A stretch of 64,000 bases of DNA from Blastopirellula sediminis (GTDB lineage Bacteria; Planctomycetota; Planctomycetia; Pirellulales; Pirellulaceae), in NCBI RefSeq assembly GCF_020966755.1, contig NZ_JAJKFT010000010.1:2630720-2694719 (forward strand), in the 5' to 3' direction. Positions within the stretch are counted from its first letter, which is position 1. The number at the start of each line of letters is the position of its first letter. The notes under the pieces were generated by a model. The model saw nothing but the letters and a program-made list of their open reading frames with translations. It was not told the DNA's origin and ran no database searches. Both the position numbers and the translations under genes were made by a program. Of this stretch, positions 1-64,000 are shown piece after piece.

Positions 1-109
1 GCGAAAAACGCGCAAGCCAGGTTCGCGTCGTACTATTCTAAGCGCCGAGACGATCTCGTTCGACGAGATTGTCTCACAAAATGTTGGTTTCGAAATTGGA
101 GACTCGATT
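1..109. other. Left-edge sequence without a supported gene
   Basis: This short left edge lies downstream of the DUF4291 gene. I see no convincing coding frame, terminator hairpin or RNA gene in it. A short reverse-strand frame exists here but overlaps the end of the real gene and its residues are arginine-rich, as expected of a shadow frame. Confidence 0.4.
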
Positions 110-706
110 TCACGATTCGATCCCCAGCCGCGCAGCGGTCGCTTCCTCCACCTTGTAGATCGACTCGCGCGGCAACAATCGCTTCGCTTTGTCGTAGTCG
201 CCAGCTTGGCGGAACTGACGAAGCTTGGCGGTCAGCGGCGTGAGGTCGACGATTTCGCGAGTCCACTTTTCCGCGTACTCGGTGATCAGATGACGTCCGA
301 CGCCAACCTGGATCGAGCGGTACTCGAGCTTCTTGCCGCGAAGCGATCGTTCAGGGTCCCATTGGACATGGACGATCGCATCAGCGAACTGCGAGCGCCA
401 CTCGTCTTGCGAACGATGGACGCCGCTGTGATAGGAAGTGAGGACCGCTTGCCGCAGCGCTGCGTCCCAGCCGCTTCGCAAGATGCGCACGGCGAGGATC
501 CGCGTTTGATTCGGCTTGGCGCCCCAACCGCTCCGCTCCATCAGCCACAAGTAAGAAGGCTTGATCCAGGTCATCCGCTGAAAGGAGAACGGAGCGACAA
601 ACTGGCCGGCCGAAAGCGCAGCATCGGCGATGGCGTCGTTGTACGCCTGATAGACGACGATCGTCTCGCGATCGAAGTCGGCGCGGATTTCACGAAAGTT
701 GGACAT
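110..706 (-). CDS. DUF4291 family protein
   Basis: This 198-residue protein matches the DUF4291 family over its whole length. The family signature near the start (IVVYQAYN) is followed by FQRMTWIKPSYLWLMERSGW and later by QWDPER. The family is widespread in bacteria and eukaryotes, cytosolic, and of unknown biochemical function. I chose the ATG that begins MSNFREIR; a TTG two codons upstream is possible, and neither has a good Shine-Dalgarno sequence. It lies 45 bases downstream of the TPR gene on the same strand and may be co-transcribed with it. No signal peptide or membrane segment is visible. Confidence 0.85.
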   Translation of the reverse strand: MSNFREIRADFDRETIVVYQAYNDAIADAALSAGQFVAPFSFQRMTWIKPSYLWLMERSGWGAKPNQTRILAVRILRSGWDAALRQAVLTSYHSGVHRSQDEWRSQFADAIVHVQWDPERSLRGKKLEYRSIQVGVGRHLITEYAEKWTREIVDLTPLTAKLRQFRQAGDYDKAKRLLPRESIYKVEEATAARLGIES

Positions 707-751
707 GGCCAACAGGGAGGGACGATGCGTACGATAGGTTCGCGCTTCGAT

Positions 752-2113
752 TCACTTACCGGGCCAAAGTTCAACTCGCCCCGTCGGGCCAGGTTCGGCG
801 ATGCACGAGAAAACTCGCTCGCCGTAGATCAATTGCCCCTTGGGCAAGAATGGACGATGGAGCCACAGGTCGACGTACCAGACGAGCGGGCCGCCGGTCA
901 GCTCGCGCGGCAAGGGGCGACGCCGATTGAGCGAACCCATCTCGTGCGAGACCATAATCGCGACTTCGTTTTCCGCGGGGTTGGTAGAGACGGTTCCTTT
1001 GAGGTTGCCGACGCGAACCGCCAGGTCGGAGAGAGCCTGAGGGTTTTCGCAGTACGGCTTTTCAAACGAGAGGACCCCAAAGGCGAACCGGCCGGTGTCG
1101 CCAGGGAGGTAGAGATCTTGGTTGGCCATAACGATCGCCAGCGGGAGTTGCGTTCCCTTTTTCGCGATCTCCGTGACGCGGCGGCGGAAGAGTTGGTCGA
1201 TCTGGTGCATCTCACGGCGAACTTGGTCGTTCTGTCCGAGCGCCTTGTAGGCGAGCAACCGATTGCAGTAGTTGGGGATCCAGTCGGGATCGATCTCGAT
1301 CGCCCGCGAGTAGTCCCGAATCGCTTCCTCATAATGTTTCGCGTCAAAGTAGAGGTCGGCCCGGTGCTCAAAAACGTCGGCGCTGTGGTCTCCCAGACGC
1401 AGCGCGGCGCTGAAGTCGTCGAACGCCTCTCGGTTTCGCTCGAGCAAACGATAAGCGAGACCGCGAAAGGTGTAAGCGCGAGCGAATTGCGGAAACTGCG
1501 CGATCGCCAGGTTCAGATCGGGGAGCGCCAAGTCAGGCCGCTCGAGATGATCGAGCGTCGCGCCCCGATAGAAGCGATAGGTTCCGTTATCGGGCGCCGC
1601 TTCGACCGCCTGGTTGAGATAGCTGTACGCTTCGGAGTAGTAACCCATTTCAAAGTAGTACTGCCCCATCCGGTAAAGGTTGTCAGGCTCCAGCGGATTG
1701 AGGAAATAGGCGCGTTCAAAGTCGGCTTTCGCCGCCGGCATATCGCCAAGTTCGATATAGACCGAGCCGCGGTTGGCGAACGACGCGTCCAAGTTGGGGT
1801 CAAGCTGGATCGCGGCGTTGTGATCGGCCAGCGCTTGATGGTAGTCCCCTAGCTTTTCGTACGACGTGCCGCGGCCGGTCCAGGCCAACGGATCGCGCGG
1901 CGCTAGTTGAATGGCGCGGGAATAGGCCTGAACCGATTGTTGGTACTCTTCGCAGAGATAGTGAAGCGTACCGAGTTGCGTCCAGGCGTCGGCGTAGTTG
2001 GGGTCTTTGGCCAGCGCCTGCTGAATCAGGTGCTGCGCTTCGGGGTATTTGCCCGCGGCGGTTTCGTCGACGGCCAGCTCAAAGAGGTGAACGGCGGCTG
2101 CGTTGGTAGACAT
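752..2113 (-). CDS. Tetratricopeptide repeat protein
   Basis: A 453-residue protein with about eight consecutive TPR units between residues 20 and 290. Each is roughly 34 residues with the usual W-LG-Y / A--P pattern, for example AWTGRGTSYEKLGDYHQAL and SFANRGSVYIELGD. The C-terminal 160 residues have no repeats and no domain I recognise. There is no clear signal peptide, so it is probably a cytosolic protein-protein interaction scaffold. A long frame on the opposite strand across this gene is an artefact of codon bias. The start ATG is preceded by a weak AGGCG. It is probably the first gene of a two-gene unit with DUF4291. Confidence 0.88.
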   Translation of the reverse strand: MSTNAAAVHLFELAVDETAAGKYPEAQHLIQQALAKDPNYADAWTQLGTLHYLCEEYQQSVQAYSRAIQLAPRDPLAWTGRGTSYEKLGDYHQALADHNAAIQLDPNLDASFANRGSVYIELGDMPAAKADFERAYFLNPLEPDNLYRMGQYYFEMGYYSEAYSYLNQAVEAAPDNGTYRFYRGATLDHLERPDLALPDLNLAIAQFPQFARAYTFRGLAYRLLERNREAFDDFSAALRLGDHSADVFEHRADLYFDAKHYEEAIRDYSRAIEIDPDWIPNYCNRLLAYKALGQNDQVRREMHQIDQLFRRRVTEIAKKGTQLPLAIVMANQDLYLPGDTGRFAFGVLSFEKPYCENPQALSDLAVRVGNLKGTVSTNPAENEVAIMVSHEMGSLNRRRPLPRELTGGPLVWYVDLWLHRPFLPKGQLIYGERVFSCIAEPGPTGRVELWPGK

Positions 2114-2606
2114 TCGCCTGGATGACCGGAGCGTGGATGGGAAGACACGAGGAGCGTGGTCCTATTGTATCGATCCACGAGCGCGAATGAATCAAAGATT
2201 CTTGGGGATGGTTCGCATGCGAGCGAAGCGGTCGTCGTTGGCGGCTCGATAAGGTGGGATGGTCGAGCTCAGGTTTCCAGGCAAGCGGCCCGGCGATGGC
2301 GTGTGGTTTGTCGGTGGCGATTTAGCCGAAGCGGCGGGCGAAGCGAAGCGAACGCCATTTGGCGTACCAGGTTCGTTTGGCTCGGTCGCAGGAAAATCGT
2401 CGTTTTCGTGATCCGTCTGGCATTGTTCTGTCCTCCGCAAATAGGATTGTCTCTCCCTTTGCTAAGCGGAAAACGAATTGCGTTCCGACGAAAAAAATCG
2501 ACAGATTTTGGGCTTCCTCATCAGGGCGTTTCGAAATCGAACAGGTATATTTCGACTCGACGATGCGAAAATAGCGGGAGGACGTATTATGCGGACCAGC
2601 GTCGTC
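2114..2606. other. Intergenic region, no gene supported
   Basis: About 490 bases separate the TPR gene start from the DUF488 gene end. Short frames exist on both strands but are arginine- or proline-rich with no recognisable fold and no ribosome binding site. The region must hold the promoter of the TPR/DUF4291 unit (reverse strand). I see no strong hairpin-plus-T-run terminator for the upstream operon. Confidence 0.4.
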
Positions 2607-2978
2607 CTAGGCGGAGTCGTCTGCCGCTCGCTCCAAGTAGGCCTGCAAGATGGCGATATGGCTGTGAGACAAGTCCTTCACGGCGGTAAGCAGCGTGACG
2701 GTTCGATCGCCATACTCCGAGAGAAACTGTCGGACCTGATCGGAATGATCGTTAAGTTCGGCGGTGTATTTTGCGACGAACTGGTCGTAACGCTCAGGAT
2801 CTTCGTGCAGCCATTTGCGGAGATCGTGAGACGGGGTCAGCTCTTTCGCCCAAAGATCAACTTGGGCGTCCGCTTTCGCGACGCCCCGCGGCCAGAGACG
2901 ATCGGCCAGAACCCGCAGGCCGTCTCCCTTGGCAGGCTCATCGTAAATCCGTTTCGTTCGCAGGCGGAAGGTCGCCAT
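2607..2978 (-). CDS. DUF488 domain protein (YeaO-like)
   Basis: A 123-residue protein of the DUF488/YeaO family. The family core is clear: RIYDEP near residue 10, then VLADRLWPRGV, LTPSHDLRKWLHEDP and TVTLLTAVKDLSHSHI. The function is unknown; it is a small cytosolic protein. It is the last gene of a tight four-gene operon, with only two bases between the upstream stop and its ATG. That places it under the NsrR-like regulator and hints at a role in redox or nitrosative stress. The role is inference from context only. Confidence 0.88.
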   Translation of the reverse strand: MATFRLRTKRIYDEPAKGDGLRVLADRLWPRGVAKADAQVDLWAKELTPSHDLRKWLHEDPERYDQFVAKYTAELNDHSDQVRQFLSEYGDRTVTLLTAVKDLSHSHIAILQAYLERAADDSA

Positions 2979-2980
2979 CG

Positions 2981-4282
2981 TTACGACTTCGTATTCCAGA
3001 GATCGGGCTTCGTCTCCGTCAGGATCTCGCGAATATTTTCACGATCCTCCGGCGTTAGATGCGGATAGTCGGGATCGCCGTTTTCGAGGATTTCCTGCAA
3101 GCGGCGAGCGATGTAGCTTTTGGCGGGCGGCGGCAGTTGGTCGAACTGTTCGGAATAGATCAGGTAGCTGCAAGGATAGCGAAACAGCCGCGTTTGCAGA
3201 TCGAGGTCACGCAAGGATCGCTGCTGAGAGTCCTTCGGCCCGGCCGCGGCGAACTCGCGGGCGAACTGGGAGGTTCCCTCCACCTTCGACTCCAGCGGGA
3301 ATTCCTCAGCGAACAACATATACTGCAGCAGCTTGTCGCAGGCATTGGCGATCCGCCGCTTCGTCGTGTCGCTGACGTAATCCTCGGATCGCTCCAGCGC
3401 CTTGTTCATCACCGCATCATGATGCTGCGCCATCCGCGTTTCAAAATTAACGAGCGTCAGAAAGTTTTGCATCTGGGTTTGATGTTCGAGCACCATCAGC
3501 GCGACGATGTCGCTATGCGGCGTCAGGTAGCGAGCGATGTCGAGCCGCTCCGTGAGATCGGTGACGTTGGCGCCGGCTTCGCGATCGATCTTCTCGGGGA
3601 AGTCGCGATCCTTGGAAATGACGTTCCCCATGTGCCGCATCGCGCCATGCGTGCCGGTTACGTACCAACCTCCCCAGCGATCCTGGAACTGACTGCTGTG
3701 ATCGGTGGTGAAGGTGCCAGAGCCATAATGCGGCTGACCGGCCGCGTTGACGAACGCGGAACGGACCAAACCGCCGGGGACGTTTTGCGTGCGGCTCGAA
3801 GCATGGCACGAAAGGCATTGTCCTCGATCCTGGATAAACTTGGGCGAACCATCGGTGTCTTGCGACAGAGTGTAGAAGATGGCGCCTTGCTCTGGGTCGG
3901 TCGTCATCACTTCGAGGACGTCGCCCCCTTGGACCCAGCCGATGTACGACTTGTCGTTGAAGTAGAGGGCACGAGGCCGGCGCGGGGTAATACGGGAAAG
4001 CTGAAAGCTAGTCTTGGAGTAAACCAGCACTTGCGACTCGGGCGAGATGTTCAGCTTCTCAAGGACCGAGTTGAGGTAGCCATGATCTTCGTCATAGTCC
4101 AGCTTGGTCTTCCCGGCGTCGAGCTCTTTTTGCAGCTGTGCGACTGGGTCGTGCTGGAGGTCTTGGCCGTAGTTGATCGGCTCGTTTTCAAACGTCAGCT
4201 GGGCGTGACTTTCAGTCGTCAGCAGTAGAACGATCGCGACGACGGCGGACCAGCGAACGATGCGCAGCGGAAGGGACTTCAT
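2981..4282 (-). CDS. Exported monohaem c-type cytochrome-like protein
   Basis: A 433-residue exported protein: residues 1-28 form a signal peptide (basic start, then VVAIVLLLTTESHAQ). One covalent haem motif, CLSCH, lies at residues 156-160. It is followed by a conserved-looking stretch with SSRTQNVPGG, RWGGWYVTGTHG and RHMGN, where His or Met could supply the second haem ligand. No second CxxCH exists. The C-terminal half is helical with no known domain. I do not recognise a named enzyme. It sits two bases from each neighbour in an operon with a DUF3365 haem protein, so an electron-transfer or haem-based sensing pair in the periplasm is plausible. Confidence 0.75.
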   Translation of the reverse strand: MKSLPLRIVRWSAVVAIVLLLTTESHAQLTFENEPINYGQDLQHDPVAQLQKELDAGKTKLDYDEDHGYLNSVLEKLNISPESQVLVYSKTSFQLSRITPRRPRALYFNDKSYIGWVQGGDVLEVMTTDPEQGAIFYTLSQDTDGSPKFIQDRGQCLSCHASSRTQNVPGGLVRSAFVNAAGQPHYGSGTFTTDHSSQFQDRWGGWYVTGTHGAMRHMGNVISKDRDFPEKIDREAGANVTDLTERLDIARYLTPHSDIVALMVLEHQTQMQNFLTLVNFETRMAQHHDAVMNKALERSEDYVSDTTKRRIANACDKLLQYMLFAEEFPLESKVEGTSQFAREFAAAGPKDSQQRSLRDLDLQTRLFRYPCSYLIYSEQFDQLPPPAKSYIARRLQEILENGDPDYPHLTPEDRENIREILTETKPDLWNTKS

Positions 4283-4284
4283 GA

Positions 4285-4812
4285 TTACTTCTCCTCAGCG
4301 ATCGGCATCGAAATGACGAGCCCGGCGATGCGGCTCTCGGTGCTCTTGCGATTGGGGACATGGCACTTCAAGCAGCGGGAGGCGAGCCGAATCGCTCCGG
4401 CATATTGGTAGCGACCATTGTCGACGGAGTCATGTTCCGGCTTTCCTTCGGCAAGCTCTTTCGCAGCGAGCTTTTCAAAAGGACTTTTCGGCTCGTTGTC
4501 GATGTTCATCGCGTTCGTATTGACCGAAATCCAACGGATTTTGACATGATGGCTGCGCTCCAGCTCGGCGAAGACGTCTTCCAGCGATCGAGACGGAATC
4601 GCATGCGACTCTTCTTCGTCAAAGAAGTCGCGATGCATTACTTGAAGCGTGCCATGCAGCGTCTCATGCAAGAGTCGCGCTCGACTGCGGGCTTCTTCGA
4701 TTCGAACCGGCGGAGCAGGGGAGGCTTGCTCGGAACTCTCGTCGGCGATCGTAGCCGCGGCGAGACCGGCGATCGACAGGAGCAGAGCGAGAACAATGGG
4801 GGCTCGATTCAT
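4285..4812 (-). CDS. DUF3365 (Tll0287-like) exported haem protein
   Basis: A 175-residue protein with an N-terminal signal peptide (MNRAPIVLALLLSIAGLAAA). It has one c-type haem motif near the C terminus (CLKCH), preceded by GAIRLASR and followed by a short segment ending LVISMPIAEE. This arrangement, with ARLLHETLHGTLQVMHRDFF near residue 50, fits the DUF3365/Tll0287-like family, often a periplasmic haem sensor domain of larger kinases but here standing alone. It overlaps the regulator gene by four bases (ATGA) and precedes the cytochrome gene by two bases. I infer a periplasmic redox or gas-sensing role; the ligand is unknown. Confidence 0.82.
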   Translation of the reverse strand: MNRAPIVLALLLSIAGLAAATIADESSEQASPAPPVRIEEARSRARLLHETLHGTLQVMHRDFFDEEESHAIPSRSLEDVFAELERSHHVKIRWISVNTNAMNIDNEPKSPFEKLAAKELAEGKPEHDSVDNGRYQYAGAIRLASRCLKCHVPNRKSTESRIAGLVISMPIAEEK

Positions 4813-5240
4813 CGTCGTGCTCCGAAAGCGACAAGTTGACGAGCGCCAGGAACGACGTCGGCCAGGGTGACGCCGTCGAGATAACTGCGCTGCACCCGTT
4901 CCGCTTCGGCCAGCACTCCTTTGAGTTTGCAGAATGATTGAATGGCGCAGACCTCTTCGTCGGTATCGATACAGTCAAGCAGGTGCATGCTTCCCTCAAA
5001 CCGCTCGATGATTTCGCCAATCGAAATCGTCTCCGGCTTGCGGGCCAGTTCGATGCCGCCGCCGACACCGCGGACGCTCCGAACGTAACCATACTTGGCG
5101 AGCAAATTGACCACCTTCGCCACGTGGTGGACCGAAATGTCGAACAACTGCGCCACGTCGGCGACGTTGGCGCGCTCGCCGCGCCTGGCGAGAAACATCA
5201 GCGTTCGCAGGGCGTAATCGGTTTGCGTCGTCAGTTTCAT
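4809..5240 (-). CDS. Rrf2-family transcriptional regulator, NsrR-like
   Basis: A 143-residue Rrf2 regulator. The N-terminal winged helix is typical (MKLTTQTDYALRTLMFLARR, then GYVRSVRGVGGGIELA). Three cysteines at residues 90, 98 and 104 can bind an iron-sulfur cluster; NsrR proteins use CX5CX5C, while this one has CX7CX5C. The family senses nitric oxide or redox state and represses detoxification genes. The gene is first in the operon with the DUF3365, cytochrome and DUF488 genes. A perfect inverted repeat lies 20 bases upstream of the ATG, suggesting autoregulation. NO sensing is inference; IscR-like or other Rrf2 functions are possible. Confidence 0.88.
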   Translation of the reverse strand: MKLTTQTDYALRTLMFLARRGERANVADVAQLFDISVHHVAKVVNLLAKYGYVRSVRGVGGGIELARKPETISIGEIIERFEGSMHLLDCIDTDEEVCAIQSFCKLKGVLAEAERVQRSYLDGVTLADVVPGARQLVAFGARR

Positions 5241-5259
5241 CGGCCCAAACGCCTAAAGG

Positions 5260-5283
5260 TGTAAAAGCGGTGCATCTTTTACA
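5260..5283 (-). promoter_or_regulatory. Perfect inverted repeat, probable Rrf2 operator
   Basis: TGTAAAAG, eight bases, then CTTTTACA: a perfect 8+8 palindrome of 24 bases, centred about 31 bases before the regulator's ATG. Read on the coding strand it contains AAGATGCA, which resembles an NsrR half-site. Size and position fit a dimeric winged-helix repressor controlling its own operon. Confidence 0.65.
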
Positions 5284-5331
5284 GGAATAGCCGATCGCCG
5301 CGACGAAGTCAAGTTGGGCGGCACATCGGAA

Positions 5332-6810
5332 CTAGCGCCAAACGGCATCCCGTTCGAACGGATACATCCCGCTGCGGCGATGCGCATATTGCAGTCGCGA
5401 GAGATTCGCGGTCGTCACCCCCGGCGTATCGACCCGGAAGAATTGGGGGCAAACGGCGGCGTAGGCGGCCAGCGGCGCGTTGACCCCTTTGGCGACGATG
5501 ATCTGAAAATCGGTCGGCGCCAGGTTGCAATAGGTCAATTGTCGCAGCGACCAGGGCGCGGTTCGCTCGGACGTGAGTTGGAGCGTGAGCCCGCTCTTGG
5601 TTCGCACGATCGCGGTTGGTCCCATGTCGTATTCCGTCTTCCCGCCATGCCGCGGCTTTTCTTCGGCGAACCGACCTTCGTGGAGCGAAATGACCTGGCA
5701 TGTGACTCGTAACGGATCGCCATGCAAGCGATCGAGCTTGGCGCCGATTTCGAGTGCAACCGTCTGGCCGACGCCTGCCGCTGTCGCCGCAGCGACCGCT
5801 TCCGGATCGCAGATCGCGACGAAGGCTCGCTCAACGTTGCGATCGACCAGCGCTTGAGCGATCGTCGTTCCATCCGCCGGCGAACCGGCGCCGACGTTGT
5901 CTCCCATGTCGAGCAGGCAGACCGGACCTTCACAGGCCAGCGCCTTATCGATCGCCTCATGAACGCTCAAGAACGTACCGAGCGTCCTCTCGCGATCGTC
6001 CCACATCTTGTGCGCTAACTCGTCGGCCGTACTGGCGGCCAGCGCCGCGTCTCCGTCGGCGATGCAGAGCATGGCCGTACCCATCTCGGCGACGTCGGAA
6101 TAAGGAAAGCCGTAGAAGAGGCTCGCGCCGAGAATACCGGGTCGCTGGCGCACTTCCTCGACCCACGCTGCATATTCGCGGCAAGGTTGCTCTTCCGAGC
6201 ATTGCCGTTCGATATTGATCGCCAGCGGCGGAAAGGAGGCCGCTTGTCGCGGACGAACTTCCCCTCGTAACGTGCGAGCCATCAGCAGTGCCGCTTCTCG
6301 TCCCCGGTCGGCCTGATCGACATGCGGGTTCGTGCGGTAAGCGAAGAGTGCGTCAGTCGCTTTGACCATCTGCGGCGAAAGGTTGGCATGGGGATCGAGC
6401 GTGCCGATGATCGGCTTGTCGGGGCCGAACGCTTCGCGCACCGCTTGCATCCAGTAACCGTCGGCGTCGGGATGATTTTCGGCGACCGTCGCGCCATGCG
6501 GTGCGATCAACAAACCGTCGAGCGGCTGATGATGTTCCAAGTGATCGAGCATGCACTCGACCAGTTCATCGAACGTATCAGCCGTAATCACTCCGCTCGG
6601 CAAGGCGCGCGCTGCGAAGACGCCGACCGGTTCGATGCCGGCGTCGCGCAGGCCGGTAATGAAGCCGCCGATTTCGTGATGGGCCGTTTCAAAATGAGGC
6701 AGGATCTCGTGGCCAACCAGCAGAACGTCGCGGCGGAAGTTGTCGAGCGTCGTCGGCGCAGTGACGAACGTGTTCGATTCATGCAGCAGCGAGATGATGC
6801 CGACGCGCAT
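5332..6810 (-). CDS. M81 family metallopeptidase (MlrC-like)
   Basis: A 492-residue protein of the MlrC/M81 family, named after the microcystinase that degrades linear D-amino-acid-containing peptides. The N terminus (MRVGIISLLHESNTF) is diagnostic. Probable zinc ligands lie in APHGA, GTLDPHAN and RTNPHVD; the C-terminal MlrC domain follows from about residue 300 (VCLLDMGDNVGAGSPADGT). I prefer the ATG behind AGGAGTTGGAA over a TTG two codons upstream. It is nine bases downstream of ridA and probably co-transcribed. No signal peptide is seen, so it is cytosolic. Most family members have unknown peptide or amide substrates. Confidence 0.88.
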   Translation of the reverse strand: MRVGIISLLHESNTFVTAPTTLDNFRRDVLLVGHEILPHFETAHHEIGGFITGLRDAGIEPVGVFAARALPSGVITADTFDELVECMLDHLEHHQPLDGLLIAPHGATVAENHPDADGYWMQAVREAFGPDKPIIGTLDPHANLSPQMVKATDALFAYRTNPHVDQADRGREAALLMARTLRGEVRPRQAASFPPLAINIERQCSEEQPCREYAAWVEEVRQRPGILGASLFYGFPYSDVAEMGTAMLCIADGDAALAASTADELAHKMWDDRERTLGTFLSVHEAIDKALACEGPVCLLDMGDNVGAGSPADGTTIAQALVDRNVERAFVAICDPEAVAAATAAGVGQTVALEIGAKLDRLHGDPLRVTCQVISLHEGRFAEEKPRHGGKTEYDMGPTAIVRTKSGLTLQLTSERTAPWSLRQLTYCNLAPTDFQIIVAKGVNAPLAAYAAVCPQFFRVDTPGVTTANLSRLQYAHRRSGMYPFERDAVWR

Positions 6811-6819
6811 TTCCAACTC

Positions 6820-7209
6820 CTAGGCGATCCGGGGGGCGACGGCGACCACGTCGATTTCGTACTTCAGCAGCGTACCCAAGCAGCCGATCAACGTCGTGCG
6901 GGCCGGATAGGGCTTCTGGAAGTATTCAGCGTAGATCTGATTGAACTCCTGCAGGTCCTTTTGCTCGCCGACGTAGTTCCGCGTCTGCACGACATCGTCG
7001 AGCGAAAGTCCCGCCGCGGCCAGAACCTTGCGAACATTATCCAGGCTGCGGCGCATCTCGCCGGCGAACGTATCTTCGACGATCTTGCCCGTCTCGTCGA
7101 CCGACGCCTGGCCTGAGACGAAGACGAATTGCCCGACCTGAATCGCGGGGCTGAACGGCAGGTGGCTGACCGGCGTGTCGGGGTTTTGGATAGCCTGAAA
7201 CGGTTTCAC
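6820..7209 (-). CDS. RidA/YjgF/UK114 family deaminase
   Basis: A 129-residue RidA-fold protein. The family hydrolyses reactive enamine/imine intermediates made by PLP enzymes to the 2-oxo acid and ammonia. The catalytic arginine is present (YPARTTLIG), as is the late acidic residue (YEIDVVAVA). I set the start at a GTG (VKPFQAIQNP) because AAGGAG lies seven bases before it; the longer frame upstream runs through the promoter. It leads the unit with the M81 peptidase and is divergent from the aminotransferase gene, which fits amino-compound catabolism. Confidence 0.88.
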   Translation of the reverse strand: MKPFQAIQNPDTPVSHLPFSPAIQVGQFVFVSGQASVDETGKIVEDTFAGEMRRSLDNVRKVLAAAGLSLDDVVQTRNYVGEQKDLQEFNQIYAEYFQKPYPARTTLIGCLGTLLKYEIDVVAVAPRIA

Positions 7210-7223
7210 GGAAACTCCTTGAC

Positions 7224-7252
7224 TTCTGAAATGTGGAATAATACATTCAGAA
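7224..7252. promoter_or_regulatory. Inverted repeat in the divergent ridA/aminotransferase promoter
   Basis: TTCTGAA and TTCAGAA flank a 15-base spacer between the two divergent gene starts. The spacer itself has partly complementary ends (TGTGG and ATACA). It is placed to be an operator for one or both transcription units. No regulator gene is adjacent, so its protein is unknown. Confidence 0.4.
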
Positions 7253-7330
7253 TAGTGGAATGACGGGCGAGTGTCAAAGCGTGTCATTTCCCTTTGAACT
7301 GACGATTTTCTCCGTAATTTGGAGAGCCCT

Positions 7331-8632
7331 ATGGCTTCTATCCACACGACCTCCCGTTCCGCGGAGCTGTACGAGCGGGCGAGTCGCTCGTTGGCGACCG
7401 GCGTTTCCAGTTCGTTGCGACGGTTCGTGACGCAGCCCCCGCTCTATATCGATCATGCCGACGGCCCGCACTTCTACGATGTCGACGGCAACTGCCGAGC
7501 CGACTACACGCTTGGCTGGGGGCCGCTGATCGTCGGTTCGAATCATGCCGGCATCAACGCCGCGGTTGCGCGGCAATTGGAAAAAGGATACACCTACGGC
7601 TGTCAGCATATCGCCGAGATCGAATTGGCTGAGTTGATCGTCGATTCGGTTCCCGGCGTCGAGCAGGTGATCTTCTCGAATACCGGAACGGAAGCGATTC
7701 AGTCGGCGATCCGCATCGCACGTGCACATACCGGCCGCGATAAGATTCTGAAGTTCGAGGGGCACTACCACGGCTGGCTGAATAATGTCCTCGTTTCTTA
7801 CCGGCCGAAGATCGAGGATTCGACCTTGCCCCAGGCGACCTGCGGCGGTCAGCCGGCCGGCGAGTTTTCTGAAACGCTCGTTTTGCCGTGGAACGACGTC
7901 GACGCGCTGAAGGATCTGTTTCAGCGTCGCGGACAGGAAATTGCCTGCGTGTTGACCGAGCCGGTGTTGGCCAACTCGGGAAGCTGCATGCCACGGCCTG
8001 GTTACCTGGAAACGCTGATCGAACTTTGCCGCGAATACGGCGCCGTGTCGATTTTCGACGAAGTGATCACCGGCTTTCGAATCGCACTCGGCGGCGCTCG
8101 CGAGTATTTTGGCGTCGAGCCTGACTTGTCGGTTTACGGCAAGGCGCTGGCCGGCGGCTTTACGATGTCGGCCGTCGGCGGCCGCGCGGAAATGTTTGAG
8201 GTCCTCCGCGACATGCGGACGATTCACTCGGGGACTTACAACGGCACTTCGTTTAACATCGTCGCCGCGATCGAGACGATTCGCGAGTTGCGCAAGCCGG
8301 GAACCTACGATCGCATGAACGCCCACGGTCACGCGGTCGCCGAGGCGCTGACCACAACGGCGGCCAAATATGGCCTGGACGCGGCGGTGAGCGGCGTGGG
8401 GACCGTTTTTTCGGTACACTTTGGCGTAACGCAGGCGCCGCGCGACTATCGCGAGACGACCCGCACTGATATGGAAACCTATGGTCGCTTTCGTGAGGCG
8501 ATGCTCGCTAACGGCGTGCAGCTGCTGCCGGACGCTCGCTGGTATGTCGGTACGCAACATGACGACGCCGTCTTGCAGCATGTGATCAAAGCGATTGAAA
8601 CGTCGATGAAGGAAACGATGCGATGCAGTTAA
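7331..8632 (+). CDS. Class III PLP aminotransferase (HemL-like)
   Basis: A 433-residue fold-type I PLP enzyme close to glutamate-1-semialdehyde aminomutase and related class III transaminases. Visible motifs are SNTGTEA (PLP phosphate), EGHYHGW, FDEVITGFR and the PLP lysine in SVYGKALAGG. The true HemL makes 5-aminolevulinate, but the next gene and the RidA/M81 neighbours point to a catabolic transaminase acting on an amino acid or amino sugar. The ATG follows GGAGAG by four bases; an upstream TTG is less likely. The 3' end overlaps the FAH gene by ten bases, indicating translational coupling. Confidence 0.85.
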   Translation: MASIHTTSRSAELYERASRSLATGVSSSLRRFVTQPPLYIDHADGPHFYDVDGNCRADYTLGWGPLIVGSNHAGINAAVARQLEKGYTYGCQHIAEIELAELIVDSVPGVEQVIFSNTGTEAIQSAIRIARAHTGRDKILKFEGHYHGWLNNVLVSYRPKIEDSTLPQATCGGQPAGEFSETLVLPWNDVDALKDLFQRRGQEIACVLTEPVLANSGSCMPRPGYLETLIELCREYGAVSIFDEVITGFRIALGGAREYFGVEPDLSVYGKALAGGFTMSAVGGRAEMFEVLRDMRTIHSGTYNGTSFNIVAAIETIRELRKPGTYDRMNAHGHAVAEALTTTAAKYGLDAAVSGVGTVFSVHFGVTQAPRDYRETTRTDMETYGRFREAMLANGVQLLPDARWYVGTQHDDAVLQHVIKAIETSMKETMRCS

Positions 8633-9474
8633 TTCAGTTTGGGCCGCTGGGAAAAGAGAAGCCCGGGTTGCTGACCGCCGGCGGCGTGCGAAAAGATTTG
8701 AGCTCGGTCGTCGAGCGGTATGATCGCGACTTCTTCCAGGCGGGCGGATTGGCTCGCCTGGCGGAATTGGCCGGATCCCTCGATTCTTATCCTGACGTGC
8801 CGGAAGCAGTTCGTTGGGGCGCGCCGATTGCGCGACCGGGCAAAGTGATTTGCGTCGGGCTCAACTACGCCGACCACGCCAAAGAATCGGGGATGGCGAT
8901 TCCGGAAGAGCCGATCATCTTTTTCAAAGGGACCAACACAGTCGTCGGTCCGTATGACGAGGTGCTGATCCCGCGGAAGAGCGAAAAGACCGACTGGGAA
9001 GTCGAACTGGGCGTGGTGATCGGCAAAGAGGCTCGCTACCTGGACAGTGCCAGCGAGGCGGCCGCGTGCATCGCTGGCTACTGCATCTCGAACGACGTTT
9101 CGGAACGTCACTTCCAACTGGAACGTGGCGGCCAATGGGTCAAAGGAAAGAGCTGCGATACGTTCAATCCGCTTGGCCCGTTTATGGCGACGACCGATGA
9201 AATTGCGGACGTGAGTGACTTGGCGATGACGCTCGAAGTGAACGGCGAGCGGATGCAGACGGGCAATACGAAGACGATGATCTTCGATCCCTGCTTTGTG
9301 ATTCACTACTTGTCGCAGTTCATGACCCTGGAAGCCGGGGACCTGATCTCGACCGGCACTCCGCCGGGCGTTGGTCTGGGACTGAAGCCTCCCCGCTTCC
9401 TGAAAGCCGGGGACGTGATGACTCTGTCGATCGCCGGCTTGGGTGAGCAGCGGCAAGTCTGCAAAGACGCCTAG
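8623..9474 (+). CDS. Fumarylacetoacetate hydrolase family protein
   Basis: A 283-residue FAH-superfamily enzyme. The C-terminal catalytic fold starts near residue 70 (GKVICVGLNYADHAKESG). Metal-binding acidic residues lie in DWEVELGVVIG, and TGTPPGVGLG is the usual late loop. Family reactions include hydrolysis of 3-ketoacids, decarboxylation of oxo-dioates and 2,4-diketo-3-deoxy sugar acid hydrolysis. It is the second gene of the aminotransferase unit and probably processes the resulting oxo acid. A strong terminator follows. The specific substrate cannot be assigned. Confidence 0.88.
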   Translation: MQLIQFGPLGKEKPGLLTAGGVRKDLSSVVERYDRDFFQAGGLARLAELAGSLDSYPDVPEAVRWGAPIARPGKVICVGLNYADHAKESGMAIPEEPIIFFKGTNTVVGPYDEVLIPRKSEKTDWEVELGVVIGKEARYLDSASEAAACIAGYCISNDVSERHFQLERGGQWVKGKSCDTFNPLGPFMATTDEIADVSDLAMTLEVNGERMQTGNTKTMIFDPCFVIHYLSQFMTLEAGDLISTGTPPGVGLGLKPPRFLKAGDVMTLSIAGLGEQRQVCKDA

Positions 9475-9497
9475 TTGCGGATCACAAGAAGAAATAG

Positions 9498-9537
9498 AAA
9501 CGGGCTGCGACGCTTAATAAGTCGCAGCCCGTTTTTT
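9498..9537 (+). terminator. Rho-independent terminator after the FAH gene
   Basis: A perfect 14-base stem (AAACGGGCTGCGAC with its complement), a nine-base AT-rich loop and a run of T. It ends the aminotransferase-FAH unit. It sits between convergent genes and the reverse strand reads TTTCTATTTC after the stem, so it may also stop the long catabolic operon arriving from the right. Confidence 0.9.
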
Positions 9538-9545
9538 GTTTCGCC

Positions 9546-10757
9546 TTACTTATGCTCGGCGATCCACGCGGCCACGATTTCGTCGGCCGAACGCTTGTCG
9601 CCGCTGGGACGCGAGATAAACCGCAACTCTTTCCCGGCGATGATGCGAGCCGCCAGGTCGGCATACGCCGGATGCGAGTCGATCGGCAAGACCGGAACGA
9701 CGTCCCAGGCGGCTCCCTTGCTTTGCGGCAAGCTGTAATTTAGCACCCATTCGTAGTCGCGAATAAACTCTTCCTGCGAAGCTTCAATCGCTTTCGGAGG
9801 AAAGGGAGAAACGACCAGGTCCGGCTTCAGGCCGCGAACTTGCTTCGCCCACTCCGCTGCGGCGGCGATCGTTTGTTCTTCCGCCGGCCAAACGACGACG
9901 TCGAATTTCGCCTCCGGATAAAGCTTTCGAAACTGCGCCGGGATGATCGTGTCGAACGGCGGTGCGGCGACCAGTTTGACGGTCTCTCCCTTGGCGAGAC
10001 GACCAAGCGTCGTTTTCAGCGTCTCGATCGGCGGAGGAGTTTTGTCGAACTTCAGTGGACGCCCGACGATGGTTGAACCGATCAGCTCGGCGAATCGAAT
10101 GTGCCCGGTCATGTTTGGATGAATCTCATCGCTCATTAGGAGCGACCAGCCGACTGGATCGTCTTCGCGCAGCTGTTTCCAGCTGGTGAAGATGTCGACG
10201 ACCGGCAACTGAAGCTCGGCGGCGACGGCGCGGATCGCTTCGCTGTACTTCGCGACCTTCACTTCGGGCCGAGGTTCCGTTTCCGAAACGGCGTTGGGGG
10301 TGCAAAGAACCACTTCGGCGCCAACTTCCTGGCAGCGGCGAATGATCTCCCGCAGGTTCGGCGCAAACTCTTCAAACGGCGTGCGGGCCACATCGTTCAT
10401 CCCAAAGCCGATCACAACCAGGTTCGGTTCTTTCTTCAGAACGTCCCGCTCAATTCGCGCGAGGGCGTTCACGGTGGTGTGCCCACTGACGCCGGCGTTG
10501 ATCATTTCGAGTTTGGCGCCCGGATACGCTTGCTGCAGCAGGAGGCCGAGCATGTCGCACCAGGCTCGTTTGCTCCCAGAGTGATAGTAGACGCCGGTGA
10601 TGCTGTCGCCGAAACAAACGATCTTGGTCGGCTCACCGCTGGCCAGTCGCTGGCGCGATTTTTCCAGCTTGTCCTGGGCGAAGCTGTTCGTCGCGGCGAT
10701 GAGGGTAACGGCAATCAGCAGCGCAGCGCGCAGCGAAGTGCGAAAAGGAGTGGACAT
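9546..10757 (-). CDS. Exported SGNH/GDSL hydrolase with a degenerate second half
   Basis: A 403-residue exported protein; residues 1-28 are a signal peptide ending SFAQ. The N-terminal domain (about 40-235) has all SGNH blocks: FGDSITG, GVSGHTTV, GFGMND and SDEIHPN with the catalytic Asp and His. Such enzymes deacetylate or cut esters on carbohydrates. The C-terminal 160 residues look like a second, decayed copy: RLAKGETVKLVAAPPF, YPEAKFDVVVWP and LKPDLVVSPF line up with RLASGEPTKIVCFGDS, YPGAKLEMINAG and KEPNLVVIGF, but without Ser, Asn or Asp-His. It is last in a long catabolic gene run. Confidence 0.85.
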   Translation of the reverse strand: MSTPFRTSLRAALLIAVTLIAATNSFAQDKLEKSRQRLASGEPTKIVCFGDSITGVYYHSGSKRAWCDMLGLLLQQAYPGAKLEMINAGVSGHTTVNALARIERDVLKKEPNLVVIGFGMNDVARTPFEEFAPNLREIIRRCQEVGAEVVLCTPNAVSETEPRPEVKVAKYSEAIRAVAAELQLPVVDIFTSWKQLREDDPVGWSLLMSDEIHPNMTGHIRFAELIGSTIVGRPLKFDKTPPPIETLKTTLGRLAKGETVKLVAAPPFDTIIPAQFRKLYPEAKFDVVVWPAEEQTIAAAAEWAKQVRGLKPDLVVSPFPPKAIEASQEEFIRDYEWVLNYSLPQSKGAAWDVVPVLPIDSHPAYADLAARIIAGKELRFISRPSGDKRSADEIVAAWIAEHK

Positions 10758-10809
10758 GCGTCTCTTCGGCGGGAAAGGCGAATGGGTGGGAAGATGCTTC
10801 GAGCGACGC

Positions 10810-11670
10810 TTACGCGTTCGTTCCTAGCATAGTCAATGCTTGCGCCGCGCGAATCCGGACATCGAGGTTTTCGTCTTCCAGCAATTCGGTGAGGACCGGC
10901 AGTGCCGCGGAGATATTCGAGTGCCCGCAGAATTCGGCGGCGTAGACGCGAACCATCGGATCTTCGTGCTTCAGATCGGCTTGCAGCGCCGTTTTACCAT
11001 CTGCGTCGCCAAAGCGGGCCAGCGCGGCGTGAAAGTAAACGAGGTGCTGCGGATTGGTGATCGACTTGGCACGCTCGCGCAGGGCGGCGAGATCGCTGGA
11101 ATCGCCGCTGACCGCCATCGTCCAAGCGGCCAGGCGAGCCATGTTGTCATCGTCGCCGATCAGGAAGTCGTGAATGCGAAGTTTCGCTTCGCTGTCGCCA
11201 TGTTGGGCCAAGGCCGCGGCCGCGAGCAGTTGCTTGATCGGCAGTGTTTCATCGGCCAAATGTTGGCGGAGGAGCTTGCCGTCCCCCATCTGGCGAATCT
11301 TGAACAGCGACTCGCAGGCATGGTTATGACCGTACGGATCGTCGCTGCCGAGCACTTCCCATAACGTGGCGACCGCCGACTCGTCGCCGGCGCGAAACAG
11401 TTCACGAGCGACGCCGCAGCGATGTTGGGCGTCTTGGACGTTCGGCAGCTTTGGTGTGAGGGCGGAGCGCACTTCTTCGCCGTAACCAGCCAGGGTCAGC
11501 GCTTCGGCGGCGTGCATCGAAGGCCAGAATTGATCGCTGGTGAGTCCATCTCGCAGGGTTTGCATGCAACGGTTCCGAGTTTCAGGAGAAAGGAGAGTCG
11601 GCGCATCGGCCCACGCAGGCGTTGCGACCAACAGCAGCGCCGCCGTCGCGAATGTTTTGATCGCTTGCAT
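10810..11670 (-). CDS. Exported HEAT-repeat protein
   Basis: A 286-residue protein with a signal peptide (residues 1-21, ending ATPAWA). It is a solenoid of about seven HEAT-like repeats, the last of them clear (DVRIRAAQALTMLG, MVRVYAAEFCGH). No catalytic motif is present. It follows the threonine-synthase-like gene in the same direction. A similar HEAT protein lies in the partner catabolic operon (29.5-30.4 kb). A periplasmic scaffold role is a guess. Confidence 0.82.
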   Translation of the reverse strand: MQAIKTFATAALLLVATPAWADAPTLLSPETRNRCMQTLRDGLTSDQFWPSMHAAEALTLAGYGEEVRSALTPKLPNVQDAQHRCGVARELFRAGDESAVATLWEVLGSDDPYGHNHACESLFKIRQMGDGKLLRQHLADETLPIKQLLAAAALAQHGDSEAKLRIHDFLIGDDDNMARLAAWTMAVSGDSSDLAALRERAKSITNPQHLVYFHAALARFGDADGKTALQADLKHEDPMVRVYAAEFCGHSNISAALPVLTELLEDENLDVRIRAAQALTMLGTNA

Positions 11671-11698
11671 CAGTCTTGGTCCTTCGCGGTGGTGAACA

Positions 11699-12760
11699 TT
11701 AGCTTTTTGACGTCGCTGGGAAACGCTCTTCCCATTCTTCCAACGTGACCGTTTCGCAATCGCTCGCGCCGATCATCGCATCGACCGACGCGAGGTCTTT
11801 GAAGCCAGAGCCGGTTACCAGGCAAACGACCGTCGAGTTCAGCGAAACGGTGCCGTCGGCGATCGCTTGTTTTAGCCCGGTCAGAGGAACGGCGCCGGCC
11901 GGTTCAGAGAAGATCCCTTCCAGCTGAGCCAGTTCTTTCTGCGACTCATAGATGGATGCGTCTTCTACAGAGTGACCGGTTCCGCCGCTGTCGCGACATG
12001 CGGCGATGACTGCGTCTCCGTCGATCACGGACGCGACTTGAAGGCCGCTGATCTTCGTCGTGCAGGCGACCGCTTGGGCTTGTTGCGATCCACGGCGGAG
12101 CGGTCCGGCGATCGTGTCGTTGCCGATCGGTTGCACACAGTGGATTTTCGGCGCGACGTCGAGCATGCGAACGTTGAACGCAGTCCGGAATCCGCGCGCG
12201 ACCGCAAGCGTTAGGCCGCCGCCGCCGGCACAGGAGAAGACGTGATCGGCCCGTTGGTTCAGGGCGGCAAGTTGTGCGGCGATTTCGTGGCCGATCGCCT
12301 CGACGCCGCTCATGCCGACGGGACTGTATTTGTACGCGCTGACTTGCAGTTGAGCCTCTGGCTGCTGGCCAAGTTGCTGTAGCGACTCGAGGACCGCCTC
12401 GGTCACTTGCGGGTCATGGCCGAAGCCACGAATCTTTTTGATCTCGGCGCCGTAGGCCATCATCTGACGCAACTTGCCGCTTGGCGCCCCGTCGACGATG
12501 GCGATCGAACAGGCCATTCCTGCGGCGGCGGCGTAGGCGGCAAGCGCAGATCCGGTGTTGCCGCTCGACGTCGCGATCACGTGCCGTTTCCCGTTGCGTC
12601 GCATGTCAGAGATCGCCGCGGCGGCGAAGCGATCTTTGTACGAGCCGGTTGGACTGACCGTTTCTAGCTTGAAGTACAGATCGCGGAGGCCGAGCGCCGG
12701 TCCGATCTGCTGCGAGCGGACCAGCGGCGTGTTTCCCTCTCCGAGCGAAATTGGATCCAT
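11699..12760 (-). CDS. Threonine synthase-like PLP lyase
   Basis: A 353-residue fold-type II PLP enzyme. It has the short-form threonine synthase layout: LGEGNTPLV at the start, the PLP lysine in TGSYKDRFA, the phosphate loop SSGNTGSA and a glycine-rich CAGGGGLTLA. Biosynthetic threonine synthase makes threonine from O-phosphohomoserine; neighbours here are catabolic, so a dehydratase or beta-elimination role on a hydroxy-amino acid is as likely. The ATG beginning MDPISLGEG is preferred over a TTG five codons upstream, though neither has a strong ribosome binding site. Confidence 0.82.
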   Translation of the reverse strand: MDPISLGEGNTPLVRSQQIGPALGLRDLYFKLETVSPTGSYKDRFAAAAISDMRRNGKRHVIATSSGNTGSALAAYAAAAGMACSIAIVDGAPSGKLRQMMAYGAEIKKIRGFGHDPQVTEAVLESLQQLGQQPEAQLQVSAYKYSPVGMSGVEAIGHEIAAQLAALNQRADHVFSCAGGGGLTLAVARGFRTAFNVRMLDVAPKIHCVQPIGNDTIAGPLRRGSQQAQAVACTTKISGLQVASVIDGDAVIAACRDSGGTGHSVEDASIYESQKELAQLEGIFSEPAGAVPLTGLKQAIADGTVSLNSTVVCLVTGSGFKDLASVDAMIGASDCETVTLEEWEERFPATSKS

Positions 12761-12784
12761 AGCGTTGCGACTCAAGTCAGGGGA

Positions 12785-13603
12785 TTAGGGAGAGGGAAAC
12801 TCGTGCGGGAATTGTTTCCGTTTCAGCGAATAAGGAGTCGCCTGGTGATTCCAGCCCCCGTCCATTTCGAGACAGGCTCCGGTCAGGTAACTCGCGTCGT
12901 CGCTCGCGAGCATCGCAATCGACCGAGCTATCTCGTCAGCCTGAGCGAAGCGCTGCAGCGGAATCATATCTTCGGCATAGCGGCGAAGCAGCGCGCTGAC
13001 GTCTTCGCCGTCACTCGAAACGTAATCAGCGCTCATCTCGGTGTCGATCGCTCCGAGGTTGAGACTGAGCACACGAATGCCGACCGGCCCATACAGCGCG
13101 GCTAACTCATAGGCGAGCGAGTCGAGTCCCCCCTTGGCGGCGATATAGGCGGGGCAAATTCCTGGCGCCAGTTTCGACTGGATGCTCGAGACATTCAGAA
13201 TCACCCCGCGGCGGGCCGGTTCCATCGCCGCCGCGCACCACTTCGCCAAAAAGGCGGGCGCGGTCAGACAAACCCGCAGCGTCTGATCCCACTCGTCCGC
13301 TTCGATCTGCCGCATCGTGCCGATCTTTCGCCAGGCGGCGTTGTTCACGAGAACGTCAATGCGGCCGAAACGATCGGCCGCTTGATCGACCGCCGAACGA
13401 GCAAACTGCAGGTCGGCCAGATCGCCGGCACAGACGTGCGACTCGCTCCCCAACGCTGCGATCTCGGTCGCCAATTGTTCCAGGCGTTCGGCGTTGCGAG
13501 CTACGAGCACGCAAGCATATCCGCGACGCGCGAACTCCAAAGCGGTTTGGGAGCCGATTCCTTGCGACGCGCCAGTTACAAACGCCACCGGTCGATCAGG
13601 CAT
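12785..13603 (-). CDS. SDR family NAD(P)-dependent oxidoreductase
   Basis: A 272-residue classical short-chain dehydrogenase. The cofactor motif TGASQGIG lies near residue 11, NNAAW near 90, catalytic Ser in NVSSIQ and the YxxxK pair in CPAYIAAKGGL. It probably oxidises a hydroxy acid or sugar. Its start overlaps the end of the aspartoacylase gene by eight bases. It is one of two SDRs in this 22-kb block, the other being in the GntR/LacI-led operon. Substrate is not determined. Confidence 0.9.
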   Translation of the reverse strand: MPDRPVAFVTGASQGIGSQTALEFARRGYACVLVARNAERLEQLATEIAALGSESHVCAGDLADLQFARSAVDQAADRFGRIDVLVNNAAWRKIGTMRQIEADEWDQTLRVCLTAPAFLAKWCAAAMEPARRGVILNVSSIQSKLAPGICPAYIAAKGGLDSLAYELAALYGPVGIRVLSLNLGAIDTEMSADYVSSDGEDVSALLRRYAEDMIPLQRFAQADEIARSIAMLASDDASYLTGACLEMDGGWNHQATPYSLKRKQFPHEFPSP

Positions 13604-14510
13604 GCGGCGTCTCCTTGTCGTCAGGTAGTTCGAGAATCACCGCCAGGCAGTCTCCGTCATTGACTGCCGGCAAGACGCGGCGGGTAATCAGACGTCCCTG
13701 TTGCGTCGAGCAGATGCTGGTCGATTCGTTCGATTGGATGTCGTAGATCCGCCCTAGCTCATCGCCGGGAGAAACCATCGCGTCGAGCGGCGCCGTCGTT
13801 TCATAATAGCCCGCGACCGGGGCCGGGTAGTTGATCTGCAGGTGCCCGCTCGCTTCGCGCTGATCTTCAATCACGCAGCGGTCGATTTCGACCGGTTCTT
13901 GCGGCGGGATCATATTCAACTCGGCCATCACGCACAGACAACCTTTGACGTAATCATCAACGCCGGCAGCGCGGCAACCGGCCCCTCCGCCCCATTCGGC
14001 GTAGATCGCAGGGACGTTCGCATCGCGAGCCGCCGAGAGAGAACGCCCGTCGAGCCGCGACGAGGTCCCCCAAACAATCGGCAGTCCAAACGCATGGGCC
14101 ATCCGGCGCTGCGTTTCCAACGTCGCTTCATTGGAGACGAGCATGTAGCCGACGAGCGGCGAGATTTCGAGCGCCAGTCCGCCGGTATGGAGATCGATCA
14201 GGTAGTCGGCCGCTTCGATCAATTGGTTGACGGCGAAGGCGATTTGCTCGGTAGGCGTTCCATCGCGTGATCCCGGAAAGGTGCGTGCGAGATCCAGGCC
14301 GTCAGGACCCGTTCGACTGCGACCGACAAACGCCGGCTGGTTTGCGATCGGTACCAACGTCACCTTGCCGTGCAGTTGATCACGATCGATCAATGCGGCA
14401 AGTCGCCGAACGGCGACGATCGGTTCGTATTCGTCGCCATGCACGCCGGCCATGATCAATAGGTGCGGGCCAGCGGTGGCGCCGACTATTTCAATGCGAT
14501 ATGGATTCAT
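13596..14510 (-). CDS. Succinylglutamate desuccinylase/aspartoacylase family
   Basis: A 304-residue zinc hydrolase of the AstE/AspA family. Ligands and catalytic residues are visible: GVHGDEYEP, the third zinc ligand in LIDLHTGG and the late glutamate in YAEWGGG. The C terminus folds into a barrel. Members remove N-acyl groups from amino acids or cleave related amides. The start is the ATG in MNPYRIEIVG; it overlaps the symporter gene by four bases (ATGA), so the frame's long upstream extension through the symporter is spurious. Neighbouring uptake and lyase genes suggest deacylation of an imported compound. Confidence 0.88.
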   Translation of the reverse strand: MNPYRIEIVGATAGPHLLIMAGVHGDEYEPIVAVRRLAALIDRDQLHGKVTLVPIANQPAFVGRSRTGPDGLDLARTFPGSRDGTPTEQIAFAVNQLIEAADYLIDLHTGGLALEISPLVGYMLVSNEATLETQRRMAHAFGLPIVWGTSSRLDGRSLSAARDANVPAIYAEWGGGAGCRAAGVDDYVKGCLCVMAELNMIPPQEPVEIDRCVIEDQREASGHLQINYPAPVAGYYETTAPLDAMVSPGDELGRIYDIQSNESTSICSTQQGRLITRRVLPAVNDGDCLAVILELPDDKETPHA

Positions 14511-16171
14511 CCAACTGAGGAATCGAAGGAAGGGGTAGGGGATGGTTGCGAATGCTCCTGCTCGAGCGCGTTTTGGGCGTCGAGGGGAGTTAGCGTATAA
14601 ATAGTCAAGCCGGTTAGGTCGCGCTGCGGTGAGGGAACGAGTCGACTGACAAGGTAGCCGACCAGGAAGCAGGTGAGCGTACCGGCCGCGCCAGCCAGAT
14701 AAACGTGCAGCGTCGAATCCAATTGCACGACGGCGGTCGCGGCGGCGCCAGCGGCAAGTCCGACCAGCGCGCCAATCCAATGGCCGCGAGTGGTGAAGAT
14801 CGCCAACAGGAACAAGCCCGAAAGTCCGCCGCCGAGCATGCCGAGCATCAGGTTGAAGTAGTCGAACAGCGACGTGATCTGCGAGACCGCCATGGTGAGG
14901 GCCATCGACGTGCCGAGGACGCCGATCAATAGCGTGAGCCCGCGGGCGACGCGGATTTCGGTTTCCGGTTTGGCAGGTCCACGAAGACGGAGCCAGAAGT
15001 CGTTCACCACCGCGGATGCGATCGAGTTCATGCTCGAATCGAGGGAGCTCATCGCGGCGGCGAAGATCGCGGCGATTACCAGCCCGGCAATGCCTGCTGG
15101 AAGTTGATGCATGACGAACCAAGGGACCGCCTGATCGACTTGAGCGGGAGCGGTCGCATCGGGATGCGTTTGGTAGAAGCCCCAAAGCGCCGTCCCCAAC
15201 AGCAGGAACAGCACGCCGGTCGGGATCGTCATCAGGCCATTGAGCCAGATGCTGCGAGCAGCCGCCGATTCGTCGCGGGTCGTCAGATAACGCTGCACGA
15301 CCGTTTGATCGGTGGTGTAAGCGATCAGGTTGATGAAGAAGAAACCGACCACCAGTACCCAGGTCGACGGTTGACCAGGATCGGTTGACCAGTGGAACAT
15401 CGTCAGTTTGTTGGATTCGGCGGCAATGTCAAAAAGCTGCACTGGCCCGCCAATTTCCAGAAGGGAAACGATCAGGCAGAGGAGGGCGCCGCCGATCAAA
15501 ACGATCACCTGAACGACATCGGTCCAGATCACCGCTTCGATCCCGCCGAGCACCGTGTAGGTCGTCGCCAGGACGCCCATCAGGATGACCGCGGCAAGCA
15601 GATTACAGCCGGTCGTCGCCGAGATCGCCGCGGCCGGCAGCAGCAGGACAATTCCCATCCGGCCGACTTGAAACGCGATGAAAATCAAGCTGGCGATCAG
15701 GCGTACGGCGACGTGAAAACGCCGCTCGAGGTACTCGTACGCGGTTTGCACTTTCAGCCGACGGAACAGCGGCAAGTAAAAGCGGATGACCAGCGGCGCC
15801 AACAGGAGCGTCGTCCAGCCGCCGACGATCTTCGTCCAGTTTCCGTCCGGAGTGAAAGCGATTGCGGGGACCGCCATGAAGGTGATCGCCGAAAGCTGGG
15901 TGCCGTAGATCGAAAGTCCCGCCGCCCACCAGGGAATTCGTCCACCGGCTAGAAAGAAATCTTCGCTTGACGATTCGCCGCGCGAGAAGTAACCGCCGAT
16001 CCCGACCATCGCCCCCAGATAAGCGATCAGCACCGCCCAGTTGAGCCAGCCGAACTGCGGCGCCACGGTTGCGGAGGCGGCCTGCGGATCTTCGGCGCAA
16101 GCGACGGTCGCCGTCGCCAACAACAGCAGCGGCGTCAGAAAGGGAACGACGGTAGCGGAGGAAAACTTCAA
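14507..16171 (-). CDS. Sodium:solute symporter (SSS family)
   Basis: About 554 residues with some 13-14 hydrophobic segments in an SSS/SLC5 arrangement. The family start (WAVLIAYLGAMVGIGGYF) is followed by SSEDFFLAGGRIPWWAAGLS and the sodium-site helix. Related carriers import sugars, sialic acid, proline or pantothenate with Na+. A TTG start (MKFSSATVV) just after the DHDPS stop is best: it yields a signal-like N terminus, but no good ribosome binding site precedes it. The frame extends upstream into the DHDPS gene, which I reject. Substrate is inferred to be the catabolic block's nutrient. Confidence 0.88.
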   Translation of the reverse strand: MKFSSATVVPFLTPLLLLATATVACAEDPQAASATVAPQFGWLNWAVLIAYLGAMVGIGGYFSRGESSSEDFFLAGGRIPWWAAGLSIYGTQLSAITFMAVPAIAFTPDGNWTKIVGGWTTLLLAPLVIRFYLPLFRRLKVQTAYEYLERRFHVAVRLIASLIFIAFQVGRMGIVLLLPAAAISATTGCNLLAAVILMGVLATTYTVLGGIEAVIWTDVVQVIVLIGGALLCLIVSLLEIGGPVQLFDIAAESNKLTMFHWSTDPGQPSTWVLVVGFFFINLIAYTTDQTVVQRYLTTRDESAAARSIWLNGLMTIPTGVLFLLLGTALWGFYQTHPDATAPAQVDQAVPWFVMHQLPAGIAGLVIAAIFAAAMSSLDSSMNSIASAVVNDFWLRLRGPAKPETEIRVARGLTLLIGVLGTSMALTMAVSQITSLFDYFNLMLGMLGGGLSGLFLLAIFTTRGHWIGALVGLAAGAAATAVVQLDSTLHVYLAGAAGTLTCFLVGYLVSRLVPSPQRDLTGLTIYTLTPLDAQNALEQEHSQPSPTPSFDSSVG

Positions 16172-16185
16172 TTTGGTTCTACGGT

Positions 16186-17094
16186 CTAGGTCGATTTGGC
16201 GACGGCAAGCTTTAGTTCGTTGGCGATCACGCGATGGATTGTCGGATTGCTCAAGAACGCTTCTTTTTCCTCCGCCGAAAGTTGATAGTACGGTTCCGGC
16301 GCCATCAGTCCTTCCGTTCCCATCTCGTTCATGACGCAAGTGACCGCGCCAAAGAGGTGCTTTGCCCGAATAACTTCCAGGAAGCTGTTAAGATCGGCTT
16401 GCAAGCTGGCGGCCTCTTCCCACTCGCCCCGATCGGCGGCGTCAGCGAGCGCGCGACTTTGATTCGGGAAGATCGCGAACAAGCCGTCGAGGTTATCCGG
16501 TACCCCCAAGCGAACCAGATCGGCGACCCGTTCCGGTTGCGCCGGCACGACGCGCGTCTTGCCCCCGAAACGTTCCCACAATTCGACGGTCCATTCCCAG
16601 GTCCGCGTGCATTTCAAACCATGAATGTTGGGATGCGCGACGACCTGCTCGATTAACTCCATCGAAAGGGCCGTGCCGGTCAAGCCAGGCAAGTCATACA
16701 GGAACAGCGGCTTGTTGGCGGCGTCGGCCAGGTTCAAGTAATAGCGAAGCAGTTCCTCTTCGTCGAACTTCATCAAATAGGGAGTCAGAATGACGAGCCC
16801 GTCGACCGGCTGTCGCTCCGCGATGCGAATTCGCTCCAGCGTCCGCTGATACCCGGCGTCGCCGACGCCAACCCATAGTTCCGTGCGACCGGCGACGATG
16901 CCGACGCTTTCGTCGATCAGTCGCTGGTAGGTCGCATCGGTTTGCAGTTGCATCAGTCCCATCGTCCCGGCGACCAGCAGGCCGTCGATGCCGGCGGCGA
17001 TTTGCGCCTCGATATGGGCGGCGAGTCCCGCGACGTGGAGATCGCCGTTGAAATCAACCGGGGTACAGATGGCGGAGATTAGGCGTGTGGGCAT
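16186..17094 (-). CDS. Dihydrodipicolinate synthase/N-acetylneuraminate lyase family
   Basis: A 302-residue class I aldolase barrel. The Schiff-base lysine is in HGLKCTRT and the catalytic tyrosine in FLYDLPGLTG. The usual GTTGE loop reads GTMGL, so this is not a housekeeping DapA. Candidates are N-acetylneuraminate lyase, 2-keto-3-deoxy sugar acid aldolase or a dehydratase. The sialidase-like gene directly upstream and the Na+ symporter downstream favour a sugar-acid or nonulosonic acid lyase, but this is inference. It lies 14 bases before the symporter start. Confidence 0.85.
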   Translation of the reverse strand: MPTRLISAICTPVDFNGDLHVAGLAAHIEAQIAAGIDGLLVAGTMGLMQLQTDATYQRLIDESVGIVAGRTELWVGVGDAGYQRTLERIRIAERQPVDGLVILTPYLMKFDEEELLRYYLNLADAANKPLFLYDLPGLTGTALSMELIEQVVAHPNIHGLKCTRTWEWTVELWERFGGKTRVVPAQPERVADLVRLGVPDNLDGLFAIFPNQSRALADAADRGEWEEAASLQADLNSFLEVIRAKHLFGAVTCVMNEMGTEGLMAPEPYYQLSAEEKEAFLSNPTIHRVIANELKLAVAKST

Positions 17095-17136
17095 TGCGTG
17101 CGTATTTCTATCGAAGTGGAAATAATCAGGAAGGGG

Positions 17137-18417
17137 CTAGTTAGTGCTGTTCGTCGTGGAGGAAGGGGAGAGTCGCAGCAACGCGAACTCGCGCTCGCGG
17201 TAACTGTGGTGCGCTCGCGGGTAGGTCAGAATCAACTCGCCGGTTTCACGGTCTTCCATGAGATGAACATGCGAGAGATCGAGTCGTCCCTGCTTTTCAT
17301 CTTCCTCCGACTTCTGATCGACGATCACGACGCTGCTGCGAATCAGGCCGAGCGTTTGCGGATCGACTTCGCCGATCGCCAAGGGAAAGCGGGGAAGGTT
17401 GCCGTCGGGATTCTCCGGCGTAATATTGCCGACCCAGAAAACGCGGCCGCTGCTGTGCCGCATAAGTACGCACATGCTGCTGGGTGAATAGAACGACGTG
17501 CCGTCGTCATAAGTCCAGCGCTGCGGTTTGCTCCAGGTTTCGCCGTCGTCGCTGGAGACGGAGCACCACTTGGTTGCGGCGACGCTCGGATCATGCGAGT
17601 TGCTGCCACGCATTACCATCAGGATGCGGCCGTCGGGCATTTCGGCGATCGTCGGTTCGATCAAACCACGAACGGTTTGGGTGATGTCGCCGGCGACGCG
17701 CGGAGCCATTCGCCAGGCCAGGCGATCGCCTGCAGTCCACTCGCCGATCAGGACGGCCGCTTCGGTGTAGGTGTGCGCCCGCGGCGGTTTGTAGAGTTGG
17801 CCTTGCTCATCGAGAACCGTCATTTGGGCGGGAACCAGCACGCGGCCCGACTTGGTGACGATCGGAGCGCAACCGTTGTCTCCCAGGTAGATCGCGTTCT
17901 TCCCAATCCAAAGATCGGCGAAAGGGTGCATCGCGTCAAAATCGCCGACGCCGACGATCGGATCATCGCACAACCAACTGCGGCCGCCATCCAGGGAAAG
18001 TCGATAACGCAGATAATAAGTCTGCTGGGCGATCGGCGGTTCGGCGATCGTCGGATCCAACTCCGGCGTGTCGAGCGCGTTGACGATTGAGATCACGCAA
18101 TTGCGGCTTTCGTCGAGCGTCATCGTCGTCGGGTTGCGGCGGAAGCCAGGAGTCAAATCCTTGGCCAACGCCTGATGCGATCGGAGCGGCGCCCAGGTCT
18201 GGCCGTTGTCGTCCGATTGCCAGCTAGGAGCGGCCAGGCGGTTGTTCTTGGCGTCGACGTAGATCGCTTTGTAGATCGGCGACGCGGTCGGCGTCACTTC
18301 GCGGTGGACGATCGTCACGCAGGGCGTTGGCGACTCGTTTGCGTACAGGCTTGCGCAGCTGGAGACGACAAGAAGCGCCAAGCAGACGCGAACGCTTGGA
18401 GCGGCGGCAGTTGACAT
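17137..18417 (-). CDS. Exported sialidase-like beta-propeller
   Basis: A 426-residue exported protein with an N-terminal signal peptide (VCLALLVVSSCASLYA). It has at least three Asp-box motifs of the BNR type: SDDNGQTW, LDGGRSW and SDDGETW, which mark a six-bladed propeller as in GH33 sialidases. I do not see an unambiguous FRIP motif or arginine triad, so sialidase activity is not proven. It lies nine bases downstream of the small lipoprotein gene and upstream of the DHDPS-family lyase, consistent with extracellular release of a sugar acid. Confidence 0.8.
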   Translation of the reverse strand: MSTAAAPSVRVCLALLVVSSCASLYANESPTPCVTIVHREVTPTASPIYKAIYVDAKNNRLAAPSWQSDDNGQTWAPLRSHQALAKDLTPGFRRNPTTMTLDESRNCVISIVNALDTPELDPTIAEPPIAQQTYYLRYRLSLDGGRSWLCDDPIVGVGDFDAMHPFADLWIGKNAIYLGDNGCAPIVTKSGRVLVPAQMTVLDEQGQLYKPPRAHTYTEAAVLIGEWTAGDRLAWRMAPRVAGDITQTVRGLIEPTIAEMPDGRILMVMRGSNSHDPSVAATKWCSVSSDDGETWSKPQRWTYDDGTSFYSPSSMCVLMRHSSGRVFWVGNITPENPDGNLPRFPLAIGEVDPQTLGLIRSSVVIVDQKSEEDEKQGRLDLSHVHLMEDRETGELILTYPRAHHSYREREFALLRLSPSSTTNSTN

Positions 18418-18425
18418 GCTGTTTC

Positions 18426-18833
18426 CTAGTTAAGTTCAAAGTCTTTTTGCTGCGCGCGGTCTCCCTGACTGACCGTGAGCGGTTCGAGCTTTGACTTGGC
18501 GTTGTACTGGGCCGGCAGAATTTGCTTGCGTTGCGAGGCTTGTTGTCCCGCTTCGCTCAGCGGCAAGTCTTCGCCTTCAAACCCTTCAATCTGAATCTGA
18601 TACGTACCAGGCATCAGCGAAAAACGCCCCGCCAGTTCGTAGCTGCCGTCGATCACCTGAGCGACGCGAACCGGCGCACTCGAGTTTTCGGCGGGGACAA
18701 AGCGAACGACGCCGTCGGTGATCGGCTTTCCTTGGTATGAAACGGAACCGCTGATCGGGATCATGTTCGGATCAGACGATCCGCAACCAACGGCCAACAG
18801 CAAAACGAACGTGGTAAGTGACAAAGATTTCAT
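18426..18833 (-). CDS. Small lipoprotein with transthyretin-like domain
   Basis: A 135-residue lipoprotein. The lipobox is LLAVGC at residues 12-17. The rest is one beta-sandwich (ISGSVSYQGKPITDGVVRFVP, then MPGTYQIQIEG) of the carboxypeptidase-regulatory/transthyretin-like type common in planctomycetes. Such proteins routinely follow DUF1559 genes, as here. I chose the ATG before KSLSLTTF because it puts the lipobox in the right place; the longer frame adds 32 unsupported residues. The function is unknown; surface binding is possible. Confidence 0.82.
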   Translation of the reverse strand: MKSLSLTTFVLLLAVGCGSSDPNMIPISGSVSYQGKPITDGVVRFVPAENSSAPVRVAQVIDGSYELAGRFSLMPGTYQIQIEGFEGEDLPLSEAGQQASQRKQILPAQYNAKSKLEPLTVSQGDRAQQKDFELN

Positions 18834-18906
18834 GAGTGAGCGGCGCTCCAGCAGGCGTAGATCAAACAGGGAGTAGGAAACGAAGGAGTAGAGAGTCGTC
18901 GCCCCA

Positions 18907-19818
18907 TTAGTATTCGGGGACGACTTCATTTCCTTTGATGGTGGTCAGATCGAGCAGCGTTGACAGCTGAATCGTTTCGGCGATGAAGCGAACCGAGCCG
19001 TCGGCCAACACCGCCTGACAACCGCCGGGGTGATAGCTGGAGGGGCCATTAAACGCATCGTTGCCTGAAAAGGCCCAGCCGCTCAAATTCGGGAAGTTCG
19101 CGTTGATGCCGCCGCTAGTTCCCATGCCGCCGCTGTAAGTTCCCCAGCCCCACAAGCGATGACTGCCCGGCTTGTTGCCGACACTTTCGGCGATCGCGAG
19201 GGTATTGGTCGTGCCGTCGACAATGTCGCGGAATCCATTTTTGGAGTTCAGGTAGAAGAGACCGTCTTTGCGATAGCCGACCGAACTGGCCAAGTCGCGA
19301 GCGACGACGCCGTTGCGTCCGCTATGGGCGACCGGAACGTAATGCGTTCCCCAGCAATCGTCGTCGCCAGGAATGCTGCCGGTGTAGCTGACCCCTTCGT
19401 CCTGCGGATTGCTTGGGCATAGAAAGGCTTCGACGCGAGGTTGATATTTTCCCCAGTTGACGGGGTCGCCGAACCCAGCGTTAAAGTCGATCGTATCGTA
19501 GAGCGCCTTTTGTTCGATAAACGGCAAGAGCGCGGTCAGGCCGGTCTGCGAGCGATAGAGTTGGGGGTTGGGGCTTCCAAGTCCCGATCCTTCGGCGGCG
19601 CCGCTGCGTCCATACGGAAAGACCAGGTGCGTGTCATGATAGTTGTGCAGCGCCAGACCAAGCTGCTTCAGATTATTCGAGCAGGACATGCGCCGAGCCG
19701 CTTCGCGGGCCTGTTGCACGGCCGGCAGTAACAGGGCGATCAAGACGCCGATGATGGCGATGACGACCAATAGTTCGACCAGCGTAAAGCCCGGGCGATT
19801 TTGGGATCTGTTCAACAT
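18907..19818 (-). CDS. DUF1559 pseudopilin-like protein
   Basis: A 303-residue DUF1559 protein (SBP_bac_10-like). It opens with a type IV pilin/type II secretion leader: GFTLVELLVVIAIIGVLIAL, cleaved after the glycine, followed by QQAREAARRMSC. The C-terminal H-x-G-G-...-DGSVRFI segment is the family hallmark. Planctomycetes have many copies, often near catabolic or extracellular enzymes, and their function is unresolved. GGGAG lies about nine bases before the ATG. The frame upstream of this start runs into the FCD regulator gene and is not real. Confidence 0.9.
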   Translation of the reverse strand: MLNRSQNRPGFTLVELLVVIAIIGVLIALLLPAVQQAREAARRMSCSNNLKQLGLALHNYHDTHLVFPYGRSGAAEGSGLGSPNPQLYRSQTGLTALLPFIEQKALYDTIDFNAGFGDPVNWGKYQPRVEAFLCPSNPQDEGVSYTGSIPGDDDCWGTHYVPVAHSGRNGVVARDLASSVGYRKDGLFYLNSKNGFRDIVDGTTNTLAIAESVGNKPGSHRLWGWGTYSGGMGTSGGINANFPNLSGWAFSGNDAFNGPSSYHPGGCQAVLADGSVRFIAETIQLSTLLDLTTIKGNEVVPEY

Positions 19819-19907
19819 GAAGGAAGTCTCCCGAACGTAAAAAGTAGAAAAGGATGCGTTGGATAAGGGGCGTTTGCATGAAAAGGGGGCGGGAAGCGTC
19901 GTCGTCG

Positions 19908-20564
19908 CTAGTCGCTGACCGACGGTTGCGACATATGGCGTTCCAGCAATTGAATCGCCTGGTCCGTTTTTCCGGCCATCACTAGCCGGCAGATTTCGCG
20001 ATGTTCGTTCATTGTTTGAGCTCGTTTGCTTCGGGCCACTTCGACCGTATCGACCGGCGACAAGTTGAAAATCAACTGCGCCGAATGAGAATACATCTGA
20101 ATCAGACGCGAGTTTCCCGAGAGCGAAACGAGCGTCTGATGGAACATAAAGTCCGCTTCGCAAAAGCCGAGCTCGATAGCGGCTTCGTGCAGCCGCTGCA
20201 TCGTCTCGCACAAGTCGAGTAGCGGCTGAAACGCCGACTGCGGAAGTTGACGAGCGGCAATCAACTTGATTGCGCCGGTTTCCAGCACGCAGCGGGCCTG
20301 CATGATTTCTTCAAATTCAAAGTCGCCGAGGATCGGAGCGAAAAAGCCCCCTTTTTCGCCTTGCGTGAGTAGACCGTCATGCTCCAGCAGCACGAGCGCC
20401 TCACGCAGACCGCCGCGATGCACTTCGAGCCGTTCCGACCATTCCACCTCCGGCAGCCGCGAACCAGGCAGGATCTGCCCGCAAATCAGCATGCGGCGGA
20501 GGACGTCGTAGCACTTCTGACGTGCGGACAGTTTCGCGTTGTTGGAATTTTCGGCAGTAGCCAT
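19908..20564 (-). CDS. GntR-family regulator, FCD (FadR-like) subfamily
   Basis: A 218-residue regulator with an N-terminal winged helix (SRLPEVEWSERLEVHRGGLREALVLLEHDGLL) and a C-terminal FCD domain. The metal-binding residues of FCD appear as ADFMFHQTL, NEHREI and LERHM. Family members bind sugar acids, amino acids or hydroxy acids and usually repress catabolic genes. A good AGGAG precedes the ATG. It sits between the sialidase-like gene upstream and DUF1559 downstream in one transcription unit, so it probably controls that block. Confidence 0.9.
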   Translation of the reverse strand: MATAENSNNAKLSARQKCYDVLRRMLICGQILPGSRLPEVEWSERLEVHRGGLREALVLLEHDGLLTQGEKGGFFAPILGDFEFEEIMQARCVLETGAIKLIAARQLPQSAFQPLLDLCETMQRLHEAAIELGFCEADFMFHQTLVSLSGNSRLIQMYSHSAQLIFNLSPVDTVEVARSKRAQTMNEHREICRLVMAGKTDQAIQLLERHMSQPSVSD

Positions 20565-20601
20565 GGGGCGACTCCTGAAGTCAGGGCATGAGCGGGGGCG
20601 G

Positions 20602-21693
20602 TTACTTCTCTTGGTCGTAAATCCAGTCGAGACCGAACTTGTTGACCTTGGTGGCGATTCCTCCTTTGGACATGTCCCAGTAGGAGATCAAGACGTCGTC
20701 ACCGTCGAAATGAATTGCGGTATAGCAGAACCAGCCGTTCGGATTTCCTTCCAGCGTCTTCTGGTGGGTCCATGTTTGGCCTTCATCGCTCGAAACGGCG
20801 ACCGAAAGCGGCGAACGTTGACGACCAGGGTTGTCGTTCCAGATCAGCAGCAAGTCGCCGGTCGAAGGGATTCGCTTGATCGAAGCGGGCGCCAGCGGGC
20901 TGGCGAAGTTCCACTTCTGCGGCTTGGTGAACGTTTCGCCGTCGTCGTCCGAGTAGGCGTAGAGTTGGGCTTTCACGTCGGCGCGAATCCAGAAGAGGAT
21001 GCGGCCATCTTTCAGCTCGACGACGCCCGGCTCTTGGGTCACGATGCGGCGACCGTTTTCGTCATGGGCGGCGAACGTTTGCTTGCCGCGGCGCCAAGTT
21101 TTTCCGGCGTCGTCAGAAACGAAGCAGACCATGTCGGCGGCGCCTTGCCATTTGTCGTCTCGCATGTGAACCGCAGCCGGCGCGATCAAGCGACCGCTCT
21201 TGGTCTGAATGATGCGATCGTTGTTGACGACGAAGTAGTTGTCTTCCCCCGGCATGCAATCGACCGGTTGGCTCCAGGTGGCGCCTTCGTCGCTGCTGGT
21301 TCGCATCGCCAAGCGGCAATCTTTGATCGAGTTCTTCACCAGGTAGAAGAGGGCGATCCGCCCATCTTGCAGACGGAGGAGCGAGACCGACATGTCATTT
21401 TCTTTGCCAGTCTTCGGGACGAGTGGCTCGTCGGTTTCTTCCCAGGTCTCGCCGTGATCTTTGGAGACGCAGCTGGCCAGGAAGCCGAGCGCGTCGTCGC
21501 CGTGATGCTTCCCTTGGAACCGGGTGTAGATGTAGAGGATCGAGCCATCTTTCAGCGTAACGAAGGCGCCCTCTGAGTTGCGCGGATTGTTGGGGCCGGT
21601 TTCCTGGATCAGGACTGTTTTCGGCTCTTCGGCCATTGCGGCCAGCGGAAGTGAGACAGCGAAAAGGAAGAGGAGCGGAAGTAGGCGGGTCAT
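20602..21693 (-). CDS. Exported sialidase family protein (five Asp-boxes)
   Basis: A 363-residue exported protein: signal peptide residues 1-21 (LLFLFAVSLPLAAMAEE). Five Asp-boxes are readable, including SKDHGETW, SSDEGATW, SDDAGKTW, SDDDGETF and SSDEGQTW, giving a complete six-bladed propeller. The N-terminal segment NPRNSEGAF contains an arginine at the place where sialidases carry the first catalytic Arg. This is the exo-alpha-sialidase-like family; other glycosyl bonds are possible. It is the first gene behind a strong promoter, with the FCD regulator next. I chose the ATG beginning MTRLLPLL for the signal peptide. Confidence 0.85.
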   Translation of the reverse strand: MTRLLPLLFLFAVSLPLAAMAEEPKTVLIQETGPNNPRNSEGAFVTLKDGSILYIYTRFQGKHHGDDALGFLASCVSKDHGETWEETDEPLVPKTGKENDMSVSLLRLQDGRIALFYLVKNSIKDCRLAMRTSSDEGATWSQPVDCMPGEDNYFVVNNDRIIQTKSGRLIAPAAVHMRDDKWQGAADMVCFVSDDAGKTWRRGKQTFAAHDENGRRIVTQEPGVVELKDGRILFWIRADVKAQLYAYSDDDGETFTKPQKWNFASPLAPASIKRIPSTGDLLLIWNDNPGRQRSPLSVAVSSDEGQTWTHQKTLEGNPNGWFCYTAIHFDGDDVLISYWDMSKGGIATKVNKFGLDWIYDQEK

Positions 21694-21761
21694 TGGCGTC
21701 TTCTTTCGGCGGGAGTGGATTTGCCTTGGATTGAAGTCATTGGCCTCTCTGTTCTGTCGCC

Positions 21762-21789
21762 AATATATGCTTAAAAATGTCGACAGCAA
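21762..21789 (-). promoter_or_regulatory. Candidate sigma-70 promoter with overlapping palindrome
   Basis: Read on the reverse strand: TTGCTG, 16 bases, TATATT, about 70 bases before the sialidase-like gene. The palindrome TGTCGACA overlaps the -35 box and spacer, and CTGTCG recurs nearby, so an FCD-type repressor could act here. Confidence 0.5.
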
Positions 21790-21798
21790 TAGTTAGGT

Positions 21799-21835
21799 CA
21801 AAAAAAGACCACATATCCCTCTAGGGGGTATGTGG
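21799..21835 (-). terminator. Rho-independent terminator ending the dipeptidase operon
   Basis: A 12-pair stem (CCACATATCCCT with GGGGGTATGTGG, allowing two G-T pairs) with a three-base loop. On the reverse strand it is followed by TC and seven T. It ends the operon that finishes with the M19 dipeptidase and separates it from the sialidase/FCD operon promoter. Confidence 0.88.
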
Positions 21836-21882
21836 CCTGCGTGGTCTTCTTCAGATATGGGAAATTACCGAGATTTATCGAT

Positions 21883-22962
21883 TTAGGGGAGATTCTCCAG
21901 GAAAAGACGGAGATAATTGCCGTCAAAAATGCCCGTAATATCGGCGTCAGAAGATCCCCGCTCGGAGAGGGTGTCGGCCAGCTGCTGGAGGTCGGCGATC
22001 GAGTTCAGGTCGTGCGGAGTCTGCTCGGTGCCGAAGCCTCCATCGAGGTCGCTGCCGATGCCAACGTTTCGCGTGTTGCCGGCGATCTGGCAGATGTGAT
22101 CGACGTGGTCGGCCGCCGCGGCGAGCGAAACGGAAGCAGGCGAAGTTTCGCCCCGAACCCAGCCCGGCTTCAACATCCAAGCGTCAAACGCCATGCCGAT
22201 CACCGCATCGCGAGCAACCAGCGCTCGGATCTGATCGTCGGAGAATTGGCGATCGCCGGGGACCAGCTCGCGGCACATGTTATGGCTCGCCAAGACGGCG
22301 CCAGGAAACAGTTCGAGCACTTCAAAGAAGGCTGGCTCCGCGCAGTGGGTCAGATCGACGACCATCCCCAGCCGCGCAAACTCTTTCAGCATCTCGCGTC
22401 CGCCGGGAGTGAGCGGACCTTGAATGCCGGTCCCAGGTGCGTAGGGACCTTGTGCGTAGTGCGACAGCGAAACGCACCGCAGTCCCAGATTCCACCACAT
22501 CTCCGCTTGCTGCGGCGTGTGAATCGGGTCGGCGCCTTCCATCGCCAGGATGACGCCAAGCGGTTCGCTCGGGTTCTCGCTGACGGCGGCGAGGTGTCGC
22601 TTTAGTTGTTCCGCCGTGCTGATCAGCTTGATCTCGCCGAGTTTGTCGAGCAACTGGTAGTAAGCGACTTGTCCCATGCCGGTCGCGTGGGCGATCGTCT
22701 GGTTGCGAAAGTCGAGATCGGTTCGCGAGAAGCCCTTTTCGGGGCAGACTTCCGGCTTCGATCGCGTCAGGACCGTCGCAAGGCAAGTATGAATTCCGGC
22801 CTTTTTCATTTCGGGAAGTGTGACCGTTCCGCGGCCGCGCGCCGGATGATCGGTCATGTGGGCTTCGTGGCGGCGCATATCGTCGAGCGATTGCGTCAGG
22901 TCACGATTCCACTGAAGTGCGTTCCAGGCCAAATCGAGGTGGGCGTCGAAGATCGGTCTCAC
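21883..22962 (-). CDS. Membrane dipeptidase family (M19)
   Basis: A 359-residue M19 peptidase (renal dipeptidase fold). Metal ligands are visible: FDAHLDL, the bridging glutamate in LAMEGADP, then DLTHCAEP, ASHNMCRE and the late aspartate in IGSDLDGG. Family members cut dipeptides and often accept a D-residue at the C-terminal side. The GTG start overlaps the previous stop (GTGA) and has AAGGA ahead; upstream residues are unsupported. No signal peptide appears, so cytosolic. It is the last gene of the GntR/LacI-led operon. Confidence 0.88.
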   Translation of the reverse strand: MRPIFDAHLDLAWNALQWNRDLTQSLDDMRRHEAHMTDHPARGRGTVTLPEMKKAGIHTCLATVLTRSKPEVCPEKGFSRTDLDFRNQTIAHATGMGQVAYYQLLDKLGEIKLISTAEQLKRHLAAVSENPSEPLGVILAMEGADPIHTPQQAEMWWNLGLRCVSLSHYAQGPYAPGTGIQGPLTPGGREMLKEFARLGMVVDLTHCAEPAFFEVLELFPGAVLASHNMCRELVPGDRQFSDDQIRALVARDAVIGMAFDAWMLKPGWVRGETSPASVSLAAAADHVDHICQIAGNTRNVGIGSDLDGGFGTEQTPHDLNSIADLQQLADTLSERGSSDADITGIFDGNYLRLFLENLP

Positions 22963-23918
22963 GCGAGGTCCTTCGCTGGGTGGTGGGATTGAGAGGAGAG
23001 CTGGCGGACGGCATGGACGTTGGCGACCAGTTTGTCGCGCCACGCGTCCGCCTCTTCTGCGGTGTAGGAGTAAAAGCCGCGTCCATTAGCGATTCCGCGG
23101 GCCCCTTCGTCAATCATCCTTTGGAAGGATGCGGGCGTTTCGGTCGCTTGGCTCAGTTCGGGAAATAAACGCCCCATCGCTTGGGCGTAAGCGGGCAATC
23201 CGCTCAGGTCCATCCAGCGGAACGGACCGGCGACATTCGCCCAAACCGAGATCGCGTTAACGAACGCCCGGTCGATCGTGTCGACATCGGCGACGTTGTT
23301 CTCGAGTAGCCAAAACGCCTCGCGATACATCGCGTACGCCAGGCGATTGACGATAAATCCGGGGACGTCGCGCAGTACGATTGTTGGATCTTTGCCGAGC
23401 AGTCGACCAAGATCAGCGGCCGCTTCTGCAGTTGCGTCGTTGGTCTTCTCGCCCCGAATGATTTCCAGAAACCGAGTGAGATGACATGGTTCGGCCCAGT
23501 GCATGCCGACGATTCGCTGCGGATACTGACACTGCTGCTGCAGCAGCGAGATCGGCAGCGCCGACGTGTTGCTGGCGATCGGCACGTCCTGCGGGAGAAG
23601 TTGTTCGAGCTGCGTGATCGCTTGTCGCTTGACGACCGGATCTTCCGGAATGCTTTCGATGACGAAATCGCAATTGCTCATCGCCGACAGGTCGTCGGTT
23701 AGTTGAAGGTTGCTTTGCCAGTCCGTGGGAATGACTTCCGAATCGACGGGATGCTGGGCAAGCTCTGCCAGCGAGTGGGCGATATGCGACTGAGCGGCGT
23801 CGAAGCTGACGGGGTCAATGTCAAAGGCGACGACCTGCATATTGTTCGCCAACAGCGACGTGCAGATGCCGCGCCCCATCAGCCCCAAGCCAACGACGCC
23901 GACCTTACGAATGTTCAT
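22959..23918 (-). CDS. 3-hydroxyacyl-CoA dehydrogenase family protein
   Basis: A 319-residue NAD-dependent enzyme. Rossmann motif GLGLMGRGI lies at residues 10-18, with the catalytic histidine likely in GMHWAEPCH and the C-terminal helical domain in VNRLAYAMYREAFWLLE. Relatives include 3-hydroxybutyryl-CoA dehydrogenase, carnitine dehydrogenase and L-gulonate 3-dehydrogenase. Without CoA-handling genes nearby, oxidation of a free 3-hydroxy acid such as a sugar acid is likely. It overlaps the M19 gene by four bases. Confidence 0.87.
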   Translation of the reverse strand: MNIRKVGVVGLGLMGRGICTSLLANNMQVVAFDIDPVSFDAAQSHIAHSLAELAQHPVDSEVIPTDWQSNLQLTDDLSAMSNCDFVIESIPEDPVVKRQAITQLEQLLPQDVPIASNTSALPISLLQQQCQYPQRIVGMHWAEPCHLTRFLEIIRGEKTNDATAEAAADLGRLLGKDPTIVLRDVPGFIVNRLAYAMYREAFWLLENNVADVDTIDRAFVNAISVWANVAGPFRWMDLSGLPAYAQAMGRLFPELSQATETPASFQRMIDEGARGIANGRGFYSYTAEEADAWRDKLVANVHAVRQLSSQSHHPAKDLA

Positions 23919-23930
23919 GTGGAGGGATCT

Positions 23931-24776
23931 CTAGGCGAGGTTTAATAGAGGGAGGCTGTCGCGATAGATCATCGCTTCGATCTTTTCTTCGTTCAGTCGC
24001 GGCAAATTGGTCCCTTGCACCATGTTGTTCAAGTTGCGAATGCCGGCGATCGAATCGTTGACGGTCGTGAAGGGATAGTCGGTGCCGAACAGCACCTTGT
24101 CCCAGACTCCATACTCCTGCACCAGCATCAGCGAGTGATAAAGCTGAAATGGGCGATAGTGAAGCGCGGAGACGTCGGCGTAAACGTTCGGGTGCTTCCG
24201 GATCACCGCGACGCATTCCCCTTCATACGGATGTCCCAAATGTGCCAGGATCATCCGCTGCTGCGGATATTGAGCTGCTACGCGGTCAAGATGTCGCGGC
24301 AGCGTGCAGTCGAGCGGCGCTTGAGCGACGAACGTGGTGCCGGTATGAAGCAGTACGGGCAAGTCATGTTGCGATGTGTATCGCCAGAACGGCTCCAGGT
24401 GTTCGCTGTCTGGACGAAAGCCGGCGTACATCGACAACAGCTTCACGCCGCGCAGTCCGAGCGTTTGGTGCCCGTAGACCAGTTCGTCATACCAATCGGG
24501 CTGCGTCGGATCGACGGACAAAAAGCCGATCAGGTGATCCGGATGACCCGCCACGTAGTCGGCGACCGATTGATCGTCGACCCAGATGCCGCTCAGTCGC
24601 GCCTTGCCGCCAAAGACGATGGTGCGAACGTCGGCAGGCGCGGTCGCGCGATATTCTTCAAAGCGAACGGTCAGATCAACTTCGACGCCGGCCCGAGCTC
24701 GCGACGCTTGTTGGCGAAAATCGTCGGTAAAGTGCTGAGGATAGGACCAGACATGGCTATGGACGTCGATGATCAC
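23931..24776 (-). CDS. Amidohydrolase family protein (COG2159-like)
   Basis: A 281-residue metal-dependent TIM-barrel hydrolase. HSH near residue 6, LLHTG, ILAHLGHP and FGTDYPF supply the metal-binding and catalytic residues typical of the ACMSD/gamma-resorcylate decarboxylase group. Reactions in the group are decarboxylation or hydrolysis. A GTG start behind GGAGAAGCC overlaps the DHDPS stop by four bases. It is in a translationally coupled chain with the lyase and aldolase genes. Substrate unknown. Confidence 0.85.
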   Translation of the reverse strand: MIIDVHSHVWSYPQHFTDDFRQQASRARAGVEVDLTVRFEEYRATAPADVRTIVFGGKARLSGIWVDDQSVADYVAGHPDHLIGFLSVDPTQPDWYDELVYGHQTLGLRGVKLLSMYAGFRPDSEHLEPFWRYTSQHDLPVLLHTGTTFVAQAPLDCTLPRHLDRVAAQYPQQRMILAHLGHPYEGECVAVIRKHPNVYADVSALHYRPFQLYHSLMLVQEYGVWDKVLFGTDYPFTTVNDSIAGIRNLNNMVQGTNLPRLNEEKIEAMIYRDSLPLLNLA

Positions 24777-25690
24777 GGCTTCTCCAATACGTCGCAAAGC
24801 AGTTGGTACAAGCGATCGATCTCGGCGACCGTTTCGCGGTCCAGACGATAGGCTCGTGGACCGCGGACGATCGTGTTCTGGAAGATCCCTTGTTTGACGA
24901 GCAGATACTTTTCAATCGCCAGGAAAGCGTCGAGGCTATGTTGCGCCGCGACAATTGCCGAGATTGGTAGCGACAATTCGTAAACGCGCCGCTCGTTCCC
25001 TGCTTGGAGCGCCTGATAAAGCGCCACGATGCCGCGGATCAGGTCGGCGCCGGGCATCGTGCCGACAATGCCGCGGCGATAGCTGTCGACCAGCGCGATG
25101 CCGCCGGTTCCTTCAAAGATGCGCGCCTGGCCATCGGTCGCATCGCGTAGAGCCGAAAGTCGCGGACCGATCGGCGTCGCTTCCGGCTTGAAAAAGATTC
25201 GTTCAGCGCCAAAGCGGTGGAGTAGGTCGGCCTGCATGTCGATTGACATCGGTTTGCCGACATAGCCGCTGGCGTCTTGCACGACGACCGGCAACGAAAT
25301 GGCGTTCACAATCGCTTCGTAGTAGGCGACTAACTCGACTTCCATCGCGCCGATCGAGACCGGCGGAATCGCCATCACAGCGGTCGCGCCGACGCTTTCG
25401 GCATGCTGGGCATTTTCAATCGCGATCTTGTTCGACTCGCCGCCGACGCTGATCACGACAGCGCCGCGGCCGTCGACTATTTCGCAAACGCGCAGGGAAA
25501 GCTGACGACTCTCGGCAGTCGTTAGTCGAAGCACTTCCGAAACCATCGCCATGACGACGCCGTCACTGCCGCATTCCAGCAGCCAGTCGATTTCACGCTT
25601 GAGCGTGGCGTAATCGATCTCGCCATTTTCCAGATAGGGCGTTTGGAAGACCGGCAACACGCCGCTGAGCGACCCTTGGTAGCGGTTCAT
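24773..25690 (-). CDS. Divergent dihydrodipicolinate synthase family protein
   Basis: A 305-residue class I aldolase barrel with the Schiff-base lysine kept in FFKPEATP. The rest of the active site departs from the family: the GTTGE loop reads AMVSE and the YNVPxRTG loop reads QDASGYVG, so the usual Thr pair and catalytic Tyr are missing. It is therefore unlikely to be DapA. It may act on a bulky or non-pyruvate substrate. The ATG start overlaps the D-threonine-aldolase-like stop by four bases (ATGA), which rejects a longer frame across that gene. Confidence 0.82.
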   Translation of the reverse strand: MNRYQGSLSGVLPVFQTPYLENGEIDYATLKREIDWLLECGSDGVVMAMVSEVLRLTTAESRQLSLRVCEIVDGRGAVVISVGGESNKIAIENAQHAESVGATAVMAIPPVSIGAMEVELVAYYEAIVNAISLPVVVQDASGYVGKPMSIDMQADLLHRFGAERIFFKPEATPIGPRLSALRDATDGQARIFEGTGGIALVDSYRRGIVGTMPGADLIRGIVALYQALQAGNERRVYELSLPISAIVAAQHSLDAFLAIEKYLLVKQGIFQNTIVRGPRAYRLDRETVAEIDRLYQLLCDVLEKP

Positions 25691-26799
25691 GCAAGCAATC
25701 CTCGTGCGTCGACGTTCAGCTTTTCGATTCCCTCGGGCGTCTGCAGATAGAACTGATCTTGCAGGTTGACGCAGGGGCAGATGTGGTTCGGGATGATGGT
25801 GACCCGCTCGCCAAGCTGCGGAGTCTGGTCGCAACCGGAGAAGTCGATCTCGCCATGCTCTTCGCTGAGACGAATGATGCGAGCCTGCGGATATTCGACG
25901 ACGTGTCCATGCCCGGAGTCCGGTTGCAGCACGTTGCGATCGCTGGTCAGGGTCTTGTTGCCGGCGTCGATCACGCATTTGCCAGGAACGGCGGTGCTGA
26001 CGACGGTGGCGATCACCGCAGCGGCGCAGTCGTCCAGTTCGCAGAAACCGGCCCGGACGGTGTTCATATCGTTGAAGATGTTGGTGCCGGGGCGAATTTC
26101 GGTCAGTGAGCGAACGAAGTGGGACTGAAACGCGGTAGGGGTTGAGCCGCCGCTGACGATGTCGACGCTGAGACCGTGTGCCTGCCAAAGTTCAATCGTC
26201 TCGGCCAGCTTCTGATCGATCTGCGTCAAGATTTCCTCTTGTTGATCGGCTGGCGCCCAAACGTGACCGGGATAGATTAAGATCCCGTCGAGTCGCAGGT
26301 GCTTGCCGGCTTGTACGACTTGCTGCGCCAGTTCCAATGCGGCGGCTGGAGTTGGTACGCCAGTGCGTGGGAAGCCGATGTTCAGGTCAACCAGGATGCC
26401 GATGGTTGTGCCGGCCGCTTCCGCCGCGGCGGCCAAGACGCTGACCCCATACTGCGAGTCGACCGCAACGCGAACGGTGTGGGTGCGGGCTAGTTCAGCG
26501 ACGCGGCGGCGACGATCGGGATCGATCGCCGGATAGGCGATCAGAATGTCGCTCGACTCTTGTCCCATTACTTCCGCTTCCCCCAGCTTGGCGACGGTCA
26601 GGCCGACGCTGCCATGCTCGACTTGCATGCGGGCGAAGCGTCGCGATTTGTGCGTCTTCGTGTGGGGGCGAACCTTCAGGCCATGCTGGTCGGCGTAGCT
26701 ATGGAGACGCTGCAAGTTGCGCTCGACCGTCGGCAGGTCGACGACCAACGCCGGAGTAGCGACCAACTCCTGTTTCGCCAATTCAAAACGATTTACCAC
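25687..26799 (-). CDS. D-threonine aldolase/D-serine dehydratase-like protein
   Basis: A 370-residue fold-type III PLP enzyme with an alanine-racemase-type N domain. The PLP lysine is in VRPHTKTHKS and the C-terminal metal pair is in PNHICPC. Relatives are D-threonine aldolase, D-3-hydroxyaspartate aldolase and D-serine dehydratase, which act on beta-hydroxy D-amino acids. Two starts are possible: an ATG with GGAGG directly against it, and the GTG three codons on, for which the same GGAGG sits nine bases away. I prefer GTG. It overlaps the SDR stop. Confidence 0.85.
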   Translation of the reverse strand: MVNRFELAKQELVATPALVVDLPTVERNLQRLHSYADQHGLKVRPHTKTHKSRRFARMQVEHGSVGLTVAKLGEAEVMGQESSDILIAYPAIDPDRRRRVAELARTHTVRVAVDSQYGVSVLAAAAEAAGTTIGILVDLNIGFPRTGVPTPAAALELAQQVVQAGKHLRLDGILIYPGHVWAPADQQEEILTQIDQKLAETIELWQAHGLSVDIVSGGSTPTAFQSHFVRSLTEIRPGTNIFNDMNTVRAGFCELDDCAAAVIATVVSTAVPGKCVIDAGNKTLTSDRNVLQPDSGHGHVVEYPQARIIRLSEEHGEIDFSGCDQTPQLGERVTIIPNHICPCVNLQDQFYLQTPEGIEKLNVDARGLLA

Positions 26800-27578
26800 G
26801 CGGTCCATCCTCCATCGACCAACAAGTTTTGTCCGGTAACGTAGCTCGCTGCGTCGCTCGCTAAAAAGACGAGCGGGCCGACAAGCTCTTCGGGGCGTCC
26901 CATCCGGCCCATCGGCGAATGGCTGCAAAGTCGCTCAACCATCTCCGGCGCCGCTTTTTCGGAAGGGAAGGGACCCGGCGAAAGGCAATTGACGCGCACT
27001 TTGTCCTTCGCCCAATAGACCGCCAGGTGGCGCGTCATCTGCACGACGCCCCCTTTCAACGCATGATAGGCGACCGGGCTGGCCGAATTGACTCCGGCGT
27101 AGGCGTCCGGATACGAACCGACGACGCCATACATTGAACCGAGAAAGATCACGCTTCCTTCGCCATCGCGGGCAACGACATGTTCATGCAGCAAGCGAGC
27201 CATAAGGAAATAACCGGTCGCATTTTGCAGCTGCCGCGTGAATTGCTCCGGGGTCACGCTGGTCCAATCGGCGGCCAGCGGTTCGTGTCCGTTGGCGATT
27301 AGCGTATCGATCTGGCCGGCAAGTTGAATCGCTTGCTGGAAGCCTTGTTCCAGCGAAGCGGCCTCCTGATGATCGATTGCAACCGCATGATGCTTGGCAT
27401 TGCCGACGATGGGGAGATTGGCAGCGATTGATGTCGCTTGTTCGAGATTGCGACTGCTGACGACGACGCTCGCGCCCGCTTCGGCCAAGCCGATGGCCAT
27501 TGCGGAACCGAGATAGCCCGAAGCGCCGGTTAACAGAACGGTACGATCTTGCAGCGAAAATGGATTGCGAGTGGTCAT
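26793..27578 (-). CDS. SDR family oxidoreductase (gluconate 5-dehydrogenase-like)
   Basis: A 261-residue short-chain dehydrogenase. TGASGYLG near residue 17 binds NAD(P); the active site has SMYG and the Y-x3-K in VAYHALKGGV. The C-terminal NLLVDGGWTAW is typical. The family includes gluconate 5-dehydrogenase and sugar-alcohol dehydrogenases. It is eight bases from the Gfo/Idh gene upstream, in the same operon, so oxidation of a sugar acid is a reasonable guess. Confidence 0.9.
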   Translation of the reverse strand: MTTRNPFSLQDRTVLLTGASGYLGSAMAIGLAEAGASVVVSSRNLEQATSIAANLPIVGNAKHHAVAIDHQEAASLEQGFQQAIQLAGQIDTLIANGHEPLAADWTSVTPEQFTRQLQNATGYFLMARLLHEHVVARDGEGSVIFLGSMYGVVGSYPDAYAGVNSASPVAYHALKGGVVQMTRHLAVYWAKDKVRVNCLSPGPFPSEKAAPEMVERLCSHSPMGRMGRPEELVGPLVFLASDAASYVTGQNLLVDGGWTAW

Positions 27579-27585
27579 GTTGCGG

Positions 27586-28590
27586 CTATGTGTTTCGCCA
27601 GGCGCCGCTGCGCCAACTTTCGAGGGCGGCGATGTTGGCGCGAAGCGTTGCGATTCCTTCGGTCAGTGAGCATAACGGCGCCGATTTCTCTTCCATCGCG
27701 TCGAGGAAGGCGTTGGCCTGGCGAATGAAAAGTTCGTCGCGCTGAAGCGGCTCGAACTGACAGTCTTTCCAGCGAACATCCGGTTCGGTCACGACGCGCC
27801 AGCGGTGTTGGTGATTTTCCCAGCGCAAAACGCCGCGCTCGCAAACGACGGTGAAGGTCATCTCGTTGGCGGCCTGGTGCTGGTTGAGCGTGTAAGTCGC
27901 CATGACGCCCTCTTCGTAGCGGGCGATCGCGTGCACGGTATCTTCCACTTCCACGCCGTCCAGGACCAGGTGGTCGGCGTCGACGACGATCTTCTGCATG
28001 TCGCCGACCAGCCATTGTCCGGCGTTAAACAAGTGCGTCAGCGCATCTTGAATCGCGCCGCCGCCGCTGGCGTGATCGCGGTAGTAGGTGTCGCGATAAG
28101 CGGGGCGATAGGTCGGAAAGTTTTGGCCGCCGTAAGCGATCAATTCCAATGGACGACCATATTCGCCGGAGCGAATCGCATCGCGCATTTGGCTCAGAAC
28201 CGGATTCGCGCGGTAGACGTAAGCGACGCCGATCACCGCAGGCGATTTTTCGGCCGCGGCCGCCAACGCTTCCGCTTCTTTCAGTTCCAGCGTCAGCGGC
28301 TTTTCGATCAGCAGGTGAAATCCGCGCTCAAGTAGCTGGAGCGATTGCGGCACGTGCATCGGCGCCGGGGTTGCGATCACGGCGCCGTCGAACTCGGCCG
28401 AATCTATCGCCCCTTCGAGCGAAGCATAGCCGATCGCCGCCGGATATTCGGCCTTGATGCTTGCCCGAATTTCGTCCCGCGGTTCGACGAATGAAATCGC
28501 CGTTCGCTCGGTCGCCAGGAAGCAGCGGAGGTGGCGAAGCCCAATCGAACCGGCGCCGACGATCAGCAGGTGATGCGCGGGCTGCGGCAT
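27586..28590 (-). CDS. Gfo/Idh/MocA family oxidoreductase
   Basis: A 334-residue NAD(P)-dependent sugar oxidoreductase. Residues 7-20 form the Rossmann start (LLIVGAGSIGLRHL) and EKPLTL is the family signature near residue 95. The C-terminal beta-sheet domain carries the substrate site. It starts at an ATG that shares one base with the previous stop (TAATG), behind AGGAG. Family members oxidise inositols, glucose-fructose and amino sugars. Product probably passes to the SDR or HpcH aldolase. Confidence 0.88.
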   Translation of the reverse strand: MPQPAHHLLIVGAGSIGLRHLRCFLATERTAISFVEPRDEIRASIKAEYPAAIGYASLEGAIDSAEFDGAVIATPAPMHVPQSLQLLERGFHLLIEKPLTLELKEAEALAAAAEKSPAVIGVAYVYRANPVLSQMRDAIRSGEYGRPLELIAYGGQNFPTYRPAYRDTYYRDHASGGGAIQDALTHLFNAGQWLVGDMQKIVVDADHLVLDGVEVEDTVHAIARYEEGVMATYTLNQHQAANEMTFTVVCERGVLRWENHQHRWRVVTEPDVRWKDCQFEPLQRDELFIRQANAFLDAMEEKSAPLCSLTEGIATLRANIAALESWRSGAWRNT

Positions 28591-29420
28591 TAACGCGTCT
28601 CCTGGTAATGCTTCGCGGCGCCGTTCCCGAGAATGCCGGGGATCGGTTGATTCAGGGCCTGGGCCATTTCGTTTTTGATTTTTTCGAGTCCCTGCTTTAC
28701 GCAAACAATGTCGCAGCCATGGAACAGCATCCGAGCGCCTCGGTCAGCGAACGCCTTCGCTTGGGCGACCGAACCGCAGGTCGCAGCCCAGGTTTTGCCG
28801 GCGTTCAGGGCGGCCTGAATCACTTTTTCTTGCGCTTCGAGAACCAGTGGATGATCGAACTGGCCAGGAATGCCGGAGAGGATCGAAAAGTCGCCGGGGC
28901 CGAGCATCAGCATATCGACTCCGGGGACCGCGGCGATTGCATCGACATGCTGGAGCGATTCCGGATCCTCAAGCTGAATGATCAGGAACGTCTCTTCATT
29001 CGCGGCGGTCAGGTATTCGGTCAGCGGAGTCAGCATGTAAGGAACGTCGGGACCGCTGGCGTCGCAGCCTCGCTTGCCAAGCGGAGCGAACTTCATCCAC
29101 TGCACCACTTCGGCCGCTTCTTCGGCCGAGCAGCAGCGGGGATACATGATGCCGCTGGCGCCAGCTTCGAGCATGCGGCCGAGTCGCATGTATTCTCCCT
29201 TGGCGGGGCGAGCGACGACGTCGGCGCCGCCGGCTCTGGCGGCGCGAATCAAATTCGCGGCCGACTCCACGGTGGTCGCATGATGCTCCATGTCGAGCCA
29301 GATGGCGTCGAAGCCCATCAGGCCGGCCATCTCGTAAACGTCGGGCGAATTCAAATGCAATGCGGTTCCGAACGCCGGGACGTCGTTTCGTACTTTCGCC
29401 AAAACCTTGCTGCGTCGCAT
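28590..29420 (-). CDS. HpcH/HpaI aldolase family protein
   Basis: A 276-residue class II pyruvate aldolase. Key positions are present: DMEHH for the catalytic base near residue 40, VVARP with the pyruvate-binding arginine, IQLEDPES and GPGDFS for metal ligands. Family members split 4-hydroxy-2-oxo acids (2-keto-3-deoxy sugar acids, HKHD) to pyruvate and an aldehyde. The ATG beginning MRRSKVLAK has only a weak AGAAG ahead; residues further upstream are not conserved-looking. It is third in the operon led by the GntR/LacI repressor. Confidence 0.87.
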   Translation of the reverse strand: MRRSKVLAKVRNDVPAFGTALHLNSPDVYEMAGLMGFDAIWLDMEHHATTVESAANLIRAARAGGADVVARPAKGEYMRLGRMLEAGASGIMYPRCCSAEEAAEVVQWMKFAPLGKRGCDASGPDVPYMLTPLTEYLTAANEETFLIIQLEDPESLQHVDAIAAVPGVDMLMLGPGDFSILSGIPGQFDHPLVLEAQEKVIQAALNAGKTWAATCGSVAQAKAFADRGARMLFHGCDIVCVKQGLEKIKNEMAQALNQPIPGILGNGAAKHYQETR

Positions 29421-29499
29421 GGTAATTTCTTCTGCGTGAAGGAAAGGGGGCGGCCAGAGGCCGCATGGGAAAGGAAGGGGGCGAGCAATCGCTCGAAGG

Positions 29500-30384
29500 T
29501 TATCGGCTCGAGTTCGCTTGGCGATTTCGCGGTTGGGCGAGAATCGCAAACGCCGCCGCTTGACGTAGCGCCAAGGGGCGCTCCTCGGCAAGCTCGGCGG
29601 TCAGATCGAGTCGATTATCAACGTGACGCAGCGTCAATTCCTTGATCGCGAGCGCCTTGTGGGTTGGATTATCGGAATCGGCAAGTTTTGGCAGGTTGGC
29701 GGGATCGGTAGCGATCGCCAGAAAAGGATAGGCGATTGAATCGTGCGGTTCTACCGCCAAAAGTTGCTCCAACTTGGCTTTTGTTGCTTGGGGGAGAGGA
29801 TGGCATTGCCCCAATACGAACGCCGCACGCAGGCGACGGACTTCGTCATCGCTTGCAGCTTCTTCCAGTAGTGGCTCATAATCCTTCCCCGTTGGCTTGG
29901 ACGGAATTAAACGCCAGAGCGCGAAGGAGCGGCCCGGGTCGGCTGGCGTTGCCGCCACCTCCTCGACAATGCGGCGTTCTTCCGGCGTGGTGATCGGCGC
30001 GTTCAGTTTGGCGAGCGATTCCAGTGCGTGCAGGCGGTCCGGGGCGTTCGTATTCAGGAGCACGCTCCGGATTTGCTCGACGAACGCTTGGCGTCGCTGG
30101 GGCGACGTTTCCGCTTGAGCGAGGACGCGCCAGACGCCGATTCGGTACTGCGGAATCTTGCACTGCGCTTGCGGCTGAAACGCGGCGAGCGCCTTGGGCG
30201 CCTCGTTGAGTCGAATCAGGTATTCGGCCGCATGAACGCTGCTCCACTCGCCGGTTGCCGCTAGGGATTCGGCCAGGATCGCTTCGCTTTGCGCTTCGAG
30301 AGGTAACGGCGGTTCTGCGGCTCGCAAAGACGCGAGGAGCAGGAGGGGCGCGATGATCGTAAGGTATCGGCAGTTGCGAAGCAA
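29500..30384 (-). CDS. Exported HEAT-like repeat protein
   Basis: A 294-residue protein with a signal peptide (TIIAPLLLLASLRAAE) and an all-helical repeat body of HEAT type (RLRAAFVLGQCH, HKALAIKELTLRH). The start is TTG, supported only by the position of the signal peptide. It is related in architecture to the HEAT protein at 10.8 kb; one copy lies in each catabolic operon. No catalytic residues are seen. It follows the repressor gene by 33 bases and probably shares its promoter. Confidence 0.78.
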   Translation of the reverse strand: MLRNCRYLTIIAPLLLLASLRAAEPPLPLEAQSEAILAESLAATGEWSSVHAAEYLIRLNEAPKALAAFQPQAQCKIPQYRIGVWRVLAQAETSPQRRQAFVEQIRSVLLNTNAPDRLHALESLAKLNAPITTPEERRIVEEVAATPADPGRSFALWRLIPSKPTGKDYEPLLEEAASDDEVRRLRAAFVLGQCHPLPQATKAKLEQLLAVEPHDSIAYPFLAIATDPANLPKLADSDNPTHKALAIKELTLRHVDNRLDLTAELAEERPLALRQAAAFAILAQPRNRQANSSR

Positions 30385-30417
30385 AGGACGAAAATCCTGG
30401 ATAGGGGCGAAGAAGGG

Positions 30418-31566
30418 CTACTTCTTGACAGGTGCGTCGGCCAGCGTGCTGCCGGCGTTAAAGGAGAGGGGGAGCTGGCGGACTTCGGTCGAATCGATCG
30501 GCAATTGTCCGTTTCGCATTTTGGAGAGCAATTCGATCGCTTGTTCCCCCATGCCGATTTCGTCGATCGTCACCGACGACAAGTGGTTAGCGATTCCGCC
30601 GCCGCGATGCGTTCCGCCGAAACCAATCAGCGAGACGTCTTGCGGCACGCGAATGCCTCGTTGCGCCAGGAGCATGTAGATCGTCTCGGCCAGCGAGTCG
30701 AACCCGCAGAAGATCGCTGTCGGCGTGTCGGGTTTGCCAAACAGAGAGTCGATCGCTTCCGAGCATTCCCGCTGGAGCCTGGCATAGTCGGTCGGCTGGC
30801 CAGTGCCGACGAAGACGTCGACCTGAACGCCGCCGCCGAGCGCCTTTCGCAGTCCTTTTTCGTAGTAGTCGGTCGCAATGCCATGCGCGCTGCCGAAGAA
30901 GGCGACGTGCTGGTGACCGGCCTGGCGGATTTTCTCGCCGGCTCGTTGGCCGACTTCTTCAAACGGGATCGCCAGCAGCGGCGCTTGCACTCCCTGGACG
31001 GGGCGCGAGCAGCAGACGACCGGAATGTTGTTTTTCTGGAGTTGGCGAATATGGAACGACGGAGTCGGGGGATTGGTGGTCGGCACGATGGCGACGCCGT
31101 AGACTCGCAGGTCGATCAACTGCAGAATGGCGCTGGCCTGCTTATCGATGTCGTTGTTGGAGTTGCAGACGACGACCTGGTTGTGGAGTTCGGCGGCCGC
31201 GCGTTCAAAACTGCGCTGCAGCGATGGGTAAAAGGCCGTTTCGGTTTCGGGAACGATCAGAGCGAACAGGTCTTGCGACTTGCGGAGACGCTGCTTCGCT
31301 TCGTCATGAACGAAGGTCCCTTTGCCATGAACGCGGAGAACGAGCCCGTCTCGTTCGAGCGCTGCGAGCGCTTGTCGCACCGTGCTGCGGGCGATCTGCA
31401 AATTTTCGGCAAGTCGGTTCTCGGAGGGGAGCGCGGCGCCGGCCTTTAATGCCCCTGATTCAATCTGCGAAACGACGTATTCACGCAGTTGTTCGTACTT
31501 CGGCTGGCTCGAAGTTTCGTCCGAGCCGGCCAGTTCGGTCATTTCTTTCAGATTTAGGGTGGACAT
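30418..31566 (-). CDS. GntR/LacI hybrid transcriptional repressor (AraR-like)
   Basis: A 382-residue regulator with a GntR winged helix at residues 20-90 (SGALKAGAALPSENRLAENL, then GLVLRVHGKGTFV) joined to a LacI-type periplasmic-binding-like effector domain (QDLFALIVPETETAFYPSL through VSLIGFGGTH). This is the AraR architecture, where a sugar releases the repressor. An operator-like palindrome TTGTA-TG-TACAA lies just before the start and overlaps the promoter, suggesting autorepression. The gene leads the ten-gene catabolic operon. The inducer is probably a sugar or sugar acid, which I infer. Confidence 0.9.
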   Translation of the reverse strand: MSTLNLKEMTELAGSDETSSQPKYEQLREYVVSQIESGALKAGAALPSENRLAENLQIARSTVRQALAALERDGLVLRVHGKGTFVHDEAKQRLRKSQDLFALIVPETETAFYPSLQRSFERAAAELHNQVVVCNSNNDIDKQASAILQLIDLRVYGVAIVPTTNPPTPSFHIRQLQKNNIPVVCCSRPVQGVQAPLLAIPFEEVGQRAGEKIRQAGHQHVAFFGSAHGIATDYYEKGLRKALGGGVQVDVFVGTGQPTDYARLQRECSEAIDSLFGKPDTPTAIFCGFDSLAETIYMLLAQRGIRVPQDVSLIGFGGTHRGGGIANHLSSVTIDEIGMGEQAIELLSKMRNGQLPIDSTEVRQLPLSFNAGSTLADAPVKK

Positions 31567-31587
31567 TCCAGGGCCTTTTTAGGGTGG

Positions 31588-31599
31588 TTGTATGTACAA
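31588..31599. promoter_or_regulatory. Probable operator of the GntR/LacI repressor
   Basis: TTGTATGTACAA has five-base complementary arms around a TG centre. It resembles the TTGTACGTACAA core known for AraR. It lies one base from the predicted -10 box and 22 bases before the repressor ATG. Confidence 0.6.
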
Positions 31600-31600
31600 G

Positions 31601-31628
31601 ATGATACCAGGAGAAATGCGGCGGTCAA
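31601..31628 (-). promoter_or_regulatory. Candidate sigma-70 promoter of the repressor-led operon
   Basis: On the reverse strand: TTGACC, 16 bases, TATCAT, followed immediately by the operator. Position and spacing fit a repressor that blocks RNA polymerase at the start site. Confidence 0.55.
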
Positions 31629-31954
31629 TTGCTGGCTGTGGATGGATGATGCAATTGCGGTATTTTTGCCTTGTTTTAGCGTGCTTTTTGGGATTTGCGT
31701 TTGGTGGATGGCTCAGGGCGAGTTGTTTGTGTAACTGCCGGAATTTAATTTTGCGAAAAGTTGTGTGTACCTATTGCAATCATGTTGGGGCAGGGATAGC
31801 CTAGATGCGTTACCTTCGGAAGTCGTATCTGAAGGTTTGGGATTCGGCGGTTCCGAGGCGATATCAAACGAGCGAGGCAGATCTAGGCGACAAGCGAGCT
31901 ATTCCCCCTCTCATGCAATGGTCTTATCTATCCGTTATCTAGGGAGAGCGTTTC

Positions 31955-32932
31955 ATGTCCGTGATTGCATCTGGTCGAGGCGTTTCGCGTTGCGGCTTTA
32001 CGTTGGTTGAGTTGCTGGTGGTGATCGCCATCATCGGCGTGCTGATCGCGTTGCTTCTTCCCGCCGTCCAGCAAGCGCGGGAGGCGGCCCGGCGAATTCA
32101 GTGCGTCAACAACATGAAGCAAATTGGGTTGGCGCTGCACAACTATCACGACACCTTTTTGACTTTTCCGCGAACTCCTTACTGGTTCAACGGCTCTGGG
32201 AGCGGGAACTCGTCGACCGAGTTTTTCAGCGGCTTTGGCTGGCGCTCGATGTTGTTGCCGTTCATCGAGCAATCGGCTCTGCATGATCGAATCAACTGGA
32301 GCCTGCCCATCAATGACGCCAGCGGCAGTCCCTCGAACTACGAAATTGCGCGGACGCCGATGGAGCCGTATACTTGTCCGAGCGATCCCACTGGACTGTT
32401 TACCAAGAGCGGCAATCAGTACCTGTGGAGCAACTGGTGTTTTCCAAATTCCGGTTGCCAACAGAACAATCCGATCGGCGTTACGAACTACAAGGGGTTC
32501 GTCGGGGTCAAATTCGATTTGGCCCTTTCGGGGACGACGGCAGTTCCGTACCCGTCGGCGATGTTTGATCGCCGCAAAGGTCAGGCGTTGCGGATGCGGG
32601 ACGTCATCGATGGAACTTCCAACGTGATCTACATCGCCGAGGTGACGCCGGAGTTCTACGCGTGGTCGGGCTGGGCCTCGTGGCATTCGGACGTCATCTC
32701 CGAGAATAGCCCCAACTATGCGTTCCGGTATTTTGGCGCGGTCAACGCGAGATCGTCGACGCAGCATGGCTTTACCCAGGGAGAAAACGCCGGCAGTTTT
32801 CATCCTGGCGGCGTCAATATCCTGTCAGTCGACGGCAGCGTTCACTTTATCCCGGAAACAGTCAACCTTTCCACGTATCAAGGACTTGTCAATCCGCAGG
32901 ACGGAGCGCCAGTCGGCGGCTTCAATCTGTGA
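31955..32932 (+). CDS. DUF1559 pseudopilin-like protein
   Basis: A 325-residue DUF1559 protein. The prepilin-like leader GFTLVELLVVIAIIGVLIAL starts at residue 11, then QQAREAARRIQC. The late HPGGVNILSVDGSVHFI motif is present. It pairs with the small protein gene 46 bases downstream and with two hydrolases after it, repeating the DUF1559-lipoprotein-hydrolase order seen on the other strand at 17-20 kb. Divergent from the repressor gene, so it may be under the same control. The molecular role of the family is not established. Confidence 0.9.
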   Translation: MSVIASGRGVSRCGFTLVELLVVIAIIGVLIALLLPAVQQAREAARRIQCVNNMKQIGLALHNYHDTFLTFPRTPYWFNGSGSGNSSTEFFSGFGWRSMLLPFIEQSALHDRINWSLPINDASGSPSNYEIARTPMEPYTCPSDPTGLFTKSGNQYLWSNWCFPNSGCQQNNPIGVTNYKGFVGVKFDLALSGTTAVPYPSAMFDRRKGQALRMRDVIDGTSNVIYIAEVTPEFYAWSGWASWHSDVISENSPNYAFRYFGAVNARSSTQHGFTQGENAGSFHPGGVNILSVDGSVHFIPETVNLSTYQGLVNPQDGAPVGGFNL

Positions 32933-32978
32933 TCTCGCATCGAACGTAGTTTCCTAGACTTAAGCAGGAGTAAGTTGG

Positions 32979-33410
32979 ATGCAGATCAAGCGAATGGGAT
33001 GGCGCGTCGGCGCCCTTACGATAGTGATCGCGACATGCCTGGCGATGGGTTGCGCTCCTTCGCGAGATGAAAACCTTCCCGAAACGGCGCCAGTTTATGG
33101 CGTTGTGACGCTGAAAGGAGAAAAACTGCCGGAAGGAACCGTTCGTTTCCTGCCTGAAAATCCATTGGCGAATCCTGCCAGTGGAATGATTCTGGCGGAC
33201 GGCAGTTTTAAGCTTTCGACCTACGAGCGGCATGACGGCGCCGCCTTGGGGAAACACAAAGTGACGGTCATCGTAGAACCGCGACTCGATGGAAGCTCGC
33301 CCGATCCGCCGTTTCTCATTCCGAAGCGATACCAAAGTGAGAAGACGACTCCCCTGGAGGTCGAAATCGTCAAGGGAAAGCGTAACGAAGTAGTATTCGA
33401 TCTGGACTAG
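32979..33410 (+). CDS. Small lipoprotein with transthyretin-like domain
   Basis: A 143-residue lipoprotein: basic start, hydrophobic core and lipobox LAMGC at residues 22-26. The mature part is one beta-sandwich (VYGVVTLKGEKLPEGTVRFLPE, GKHKVTVIVEP). It corresponds to the similar protein at 18.4 kb in the partner cluster. The ATG has AGGAG about eight bases ahead. Probably anchored in the outer membrane or cell surface; binding partner unknown. Confidence 0.82.
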   Translation: MQIKRMGWRVGALTIVIATCLAMGCAPSRDENLPETAPVYGVVTLKGEKLPEGTVRFLPENPLANPASGMILADGSFKLSTYERHDGAALGKHKVTVIVEPRLDGSSPDPPFLIPKRYQSEKTTPLEVEIVKGKRNEVVFDLD

Positions 33411-33471
33411 ACGCAAAAGTCTCCGCCGCTGCATCTGTGCAGAGAGGCGGGAGTTTGGAGGAGTAAATATC

Positions 33472-34923
33472 GTGAACTGGAAACTTGCCGCGATTCTGCT
33501 CGCCTGCTGCCTTTCGCAGACGGCGCAAGCGGAACCGATCGCCATCGACGGGCGACGCGAATTATTCGTCGACGACTATTTGATCGACTCCCTGGAAGGG
33601 GCGGAGCTGTTTTTGCATCAGCCGCACGATGAAGGAATCGTCTTTCGGTTCGACAGGCCATGGGAAGGCCTGTTCTGCGGTTACTGCACGATCATCCATA
33701 CGGACGACAAGTACCAACTCTATTACCGCGGCATTCCCACCTCAGGCTCCGACGGCCGCGACAGCGAAGTGACCTGCTACGCCGAGTCGAAAGATGGCGT
33801 CCATTGGGAGCGGCCGGCGATCAACCAGTATGTCGTGCATGGGATCAAAGAGAACAACGTCATCCTGGCCAACGCCGCTCCGGTGACGCACAACTTCTCG
33901 CCGTTTCTCGACACCAACCCCAAGGTCGATCCGAAGCAGCGTTACAAAGCGATCGGCGGAACGTCGACCAGCAACCTGGTCGCGTACGTCTCGCCCGATG
34001 GGATTCACTGGAGCAAGTTGCAAGCAGAGCCGGTGATCAAAGACAAAGGGTGGGTGTTCGATTCGCAGAATGTCGCCTTCTGGTCGGAGAGCGAACAATG
34101 CTACGTCGCCTACTATCGTCGCGCGTCGGAGAAAGTTCGCGCGATCGCCCGAACGACGTCGAAAGATTTCATCCATTGGGATGAGCCGGTTCAAATGACC
34201 TACGACAACACCGGCAGCGGAACCCCACGCAACCATCTCTATACCAATCAAACGCATCCCTATTTTCGGGCCCCGCAGATCTATGTCGCCACCGCGGCTC
34301 GCTTTATGCCGGGGCGGCGCGTGATCACGCCGGAGCAAGCGGCGGAAATCGGCGTTCACCCGCAGTACTTCAACGATTCGGCTGATGCGATCTTGATGAC
34401 GTCACGCGGCGGATCGGAATATGACTGCACGTTCGATCAAGGTTTCGTCCGCCCAGGCACGGCGCTGGGGAACTGGGTTTCTCGCACGAACTATCCGGTG
34501 TTGAACGTGGTGCAAACCGGCCCGGAAGAAATGTCGCTGTACGTCAACCAAGAGTATGGCCAGCCGACTTCCAACATCCACCGCTATTCGTTGCGGTTGG
34601 ACGGCTTTGCGTCGGTCCGGGCGCGTCGCGAAGTCGGCACGTTGGTGACGAAGCCGCTTATGTTCGCCGGCGATCAGCTGGAATTGAACTTCGCCACGTC
34701 GGCTGCTGGCGGCGTTCGTGTGGAGATTCAAGATGAACAAGGTAAGCCGATTTCCGGCTATTCGCTGAACGACTCGAACGTGACGATCGGCAACGACGTC
34801 GCGCGGATCGTTTCCTGGAAAGGGAAGGGAAGCGATCTGGGCGGGTTAGCCGGCAAGCCGATTCGCTTGAAGTTTGAGATCGACGACGCTGACCTTTTTG
34901 CGTTTCGATTCGTCCCCAAGTAG
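33472..34923 (+). CDS. Exported glycosidase-like beta-propeller protein
   Basis: A 483-residue exported protein with a signal peptide of about 20 residues (LAAILLACCLSQTAQA). It begins with GRRELFVDDYLID, a planctomycete family start, and repeats YAESKDGVHWERP and YVSPDGIHWSKL, like the five-bladed propellers of GH32/43-type enzymes. No catalytic residues can be assigned with confidence. The last 120 residues form a separate beta domain. The GTG start is set by GGAGGAG eight bases before it. It sits between lipoprotein and second propeller genes. Confidence 0.75.
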   Translation: MNWKLAAILLACCLSQTAQAEPIAIDGRRELFVDDYLIDSLEGAELFLHQPHDEGIVFRFDRPWEGLFCGYCTIIHTDDKYQLYYRGIPTSGSDGRDSEVTCYAESKDGVHWERPAINQYVVHGIKENNVILANAAPVTHNFSPFLDTNPKVDPKQRYKAIGGTSTSNLVAYVSPDGIHWSKLQAEPVIKDKGWVFDSQNVAFWSESEQCYVAYYRRASEKVRAIARTTSKDFIHWDEPVQMTYDNTGSGTPRNHLYTNQTHPYFRAPQIYVATAARFMPGRRVITPEQAAEIGVHPQYFNDSADAILMTSRGGSEYDCTFDQGFVRPGTALGNWVSRTNYPVLNVVQTGPEEMSLYVNQEYGQPTSNIHRYSLRLDGFASVRARREVGTLVTKPLMFAGDQLELNFATSAAGGVRVEIQDEQGKPISGYSLNDSNVTIGNDVARIVSWKGKGSDLGGLAGKPIRLKFEIDDADLFAFRFVPK

Positions 34924-34997
34924 ACCGACTGGCGTTCTCCTACTGACCTGCCAGTCCCCCTCCATTTCCACCCTGCCATTTTTAACGTGAGAATCCA

Positions 34998-35999
34998 ATG
35001 TTGCGTACAAATCTTCTTCGCTTGGCGGTCGCCCTGACGATCGCTTTGCCGGCTACCATGGCCTCGGCCGCAGAGCCCGCCGAAATCGTCAGCGTCAAAA
35101 AGATCTGGGATCAGGCGAACCACAATGCGTTCACCGACCTGGTGCGGTTCAAAGATCAATGGTTTTGCGTCTTTCGCGAAGGGGACGGGCACGTCTCGAA
35201 GGTCGGCTCGCTCCGCGTGTTGAAGTCCAACGACGGCGAGAACTGGGAGTCGGCGGCGCTGATTACTTCCGATACTTCCGATCTGCGGGATGCGAAGATC
35301 TCGGTGACGCCCGACGGCAAGCTTTGCCTGGCCGGCGCCGGCGCATTGCATCAGCCGGCCGCAGCGAAGCATCAGTCGTACGTTTGGTATTCCGACGATG
35401 GAAGCAAATGGAGCGACGCGATCGCAATCGGCGATCCGAACTTCTGGCTGTGGCGCGTCGTGTGGCATGATGGCGCCGCGTACGGCGTCGGCTACAGCAC
35501 CGTGACGCCGCGAGCGGCTCGTTTCTACAAGAGCGAGGTTGGCAAGACCTTCAAGCAGGTCGGCGAAGAGTTCGCCATCGACGGCTACATGAATGAAACA
35601 GGCCTGGTCTTTCAGGCAGATGGGACGGCGTTTTGCCTGATTCGTCGCGACGGCAATCCGAATGACGCGTTGCTCGGAACCGCCCAACCGCCGTACGTTG
35701 ATTGGAGCTGGAAGAGCGTCGGTCAGTATGTCGGCGGACCGCAGATGATTGAGCTGAAAGATGGACGGTTCATCGTTGGAGGTCGCAAGTTGCCGGGCGG
35801 CGCCAAGACGGCGATTTGGCAGCTCGATCCGAAGACCGCCAAGCTGACCGAACTGGCTGTGCTTCCCTCGGGCGGCGACACCAGCTATCCCGGCCTGGTT
35901 TTCCACGACGGCAAGTTGTGGGTCAGCTACTACTCATCGCACGAAGGTAAGACGAGCATCTACCTGGCGCAAGTCAAACTGCCCAGCGCTAAGTCGTAG
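34998..35999 (+). CDS. Exported sialidase-like beta-propeller
   Basis: A 333-residue exported protein, signal peptide ending ATMASAAEP. Asp-box-like motifs SNDGENW and SDDGSKW, with FCVFREGDGH and LWRVVWHDGAAYG, place it in the exo-alpha-sialidase-like family. The full catalytic arginine set is not evident. It is the last gene of the DUF1559-led set and is followed by a strong terminator. Together with three similar proteins in the window it suggests processing of a complex glycan outside the cytoplasm. Confidence 0.8.
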   Translation: MLRTNLLRLAVALTIALPATMASAAEPAEIVSVKKIWDQANHNAFTDLVRFKDQWFCVFREGDGHVSKVGSLRVLKSNDGENWESAALITSDTSDLRDAKISVTPDGKLCLAGAGALHQPAAAKHQSYVWYSDDGSKWSDAIAIGDPNFWLWRVVWHDGAAYGVGYSTVTPRAARFYKSEVGKTFKQVGEEFAIDGYMNETGLVFQADGTAFCLIRRDGNPNDALLGTAQPPYVDWSWKSVGQYVGGPQMIELKDGRFIVGGRKLPGGAKTAIWQLDPKTAKLTELAVLPSGGDTSYPGLVFHDGKLWVSYYSSHEGKTSIYLAQVKLPSAKS

Positions 36000-36016
36000 C
36001 TCGAAAGCGTCCCGGA

Positions 36017-36061
36017 GGAAGCCTGCCTGGCGATTGCCGCTAGAGCAGGCTTCCTTCTTTT
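36017..36061 (+). terminator. Rho-independent terminator
   Basis: GGAAGCCTGC pairs with GCAGGCTTCC across an 18-base loop, followed by TTCTTTT; an outer GTCCCG/CGGGAC pair extends it. It ends the DUF1559-lipoprotein-propeller operon. Confidence 0.8.
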
Positions 36062-36115
36062 CGGGACGCAATTCATCCACGTCTATAATCGAAGCGATTC
36101 TTAAGGTGCGCAGCG

Positions 36116-36850
36116 ATGCGAAATGAGGAGCAATTGCTTTCCGACTATCGTCGCGACGGGGTCGTTTGTTTGCGTTCTTTCTTGTCCCCGGCGAAAGTGC
36201 AGGAGATTCGGGACGAGATTGATCGCTACGTTCGCGACGACCTGCCGACCCGACCGGAGGACGCTTGTACGCGAGAAGCGGACGGGCAAACGGTTCGCAA
36301 TCTTTGGCGGTTGGAGCGATATGACGACTACTTTCGCCAAATGGCTCAGGATGAGACGCTGCTGGAGGTAGTCGCTCTGCTGCTGGGCGGAGAGCCGGTC
36401 CTATTGGGCGTCGAAACCTTCAGCAAGCCGGCGCGCGTCGGTTCCGGCGTTCCCTGGCATCAAGACAACGCCTATTTTTGTCAGTCGCCGCCAGACGTGT
36501 TGACCTTATGGATTGCGATCGACGCCGTGACCGCCGAGAATGGGCCAGTTCGATTTATCCAAGGATCGCATCAGTTGGGAATGCTGCCGACGGTGATGTC
36601 GGGCGTGCGCGGCAATTCGATCGGCCTGGCCGAACCGCCGTCGACGGAAATGGGGAAGGAAGTTCCAGCGATACTTGCTCCCGGCGACGCGACGATTCAT
36701 CACTGCCAGACCGTTCATGCGTCGAGCCCGAACAATACCGACAGTTCCCGTCTGGCGTTGTTGTTCGTCTATCGCGCCGCGACGACGGAAACTGACCCCA
36801 CCCTGAAATCGACCTATGCGGAAGCGGTCGCCGTGACGCCGCCCGCCTGA
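36116..36850 (+). CDS. Phytanoyl-CoA dioxygenase family protein
   Basis: A 244-residue Fe(II)/2-oxoglutarate oxygenase of the PhyH family. Iron ligands are HQD in VPWHQDNAYF and the distal histidine in QTVHASSPN; the oxoglutarate-binding arginine is in SSRLALLFVYR. It hydroxylates a small organic acid or amino acid; substrates vary widely. Cytosolic, no signal peptide. The ridA gene is 73 bases downstream in the same direction. Confidence 0.88.
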   Translation: MRNEEQLLSDYRRDGVVCLRSFLSPAKVQEIRDEIDRYVRDDLPTRPEDACTREADGQTVRNLWRLERYDDYFRQMAQDETLLEVVALLLGGEPVLLGVETFSKPARVGSGVPWHQDNAYFCQSPPDVLTLWIAIDAVTAENGPVRFIQGSHQLGMLPTVMSGVRGNSIGLAEPPSTEMGKEVPAILAPGDATIHHCQTVHASSPNNTDSSRLALLFVYRAATTETDPTLKSTYAEAVAVTPPA

Positions 36851-36923
36851 TCGGCTTGACCTGAAAGAGGGCGAGCGAAACGAAATCTTTACGCTGTTTT
36901 AGAACCATTAGAAAAGTGAATCG

Positions 36924-37388
36924 ATGAGTCCAAGAGAAGCTCGCTTGCAGGAGTTGGGATACGAGATCGAAAAGACGACCCCGGAAGGTTCGTTGGTCGA
37001 CGCCGTTTCGATCGTCGGCAATATTATCTATGCGTCAGGTCAGGTGCCGTTTGACGGAGACCAGCTGAAGTTCGTCGGTAAGGTGCCGTCGCAAGTTTCG
37101 CAGGACGATGCGACCCAGGCCGCCGCACTGTGCGCCGCCAATGTCTTGCGGGCCGTTCGCAAGTCGCTCGGTTCGCTCGAAGCGATCGAACGCGTCGTCC
37201 GCATCACCGGCTACGTCAACAGCGAAGCGGACTTCACACTACAGCATCTGGTCATCAACGGCGCGTCGCAATTGGTACGCGACGTCTTCGGCGAAGCGGG
37301 CCGTCATGCGCGCACGGCGGTCGGCATGCAGCAGTTGCCGCTCGGCGTTAGCGTCGAAGTCGAAATGATCCTGCTGAAGAAGGATTGA
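36924..37388 (+). CDS. RidA family protein (second copy)
   Basis: A 154-residue RidA-fold protein of the longer YjgF-like branch (QELGYEIEKTTPEGSLVDAVSIVG at the start). The catalytic arginine is in HARTAVGMQQLPLG, with the late acid in VSVEVEMILL. It belongs to a different subgroup from the RidA at 6.8 kb and may have another function. It follows the PhyH gene and may be co-transcribed; a terminator-like hairpin follows. Confidence 0.87.
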   Translation: MSPREARLQELGYEIEKTTPEGSLVDAVSIVGNIIYASGQVPFDGDQLKFVGKVPSQVSQDDATQAAALCAANVLRAVRKSLGSLEAIERVVRITGYVNSEADFTLQHLVINGASQLVRDVFGEAGRHARTAVGMQQLPLGVSVEVEMILLKKD

Positions 37389-37405
37389 GCTTCTGGCTGA
37401 AAGGG

Positions 37406-37455
37406 GCGAATTGGTTTAGGTGCGAACTGTAGCGTTCGTCAATCCGCTTTTTTTT
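37406..37455 (+). terminator. Probable terminator after ridA
   Basis: GCGAATTG pairs with CAATCCGC (one mismatch) around an inner GCGAAC/GTTCGT hairpin, then eight T in a row. The T-run is strong but the stem is imperfect. Confidence 0.5.
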
Positions 37456-37572
37456 CGTTTTGCGGTTTTCGTCTTTGCGCTCTGGCTTTAAAAAGTAAAC
37501 GCAGCTTCCCTTTGTTGTTGCTCGCTTGATCTGCGACCTTGTCGCTCCAGCTTGGAAGCCAGGATTTGCCGG

Positions 37573-38982
37573 ATGCCAGAGATCGTCAATTTTGGCGGGA
37601 ACGTTCGTTTCGTTCCCGCCGAGTATGTGGAGCCTGCCGACGAGCAAGAGCTGTTGGCGGTACTCGCCCGGCATGCGTCGTCCAAGATTCGCGTCGTCGG
37701 TTCGCGGCATTCGTGGAGCGACGTCGTCGTCACGGCCGGCTGCCTGATCAATATGAATCGGTTTCGCTCGATCGAGATTCGCGAGATCGATGGTCAGACC
37801 TACGTAACGGCCGGAGCCGGATGCCAAGTCAAGCAACTTCTGGCGGAGCTGAATCGGCAGGGGCTGACCTTGCCGTCGGTCGGTCTGATCTCCGAGCAAA
37901 CGATCTCCGGCGCGACCGCGACCGGGACGCATGGTTCGGGCAAGCATAGTCTGTCGCACTATCTCTCAGCGGTGCGCGTCGCTTGTTTTGCCGGGGAAGA
38001 TGGCGCCGCGACGATCGTCGACATCGAAGAGGGGGATGAGCTGCGAGCGGCCCGCTGTTCGCTCGGTTGCTTGGGAGTGGTCGTCGCGGTGACGCTCCCC
38101 TGCGTGCCGCAGTATCGCGTCGCCGAAAAGGCGACTCCCTGCGAGACGTTGGAAGAAACGCTGGCGCTGGAAGAACGTTCGCCGCTCCAGCAGTTCTTTT
38201 TCTTTCCCCACAGCTGGAAGTTCTTCGCTCAAGAGCGGGCGAAAGTGGACGAACCGAAAAGCAGGTCGGAGCCGATCTACCGCATCTATTGGTTCCTGGG
38301 GATCGACATTGGTTTGCATTTGCTTGTCAAATTGAGCGCCGCGTGGCTCCGCAGTCGGGCGATGGTGCGGTTTTTGTTTCGCCACCTGATTCCGATGTGC
38401 CTGTTTCCGAAATGGCGAGTCGTGGGGCGCAGCGATCAGATGCTGATCATGGAGCACGAACTGTTTCGCCATCTGGAACTGGAGGCGTTCGTTCCGGATC
38501 GCAATTTGGCGGGGGCGCTCGAATTAGTGCGAATCATCGTAGGGCAAGCGAGCGGCGCGTTGGAAGAAGTTCCGCAGGAGTGGAGCGAACGCTTTGCGGA
38601 AGCGGGGCTGACGGAAAAGTTCGCCAGCCTCAAAGGCGTGTTCATGCATCACTATCCGATTTGCATCCGGAAAGTCTTGCAAGACGACACGCTGATTTCG
38701 ATGGCGTCTGGCGACGATGCGGCCTGGTATGCGATCAGCTTTATTACCTACGTAAGACCGCGCGACGCCTTCTTTCAGATGGCGACCTTTTTGGCGGAGT
38801 CGCTGGCCCTCTTTTACGAAGGGCGAATCCACTGGGGGAAATGGTTTCCGCTCGAGGCCAAACAGGTCGAGCGGATGTATCCGCATGCCGAGAGATTTTT
38901 GGAAATCACGCGGCGTTTTGATCCGCACGGCGTCTTCCGCAACGACTTTGTCGAGAAAGTCTTGCCGCGCCGCGATCCGTAG
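37573..38982 (+). CDS. FAD-linked aldonolactone oxidase
   Basis: A 469-residue flavoprotein of the vanillyl-alcohol-oxidase fold. The FAD-binding half has RVVGSRHSWSD, whose histidine is the covalent FAD site in relatives, and SGATATGTHGSG. The C-terminal HWGKWFP is the HWxK signature of D-arabinono-/L-gulono-lactone oxidases. It oxidises an aldonolactone or alditol with O2 or a carrier. A hydrophobic stretch at residues 240-290 might attach it to the membrane. I start at the ATG behind AGGA, not at an upstream TTG. Convergent with the next gene. Confidence 0.88.
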   Translation: MPEIVNFGGNVRFVPAEYVEPADEQELLAVLARHASSKIRVVGSRHSWSDVVVTAGCLINMNRFRSIEIREIDGQTYVTAGAGCQVKQLLAELNRQGLTLPSVGLISEQTISGATATGTHGSGKHSLSHYLSAVRVACFAGEDGAATIVDIEEGDELRAARCSLGCLGVVVAVTLPCVPQYRVAEKATPCETLEETLALEERSPLQQFFFFPHSWKFFAQERAKVDEPKSRSEPIYRIYWFLGIDIGLHLLVKLSAAWLRSRAMVRFLFRHLIPMCLFPKWRVVGRSDQMLIMEHELFRHLELEAFVPDRNLAGALELVRIIVGQASGALEEVPQEWSERFAEAGLTEKFASLKGVFMHHYPICIRKVLQDDTLISMASGDDAAWYAISFITYVRPRDAFFQMATFLAESLALFYEGRIHWGKWFPLEAKQVERMYPHAERFLEITRRFDPHGVFRNDFVEKVLPRRDP

Positions 38983-38987
38983 CGATT

Positions 38988-39881
38988 TTACTTCGCGTCA
39001 AGCTGTTTGTGGAAGAACTCCAGCGTGCGGCTCCAGGCCAACTTGGCGGCCGCTTCGTCGTAACGCGGCGTGGTGTCGTTGTGGAAGCCGTGATTGACGT
39101 CCGGATAGACGTACGCTTCGAACATCTTGTTGTTCTCTTTCAGCGCCTTTTCAAGCGCCGGGGCGCCTTCCAGGATGCGTGCGTCGAGACCGGCATTTTG
39201 AATCAACAGCGGCGTTTTGATTTTCGACACATCCGCCAAATCAGGTTGGCGTCCATAGAACGGCACACCGGCGTCGACGAGGTCCGGCAGTCGGATCGCC
39301 ACTTGGTAGACCATGCCGCCCCCAAAGCAGAAGCCGACCACGCCCAGTTTGCCGGTTGAGTCAGGACGTGCGTCCAGCCACTTCGCGGCGGCGACAAAGT
39401 CGTTGATCATCTCTCCTTGATCACGCTTCGCCTGCATCGCGCGGCCGTCGTCGTCGTTGCCGGGATAACCGCCGAGCGGCGTTAGCGCGTCGGGTGCGAA
39501 CGCCAAGAAACCGGCGACCGCCAGGCGACGCGCAACGTCTGCGATATACGGATTGAGGCCGCGGTTTTCGTGGATCACCAGCACCGCGGGGAATTTCGTT
39601 CCGGCGCTCGGCTTGGCGAGCAACCCTTTGATCGTACCGCCCCCGTCCTTCGATTCGTACGAGACCATTTCGGTCTTGATTCGCGGATCGTCCGGTTTGA
39701 CTTCTTCAGCCCATGCGTAGTTGGGAGACAAGCCTGACATCAGCGCTTCGACCGTCAGGCCGCCGACGGCGAACGCGCCCAACTTGCGCACGTAGTCGCG
39801 ACGCGAAAGTCGCCCGTGTGCGTAGTCGTCGTACAAGTCGAGAACTTCCTGGCGAAACTCGGAGGCTTTCTTGCGGGTCAT
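38988..39881 (-). CDS. Tat-exported dienelactone hydrolase family protein
   Basis: A 297-residue alpha/beta hydrolase. The catalytic triad is Cys in VGFCFGGG, an Asp near LDARILEG, and His in NHGFHND. An N-terminal extension of about 50 residues contains [16 protein letters not shown], a probable twin-arginine signal, so it is exported folded. Dienelactone hydrolases open lactone rings; planctomycete homologues are broad esterases. AAGGAG sits six bases before the ATG. Its stop is five bases from the lactone oxidase stop on the other strand. Confidence 0.87.
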
Positions 39882-40015
39882 GATTGCTCCTTCGATGTGC
39901 GGGGCGAGATAGCTCCGATCCGCGTGCGATCTTACGGGCGTTTGATTCTTCGCTCGCAGTGCGGCGGGGCTATCTACTTTTTACCAGGACGGACGGGGCG
40001 TCGCATCGCTTCCGG

Positions 40016-43000
40016 CTAACGAAAATCGCGAGATTTCACCGGCAGCGCCCGCAGACGGACCGTCATATCCTCCAAACGGCGGACCAAGACGTGGATCACG
40101 CTGTCTTTGGTTTCGACTTTGCCATGCACGATCCAGGCCTGCGAATGCCGAGTGATCTGCCGGAAGCGTTCCCACGTTTTGTAGTGCACCACCAGGTTGG
40201 CGACGCCGGTTTCGTCTTCGATCGTGACGAAGGTGATCCCTTTGGCGGTGCTGGGACGTTGCCGCAGTAGCACGATGCCGGCGACTTTGACCGCTGCGTT
40301 ATTCGGCAGGCGGGCCAGTTCCGCCGTGGACACGATTCCCAGTTCGTTGAGCCCTTCGCGATGAAACGATAGCGGATGAGCGCGCAGCGAGAGCCCGGTC
40401 GTCCGATAGTCGGCGTGCACTTCTTCTTCCGGCGACATCTGCGGTAAGCGGGCAATGGGTTCGGTCGGCGGCGCCACGTCATCGAACAACGTCTTTTGCC
40501 GCATTCGCGGTTCGACGCCAAGTGCGCCCCATAACGCATCACGGCGAACGTCGTTCAAGCTGCGGAGCGCATCGGCTTCGGCCAGTTGCAGGATCTGCGC
40601 TTGCGGCAGCGCCGTTCGTCGTGCGAAATCAGTTAGCGAGCGGAACTCTCCTGCCTGGCGAGCGGCCGAAATTGCAACTGCCGCTCCTTGCTGCAGACCG
40701 CCGATCATCCGCATGCCGAGTCGTAACGCGCCTTGCTCGATCGTGCAGTCCCAGTCGCTATGATTCACGTCGATCGGCAGGATGGCGACCTCATGGTTGC
40801 GGGCATCTTGAATCAGTTGCGCCGGCGCATAAAAGCCCATTGGCTGGCTGTTGATCACGGCCGCGCAGAAATGCGCCGGGTAATGACGCTTGAGCCAGGC
40901 ACTGACGTAAACCAGCAGCGCGAAGCTGGCGGCATGCGACTCGGGAAAACCATATTCGCCGAAACCGCGGATCTGAAGAAAGACCCGCTCGGCGAAGTCG
41001 CCGGTCAGGCCATGCTCGGCCATCCCGTCGATCAACTTTTTACGAAACTGATCAATCACGCCAGGACGTCGCCAGGCGCCCATCGCGCGGCGCAGCTGAT
41101 CCGCTTCCCCCGGCGTGAACCCGGCCGCGACGATCGCCAACTGCATGCACTGTTCCTGAAAGAGAGGCACGCCGAGCGTTTTCTCAAGGACCGCCTGGAT
41201 CGCGGGATTGGGATAGTCCGGCGCTTCTTCGCCCGATCGCCGCCGGAGATAAGGATGCACCATGTCCCCTTGGATCGGCCCGGGACGAACGATGGCGACT
41301 TCGATCACCAAATCGTAAAACTCGCGTGGTCGCAGTCGCGGCAGCATCGACATCTGCGCGCGCGATTCGATCTGAAAGACGCCGATCGTGTCGGCGCGGC
41401 AGATCATGTCATAAACTTGCGGATCTTCGGCCGGTACGTTGGCGAGCGTATATTGCCGCCCGGTCGTTCCTTCGATCAGCGTGAAGCATTTGCGAATCGC
41501 CGTCAGCATGCCAAGCGCGAGGCAATCGACTTTCAAAATGCCAAGATCGTCGAGGTCATCCTTGTTCCACTCGACCACCGTTCGCCCTTCCATCGCGGCG
41601 TTTTCGATTGGAACCAGATCATGCAGCGGACCGCGGGTGATCACCATGCCGCCGGTATGTTGCGACAGATGCCGTGGAAAGCCGATCAACTGCTGCACCA
41701 AGTAAAGAAACTGCTGGCCCACTTCGCTTCGCCCGTCGAGGCCCGCCTCTTTGCACCGCTGCTGAAAGTCGGTCGCCGCACGATAGTGATCGGCGTTCTT
41801 CGCCAAGCGATCGACCAGGTCGAGCGACAGCCCGAGCGCCTTGCCGACGTCCCGAATTGCCGAGCGGGGGCGATAGGTGATCGTCACGGCGGTGATGCCG
41901 GCCCGATCGCGACCATATTTTTCATAGACGTACTGCAGCACCTCTTCGCGGCGCTCATGCTCGAAGTCGACGTCAATGTCTGGCGCCTCGTCTCGTTCGC
42001 GACTGATGAACCGCTCGAACAGCACATTGATCCGATCGGGATCGACCTCGGTCACGCCGATGCAAAAGCAGACCGCCGAGTTGGCGGCCGAACCGCGTCC
42101 CTGGCACAGGATGCCGCGCGACCGCGCGTACCGCATCAAATCCCAGACGGTCAGAAAATAAGGTTCGTAGCGCAGCTCTTCAATCAGTTGCAGTTCGTGA
42201 TTGATCAGGCCGCGGACTTTCTCGGGAACGCCATCGGGATAGCGTCGCTCGGCGCCTTCCCTGGTCAATTGTCGCAGATGCTCGATCGGCGTCATGCCAG
42301 GGGGCGCAAGCTCTTCCGGGTATTCGTAGCGCAGCTCATCAAGTCGAAACGTACAAGCGTCCGCAATTTCGAGCGTCCGTTCCACGGCGTGCGGCAGACG
42401 AGTGAAGAGCTGCGCGATCGTGTCGCGGCTGCGTAAATGACGCTCGCCGCTGGTTTGCAAGTATTGGCCTGCCAAGGCGACGGTAGTCCGGTAACGAATC
42501 GCGGTCAGCACGTCATGGAGCGGTTTCCGCTGCGGCGAATGAAAGAGGGCGCCTCCGGCGGCGACCAGCGGCAGGTCCGCTTGCTGCGAAAGTTGCATGA
42601 GCCAATCGATCCGATCTTGATCATGCGGACCGCGAAAGAGTTGGGCCAGCAGATAGGCGGACGAGCCGAAGATGTCGCGATAGCGGAGTAGATCGTCGGG
42701 GGAAAGATGTTCGTGTTCGGCGGGAGGGACGACGCCGGCCAGTAAACCGTCGGTGTGAGCAGCGAGATCCTCGAGCGTGAGCTGACATTCTCCTTTCGGC
42801 GCACGACGTCGCCCAAGGGTGATCAGCCGGCAAAGATTGGCGTAGCCGCTCCGGTTTTTCGCCCACAACACAACCGGCGGACCGTCGAGCGGCACGATCT
42901 CGCTGCCGATCAAGATTTTTAAGCCATGCTCTTTGGCGGCGGTGTTGGCCCGGACCACTCCGGCCAAGGTGTTGCGATCGGCGATCGCCAGGGCGGAGTA

Positions 43001-43096
43001 TCCCAATTCTTGCGCCGTCGCGACCAGTTCGTCGGGATGGGACGCCGCTTCGAGGAAGGAAAAGTTGGTGCGGCAATGAAGCTCGGCGTATTGCAT
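40016..43096 (-). CDS. dnaE2: Error-prone DNA polymerase DnaE2 (ImuC)
   Basis: A 1026-residue C-family DNA polymerase, the translesion type. It starts with the PHP domain (YAELHCRTNFSFLEAASHP). The polymerase core holds DIDVDFEHERREEV with catalytic Asp residues, and the helix-hairpin-helix and OB domains follow (VKVAGIVLLRQRP). It lacks the beta-clamp motif density of replicative DnaE. With ImuA and ImuB it forms the mutasome for SOS mutagenesis. The true ATG lies two bases after the imuB stop; the longer upstream frame overlaps imuB. It is last in the cassette. Confidence 0.95.
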   Translation of the reverse strand: MQYAELHCRTNFSFLEAASHPDELVATAQELGYSALAIADRNTLAGVVRANTAAKEHGLKILIGSEIVPLDGPPVVLWAKNRSGYANLCRLITLGRRRAPKGECQLTLEDLAAHTDGLLAGVVPPAEHEHLSPDDLLRYRDIFGSSAYLLAQLFRGPHDQDRIDWLMQLSQQADLPLVAAGGALFHSPQRKPLHDVLTAIRYRTTVALAGQYLQTSGERHLRSRDTIAQLFTRLPHAVERTLEIADACTFRLDELRYEYPEELAPPGMTPIEHLRQLTREGAERRYPDGVPEKVRGLINHELQLIEELRYEPYFLTVWDLMRYARSRGILCQGRGSAANSAVCFCIGVTEVDPDRINVLFERFISRERDEAPDIDVDFEHERREEVLQYVYEKYGRDRAGITAVTITYRPRSAIRDVGKALGLSLDLVDRLAKNADHYRAATDFQQRCKEAGLDGRSEVGQQFLYLVQQLIGFPRHLSQHTGGMVITRGPLHDLVPIENAAMEGRTVVEWNKDDLDDLGILKVDCLALGMLTAIRKCFTLIEGTTGRQYTLANVPAEDPQVYDMICRADTIGVFQIESRAQMSMLPRLRPREFYDLVIEVAIVRPGPIQGDMVHPYLRRRSGEEAPDYPNPAIQAVLEKTLGVPLFQEQCMQLAIVAAGFTPGEADQLRRAMGAWRRPGVIDQFRKKLIDGMAEHGLTGDFAERVFLQIRGFGEYGFPESHAASFALLVYVSAWLKRHYPAHFCAAVINSQPMGFYAPAQLIQDARNHEVAILPIDVNHSDWDCTIEQGALRLGMRMIGGLQQGAAVAISAARQAGEFRSLTDFARRTALPQAQILQLAEADALRSLNDVRRDALWGALGVEPRMRQKTLFDDVAPPTEPIARLPQMSPEEEVHADYRTTGLSLRAHPLSFHREGLNELGIVSTAELARLPNNAAVKVAGIVLLRQRPSTAKGITFVTIEDETGVANLVVHYKTWERFRQITRHSQAWIVHGKVETKDSVIHVLVRRLEDMTVRLRALPVKSRDFR

Positions 43097-43098
43097 CG

Positions 43099-44649
43099 CT
43101 ACAGCAATTCTCCTTGCCAGAACCAACGTGCATCCTGCAAACGCCGGAAGATCCAGAGTCGCGCTCCGCCGGTCGTTTCGATCCAGTAGTAATCGCGGCG
43201 GACGTACGCTTGCCGCCACCACCGCGATTCGATCCGCTCCGGCCCCCAACAATCGGCGACGTCGAACCGCAGATGCTTCCAGAAGAGAACGCTCGGCGGA
43301 CCATCCGGCAGAACTGCTACGACGTCGAGCGGACGAGGTTCGCGAAATAATGCCGTGGGACGATCGAGCGGTTGAAACGGTTGCACGAAAGGGGCGGTAG
43401 CGATCGCCTCTTGTTCCTGCAAACTGCAATCGCCGGTCGAGTATTCCGGCACCGGATCAGGCAGGAGCCGAGCCCGCGACACCAACTCTTCTCCCAAGCG
43501 ACTGCTGAGCCGATTGATCAGCGTCGACAATTGCCGCGCATCGTCTTGCGATTCTCCCCGTAGCCAATCTTGCTGCGCGGCGGCCAGCGGCGTAACGTCG
43601 AGCGCTGTAAGCGACATCTCTACCAGCGGCGCCGTCAGTCGCCACGTTTCCAGCTTCAGTCGCAACAACTCTTGCAAGTGCCGCTCATCCGCGGTCGCCG
43701 CACAAAGGCGCAGCGACTTTTCCCAGCGGCGACGATCTTCCTGCAGCGCGAGAAACAAAATCCCCTGCAGCCCCAGATGCCGGGGACGTAGCATGTGGAG
43801 GAGCCGCGTCAGCAGCGACGTCCAAATCCGCTCGATCGCCGCCGTTTGCGTGATTCCAACTTCCAGGCGGCGCTCCACCTGAAACTTGGGAAGAGGGCGG
43901 CAGGGAGTGATCAACTCCGGCAGTTGGCCGCTCCACTGATCGAGTCGCAACAAGACCTGCGTACCGAAACGCTTGGCGAGCGAAGCGCGATCGAGCCCGC
44001 GTAACTCGCCGATTGTATAGATGCCGAGACGTTGCAGCTTCGTTAGCGCCGTTTCCGGCAAACGGAGCGCCGGGAGCGGCAGTTGATCGAGCGATTGTCC
44101 TGCAGCGATCACCGCTTCGCGATCGGCATGCGCCAAGCAATGAGCGGCGCCCCAAGCGCGACCCAGCGAATCGGCGATCGCGATGCGTCCTTCCAGGCGG
44201 CGCTTTTGCAGCGCATGACGCAGCTGCAGGGCCAGCGACGCCTCGTCGTCAAAAAAGTGCGCGATGCCGGTGACGTCCAGCAGCAAACACTCCGGCGCTT
44301 CCTCCTCTTCCAGGCCGACGCAAAAGCTGAAGCGTTCGCACCACAACGCGACTTGTTGCAAGCTCTGCCGGTCGGCGTCGGCTTGCCACGGCTCAATGGC
44401 TAGGCGATCGCTCCGCTGCGCGAGAGACCGGGCTTCCGATATCGGCATGCCGCGGCGGACGCCGCGTTGCCGGGCGATCCGATTGCAGGCATAGACGAAC
44501 TGGCCTCGGTGGTTTTCGCTGGCGACGATCACCAGCGAAGTGGCAAGCTCCGGCTGCGCGGCGATCAACCGCTGGACCGGCCACTCAGGAAACCAGAGAC
44601 AAAGGATTCGTCGCGTGGGGGTTAGTGGAGAGGAGGCTGGCCGATTCAT
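43099..44649 (-). CDS. imuB: ImuB, inactive Y-family polymerase homologue
   Basis: A 516-residue Y-family polymerase-like protein. The fold motifs are readable (LCLWFPEWPVQRL, GVRRGMPISEARSLA, LLLDVTGIAHFF), but the first catalytic Asp of DinB is replaced, as in ImuB generally. It acts as a hub that binds the sliding clamp, ImuA and DnaE2. It overlaps imuA by 65 bases, so the two are translationally coupled. The C-terminal 130 residues include the clamp-interacting and ImuB-specific tail (FWQGELL at the end). Confidence 0.93.
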   Translation of the reverse strand: MNRPASSPLTPTRRILCLWFPEWPVQRLIAAQPELATSLVIVASENHRGQFVYACNRIARQRGVRRGMPISEARSLAQRSDRLAIEPWQADADRQSLQQVALWCERFSFCVGLEEEEAPECLLLDVTGIAHFFDDEASLALQLRHALQKRRLEGRIAIADSLGRAWGAAHCLAHADREAVIAAGQSLDQLPLPALRLPETALTKLQRLGIYTIGELRGLDRASLAKRFGTQVLLRLDQWSGQLPELITPCRPLPKFQVERRLEVGITQTAAIERIWTSLLTRLLHMLRPRHLGLQGILFLALQEDRRRWEKSLRLCAATADERHLQELLRLKLETWRLTAPLVEMSLTALDVTPLAAAQQDWLRGESQDDARQLSTLINRLSSRLGEELVSRARLLPDPVPEYSTGDCSLQEQEAIATAPFVQPFQPLDRPTALFREPRPLDVVAVLPDGPPSVLFWKHLRFDVADCWGPERIESRWWRQAYVRRDYYWIETTGGARLWIFRRLQDARWFWQGELL

Positions 44650-45316
44650 GCACCATCCCCGTAAATCGGTTGATCTGAACGCCAGCCTTGGAGCGTGAAG
44701 TTCGTCCCTGACTGTAGACGCTTTCCACCTGGTAAGTTGGAGAGGCGTCGCGCGACCTGACGCTGCGGACCAACAACCGGGCGTCGGCCCAGGAGGTGTG
44801 GCGCAGCGCCAATTCGGGGCGCAAGAGAAAACCGACTCCCTGCGACGCTTCGACCGCTAGCTGCCAACGGCGAAATTGCGTGGTCGGTAAATGTTGGATA
44901 TCGGCCCATACGAGACCGACCGCCGCACAACGCAGCGCTTCTTCGCCTGTCCACCAAGCCTCCTGCTTCGTTTGAGGACGCACGATCCATACTTTCGACA
45001 GATCGAAACCTAAATTGGCCAGCGCCGCCGGCGCAATTCGTCGCTCGGCGTCGATGATCACCACCGTTTTTTCGGCCGGGCAAACCTGGCGGGCTGCGAT
45101 CAGCGACAAGGTCCCGGCGCCGCCGCCATGCGTCTGAGCAATCCATTCGATCAGACCGCCTCGTCGGACTCCCCCGCCTGGTAAAAGTTGATCAACCGCC
45201 GTACATCCGGTCGAAACTACTTCAGCGGCGCCCCACGCTCCACGTTCGCAAACCCCAATCTGCCGCTGCAGTTGGGCGATCGTTTCCAGACGCGTTTCGG
45301 TGGGCATGTCCATCAT
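44585..45316 (-). CDS. imuA: ImuA, RecA-like SOS mutagenesis protein
   Basis: A 243-residue protein related to RecA/SulA-like ATPase folds. Core elements are STGCTAVDQLLPGGGVRRGGLIEW near residue 30 and VVIIDAERR. The Walker A lysine is missing, as in this family. It supports the DnaE2-ImuB mutasome. I place the start at ATG-ATG (MMDMPTETR), with GAGG nine bases upstream, which leaves the inverted repeat outside the gene. The next upstream Met would put the repeat inside the coding frame. Confidence 0.9.
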   Translation of the reverse strand: MMDMPTETRLETIAQLQRQIGVCERGAWGAAEVVSTGCTAVDQLLPGGGVRRGGLIEWIAQTHGGGAGTLSLIAARQVCPAEKTVVIIDAERRIAPAALANLGFDLSKVWIVRPQTKQEAWWTGEEALRCAAVGLVWADIQHLPTTQFRRWQLAVEASQGVGFLLRPELALRHTSWADARLLVRSVRSRDASPTYQVESVYSQGRTSRSKAGVQINRFTGMVHESASLLSTNPHATNPLSLVS

Positions 45317-45334
45317 GGTTGTGACCTCGCCATT

Positions 45335-45352
45335 GAACATATACAGATGTTC
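45335..45352. promoter_or_regulatory. Inverted repeat in the imuA/SRAP promoter, LexA-like
   Basis: GAACAT and ATGTTC flank six bases, 18 bases before the imuA ATG. It shares the GAAC...GTTC arms of Gram-positive LexA boxes but with wider spacing. Given that imuABC and SRAP are classic SOS genes, it is the best LexA operator candidate. Confidence 0.55.
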
Positions 45353-45372
45353 ACTATTCGTCAACCGGCTGA

Positions 45373-45389
45373 TTTTCCAAGATGGAAAA
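45373..45389. promoter_or_regulatory. Second inverted repeat in the imuA/SRAP promoter
   Basis: TTTTCCA and TGGAAAA flank three bases, nearer the SRAP gene (ATG 39 bases away). It could be a further operator or an upstream element. Its protein partner is unknown. Confidence 0.4.
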
Positions 45390-45427
45390 GTCGGGCATCA
45401 ACTCTTGAATGCGAAACGAGTTAGAAA

Positions 45428-46108
45428 ATGTGCGGACGGTACACGCTGCGAAGTCGCCTGAACCGGGTCCTGGATCAATTCGCGGTCGAAACGGCCGATT
45501 TCGAGTGGGAGCCGCGCTACAACATCGCCCCCACGCAAACCGCCCCGGTCCTGTTGTTCGAGGAAGGGGAGCGAACCGTGCAGCCGCTTCGCTGGGGACT
45601 GATACCGAGCTGGGCGAAAGAGGCGTCGATCGGCGCTCGCATGATCAACGCCCGGGGTGAAACGGTCGCCGAGAAGCCGTCGTTCCGCGCGGCGTTCAAA
45701 CGTCGCCGCTGCCTGGTCCCGGCCGACGGTTACTACGAATGGAAAAAGGAAGGGACCGCGAAGCTGCCTTGCTTCTTTCACCAAGCCGACGACCAACCGT
45801 TCGCCATGGCGGGACTGTGGGAAGAGTGGACCGGCGAGATCAAAGGCGAAACGAAGCCATGGCGAACCTTCACCATCATCACCACCGCCGCCAACGCGCA
45901 GTCAGCGCCGATTCATGATCGCATGCCGCTGATCCTGGGCGAAGAGGAGTGGGACCTCTGGCTCGATCCCGAGTTTGAAGACAAGCAAAAGCTACAAGCG
46001 ATGATCGAGCCGCTCGCCGATGAAGAGTTCTTTGAAATTGATCGCGTCAGCACAAAGGTGAACTCACCGCGGAATGATTCGGCCGAGTGCGTTGCGCCGG
46101 TTGGTTAG
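45428..46108 (+). CDS. SOS response-associated peptidase (SRAP, YedK/HMCES-like)
   Basis: A 226-residue SRAP protein. The catalytic Cys is residue 2 (MCGRYTL). The active site is completed by NARGET, DGYYEWKKEG and IHDRMPLIL. The family shields abasic sites in single-stranded DNA by a thiazolidine crosslink through Cys2. It is divergent from imuA-imuB-dnaE2 across 111 bases, an arrangement that supports shared SOS control. The ribosome binding site is weak. The stop is 21 bases from the convergent gene. Confidence 0.93.
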   Translation: MCGRYTLRSRLNRVLDQFAVETADFEWEPRYNIAPTQTAPVLLFEEGERTVQPLRWGLIPSWAKEASIGARMINARGETVAEKPSFRAAFKRRRCLVPADGYYEWKKEGTAKLPCFFHQADDQPFAMAGLWEEWTGEIKGETKPWRTFTIITTAANAQSAPIHDRMPLILGEEEWDLWLDPEFEDKQKLQAMIEPLADEEFFEIDRVSTKVNSPRNDSAECVAPVG

Positions 46109-46129
46109 ACGCAAGTCGAGCGAAGTCGC

Positions 46130-47497
46130 TCAGTCTTTGTCGTCTTCCCTCGAGCCGTTCTTATCGGTCCTATTGGCTTCGAGAGGCAGCAGCGTTGTTT
46201 TCGCAGGTTCCGGCTCATTCTCAAGGGGCATGAGCGTCGTTTCGGCCGGCTTCGGCTCTTCTTGGAATTGCAGCAGGATGACCTCTTCCGCTTGCGAGCT
46301 GTCCCGGAAAAGTCCCTCAATGACTTCCTGCACGCGCTCGCGGTGCTCTTTGTCCAAGTCGCCCAGCAGACCCTCGATCTTTTCTCGAATCGTTTTACGA
46401 TCTACCAGACGCACCACTCCTTGGGCTGACTTGGAGTCCGTCAAGCGTTTTACTCCTTGCGCCGAATCGGAGTCGGCAAGCTTCAGCACGCCTTGGGCGG
46501 ACTTTGGATCTGGAGCGTCAGCGGGTAGGACCGTCAACTTCCCCAGGGCGCCTCGCGTCGCGGCAAAGCCTGTCATGCTGGAAATAACGTGATATTTCGA
46601 GTCTTCGTCGACCTCCTTCATCCGCTCGGCAATCTTTCTCAAGATGTCGTGATCGGCGGGACTAAGCTCCTCTTTCGATTGGGCGATCTTTTGCAGGTCA
46701 TCAAGTTGCAAATACTTCATCCAGCCGGCGGCTTGCTTCGTACGCTCCAGCGCGTCGACCAACCGCACGACGCTGGCAGCGACGCGTGCTTTCTGGCGTG
46801 CGACCCGATCCTCGGCATACTCGGGTAGACCGTTGCGGAGCGTCTGAAATTCCCACGACGCGGTTACGGTTCGATAGTTGGGGTTGCGAGCCGTCTCCTC
46901 GAATCGCAATGCGATCTCATTCAGCAGTCGCCGCGTCGCCAGGGATGGCGCTTCAAGACCTTGGCACGCGATGGCGCTCTGCAAAGGCGCCGTCGCCAAG
47001 TAATTGCGCCAACCTTCGCCGCCGCGTATCGTTTCCAAATCGTTTTCCAGACTCAGTACCGCGATTAGCAACAAGCGTCGCTGCCGTTGCGGCGAAAGTT
47101 CTGCGAATTGTTCGCGCGTTAGCGCGACACGTTGCGATGACGCGGTGCTGACGCGTGAGGGGGCGGATTGAATCGGATAGGTCCGGCGAGGCTCCCCGAA
47201 CGTACGGTTCGAAGCGTCGTCGCGAACAGGGACGTTCGGCGACGGTAAAAAACTTTCCAGCATTCGCTGGACGTCTTGCGGGGCGATTCCCCGCGGGCCT
47301 TGCATTCCTGGGGGAATTGATTGCGAAGAGCCTGACGCGGCTTGACTTGGCTGACGCGAGGTTCCCCAGGGATTGGTGGGCGACAGCAACCGACCTTGCA
47401 GAGTTGGTTCATTTGTCAGCAGTAGTCTCTGGCCATTTACCACCGCACACAACGCGAATGTCAGAATAGACGCCAACAAAAGAATTCGAGGAAACAT
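46130..47497 (-). CDS. Exported hypothetical protein with short tandem repeats
   Basis: A 455-residue protein with a signal peptide (residues 1-22, ending VVNGQ). A Pro/Ser-rich linker follows, then a helical domain at about 115-330 I cannot assign. Near the C terminus lie three 12-residue repeats (KSAQGVLKLADS type) and two 14-residue repeats (EPKPAETTLMPLEN type) separated by a helical EKIEGLLGDL segment. The tail is acidic. GAGG precedes the ATG. Probably periplasmic or surface; no function is inferred. Confidence 0.78.
   Translation of the reverse strand: MFPRILLLASILTFALCAVVNGQRLLLTNEPTLQGRLLSPTNPWGTSRQPSQAASGSSQSIPPGMQGPRGIAPQDVQRMLESFLPSPNVPVRDDASNRTFGEPRRTYPIQSAPSRVSTASSQRVALTREQFAELSPQRQRRLLLIAVLSLENDLETIRGGEGWRNYLATAPLQSAIACQGLEAPSLATRRLLNEIALRFEETARNPNYRTVTASWEFQTLRNGLPEYAEDRVARQKARVAASVVRLVDALERTKQAAGWMKYLQLDDLQKIAQSKEELSPADHDILRKIAERMKEVDEDSKYHVISSMTGFAATRGALGKLTVLPADAPDPKSAQGVLKLADSDSAQGVKRLTDSKSAQGVVRLVDRKTIREKIEGLLGDLDKEHRERVQEVIEGLFRDSSQAEEVILLQFQEEPKPAETTLMPLENEPEPAKTTLLPLEANRTDKNGSREDDKD
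46175..46258 (-). repeat. Two 42-base coding tandem repeats
   Basis: Two adjacent units encode EPKPAETTLMPLEN and EPEPAKTTLLPLEA. The DNA copies have diverged but keep phase, so the repeat was coding when it formed. Confidence 0.8.
46397..46504 (-). repeat. Three 36-base coding tandem repeats
   Basis: Three contiguous units encode KSAQGVLKLADS, DSAQGVKRLTDS and KSAQGVVRLVDR. Each is exactly 36 bases with no gap, so the array can expand or shrink without frameshift. Confidence 0.85.
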
Positions 47498-47741
47498 GCG
47501 ACACCTCGCTTGCCGGAATCACGCCGGCCAAATGACTTGCCATTCAGCCTCTATTTGAATTATTGCATCCAGGGCGAGTGGAGCGACGGGCGGCTCCTTT
47601 CGCCTGCAGGCAGGCATCCGCGCAGTTCGTGTCGTTGAGAGTTTGAGCAAACCTCGCCCAGGGGGGCGTCGCAGCTTCTGGGAAATTGAGAAGAGCCAAT
47701 CTTGCTGCTGCGAATGGTCGATCCTGTCGATCGTCTAAAGT

Positions 47742-48362
47742 CTAGTCGAGCGTAAAATTAGGCCCCCGGTAGATCCGGACTTCGTTGCCGCGTTCCAGGC
47801 TCCAATGTTCCGACCACAACTCTTTCTGCTTTTCGTCGGCGGCGCCTTGCTCGGCTTGCTCGAAGATCTTCGCCAATCGGGCGAACGCCAGCGCTCGGTT
47901 ACGATGTTGCGATCGTTCTTCCTGGGCGACGACTGAAATGCCGCTGGGCAAATGCGTGATGCGAACGGCCGAGCTGGTTTTGTTTACATGCTGTCCGCCG
48001 GGACCGGAACTGCGCATCGTGTCGATTCGCAACTCACTGGGGGACCATGCAGGCGTCTCCGGCGGGGCGATGTTCCGTACGCCGGCGTACCAGTTTTTTC
48101 GTTTGTGATTCGCGCGATAGGGACTGGGGCAGATCCACTTGTGCGTTCCAACCCAACGATCGACGAAGAGGGGCAGGTTTTCTCCTTCCAGGCTGAGCAG
48201 CGCTGACAATAGCGTATCGCGCCGTTCACCTACGCCGCTGCCGATCAGGCCTCCATCCAGATCATGCGCCGCCGCATCGCGCAGGATCTCCTCGGCGAGG
48301 TGCGCGACAAATCGCTGGCACTCGACGGGGCCTTGTCCCGATGTTAGTTGCAGCCAGTTCAT
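47742..48362 (-). CDS. prfH: Peptide chain release factor homologue PrfH
   Basis: A 206-residue class I release-factor-like protein that matches PrfH along its length: [10 protein letters not shown] at the start, [17 protein letters not shown], then the GGQ motif in [13 protein letters not shown]. It lacks the codon-recognition domain of RF1/RF2. PrfH releases peptides from ribosomes damaged in the decoding centre and is usually next to the RNA ligase rtcB. No rtcB is present within this window. The ATG start fits known homologues, but a TTG 15 codons upstream has a perfect AAGGAGG five bases ahead. Confidence 0.9.
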
Positions 48363-48682
48363 AAGGGGCTTTGAGGTCGAGTGATTGCCAGATCGTCGGA
48401 ATAACAAACATGCCTCCTTTGCCAGGGCGGCAAGTTGCGGCAGACCTGGGACATGCGTACGAGCCGCCAAGTTCGCCTCCAAAATCGCAAATCGTCGTCG
48501 ATTTTAAGTTTCCCCCATTTGAGCGGCAACGAACTTTTCAGGCAGAGAATCCTGCACGGGGCGGGATGCTATGGTTAAATGGAACAAAGTCGCGACTGAC
48601 TGCTCAAGCCAGCGCGACGGATCCCTCCATCTCGCCTACCATCCTCCCCTCGCCGTTTCCTATCTCGAAAGCGCCAGTAAAC
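48363..48682. other. Divergent promoter region of prfH and the lactonase
   Basis: About 320 bases between divergent genes. It holds a perfect AAGGAGG on the reverse strand near 48413-48419, which may serve an upstream TTG start for prfH. I see no clear operator or hairpin. The open frame that runs into the lactonase from here has no signal peptide and is not used. Confidence 0.4.
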
Positions 48683-49954
48683 ATGACGTTCCAGCATCCG
48701 TCTCGACGTACCTTCCTGACTTACAGCATCGCGATCGCCGGCGCGAGCCAACTGACTGGCCCGTTGTTTGCCGCCGAAGGCGCCGAAGGCGCCGAAGGGC
48801 CGCTGATGGCCTATGTCGGCACCTTCAGTTCGCCGCTCAAAGATGTCTTGAAGACGCAGGTTGATCTTCCGCCGGGCAACGGCCGCGGGATTCACGCCTT
48901 TCGAGTGAACCGCGAAACGGGAGCGCTGAAGGCGGAGTTCGAATATGAAATGGGAACCAGCCCCAGTTGCCTGACGATCAATGCGGCTGGGACGCGTCTT
49001 TACTCGGCCAATGAAACCGATCGCGTCGGCGACGACAAAGAGGGAACGGTGAGTGCGTTCGCCATCGATCCGGCCAGCGGCAGCTTGAAGTTGCTCAACA
49101 CGGTGCGATCTGGCGGCGCTGGTCCGACCTACGTGAGCCTGCATCCCTCGGGTAAGTTTCTCTTCGTCGCCAACTACTTCGGCGGTTCGGTCGCCGTGCT
49201 GCCGATTCTGGAAGACGGGCGGCTTGGAAATCCAACCGACGTCAAGAATGACGCCGGCGAGATTGGCCCGACCAAAGCGGTTCATGCGCCGCCAGGAAGT
49301 TTCGCGATCAGCGGGCACGATCGCACGCACGCCCACATGATTGAGTCCGATCCGGCAGGGCGTTACGTCCTGCATGTCGATCTGGGATTGGATCTGATCT
49401 ACATCTGGAAGTTTGACGCGGCCCACGGAAAACTGATCGCGAATGATCCGGCAACCGTTTCGTTGCCGCCAGGCGATGGCCCGCGGCACTTCTACTTTCA
49501 TCCCAATGGTCAGTGGTTCTACTCCATTCAGGAAGAAGGCTCGACCATCGTGCTGTTCGATTACGACGCGGAGAAGGGCCGCTTGTCAGAGCGGAAGACG
49601 ATCTCGACACTGCCGCCGCACTTCGCCGGCAGCAACTTCTGCTCGGAGATTCTCGTTTCGCAAGACGGCAAGTTCGTCTACGCCGGCAATCGACTGCACG
49701 ACAGCATCGGCATCTTCGCGGTCGGAAGCGACGGCGAGCTAACGCACGTCGCCGACGAGTGGACGCGCGGCGACTACCCACGGAGCTTCAACTTTGACCC
49801 GACCGGCAAGTTTCTCTACTGCTGCAATCAGCGAGCGGATCACGTGACTGTGTTCCAAGTGAACCGCGAAACCGGACAGCTCAAATTCACCGGCCACTAC
49901 GCGCCGGTTGGGAATCCGTCGTGCATTGCGTTTCTTGCTCTTCCTAAGCCTTAG
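48683..49954 (+). CDS. Exported lactonase family protein (7-bladed propeller)
   Basis: A 423-residue protein of the 6-phosphogluconolactonase/muconate-cycloisomerase-like propeller family (COG2706). Repeated blades end in FRVNRETGALK or FQVNRETGQLK; HPSGKFLFVANYFGGSV and GDGPRHFYFHPNG are typical. The N terminus (SRRTFLTYSIAIAGAS) is a probable twin-arginine signal, so it acts in the periplasm. A GAEGAEG stretch after the signal comes from a nine-base triplicate. An aldonolactone is the likely substrate class. The start has no strong ribosome binding site. Confidence 0.87.
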   Translation: MTFQHPSRRTFLTYSIAIAGASQLTGPLFAAEGAEGAEGPLMAYVGTFSSPLKDVLKTQVDLPPGNGRGIHAFRVNRETGALKAEFEYEMGTSPSCLTINAAGTRLYSANETDRVGDDKEGTVSAFAIDPASGSLKLLNTVRSGGAGPTYVSLHPSGKFLFVANYFGGSVAVLPILEDGRLGNPTDVKNDAGEIGPTKAVHAPPGSFAISGHDRTHAHMIESDPAGRYVLHVDLGLDLIYIWKFDAAHGKLIANDPATVSLPPGDGPRHFYFHPNGQWFYSIQEEGSTIVLFDYDAEKGRLSERKTISTLPPHFAGSNFCSEILVSQDGKFVYAGNRLHDSIGIFAVGSDGELTHVADEWTRGDYPRSFNFDPTGKFLYCCNQRADHVTVFQVNRETGQLKFTGHYAPVGNPSCIAFLALPKP

Positions 49955-49995
49955 TGAGGCGAAGGGGGCGGATTGGCTTGCCAGCAATGTAGAAA

Positions 49996-50033
49996 AGAAA
50001 AAAGCCTCGCAGGCGATTGGCCTGCAAGGCTTT
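49996..50033 (-). terminator. Terminator of the tRNA-Pro gene
   Basis: A 14-base stem with one mismatch (AAAGCCTTGCAGGC with GCCTGCGAGGCTTT on the reverse strand), a five-base loop and a T-run. It ends the tRNA transcript and could partly stop the convergent lactonase transcript. Confidence 0.82.
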
Positions 50034-50036
50034 AAA

Positions 50037-50113
<77 letters not shown>

Positions 50114-50330
50114 ATGTTTACCTGTTTGGGATAAATCCCCCAGGTCGAAAGTCCGTTTATAGATGTCCGATGCCTGAGCGTCAATAGCAGGAGGCGCTTC
50201 TGGCGGCGGCGGTTCGCAGAAAAATTGGGAGCGTAACCTGCCGCGAGAAAACGACTTCCGGCGTCACTCCGTTTCTCGGTCATTTTGGCCGAGTTGTGGG
50301 AATATCGCCGCGGCGTGTCGGGCGTTTGCG

Positions 50331-52091
50331 CTACGTTGGCGGCGTGTCGCCGGCGTGCGGTTTCCAGTCGACCAGCTGGAGCTCGACGTTGTTTCGGCCC
50401 CGGAAGTTGTTGATGACCGGCTGGAAGGCGATGTCGAGCAGTCCCTCGTGCTTGCTCAGCGGTTCGGCCCAGTCTCCTTGGCCGAAGGCGACGCCCCGGA
50501 TGCGGACGCCGTGATGTTCCAAATGGACCGAAAGGTGGCGTTCGCCCCCGCCGATTCGCTTCGGTTTGTCGACCAACTTGGCGCCGCTGGCGCACATGAT
50601 GGGGCGACGATTCCCTTCACCAAAGGGGGCGAGCATTTCGATCTGGTTGACTGTTTTGTAGGTCAGCTGGCTGATCGGGGCTTCGGCGTCGATCGTCAGT
50701 TCGGCGACTTGCGACTCGTCGGTCACTTCCGCCGCCGCGTACTCGACGAACTCCGCCCGAAACGCTTCGATCTTGTCAGGCATGATCTGCAAACCGGCCG
50801 CAGCCGCGTGCCCGCCGCAGCCGAGCAAATGGTGCTCGCACGACTTCAGCGCTTCGTGCAAATTCAGTCCGCACGCGCTGCGAGCCGAGCCGACCCCGGG
50901 TTTGACGCCGGCCTGGTCGAGCGCGATCAGCACGACCGGGCGATTGAATTTGTCGGCCAGGCGACCGGCGACGATGCCGATCACGCCGACGTGCCAGCCA
51001 TGACCAGCCAGGACAAGCGCCGGATCGTTGACCGGATCAAACTCTTCCTTGGCCTGCTTGGAAGCGGCGAGATAGATGCTTCGCTCCAAGCTGCCGCGGC
51101 TGTCGTTCAGCTGGTGAATGTACTCGGCGAGGGCCTGGGCCCGTTCGCGAGAGTCGGTCGTCAGCAGTTCGATGGCGAGTTGGGCCTGGCCGAGTCGCCC
51201 GGCGGCGTTCAGGCGGGGGCCGATCGTGAAGCCGATATCTTCGCTGGTCAGCTGCTGTTTGTCCCCGAGCTTGGCGACTTCCAGCAGCGCTTCGATCCCG
51301 GCGACTGGGTATTCGCGCAGGCAGTTCAGCCCGTGACGAACGATCAGGCGGTTCTCGTCGACCAGCGGCACGACGTCGGCGACGGTGCCGATCGAAGCGA
51401 GGCCAACGGCGGTTAGCAGGAAGTTGCGAAGGCGATCGGTCACGCGCTTGGCGTTGCTCGCCTTTTGGCAAAGCGCCCAGGCAAGTTTGAAGGCGACGCC
51501 GGCGCCGCAGAGCCCGCCAAAGGGATAGTTCGTGCCGGGAAGTCGCGGATGGACGATCGCGGCCGCTTCGGGAAGCCGGTCCGCCATCTCGTGGTGGTCG
51601 GTGATGATCAGCTCCAGGCCGAGCTCTTTGGCGACTTCCGCCTCTTTGACGCTCGCGATGCCGCAGTCGACCGTGATCAGCAGCTTGGTCCCGCGCTCGA
51701 CCAGCTTCTCGACCGCTTCGCTGTTCAGGCCATACCCTTCGTCAAATCGACTGGGGACGTAATAGCCGACGTCGGCGCCCAGGATTTGCAGGCAGCGGTA
51801 AAGGATGGCGGACGAGGTGATTCCGTCGGCGTCGTAGTCGCCGTAGACGGTGATGCGGCGTTTGGACTGGACGGCGTCATAGATCCGCTCGACGGCGGCG
51901 GTGACGCCGGGCAGCAGTTCCGGGTCGCGCAGGTCCGAGAATTTCGCTTCCAGGAAACCGCGGATGGCGCTTGGGTCCGACAGACCGCGGCTCAAAAGAA
52001 GCTGGGCGACGACCGCCGGCACCCCGGCGGTTGCCTCGAGTTGCCGAATTCGAGCGGCGTCGTGCGGGTAGATGCGCCAGCGCTTTTCCAT
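50331..52091 (-). CDS. recJ: Single-stranded-DNA exonuclease RecJ
   Basis: A 586-residue DHH-family nuclease. Motif I is VYGDYDADGITSS, with DCGIA and the DHH triad in IITDHHE; the DHHA1 domain has GHGWHVGVIGIVAGRL and GGHAAAAG. An OB-like C terminus follows. It degrades single-stranded DNA 5' to 3' in recombination and repair. I start at the ATG before EKRWRIYP; a longer frame adds 23 residues without support. GGAG lies about 12 bases ahead. The recJ stop is 217 bases from the tRNA gene. Confidence 0.95.
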   Translation of the reverse strand: MEKRWRIYPHDAARIRQLEATAGVPAVVAQLLLSRGLSDPSAIRGFLEAKFSDLRDPELLPGVTAAVERIYDAVQSKRRITVYGDYDADGITSSAILYRCLQILGADVGYYVPSRFDEGYGLNSEAVEKLVERGTKLLITVDCGIASVKEAEVAKELGLELIITDHHEMADRLPEAAAIVHPRLPGTNYPFGGLCGAGVAFKLAWALCQKASNAKRVTDRLRNFLLTAVGLASIGTVADVVPLVDENRLIVRHGLNCLREYPVAGIEALLEVAKLGDKQQLTSEDIGFTIGPRLNAAGRLGQAQLAIELLTTDSRERAQALAEYIHQLNDSRGSLERSIYLAASKQAKEEFDPVNDPALVLAGHGWHVGVIGIVAGRLADKFNRPVVLIALDQAGVKPGVGSARSACGLNLHEALKSCEHHLLGCGGHAAAAGLQIMPDKIEAFRAEFVEYAAAEVTDESQVAELTIDAEAPISQLTYKTVNQIEMLAPFGEGNRRPIMCASGAKLVDKPKRIGGGERHLSVHLEHHGVRIRGVAFGQGDWAEPLSKHEGLLDIAFQPVINNFRGRNNVELQLVDWKPHAGDTPPT

Positions 52092-52223
52092 CGCGGAAGA
52101 AAACTCCAGTCCGTGGCGAAGGGATCGAAACGGACGTGAGTCTGACGCATTTCGGCCCAAAAATCAACGAACCGCCGCAGATGCGGCGGTCGGAGGCCAG
52201 CAAGTCGCGGCGATCGGCCGAGA

Positions 52224-52388
52224 CTACTTCTTCTTTTCGTTGTGCCAGGTGTGCTTGCGCAGACGGGGGCAATACTTCTTCAGCTTCAGCTTTTCGCCCC
52301 CCGGCTTACGCTTCAGGGTGTAGTTGTAGTCGCCCGATTCTTCGCAGACGAGGAAGACGGTTTCCGCTTTTTTGCTCTTTTTGGCCAT
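52224..52388 (-). CDS. rpmG: Ribosomal protein bL33
   Basis: A 54-residue basic protein of the large ribosomal subunit. It begins [20 protein letters not shown] and ends with [18 protein letters not shown], a clear bL33 pattern. Only two cysteines remain, one per half, so the four-Cys zinc site is lost and this is a zinc-independent (C-minus) form. The gene is too short for routine length cut-offs. It lies between recJ downstream and a long intergenic region upstream. Confidence 0.93.
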
Positions 52389-52792
52389 GACGCCGGGTCC
52401 CAGGACAGCTTTGAGTGAATTAGGACGATGCCTAGCTTATGTGTTGGAATCCCGCAATATAGCGAATCGGACCGGAGGCCCGCTAGTCCCTTTCCGCCCA
52501 AATGGCGACCAATCGCGGTGAGTACATATCAAATTGAAAATCGCTAAGGAGTCGTGGAATATTCGCACAGGGTGGAAACGAATGTCTCCATAAGAGGATT
52601 GTTGGCGAAATTTCCCCTCTTAGGGGGTTTGGCGGCAGTTGATTCCCTCTAAGATTCATTTAATGATGTAATGATCAGCGTCAGTATTTTTTGCTGACAG
52701 CTGCTTTTCCCTGCGGCAAATCTGCTTTCGACCTTTCTTTTCTCCCTTCAAGGACTGATTCCGCGCGGCGTTGCGGAGCGAAGGTAACTGAT
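52389..52792. other. Divergent control region of rpmG and the first toroid gene
   Basis: About 400 bases without a supported gene. It has two small hairpins: CCCCT-CTT-AGGGG near 52614, and GTCAG/CTGAC with a nine-base T-rich loop near 52680-52698. An AAGG motif nine bases before the forward ATG sets that start. No operator could be assigned. Confidence 0.4.
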
Positions 52793-54319
52793 ATGGCGAC
52801 TCCCAATCCTCCCCAAAATGACATCGAACCGGATCATGACGAAGAGGTCCGTTCGGGCGTAAGCAGCCGTTTCATCCTGCTCACCGCGGTTCCCTCGTGG
52901 CTGGTCAGCTTGGTCGTCCACTTCCTGCTGATCCTGATCCTGGTTTTGCTGCCGGTTGCGCAGCGATCGAACCAGAAGCGGGACATCATTGTCGACGATA
53001 CGGCCGACGCGGAAGAGATCGAAGAATTCGAGATGCAGGAGTTTGAGCCGGTCGACGAGATGAAGCTCGACTTCGACAAGCCGCCAGAGCAGATGGAAGA
53101 AGCGGTCATCTCCGAAGAGAACATCATCTCCGACTTCCAGGAATTGGAAGCGGCGCCGACGCAAATGGACCTAGTCGACTTTGCCGATCAGACTGCTCCG
53201 TTTACCGATATGATGACCAGCGATGCTGGGCAAACCGGCAACGGCACCAGCGGCCGCGGTCAAGCGCAGCGTACCAAGATGCTGACCGAAGGTGGCGGCA
53301 ACGGCGGTAGCGAAGCGGCGGTCGTCTTTGGCATTCAGTGGATCGCCGATCACCAGTTGCCGGACGGGACCTGGAATTTCGATCATCGCCGCGGCGCCAA
53401 GAAACCGGCCGAATCGAAGAACTTTGGCGAATTCAGCAATTCGCCGCGTGCGGCGACCGCAATGGGGTTGTTGCCGTTCCTGGGCTCGGGTCACACCCAC
53501 AAAGAAGGCAAGTACAAAAAGCAAGTTGGCGCCGGTTTGACCGCGCTGGTTCGCTTGATGCAGGTCCGCGGACGCGAAGGAAGTCTGGTCGAATCGCAAG
53601 GAAACATGTACTCGCACGGGCTCGGCTCGATCGCGCTGTGCGAAGCGTACGCGATGACGCAGGATAAGGACCTGGCCGCCCCGGCTCAGGCTTCGCTGAA
53701 CTACATCGTCTCGGCCCAAGACCCTGTTGGGGGGGGGTGGCGTTATCAGCCGCGACAAGCGGGCGACACCTCGGTTGTCGGTTGGCAGCTGATGGCGCTG
53801 AAGAGCGGTCATATGGGCTACTTGGAAGTTCCGCGCAACACGATCGCCGGCTCGATGAAGTTCCTCGATCAGGTGCAAAGCGACGGGGGCGCCAAGTACG
53901 GGTACGTCGATCCAGGCGCCGGTCAGGCGACCACCGCTGTTGGTTTGCTGTGCCGCATGTATCTGGGCTGGAAGAAAGACAATCCGGCGCTGGAGAAGGG
54001 GGTCGAGTACCTGGCGAAGACCGGTCCGTCGCTCGGCAACAACTCCAACATGTATTACAACTACTACGCGACTCAGGTCATGCGTCACTATGGCGGTCCG
54101 AAGTGGGACGCGTGGAACGTGAAGCAGCGCGACTTTCTGATCAACTCGCAAGTGAAGCAGGGGCAGCCAGAAGCCGGTAGCTGGCACTTCGCCGGCGGAC
54201 ACGCCGACAAAGGGGGCCGCCTCTACAACACCTCATTGTCGCTGTTGACGCTGGAGGTTTACTACCGCCACCTGCCGATCTACAAGAACACCGCCTCGGA
54301 AGAAGACTTCCCGCTGTAA
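52793..54319 (+). CDS. Membrane protein with squalene-cyclase-like toroid domain
   Basis: A 508-residue protein. One transmembrane segment (about 35-54) carries S39-x3-H43, as in TonB. A strongly acidic linker (60-150) follows, then from about 190 a prenyltransferase/squalene-oxidase-like alpha-alpha toroid with repeats such as GGWRYQPRQAGDTSVVGWQL and YYATQVMRHYGG. No DXDD catalytic motif of hopene cyclases is seen, so it may be a binding protein. It precedes a paralogue 240 bases away. I chose the ATG beginning MATPNPPQ behind AAGG. Confidence 0.82.
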   Translation: MATPNPPQNDIEPDHDEEVRSGVSSRFILLTAVPSWLVSLVVHFLLILILVLLPVAQRSNQKRDIIVDDTADAEEIEEFEMQEFEPVDEMKLDFDKPPEQMEEAVISEENIISDFQELEAAPTQMDLVDFADQTAPFTDMMTSDAGQTGNGTSGRGQAQRTKMLTEGGGNGGSEAAVVFGIQWIADHQLPDGTWNFDHRRGAKKPAESKNFGEFSNSPRAATAMGLLPFLGSGHTHKEGKYKKQVGAGLTALVRLMQVRGREGSLVESQGNMYSHGLGSIALCEAYAMTQDKDLAAPAQASLNYIVSAQDPVGGGWRYQPRQAGDTSVVGWQLMALKSGHMGYLEVPRNTIAGSMKFLDQVQSDGGAKYGYVDPGAGQATTAVGLLCRMYLGWKKDNPALEKGVEYLAKTGPSLGNNSNMYYNYYATQVMRHYGGPKWDAWNVKQRDFLINSQVKQGQPEAGSWHFAGGHADKGGRLYNTSLSLLTLEVYYRHLPIYKNTASEEDFPL

Positions 54320-54346
54320 TCGCGAGGGCGACAAATTGCGTAACCG

Positions 54347-54378
54347 AAAAGCCGCTCCCAACAGGGGGCGGCTTTTTT
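54347..54378 (+). terminator. Rho-independent terminator after the first toroid gene
   Basis: AAAAGCCGCTCCC pairs with GGGGGCGGCTTTT (one G-T) around a four-base loop, followed by six T. It separates the two toroid genes into distinct transcripts. Confidence 0.88.
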
Positions 54379-54559
54379 CGTTCGTCCGCCAAAGTGCGGG
54401 GTTACGGCAGCAAGGCTGGGATCTCAGGCCTTTTCGTCCCTTTTCTTTGCGTAACATTTGCGAGCAACGCGTCGTTTCGGCCAAGCTATAGTTGTCGGTA
54501 AACGTGGTACTGCGCGCCGATTTTGCGGCGTTTGCCTGTTGTTCTGAATGTAGTGACTG

Positions 54560-56059
54560 ATGCGCATCCTTTCGGCATCGACGAGCGTCGTCGAGACTCC
54601 GGCTTCTAAGAAGGCGGAGAAGAAGGAGAGTGCGCTCGTCGTCTGGCTTTCGCGGCGGTTCAAAGGATCGGCCGGCTGGATGAGCAGCTTGCTGTTTCAC
54701 ATGGTGCTGATCTTGGCGCTGGGGCTGTGGGTGTTGCGGGACGATCGTTCCGAAGGACCGGTGGGGATTATCGTCGGCGAGGCCGACCCGGTTGTGCCGA
54801 TCACCGAGATCCCGAAGTGGGAGCCGCAGGTCGCCGACATCCAAGGAGAAGTCGTCAACGACTCGACCTTTGCGATTAACGAACTGGCGCAGCAGCTCGC
54901 GCAGACGGCGCCGTCGGAAACGCCGATGAGTGCGATTCCGCCGCCAGCGATCATGTTCACCGACTCGGCGCCGCTGACCAGTCTGCCGCCGGCCGGAGCA
55001 GGCGGTTTCGCCGGTCGTGATCCCGCCAATCAAGACGGCCTGTTGCAGCAGCGGGGCGGTTCGCAGGCGACTCAAGACGCCGTCGAACGCGCGTTGGCTT
55101 GGATCGCAGCGCAGCAAAACGAAGATGGCCATTGGGACTTCAATCATCGCAACGGCCCGCTCGGCGCTCGCGCGACGGATCCTGGATCAGCGAAAGCTCT
55201 GATGGGAGCGACAGGCCTCGCTTTGTTGCCGTTTCTGGGTAAAGGGTACACCCATTTGCGTGAGAGTCCCTATCAAGAGACGGTCACCAACGGGCTCTAC
55301 TATCTGCGAACGCACATGAAGATCAGCAACAAGGGAGGCGACATGACCGGCGAAAGTCCGTTCGGCATGTATTGCCACGGCTTGGCGGCGATCGCCCTCT
55401 GCGAAGCGTATGCGATGACCGAAGATCCCGAATTGCGGCAAGAAGCGCAGGAAGCGGTGAAGTTTATCGAGTTCGCTCAACACTCTGGCGGCGGCTGGCG
55501 TTATCAACCGGGAGAGCCGGGAGATACTTCGGTCTTCGGTTGGCAGTTGATGGCGCTGAAGAGCGCGTTGATCGGCGGGCTTCAGGTTTCGTCGCCGCGA
55601 ATCGGTTTGGCCGAGCACTTTCTCGATACCGTTCAATCCGACGGCGGCGCCAACTACGGTTATCAACGCCCTGGCAAGCAACCGTCGACGACGGCGATCG
55701 GGTTGCTCTCGCGGATGTATCTGGGATGGAAAAAGGATGATCGGCGACTGCTGCGGGGAACGAAGTTTCTGGCGAAAGAAGGCCCGTCCAAACGCGACAT
55801 GTATTACAACTACTACGCCACGAACGTGATGGCGCATCAAGGCGGACCCGACTGGACGAAGTGGAACGACGAGTTGAGCAACTACCTGATCAAGACGCAG
55901 TCGAACGCCCTGTTTGACGCCGGAAGTTGGCGATTCGACGATCCCTACATTGCGGAAGGCGGGAGGCTCTACACGACCTGCCTGGCGGCGATGATCTTGG
56001 AGGTCTACTACCGACACATGCCTCTCTACTCCGATCAGTCCATTGACTTCAAGTTCTGA
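54560..56059 (+). CDS. Second membrane toroid protein (paralogue)
   Basis: A 499-residue paralogue of the preceding toroid protein. The transmembrane segment at about 41-60 again has S43-x3-H47 (SLLFH). A Pro-rich linker with a Gly-rich end (about 140-165) precedes the toroid: ALAWIAAQQNEDGHWDF, GGGWRYQPGEPGDTSVFGWQL and MYYNYYATNVMAHQGG line up with the first copy. The linker composition differs strongly between copies, so the extracytoplasmic reach or partner may differ. The stop overlaps the start of the HisA-like gene by 17 bases. Confidence 0.82.
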   Translation: MRILSASTSVVETPASKKAEKKESALVVWLSRRFKGSAGWMSSLLFHMVLILALGLWVLRDDRSEGPVGIIVGEADPVVPITEIPKWEPQVADIQGEVVNDSTFAINELAQQLAQTAPSETPMSAIPPPAIMFTDSAPLTSLPPAGAGGFAGRDPANQDGLLQQRGGSQATQDAVERALAWIAAQQNEDGHWDFNHRNGPLGARATDPGSAKALMGATGLALLPFLGKGYTHLRESPYQETVTNGLYYLRTHMKISNKGGDMTGESPFGMYCHGLAAIALCEAYAMTEDPELRQEAQEAVKFIEFAQHSGGGWRYQPGEPGDTSVFGWQLMALKSALIGGLQVSSPRIGLAEHFLDTVQSDGGANYGYQRPGKQPSTTAIGLLSRMYLGWKKDDRRLLRGTKFLAKEGPSKRDMYYNYYATNVMAHQGGPDWTKWNDELSNYLIKTQSNALFDAGSWRFDDPYIAEGGRLYTTCLAAMILEVYYRHMPLYSDQSIDFKF

Positions 56060-56795
56060 GCTAAGATCGGCGATCTTGCCGGTTATTGATCTGATGGGAG
56101 GGAAAGTCGTGCGCGGCATCGGCGGCGTACGGCATAGTTATCGACCGATTGAAAGTCGGTTGTGCGGATGTGCAGATCCCGGCGAGGTCGCCGCGGCTCT
56201 GGTCTCTCACTTCTCGTTTACCGACGTCTACGTGGCCGATCTCGACGCGATTGTGGAGCGGAGCCCGCAGGTTGACTGTTGGCGCAGGATCGCCGCCAGC
56301 GGAATGCGGCTACATCTCGACGCCGGCTTGGCGACGCTGGCCGCTTGTCGGGAAGCGATCGCGGCGTTGGGGGCGGAGAATCTCGCCTCGCTGATCGTGG
56401 GGCTCGAAACGCTCGAGCGGTGGTCCGACTTGCGGGAAGTCGCCAGTGAACTGGGAGATGCGGCCACGTTCAGTCTTGATCTGCGGCATGGACGTCCCTT
56501 GAGGATCGTCGGCGGCGCGATTTCTGCCGAGGAAATCGCCGAGAATGCGATCGAATGTGGGGTGCGGCGTATGGTGCTCCTCGACTTGGCTCAGGTAGGG
56601 CAGGGGCGCGGGACCGGGACGGAGACCTTGTGCCGTGAGCTTGCGTCGCAATATCCAGGCATTGAGTGGATTACGGGGGGCGGGGTCGCCACGCGAGGAG
56701 AAATTGCGGGGCAATTAGCAATTGGCGCCAGAAGAGTTCTTGTATCTTCTGCGCTGCATCAAGATGAAAAAATATTAATAGCTGCGGACGAGTAA
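56043..56795 (+). CDS. HisA-like TIM-barrel protein
   Basis: A 250-residue barrel related to HisA/HisF. Both catalytic aspartates of HisA have equivalents: PVIDLMGGKVVRG at the start and FSLDLRHGRP mid-protein; the phosphate loops ITGGG and VLVSSALH are also present. No his genes are near, so it may be an uncharacterised proFAR-isomerase-related protein rather than HisA. The start is TTG inside the upstream toroid gene, the only start that leaves the first beta strand intact. It may be translationally coupled to that gene. Confidence 0.78.
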   Translation: MTSSSELRSAILPVIDLMGGKVVRGIGGVRHSYRPIESRLCGCADPGEVAAALVSHFSFTDVYVADLDAIVERSPQVDCWRRIAASGMRLHLDAGLATLAACREAIAALGAENLASLIVGLETLERWSDLREVASELGDAATFSLDLRHGRPLRIVGGAISAEEIAENAIECGVRRMVLLDLAQVGQGRGTGTETLCRELASQYPGIEWITGGGVATRGEIAGQLAIGARRVLVSSALHQDEKILIAADE

Positions 56796-57220
56796 TCGCG
56801 TTGGAATTGGATTACGGCAGAGAGCTTTTTGTCGTTGTTTTTTAACGGATCGGTATTTTCCCAAGTATCTTTTGCGGTCCGCCGCGCCCTTTTGTTGTCG
56901 CTACAAACAGCGAGTTGCGTCCTCTGGAAATGCCTGCGGGAAACGTAGGGCGAGGAATTCTCCCCTTGCGACTCAGTCCTTAGCCGATATTATTTCGAAG
57001 ATAGCGAGACAAATTTCGGACATGCCTGGGGTGGCATCTTCTTCACGGCGAGCATTTTAACGCACAGCTTCCTGAGTTCGCCGCAGACGATTTGAACGAC
57101 ATATCCCAGGCCTGCATGTCATTTACATTGTGAAACTTTTCACAATCTGAAGTTGCTCGCTCTTTGACGCAGCGATACGCAGTAATTTCCAGGGCCAGAT
57201 TTGCCCGTTCGGAGCCGCGG
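56796..57220. other. Long leader region upstream of nqrA
   Basis: About 425 bases between the HisA-like gene and nqrA. A 62-codon forward frame exists but has no ribosome binding site or homology that I can see. The region carries a perfect CRP-type palindrome, listed separately, 75 bases before the nqrA start. The promoter is probably between the palindrome and the gene. Confidence 0.5.
57127..57146. promoter_or_regulatory. Perfect CRP/FNR-type palindrome upstream of nqrA
   Basis: ATTGTGAAA and TTTCACAAT around CT: a 9+9 perfect palindrome that contains TGTGA-N6-TCACA exactly. The centre is 84 bases before the nqrA ATG. It fits activation or repression of the nqr operon by a CRP/FNR-family protein. 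Confidence 0.65.
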
Positions 57221-58576
57221 ATGCCACGAACTATTACGTTGAAACGAGGGCTCGACCTGCCGATTTCGGGTCGTCCTCAGCAGACTATCGAGTCGGCCGG
57301 ATCAGTGAGCCGCGTCGCACTTCTGGGAGACGACTACATCGGCATGCGGCCGACGATGCTCGTCACCGAAGGGGACACGGTCAAACAAGGTCAGGCCCTG
57401 TTTGAAGACAAAAAGAACCCCGGCGTGCTCTTCACGTCGCCGGCAGCCGGCAAGGTGGTCGCGGTCAATCGCGGCCCCAAGCGTCGGTTTCTGTCGGTCG
57501 TCGTCGAGAAAGAAGGGGACGCCCAAGTCGAATTCACCTCGCACGGCGATCAGTCGCTGTTGTCGCTGACCCGTCAGCAGGTGGCCGACGGAATGGTCGC
57601 CGCCGGGCTTTGGCCTGCGTTGCGGCAACGCCCTTACGGCAAGACTCCTTCGCCGACGGCGACTCCGCTGGCGCTCTTCGTCACGGCGATCGACACGAAC
57701 CCGCTGGCGGCTGATCCCGCGGCGGTGATCGGTCCGCGCAAGGCGGAGTTCACCGCTGGGCTCGAAGCTCTCAGCAAATTGACTGACGGCCCGATGTTCG
57801 TCTGTCGCGCTCCTGGCGCCGACATCCCGGGCGACGATCTCCCGTTCGCCGAAGTCGTCGAGTTCTCCGGTCCCCATCCGGCTGGTCTGCCTGGCACGCA
57901 CATCCACTGCTTGTATCCGGCTGGCCGCGATCGCTACGTCTGGTACATCGGTTACCAAGACGTGTTGGCGATCGGCTCGCTGTTCAAGACCGGCCGTTTG
58001 GACGTCAAGCGAATCTTGTCGCTGGCTGGTCCGGCGGTCAGCTCGCCGCGACTGATCGAAACGACGCTGGGCGCCGACCTGACGCAATTGACCGCCGGTC
58101 AGTTGAAGGCTGGCGAGCTTCGCGTGATTTCGGGTTCGGTCTTCGCCGGCCGCACTTGTGCCGATCCGAACACCTACCTCGGTCGTTACCACAACCAGAT
58201 CTCGGTTCTGGTCGAAGGGAACAACCGCGACTTCATGGGTTGGCTCACGCTCGGCTTCGGCAAGTTCTCGACAAAGCCGGTCTTCCTGTCGGCTTTGACC
58301 GGCGGCGGTAAGTCGTACGACTTTACGACCTGCAGCGAAGGTAGCCATCGAGCGATCATTCCGACCGGGATGTATGAAAAAGTAATGCCGCTCGATATCG
58401 AGCCGACCGCGCTGCTGAAGTCGCTGGTCGTCAACGATATGGAATCGGCCCAGGCGCTGGGCGCTTTGGAATTGGAAGAAGAAGACTTGGCGCTTTGCAC
58501 CTACGTCGATACCGGCAAGCACGACTTCGGCAGCGCCCTGCGGAAGAACCTGACCCGCATTGAGGCCGAGGGGTAA
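57221..58576 (+). CDS. nqrA: Na+-translocating NADH:quinone reductase subunit A
   Basis: A 451-residue NqrA, the peripheral cytoplasmic subunit. It has the NqrA start ([19 protein letters not shown]), the N-terminal biotinyl-lipoyl-like fold ([33 protein letters not shown]) and the [17 protein letters not shown] segment. The subunit contributes to the quinone site. GGAG lies six bases before the ATG, preferred over a TTG-type start 19 codons upstream. First gene of a complete nqrABCDEF-apbE operon, two bases before nqrB. Confidence 0.95.
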
Positions 58577-58578
58577 TC

Positions 58579-59832
58579 ATGAAGTTTCTACGCAATCTGC
58601 TCGATAGCGCCGCTCCGATGTTCCATAAGGGCGGCAAGTTCGAACGTCTTTACCCGCTTTACGAAGCGGGCGATACGTTCCTGTTTACGCCGGGCGAAGT
58701 GACGCACGGCTCGACCCACGTTCGCGACGGTCTCGACCTGAAGCGAATGATGGTGTTCGTCGTCATCGCTTTGACGCCGTGCATCCTGATGGCGATGTGG
58801 AACACCGGCTATCAAGCCAACGCCGCCATCCATTCGGAAGCTGGAACCGCGATCGACAGCTGGCAGGAAAGCCTCTTTACGTGGCTGGGGATGACCCACG
58901 ACCCGAGCAGCTTCCTGTCCAACGTCATCCTGGGCGCGATCTACTTCCTGCCGATCTACATCGTCACGATGACGGTCGGCGGTATTATCGAAGTGACCTT
59001 CGGGATCATTCGCGGACACGAAGTGAACGAAGGGTTCCTGGTTACCGGGATGCTCTTTCCGCTCACGCTGCCGCCGACCATGCCGCTCTGGCAAGTCGGG
59101 CTTGGTATCGCGTTCGGCGTGTTGATTGGTAAGGAAGTGTTCGGCGGCACCGGCAAGAACTTCTTGAATCCGGCTTTGACCGCTCGTGCGTTCCTCTACT
59201 TCGCTTATCCGAACCAGATCACTGGTAACGTCTGGGTCGCCGCCGACGGTTTCAGCGGCGCCACCACCTTGGGCGCTTTGGCCGAAAACAAAGATAAGCT
59301 CGACGTCGGTTTGGACGCGGTTTTGAAGACGGTCGATGGTCATGGCATCACCTGGATGGACGCGTTCCTCGGAACGATCAGCGGTTCGATGGGGGAAACC
59401 TCAGCGCTCGCCTGTCTGCTGGGCGCCGCGTTCCTGATCATGACCGGCGTCGGTTCGTGGAAGATCATGCTGGCGACCATCCTGGGCGCCGTGGGAACTT
59501 CCGGAGCGTTCTATCTCGCCAGCCTGTCCGGCATCGAAACCTCAGCCCTGTTCGCCTTGCCGCCGTGGTGGCACCTGGTGATCGGCGGCTTCGCGTTCGG
59601 TTGCGTCTTCATGGCGACCGACCCGGTTTCGGCCGCGATGACGGAAAAAGGTAAGTGGTTCTACGGGATCTTGATCGGCGTACTGACGATCTTGATTCGC
59701 GGCATCAACCCCGCGTTCCCGGAAGGGATCATGCTCGCCATCTTGTTCGGTAACGTGATGGCGCCGCTGATCGACTACTTTGTGATTCAAGCAAACATCA
59801 ACAGAAGGATGGCTCGCTATGCTACATCGTGA
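58579..59832 (+). CDS. nqrB: Na+-translocating NADH:quinone reductase subunit B
   Basis: A 417-residue polytopic membrane protein. The covalent FMN threonine lies in DGFSGAT (T229), the ApbE target motif. Membrane helices such as [18 protein letters not shown] and the [16 protein letters not shown] stretch are typical. It holds covalently bound FMN and riboflavin and forms the sodium channel with D and E. GAGGGG precedes the ATG. It overlaps nqrC by 14 bases. Confidence 0.95.
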
Positions 59833-60628
59833 TAGCGTTGGCGGAACGTTCCTCGTGGCCGCCGTCCTTTGCATCGTCTGCTCGGTAGCGGTTTCCGCCA
59901 CGGCGGTTTTTCTGAAACCGACGCAGGACGCCGAAATCAAGCTCGACCAGCAGAAGAACATTCTGGCTGCCGCCGATGCGTTGCCCAAAGACGAGGAAGG
60001 CAAGTTCAAGCAGGTCAGCGCCGCCGAGGTGACTGAACTGTACAAGCAGGTCGAAACGATCGTGATCGATCTCGACACCGGCGAACGGGTCGACGATCGC
60101 AAAGAAGATCCGATCACGCTCGAGAATCTCGAAAAGAAGCAGAAGATGGAAGAAATTCCGACGGACGCTCCTCCGGCCGAAAAGCTGGGCGAGATCAAAG
60201 AACGTGAAGAGTACTCGCAAGTTTACATCCTGAAGAAGGACGGCAAGATCAGCGCGATCGTGCTGCCGTTCTACGGTAAGGGTCTCTGGTCGACCATGAA
60301 GGGCTACCTGGCTCTCGAAGGGGACGCCAAGACGATCAAGGGTTTGACTTACTACTCGCACGGCGAAACTCCGGGTCTCGGCGGCGAAGTCGATAACCAA
60401 TTGTGGAAGGCCCAATGGCCGGGAACCACCGCGGTTGATGACGACGGCACCGTCCTGGTCCACGTCACCAAGGCGGGCCAGACCGCCGGCATCGACACCA
60501 ACATCGACGGCCTGTCGGGCGCCACCATCACGACCAAAGGGGTCGACACGATGGTTCGCTACTGGCTCGGCCCAGGCGGCTTCGGTCCGTTTTTGGCGAA
60601 GGTTCGCAAGGGAGACTTCAATGGCTAA
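59819..60628 (+). CDS. nqrC: Na+-translocating NADH:quinone reductase subunit C
   Basis: A 269-residue subunit with one N-terminal membrane helix ([19 protein letters not shown]) and a periplasmic FMN-binding domain. The FMN-acceptor threonine is in IDGLSGAT (T236). [14 protein letters not shown] is also conserved. It passes electrons between NqrF and NqrB. GAAGGA precedes the ATG. It overlaps nqrD by eight bases. Confidence 0.95.
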
Positions 60629-61250
60629 AGATACAGCAAAAGACATTCTGCTCGCGCCGGTCTTCAGCAATAACCCGATCGCCTTGCAGGTGCTCGGCAT
60701 TTGCTCGGCCCTTGCGGTGACCTCGAAGCTCGACAAAGCGCTCACCATGGCCCTGGCCGTGACGATCGTGACCGGCTTCTCGAACCTCAGCGTCAGCCTG
60801 GTTCGCAAGTTCATCCCGAGCAGCATCCGCATTATCGTGCAGATGACGATCATCGCGTCGCTCGTGATCATCGTCGACCAGTTCCTGAAAGCCTACGCGT
60901 TCAACGTCAGCAAAGAGCTGTCGGTGTTCGTCGGTTTGATCATTACGAACTGCATCGTGATGGGCCGCGCCGAAGCTTATGCGATGAAGCATGAGCCCGG
61001 CATGAGCTTCCTGGACGGCATCGGCAACGGTCTCGGCTATAGCATGATTCTGTTGGTCGTGGCGTTCTTCCGCGAGCTGTTCGGCTCGGGCACGCTGTTC
61101 GGCTTCACGATTCTGCACAAGGTTTCGGACGGCGGCTGGTACACGCCGAACGGCTTGATGCTGCTTCCGCCGAGTGCGTTTTTCATCATCGGCGTCATCA
61201 TTTGGGTCTTGCGGACGTTCCGTCCCGACCAGGTTGAGACGGAGGGCTAA
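60621..61250 (+). CDS. nqrD: Na+-translocating NADH:quinone reductase subunit D
   Basis: A 209-residue membrane subunit with about six helices. The start is the ATG behind GGGAG ([19 protein letters not shown]); the longer frame overlaps nqr[14 protein letters not shown] contains the conserved cysteine that, with NqrE, holds an iron site within the membrane. NqrD and NqrE are related to RnfE/RnfA. Confidence 0.95.
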
Positions 61251-61253
61251 CCC

Positions 61254-61862
<609 letters not shown>

Positions 61863-61882
61863 TTCCTGAGAATACAAACCAA

Positions 61883-61898
61883 TATTCGGAAACGAATA
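61883..61898 (+). promoter_or_regulatory. Stem-loop with GAAA tetraloop before nqrF
   Basis: TATTCG-GAAA-CGAATA forms a six-pair stem with a GNRA loop in the 48-base nqrE-nqrF gap. The nqrF ribosome binding AGGA overlaps its 3' edge. It might tune nqrF translation or mRNA processing. Confidence 0.5.
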
Positions 61899-61910
61899 GG
61901 ACGAGCCAAT

Positions 61911-63134
61911 ATGATCCAGATCCTCGTCGGCGTCGCGATGTTCACGCTGGTCGTGCTCCTCTTGGTGGCGATCATTCTCGCCGCCAAGTCGGTTCTCGTC
62001 GCGGCTGGCGACGTGAAACTCGTGATTAACGAACAGAAAGAAGTTCACGTTCCCGCTGGCGGCAAGCTGCTCAACGCACTCGCCGATCAGGGAATCTTCG
62101 TGTCGTCCGCTTGCGGCGGCGGCGGTACCTGCGCTCAGTGCAAGGTGAAGGTTCTCTCCGGCGGCGGCGACATCCTGCCGACCGAAAAGTCGCACATTAA
62201 CAACCAGCAGGCCCGCGAAGGGTACCGCTTGTCGTGCCAGGTCGCCGTCAAGCAGGACATGAACATCGAAGTCCCGCACGAAGCCTTCGAAACGAAGAAG
62301 TGGGAATGCGAAGTCATCTCCAACGACAACGTCGCGACCTTCATCAAAGAATTCAAGCTGAAGCTTCCCGAAGGGGAAGAGGTCGATTTCAAGGCGGGCG
62401 GTTACATCCAAATTGAAATCCCCAAGCACGAAGTCGCCTACAAAGACTTCGCCGTTCAGCCCGAATACCACGAAGACTGGGACAAGTTCAACATTTGGCG
62501 CTACGTCTCCAAGGTGGACGAACCGGTCATTCGCGCTTACTCGATGGCGAACTACCCGGGCGAAAAGGGCATCATCATGCTCAACGTCCGTATCGCTTCG
62601 CCGCCGCCGCGAGCTCCCGAAGGAACTCCGCCGGGTAAGGCCTCCAGCTACATCTTCAGCAAGAAGCCGGGCGACAAGGTGACGATCTCGGGTCCTTACG
62701 GCGAGTTCTTCATCAAAGACACCGACGCCGAAATGGTCTACATCGGCGGTGGCGCCGGTATGGCTCCGCTCCGCAGTCACATCTTTGAACTGTTCCGAGA
62801 ACGCAAGACCAACCGCAAGGTGTCGTACTGGTACGGCGGTCGTAGCGTTCGCGAATTGTTCTACGTCGACGAATTCCGCGAAATCGAAAAAGAGTTCCCG
62901 AACTTCAAGTTCAACATCGCTCTCTCGGACGCGATGCCGGAAGACAACTGGACCGGGCTCAAAGGTTTCATTCACCAGGTGCTCCTCGAAGAGTACTTGA
63001 AGAACCATCCGGCTCCGGAAGATATCGAGTACTACTTGTGCGGTCCGCCGATGATGAACCAGGCGGTCTTCAAGATGCTCGACGACCTCGGCGTTCCGCC
63101 AGAAAATATCGCCTACGATGACTTCGGCGGCTAA
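61911..63134 (+). CDS. nqrF: Na+-translocating NADH:quinone reductase subunit F
   Basis: A 407-residue subunit: an N-terminal membrane helix, a 2Fe-2S ferredoxin domain with [15 protein letters not shown] and LSCQ for the cluster cysteines, an FAD domain (RAYSMANYP) and an NADH domain ([20 protein letters not shown]). It is the NADH entry point. Last of the six Nqr genes; it overlaps the apbE gene by 17 bases, which supports co-expression with the flavin transferase. Confidence 0.96.
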
Positions 63135-64000
63135 ACGAAAACTCGAAATGACCCTGGGAGCGGCGGTGCTGCTCCTGGCGGTCGGATGTCTGCAACCGCC
63201 CGCCCCGATCGAAGTGACGGGGCGGACGATGGGGACGACCTACTCGGTCAAATTCATCCCGCCGGACCGCGACTTCGACGCGAAGCCGCTGCAGCAGGAG
63301 ATCGACAAACGGCTGGTCGAAATCAACCAGCAAATGTCGACCTATATCCCTGATTCGGAGCTCTCTCGCTTCAATCAAAGCAAAGCCGGCGATTGGTTTC
63401 CGGTCTCTCCGCAGTTGGCCGAAGTGGTTCAACTCGCCAAGCAGATCAACCACGAGAGCGGCGGCGCGTTTGACGTTACGGTTGGACCGCTGGTCAACCT
63501 CTGGAACTTCGGCCCCGATCATCATCCCGAACAAGTTCCCAGCGATGAGGCGATCGCCGCGGCGCTGGCCAATATCGGCGACGACAAGCTTGAAGTTCGC
63601 TTGGATCCGCCGGCCCTGAAAAAGTCGGTCGATGGTCTTTACGTCGATCTCTCGGCGATCGCCAAAGGGTACGGCGTCGATAAGATCGCCGAACTGATCG
63701 CCGAGTCGGGACGCAAATCGTACATGGTCGAGATCGGCGGCGAAGTTCGCGCCGCTGGCCAAAAGCCGGATGGCTCCCCCTGGCGGATCGCGATCGAAAA
63801 GCCGATCCCTGGCGCCCGCGCGATCCAGGAGGTGGTTGAACTGTCGAACCAATCGCTCGCCACGTCAGGCGATTACCGCAATTTCTTCGAGGTCGACGGC
63901 CAGACTTTTTCGCACACGATCGACCCGAAGACGGGGCGTCCGCTGGCTCATACGCTCGCTTCGGTCAGCGTGCTGCATCAAGACTGCGGTTCGGCCGACG
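63118..64000 (+). CDS. apbE: FAD:protein FMN transferase ApbE (3' end beyond the window)
   Basis: The first 294 residues of an ApbE-family protein; the gene runs off the right edge. The N terminus has a lipobox (LLAVGC at about 19-24), so it is a lipoprotein. Family motifs are [37 protein letters not shown] and [10 protein letters not shown]. ApbE attaches FMN to threonine in DGxSGAT of NqrB and NqrC, both encoded upstream. I use the ATG overlapping nqrF; an ATG ten codons later is also possible. Confidence 0.93.

Follow-up and report, generated by a model that had tools for sequence, protein, structure and literature searches.

The NsrR regulons of E. coli and S. coelicolor (PMC1274295) are among the closest described counterparts of the four-gene operon analysed here. 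The likeness lies in an Rrf2 repressor with a cysteine triad and Asp8, in an AAGATGYAT-N5-ATRCATCTT-type operator at the repressor's own promoter and in gene neighbourhood, since relatives of the CytP2 and NsrR genes stand in some genomes beside flavohaemoglobin, norB, nnrS or ytfE-like genes. Here, however, the repressor gene is followed by two haem c-type genes and a DUF488 gene, and no such targets are among those described in the portion of PMC1274295 drawn on for this comparison. The second gene belongs to the sCache_heme/Tll0287 family (PF11845), to which it is likened by profile, a CXXCH motif and a Cache-like fold, but it differs in being paired with NsrR in an operon. A first-pass annotation of this DNA had called DUF3365 usually a sensor domain, which does not hold, as nearly half of these domains occur alone (PMC12889525). 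In the same study a signalling member releases NO slowly, while a stand-alone protein binds NO weakly, as does its variant without the axial Cys, and looks redox-like with or without that residue; its text mentions neither NsrR nor any word beginning Planctomyc-. Nothing on such an operon was evident in the literature on NsrR in Planctomycetes, judged by titles and abstract openings.

The operon lies in the 7.05-Mb genome of Blastopirellula sediminis, within the window, a stretch of 64,000 nucleotides analysed as a whole (Table 1). ORF calls confirmed the four tightly spaced genes of the first-pass annotation: the Rrf2 and DUF3365 genes overlap by four bases, and the DUF3365/CytP2 and CytP2/DUF488 gaps are two bases each. 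CytP2 is a working name, used in this analysis only, for the family of the 433-aa monohaem protein. Carriage of the operon on a plasmid was rejected, as a plasmid collection held no match.

Table 1. Genes and putative control sites of the operon (window positions).
Feature	Position	Strand	Remarks
NsrR-like Rrf2 repressor	4809-5240	minus	143 aa; gene 1 in transcription order
Stand-alone haem-Cache protein (DUF3365 / Tll0287-like / sCache_heme)	4285-4812	minus	175 aa; gene 2
CytP2, monohaem c-type protein	2981-4282	minus	433 aa; gene 3
DUF488-N3i protein	2607-2978	minus	123 aa; gene 4
NsrR-type operator AAGATGCACCGCTTTTACACCTT (minus-strand reading)	5256-5278	none	consensus match; putative site
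Perfect inverted repeat TGTAAAAG-N8-CTTTTACA	5260-5283	none	overlaps NsrR-type operator
Candidate promoter TTGACT-N17-TATTCC	5284-5312	minus	predicted; abuts operator

The regulator matches the Rrf2 profile (PF02082, 124.8 bits, cut-off 30) and carries Asp8 and Cys90, Cys98 and Cys104 (C-x7-C-x5-C), which we take to be the ligands of an Fe-S cluster. In the NCBIfam comparison the model for the Rrf2 superfamily as a whole ranked first, and NsrR was the best specific match; because its 104.3 bits fall short of the NsrR equivalog cut-off (NF008240, 182 bits), we label the protein NsrR-like and not an NsrR equivalog. The nearest solved protein is S. coelicolor NsrR (E 5e-16), in which the cysteine spacing is x5/x5 as against x7/x5 here. 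Orthologues were found in 46 of the 196 genomes searched; all 46 keep the three cysteines when spaced loosely, 39 satisfy a stricter pattern, 37 have x6/x5 spacing and 45 have the Asp (two judged by eye; one ORF truncated). The cysteine triad, Asp8, the Rrf2 profile and the operator described below thus support the NsrR-like regulator proposed at first pass. A stand-alone haem-Cache gene directly follows nsrR at 34 of the 46 orthologue loci, and NorB lies within 8 kb at only two.

The perfect inverted repeat that had been noticed ahead of the operon was recovered, and it overlaps an NsrR-type operator that had gone unnamed. Measured against consensus forms taken from PMC5320621 and PMC1274295, this operator departs from AAGATGYA-N7-TRCATCTT at one position, a level at which it is unique in the genome, and from AAGATGYAT-N5-ATRCATCTT at three, being one of four such genome sites, with none better, vs none for the reversed control. 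A shorter motif, gATGyAT-N5-ATrCATc, precedes 14 of the 46 NsrR orthologues when three mismatches are allowed (0.43 on average and 3 at most on resampling) and eight when two are allowed (0.02 on average); the window operator itself has three (resampled P 0.0085). At three mismatches the motif is absent upstream of 32 orthologues, among them L035 of the nearest group, which has it at five. TTGAC, the start of the candidate promoter, precedes 36 of the 46 nsrR orthologues vs a resampled mean of 4.9, a count that includes a few cases too close to the start or within coding sequence for promoters; a sigma-70 consensus scan under its own rule gave no promoter match. These features make NsrR-type regulation of the operon well supported at the level of sequence. 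A wide NsrR regulon in the same genome was rejected, since AAGATGYA-N7-TRCATCTT at up to three mismatches gave 74 sites vs 64 for the reversed control, with no clear excess. The operator form of the window's genus occurs nowhere else in this genome. The repeat TGTAAAAG-N8-CTTTTACA has no second copy in the window when one mismatch is allowed (0 in 100 shuffles) and is the sole mismatch-free copy in the genome. Its nearest other occurrence (C9:26588, one mismatch) adjoins DUF1501- and Usp-like genes, named by eye, which have no link to NO.

The haem-Cache protein scores 38.7 bits against PF11845 (cut-off 24.1) and has one CXXCH (CLKCH), no other Cys and an N-terminal hydrophobic leader (by eye). 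Its predicted structure is a Cache fold in which beta-strands flank the CXXCH; the mean pLDDT is 74.5, with low values near this motif. Foldseek ranks Tll0287 (5b82) best, at E 3.5e-4 and 12% identity in the structural alignment; by sequence, the group gave only chance-level matches in the PDB. None of the 42 NsrR-linked DUF3365 proteins, the window protein (P0003) included, has a Tll0287-type axial Cys; in the other 41 the stretch scanned began 115 residues ahead of the CXXCH. Because the variant lacking the axial Cys also bound NO weakly (PMC12889525), the absence of this residue here does not by itself predict NO binding. Control by NsrR of the second DUF3365 gene of the genome was rejected, there being no motif under five mismatches in L001.

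CytP2 likewise has a single CXXCH (CLSCH, residues 156-160) and a leader (by eye), so that both proteins fit the earlier description of two exported haem c-type proteins, with haem attachment and export predicted from these motifs. A second histidine, His217, is invariant. CytP2 is an uncharacterised protein family without a recognised fold: at thresholds as loose as E 0.1 Pfam and NCBIfam gave no match, and neither sequence searches of the PDB nor Foldseek searches of PDB and BFVD with a confident AF2 model (pLDDT 94.0) gave a significant match, though such methods can miss distant relatives. Homology between CytP2 and the haem-Cache protein was rejected, as their profile-profile alignment spans only 13 residues around the CXXCH. 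Cytochrome c' and cytochrome P460 are known periplasmic NO-binding cytochromes, and CytP2 resembles them in its single haem c motif, leader peptide and NO-linked genomic setting; it differs in lacking a significant match to any PDB chain in these searches and in the place of its haem motif within 433 residues.

This profile-less haem family occurs in 129 of the 196 genomes, roughly two in three (151 loci), and its linkage to Rrf2 regulators, NsrR-type ones among them, is conserved. An Rrf2 gene lies within 1.5 kb of CytP2 at 47 of the 151 loci and at 3-8 kb at none; on a quick tree of 119 the linkage requires 20 changes, at least 13 of which are forced by well-supported branches. Known NO-response genes stand within 3 kb at a minority of loci (21/151), comprising NorB (seven), protoglobin (eight), flavohaemoglobin (four Pfam-confirmed and one shorter ORF), NnrS (four, two Pfam-checked) and RIC/YtfE-like genes (three, two of them checked, one solely by its hemerythrin domain; a third lies 3.1 kb away). 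At 94 loci all five partner families (Rrf2, NorB, protoglobin, flavohaemoglobin and DUF3365) are absent within 3 kb. CytP2 occurs in 37 of 48 genomes with NorB and 92 of 148 others, which is not a significant association (Fisher p 0.08), and the idea that CytP2 must accompany NO reductase was rejected. The NO response suggested at first pass is backed, as far as genomic context can tell, by these neighbourhoods and the NsrR-type operator. Since part of the CytP2 neighbourhoods points to NO, a common family gains a testable function.

We regard it as moderately probable that the operon is autoregulated and derepressed by NO. With its Fe-S cluster in place, the NsrR-like protein would occupy the operator, just downstream of the promoter, and repress its own operon until NO nitrosylates the cluster and lifts repression. 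The cell would then export the haem-Cache protein and CytP2, whose periplasmic task may be the binding or chemical conversion of NO or its products; the DUF488 protein would act in the cytosol. The gene content of the genome is in line with this reading: it has an NrfA-like gene and one PF00042 globin, and no quinol-type NorB was found there. We infer with less confidence that CytP2 is an NO-handling effector (trap, reductase or oxidase) and not an electron carrier. Alternatively, in an operon regulated by NO or nitrite, both haem proteins may carry electrons to another periplasmic reductase such as NrfA, a possibility to which we give a minor share of belief. The NrfA-like gene of the genome and the redox-like behaviour of the stand-alone protein of PMC12889525 would suit such a role. 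CytP2 could also have bis-His ligation, because the invariant His217 accompanies His160 of the CXXCH. Yet the operon holds no reductase gene, the Tll0287-type axial Cys is missing throughout the NsrR-linked DUF3365 proteins, and some CytP2 genes adjoin those for flavohaemoglobin or protoglobin, which are not known to need a periplasmic electron donor.

Rrf2 proteins whose cysteines are similarly arranged respond to iron or to the state of the cluster, and the regulator also matches the RirA, SUF-regulator and IscR models (82, 73 and 64 bits). An IscR- or RirA-like sensor of iron, of Fe-S status or of redox stress in general, with the operon as a general redox or haem-stress response, is nevertheless improbable: NsrR scores higher than any of these models, the protein has Asp8 and its promoter an NsrR-type operator, and no Isc/Suf or iron-uptake gene is among the annotated recurrent neighbours. 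Very improbable, in our view, is a mostly lineage-specific neighbourhood in which a regulator and three unrelated genes are merely kept together in one genus. The full order was seen in a single genus, and there in three of four members (this one, L033 and L034, the latter two with about 88 bases and no overlap between the first two genes); in the fourth (G001, L032) only one of the four genes stands at the corresponding place. The order is therefore not unique to the strain. The lineage-specific reading also draws on DUF488, since 8 of the 15 places with inspected surroundings show no member of the searched families in the vicinity. The pairwise linkages, by contrast, recur far beyond the genus when distance is controlled, and in L101, from another family of the order, DUF488 stands with NsrR and CytP2 in rearranged form. 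The earlier view of all four genes as one system is corrected as follows: the conserved core is the NsrR-DUF3365 pair, CytP2 is a second module with NO-linked neighbourhoods of its own, and DUF488 is a minority partner. The haem relay proposed at first pass, in which electrons would pass between the two haem proteins, is conjectural.

The operon gives haem-Cache proteins that stand alone a definite regulatory context, which bears on whether they sense, transfer electrons or trap gas. It may also reveal how NO is dealt with by organisms that lack both a quinol-type NO reductase and flavohaemoglobin. A broader proposal, which we advance tentatively and consider doubtful, is that CytP2 represents a new periplasmic monohaem class of NO-detoxifying protein (NO reductase/oxidase or high-capacity trap) with its own fold in Planctomycetota and Acidobacteriota, serving with or instead of flavohaemoglobin or NO reductase; the NsrR-linked haem-Cache protein would be its NO-binding partner, and cells of these phyla would encounter NO on the outer side of the cytoplasmic membrane, with NsrR in the cytosol in control.

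The DUF488 protein, which has no leader (by eye), matches DUF488-N3i, an "inactive" subclade (PF22752, 119.9 bits, cut-off 27), but here sits within a putative NO-type operon. Elsewhere, DUF488-N3i genes adjoin flavohaemoglobin and cupin genes (L253) and a sulfite/nitrite reductase-like gene (L256).

The four genes that the first-pass annotation grouped as an operon lie where it had placed them, all on the minus strand; in transcription order the first two overlap by 4 bases, and 2 bases separate each of the following pairs. Three of the products fall into Pfam families: Rrf2, DUF3365 (the haem-Cache, Tll0287-like family) and DUF488 (of the N3i subclade, labelled 'inactive'). For the remaining one, a monohaem c-type protein of 433 aa here called CytP2, neither Pfam nor NCBIfam gives a match. 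The DUF3365 protein and CytP2 carry one CXXCH each and, judged by eye, a hydrophobic leader at the N-terminal start. An M81/MlrC-like metallopeptidase gene lies 91 bases upstream, and transcription may read through from it into the operon.

Features of the operon, its flanks and the second DUF3365 locus (window positions unless a contig is named)
Feature	Position	Strand	Remark
DUF4291 protein gene	110-712	minus	past operon 3' end
TPR protein gene	752-2113	minus	past operon 3' end
DUF488 gene	2607-2978	minus	operon, fourth gene
CytP2 gene	2981-4282	minus	operon, third gene
DUF3365 gene	4285-4812	minus	operon, second gene
Rrf2 (NsrR-like) gene	4809-5240	minus	operon, first gene
NsrR core match	5256-5278		operon promoter
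Inverted repeat	5260-5283		TGTAAAAG-N8-CTTTTACA
M81/MlrC-like metallopeptidase gene	5332-6816	minus	upstream of operon
Second DUF3365 locus (L001)	G000:C10:3210799-3214266		outside window

Among solved proteins, S. coelicolor NsrR is closest to the operon Rrf2 protein (E 5e-16); of the specific NCBIfam models, NsrR fits it best (104 bits, below the curated cut-off of 182), and Asp8 and the Cys triad are present; judged from its sequence, the regulator is NsrR-like. Orthologues at E 1e-25 or better occur in 46 of 196 genomes (a denominator that includes the genome studied here, as in all genome counts), one per genome, and all 46 loci were inspected: the window, five CytP2 loci and 40 further loci. 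All 46 have a Cys pattern with loose spacing, 39 fit a stricter one (x6/x5 in 37 of these), and Asp is present in 45 (two by eye), the remaining ORF being truncated.

The inverted repeat reported ahead of these genes from the sequence alone was confirmed; it is the sole window site at ≤1 mismatch (0 in 100 shuffles) and the sole mismatch-free copy genome-wide. In E. coli, NsrR sites take the form of 11-1-11 inverted repeats of AAGATGCATTT type (PMC5320621), and gATGyAT-N5-ATrCATc is the motif derived across many bacteria (PMC1274295). For the core AAGATGYA-N7-TRCATCTT, which omits two consensus positions at both of which the window site deviates, no site in the 7.05-Mb genome fits better than the one at the operon promoter, and no other comes within one mismatch. 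Against AAGATGYAT-N5-ATRCATCTT the same site has three mismatches and is one of four in the genome, with none better (reversed control, 0). By either pattern, a match of this quality so close to an nsrR-like start (within 40 bases) is, by our own estimate, very unlikely to have arisen by chance, with a probability of about 1 in 10,000 or lower. When three mismatches are allowed, the core pattern is not clearly commoner in the genome than in the reversed control (74 vs 64 sites), and the NsrR regulon of this genome may therefore be small. Across the orthologues, the shorter motif gATGyAT-N5-ATrCATc was found at ≤2 mismatches in 8/46 (resampled mean 0.02) and at ≤3 in 14/46 (resampled mean 0.43, largest 3); it was missing at ≤3 mismatches in 32, which misplaced starts may partly explain. 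TTGAC lies upstream of NsrR in 36/46 (resampled mean 4.9, largest 11), at varying distances; a few of these copies are clearly not promoters. In the window, TTGACT-N17-TATTCC adjoining the operator is a candidate promoter; a consensus promoter scan, by its own rule, found none.

NsrR-DUF3365 is the conserved core: at 34 of the 46 loci the gene directly behind NsrR, in the same orientation and at most 400 bases away, encodes a DUF3365 protein. The adjacent protein is of a 'VVLITTHYVN'-like type at 31 of these and of a 'LQVMHRDFFD'-like type at the other three, which belong to the window genus; locus L035 has both types consecutively, the 'LQVMHRDFFD'-like one adjoining CytP2. Two or three paralogues of differing types cluster behind or near NsrR at L035, L253 and L284. 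Tll0287 and the P. putida DUF3365 protein have a Cys outside CXXCH, whereas none of 42 DUF3365 proteins of NsrR loci does in the stretch examined. The best structural match of the window DUF3365 model (mean pLDDT 74.5) is Tll0287 (5b82, E 3.5e-4).

According to a 2026 preprint, which renames DUF3365 sCache_heme and finds nearly half of the family stand-alone, a signalling member without an axial Cys releases NO slowly, a stand-alone member with one binds NO weakly, and a Cys-to-Ala variant of the latter also loses NO quickly (PMC12889525). A missing Cys alone is thus insufficient to make an NO binder. Its available text mentions neither NsrR nor Planctomycetes, and NsrR-linked DUF3365 proteins are an obvious next case for the NO-binding question. 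The second DUF3365 protein of this genome, with a lipoprotein-like leader by eye, is encoded behind a multihaem cytochrome reading frame and ahead of the only globin gene (141 aa) found in a search confined to PF00042; its gene has no NsrR motif under 5 mismatches.

CytP2 is present in 129/196 genomes, and it has at least 536 relatives among GTDB species genomes, the best 80 being mainly from Planctomycetota, with Acidobacteriota, Verrucomicrobiota and one Hydrogenedentota record. Across 81 aligned sequences, C156, C159, H160 and H217 are invariant and H267 is kept in 79. AF2 gives a high-confidence model (pLDDT 94.0, pTM 0.91), which has no significant match among PDB chains (best E 0.4) or viral models (best E 0.19), nor has the sequence among PDB sequences; this absence of structural matches is not proof of a new fold.

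The 151 CytP2 loci analysed (161 minus 10 near-duplicates) have Rrf2 within 1.5 kb in 47 and at 1.5-3 kb in three (49 loci together), and none at 3-8 kb despite about 900 kb searched there (vs 434 kb near). DUF3365 (16 near, one at 1.5-3 kb, two at 4.5-6 kb), protoglobin (8 near, one at 3-4.5 kb), quinol-type NorB (7 near, none further out) and a globin cluster (5 near, none further out) were also found; four of these globins have the FAD and NAD domains of flavohaemoglobins, and the fifth (L132) is a shorter, globin-matching ORF. Four loci have NnrS no more than 2.6 kb away and three have a RIC/YtfE-like hemerythrin no more than 3.2 kb away (four of the seven Pfam-checked); these loci hold no other copy at greater distance. 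In all, 21/151 loci have a known NO-response gene (NorB, protoglobin, flavohaemoglobin, NnrS or RIC) within 3 kb.

CytP2-linked Rrf2 proteins are NsrR-like at six loci; 42 are of a CPLG...LCPLH kind and three are unclassified. The CPLG...LCPLH kind lacks the NsrR triad and is usually divergent from CytP2 (L038-L190, mostly upstream), and perfect palindromes with arms of 6 bp occur in 17/40 of its upstream regions (resampled mean 3.5, largest 7), several by eye being CTGCAC-N6-GTGCAG or TTGGAT-N5-ATCCAA. This subfamily may be a group, so far without a name, that senses NO or redox state. A quick tree of 119 CytP2 proteins requires 20 changes in Rrf2 linkage, at least 13 of them forced by supported branches, so the association has arisen or disappeared repeatedly.

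DUF488 (E 1e-25 or better; 18/196 genomes, 19 places) is loosely linked to NO-type genes: NsrR, another Rrf2, NorB, DUF3365 or flavohaemoglobin lies within about 7 kb at 7 of 15 places inspected, three of them in the window genus, and the other eight have none of the families sought nearby. Flavohaemoglobin, cupin and DUF488 genes are consecutive at L253; at L101, from another family of the same order, NsrR, DUF488 and CytP2 are adjacent in changed order, with NorB close.

Most likely, Fe-S NsrR would repress its own operon until NO attacks its cluster, and the DUF3365 protein and CytP2 would be exported and act on NO or NO-derived products beyond the cytoplasmic membrane. The regulatory part of this putative mechanism has good sequence support, and by inference the operon would respond to NO in B. 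sediminis; CytP2 could be an NO trap, a reductase, an oxidase or a mere electron carrier. Weighing against an NO link, 94/151 CytP2 loci have no Rrf2, NorB, protoglobin, flavohaemoglobin or DUF3365 within 3 kb (at least one of the five in 57; 59 counting NnrS and RIC). NorB occurs in 48/196 genomes, with CytP2 in 37 of these vs 92 of the 148 others (Fisher p 0.08), and of the 46 loci of NsrR orthologues, 7 have CytP2 within 1.5 kb and 2 have NorB within 8 kb. The B. sediminis genome contains an NrfA-like gene, and a search for quinol-type NorB found none there. A literature search that covered few subscription papers turned up neither an operon pairing NsrR with DUF3365 nor an account of CytP2, a protein without an established name to search by.

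At L032, in another genome of the genus, CytP2 is kept, the Rrf2, DUF3365 and DUF488 genes are absent from that place and the MlrC-like frame upstream has 131 aa in place of about 494, a pattern that a single deletion could have left. A sulfite/nitrite reductase-like gene lies within 0.9 kb of NsrR at L247, L256 and L265 (Pfam check at L265), and at L061 a tandem CytP2 pair adjoins a flavohaemoglobin gene.
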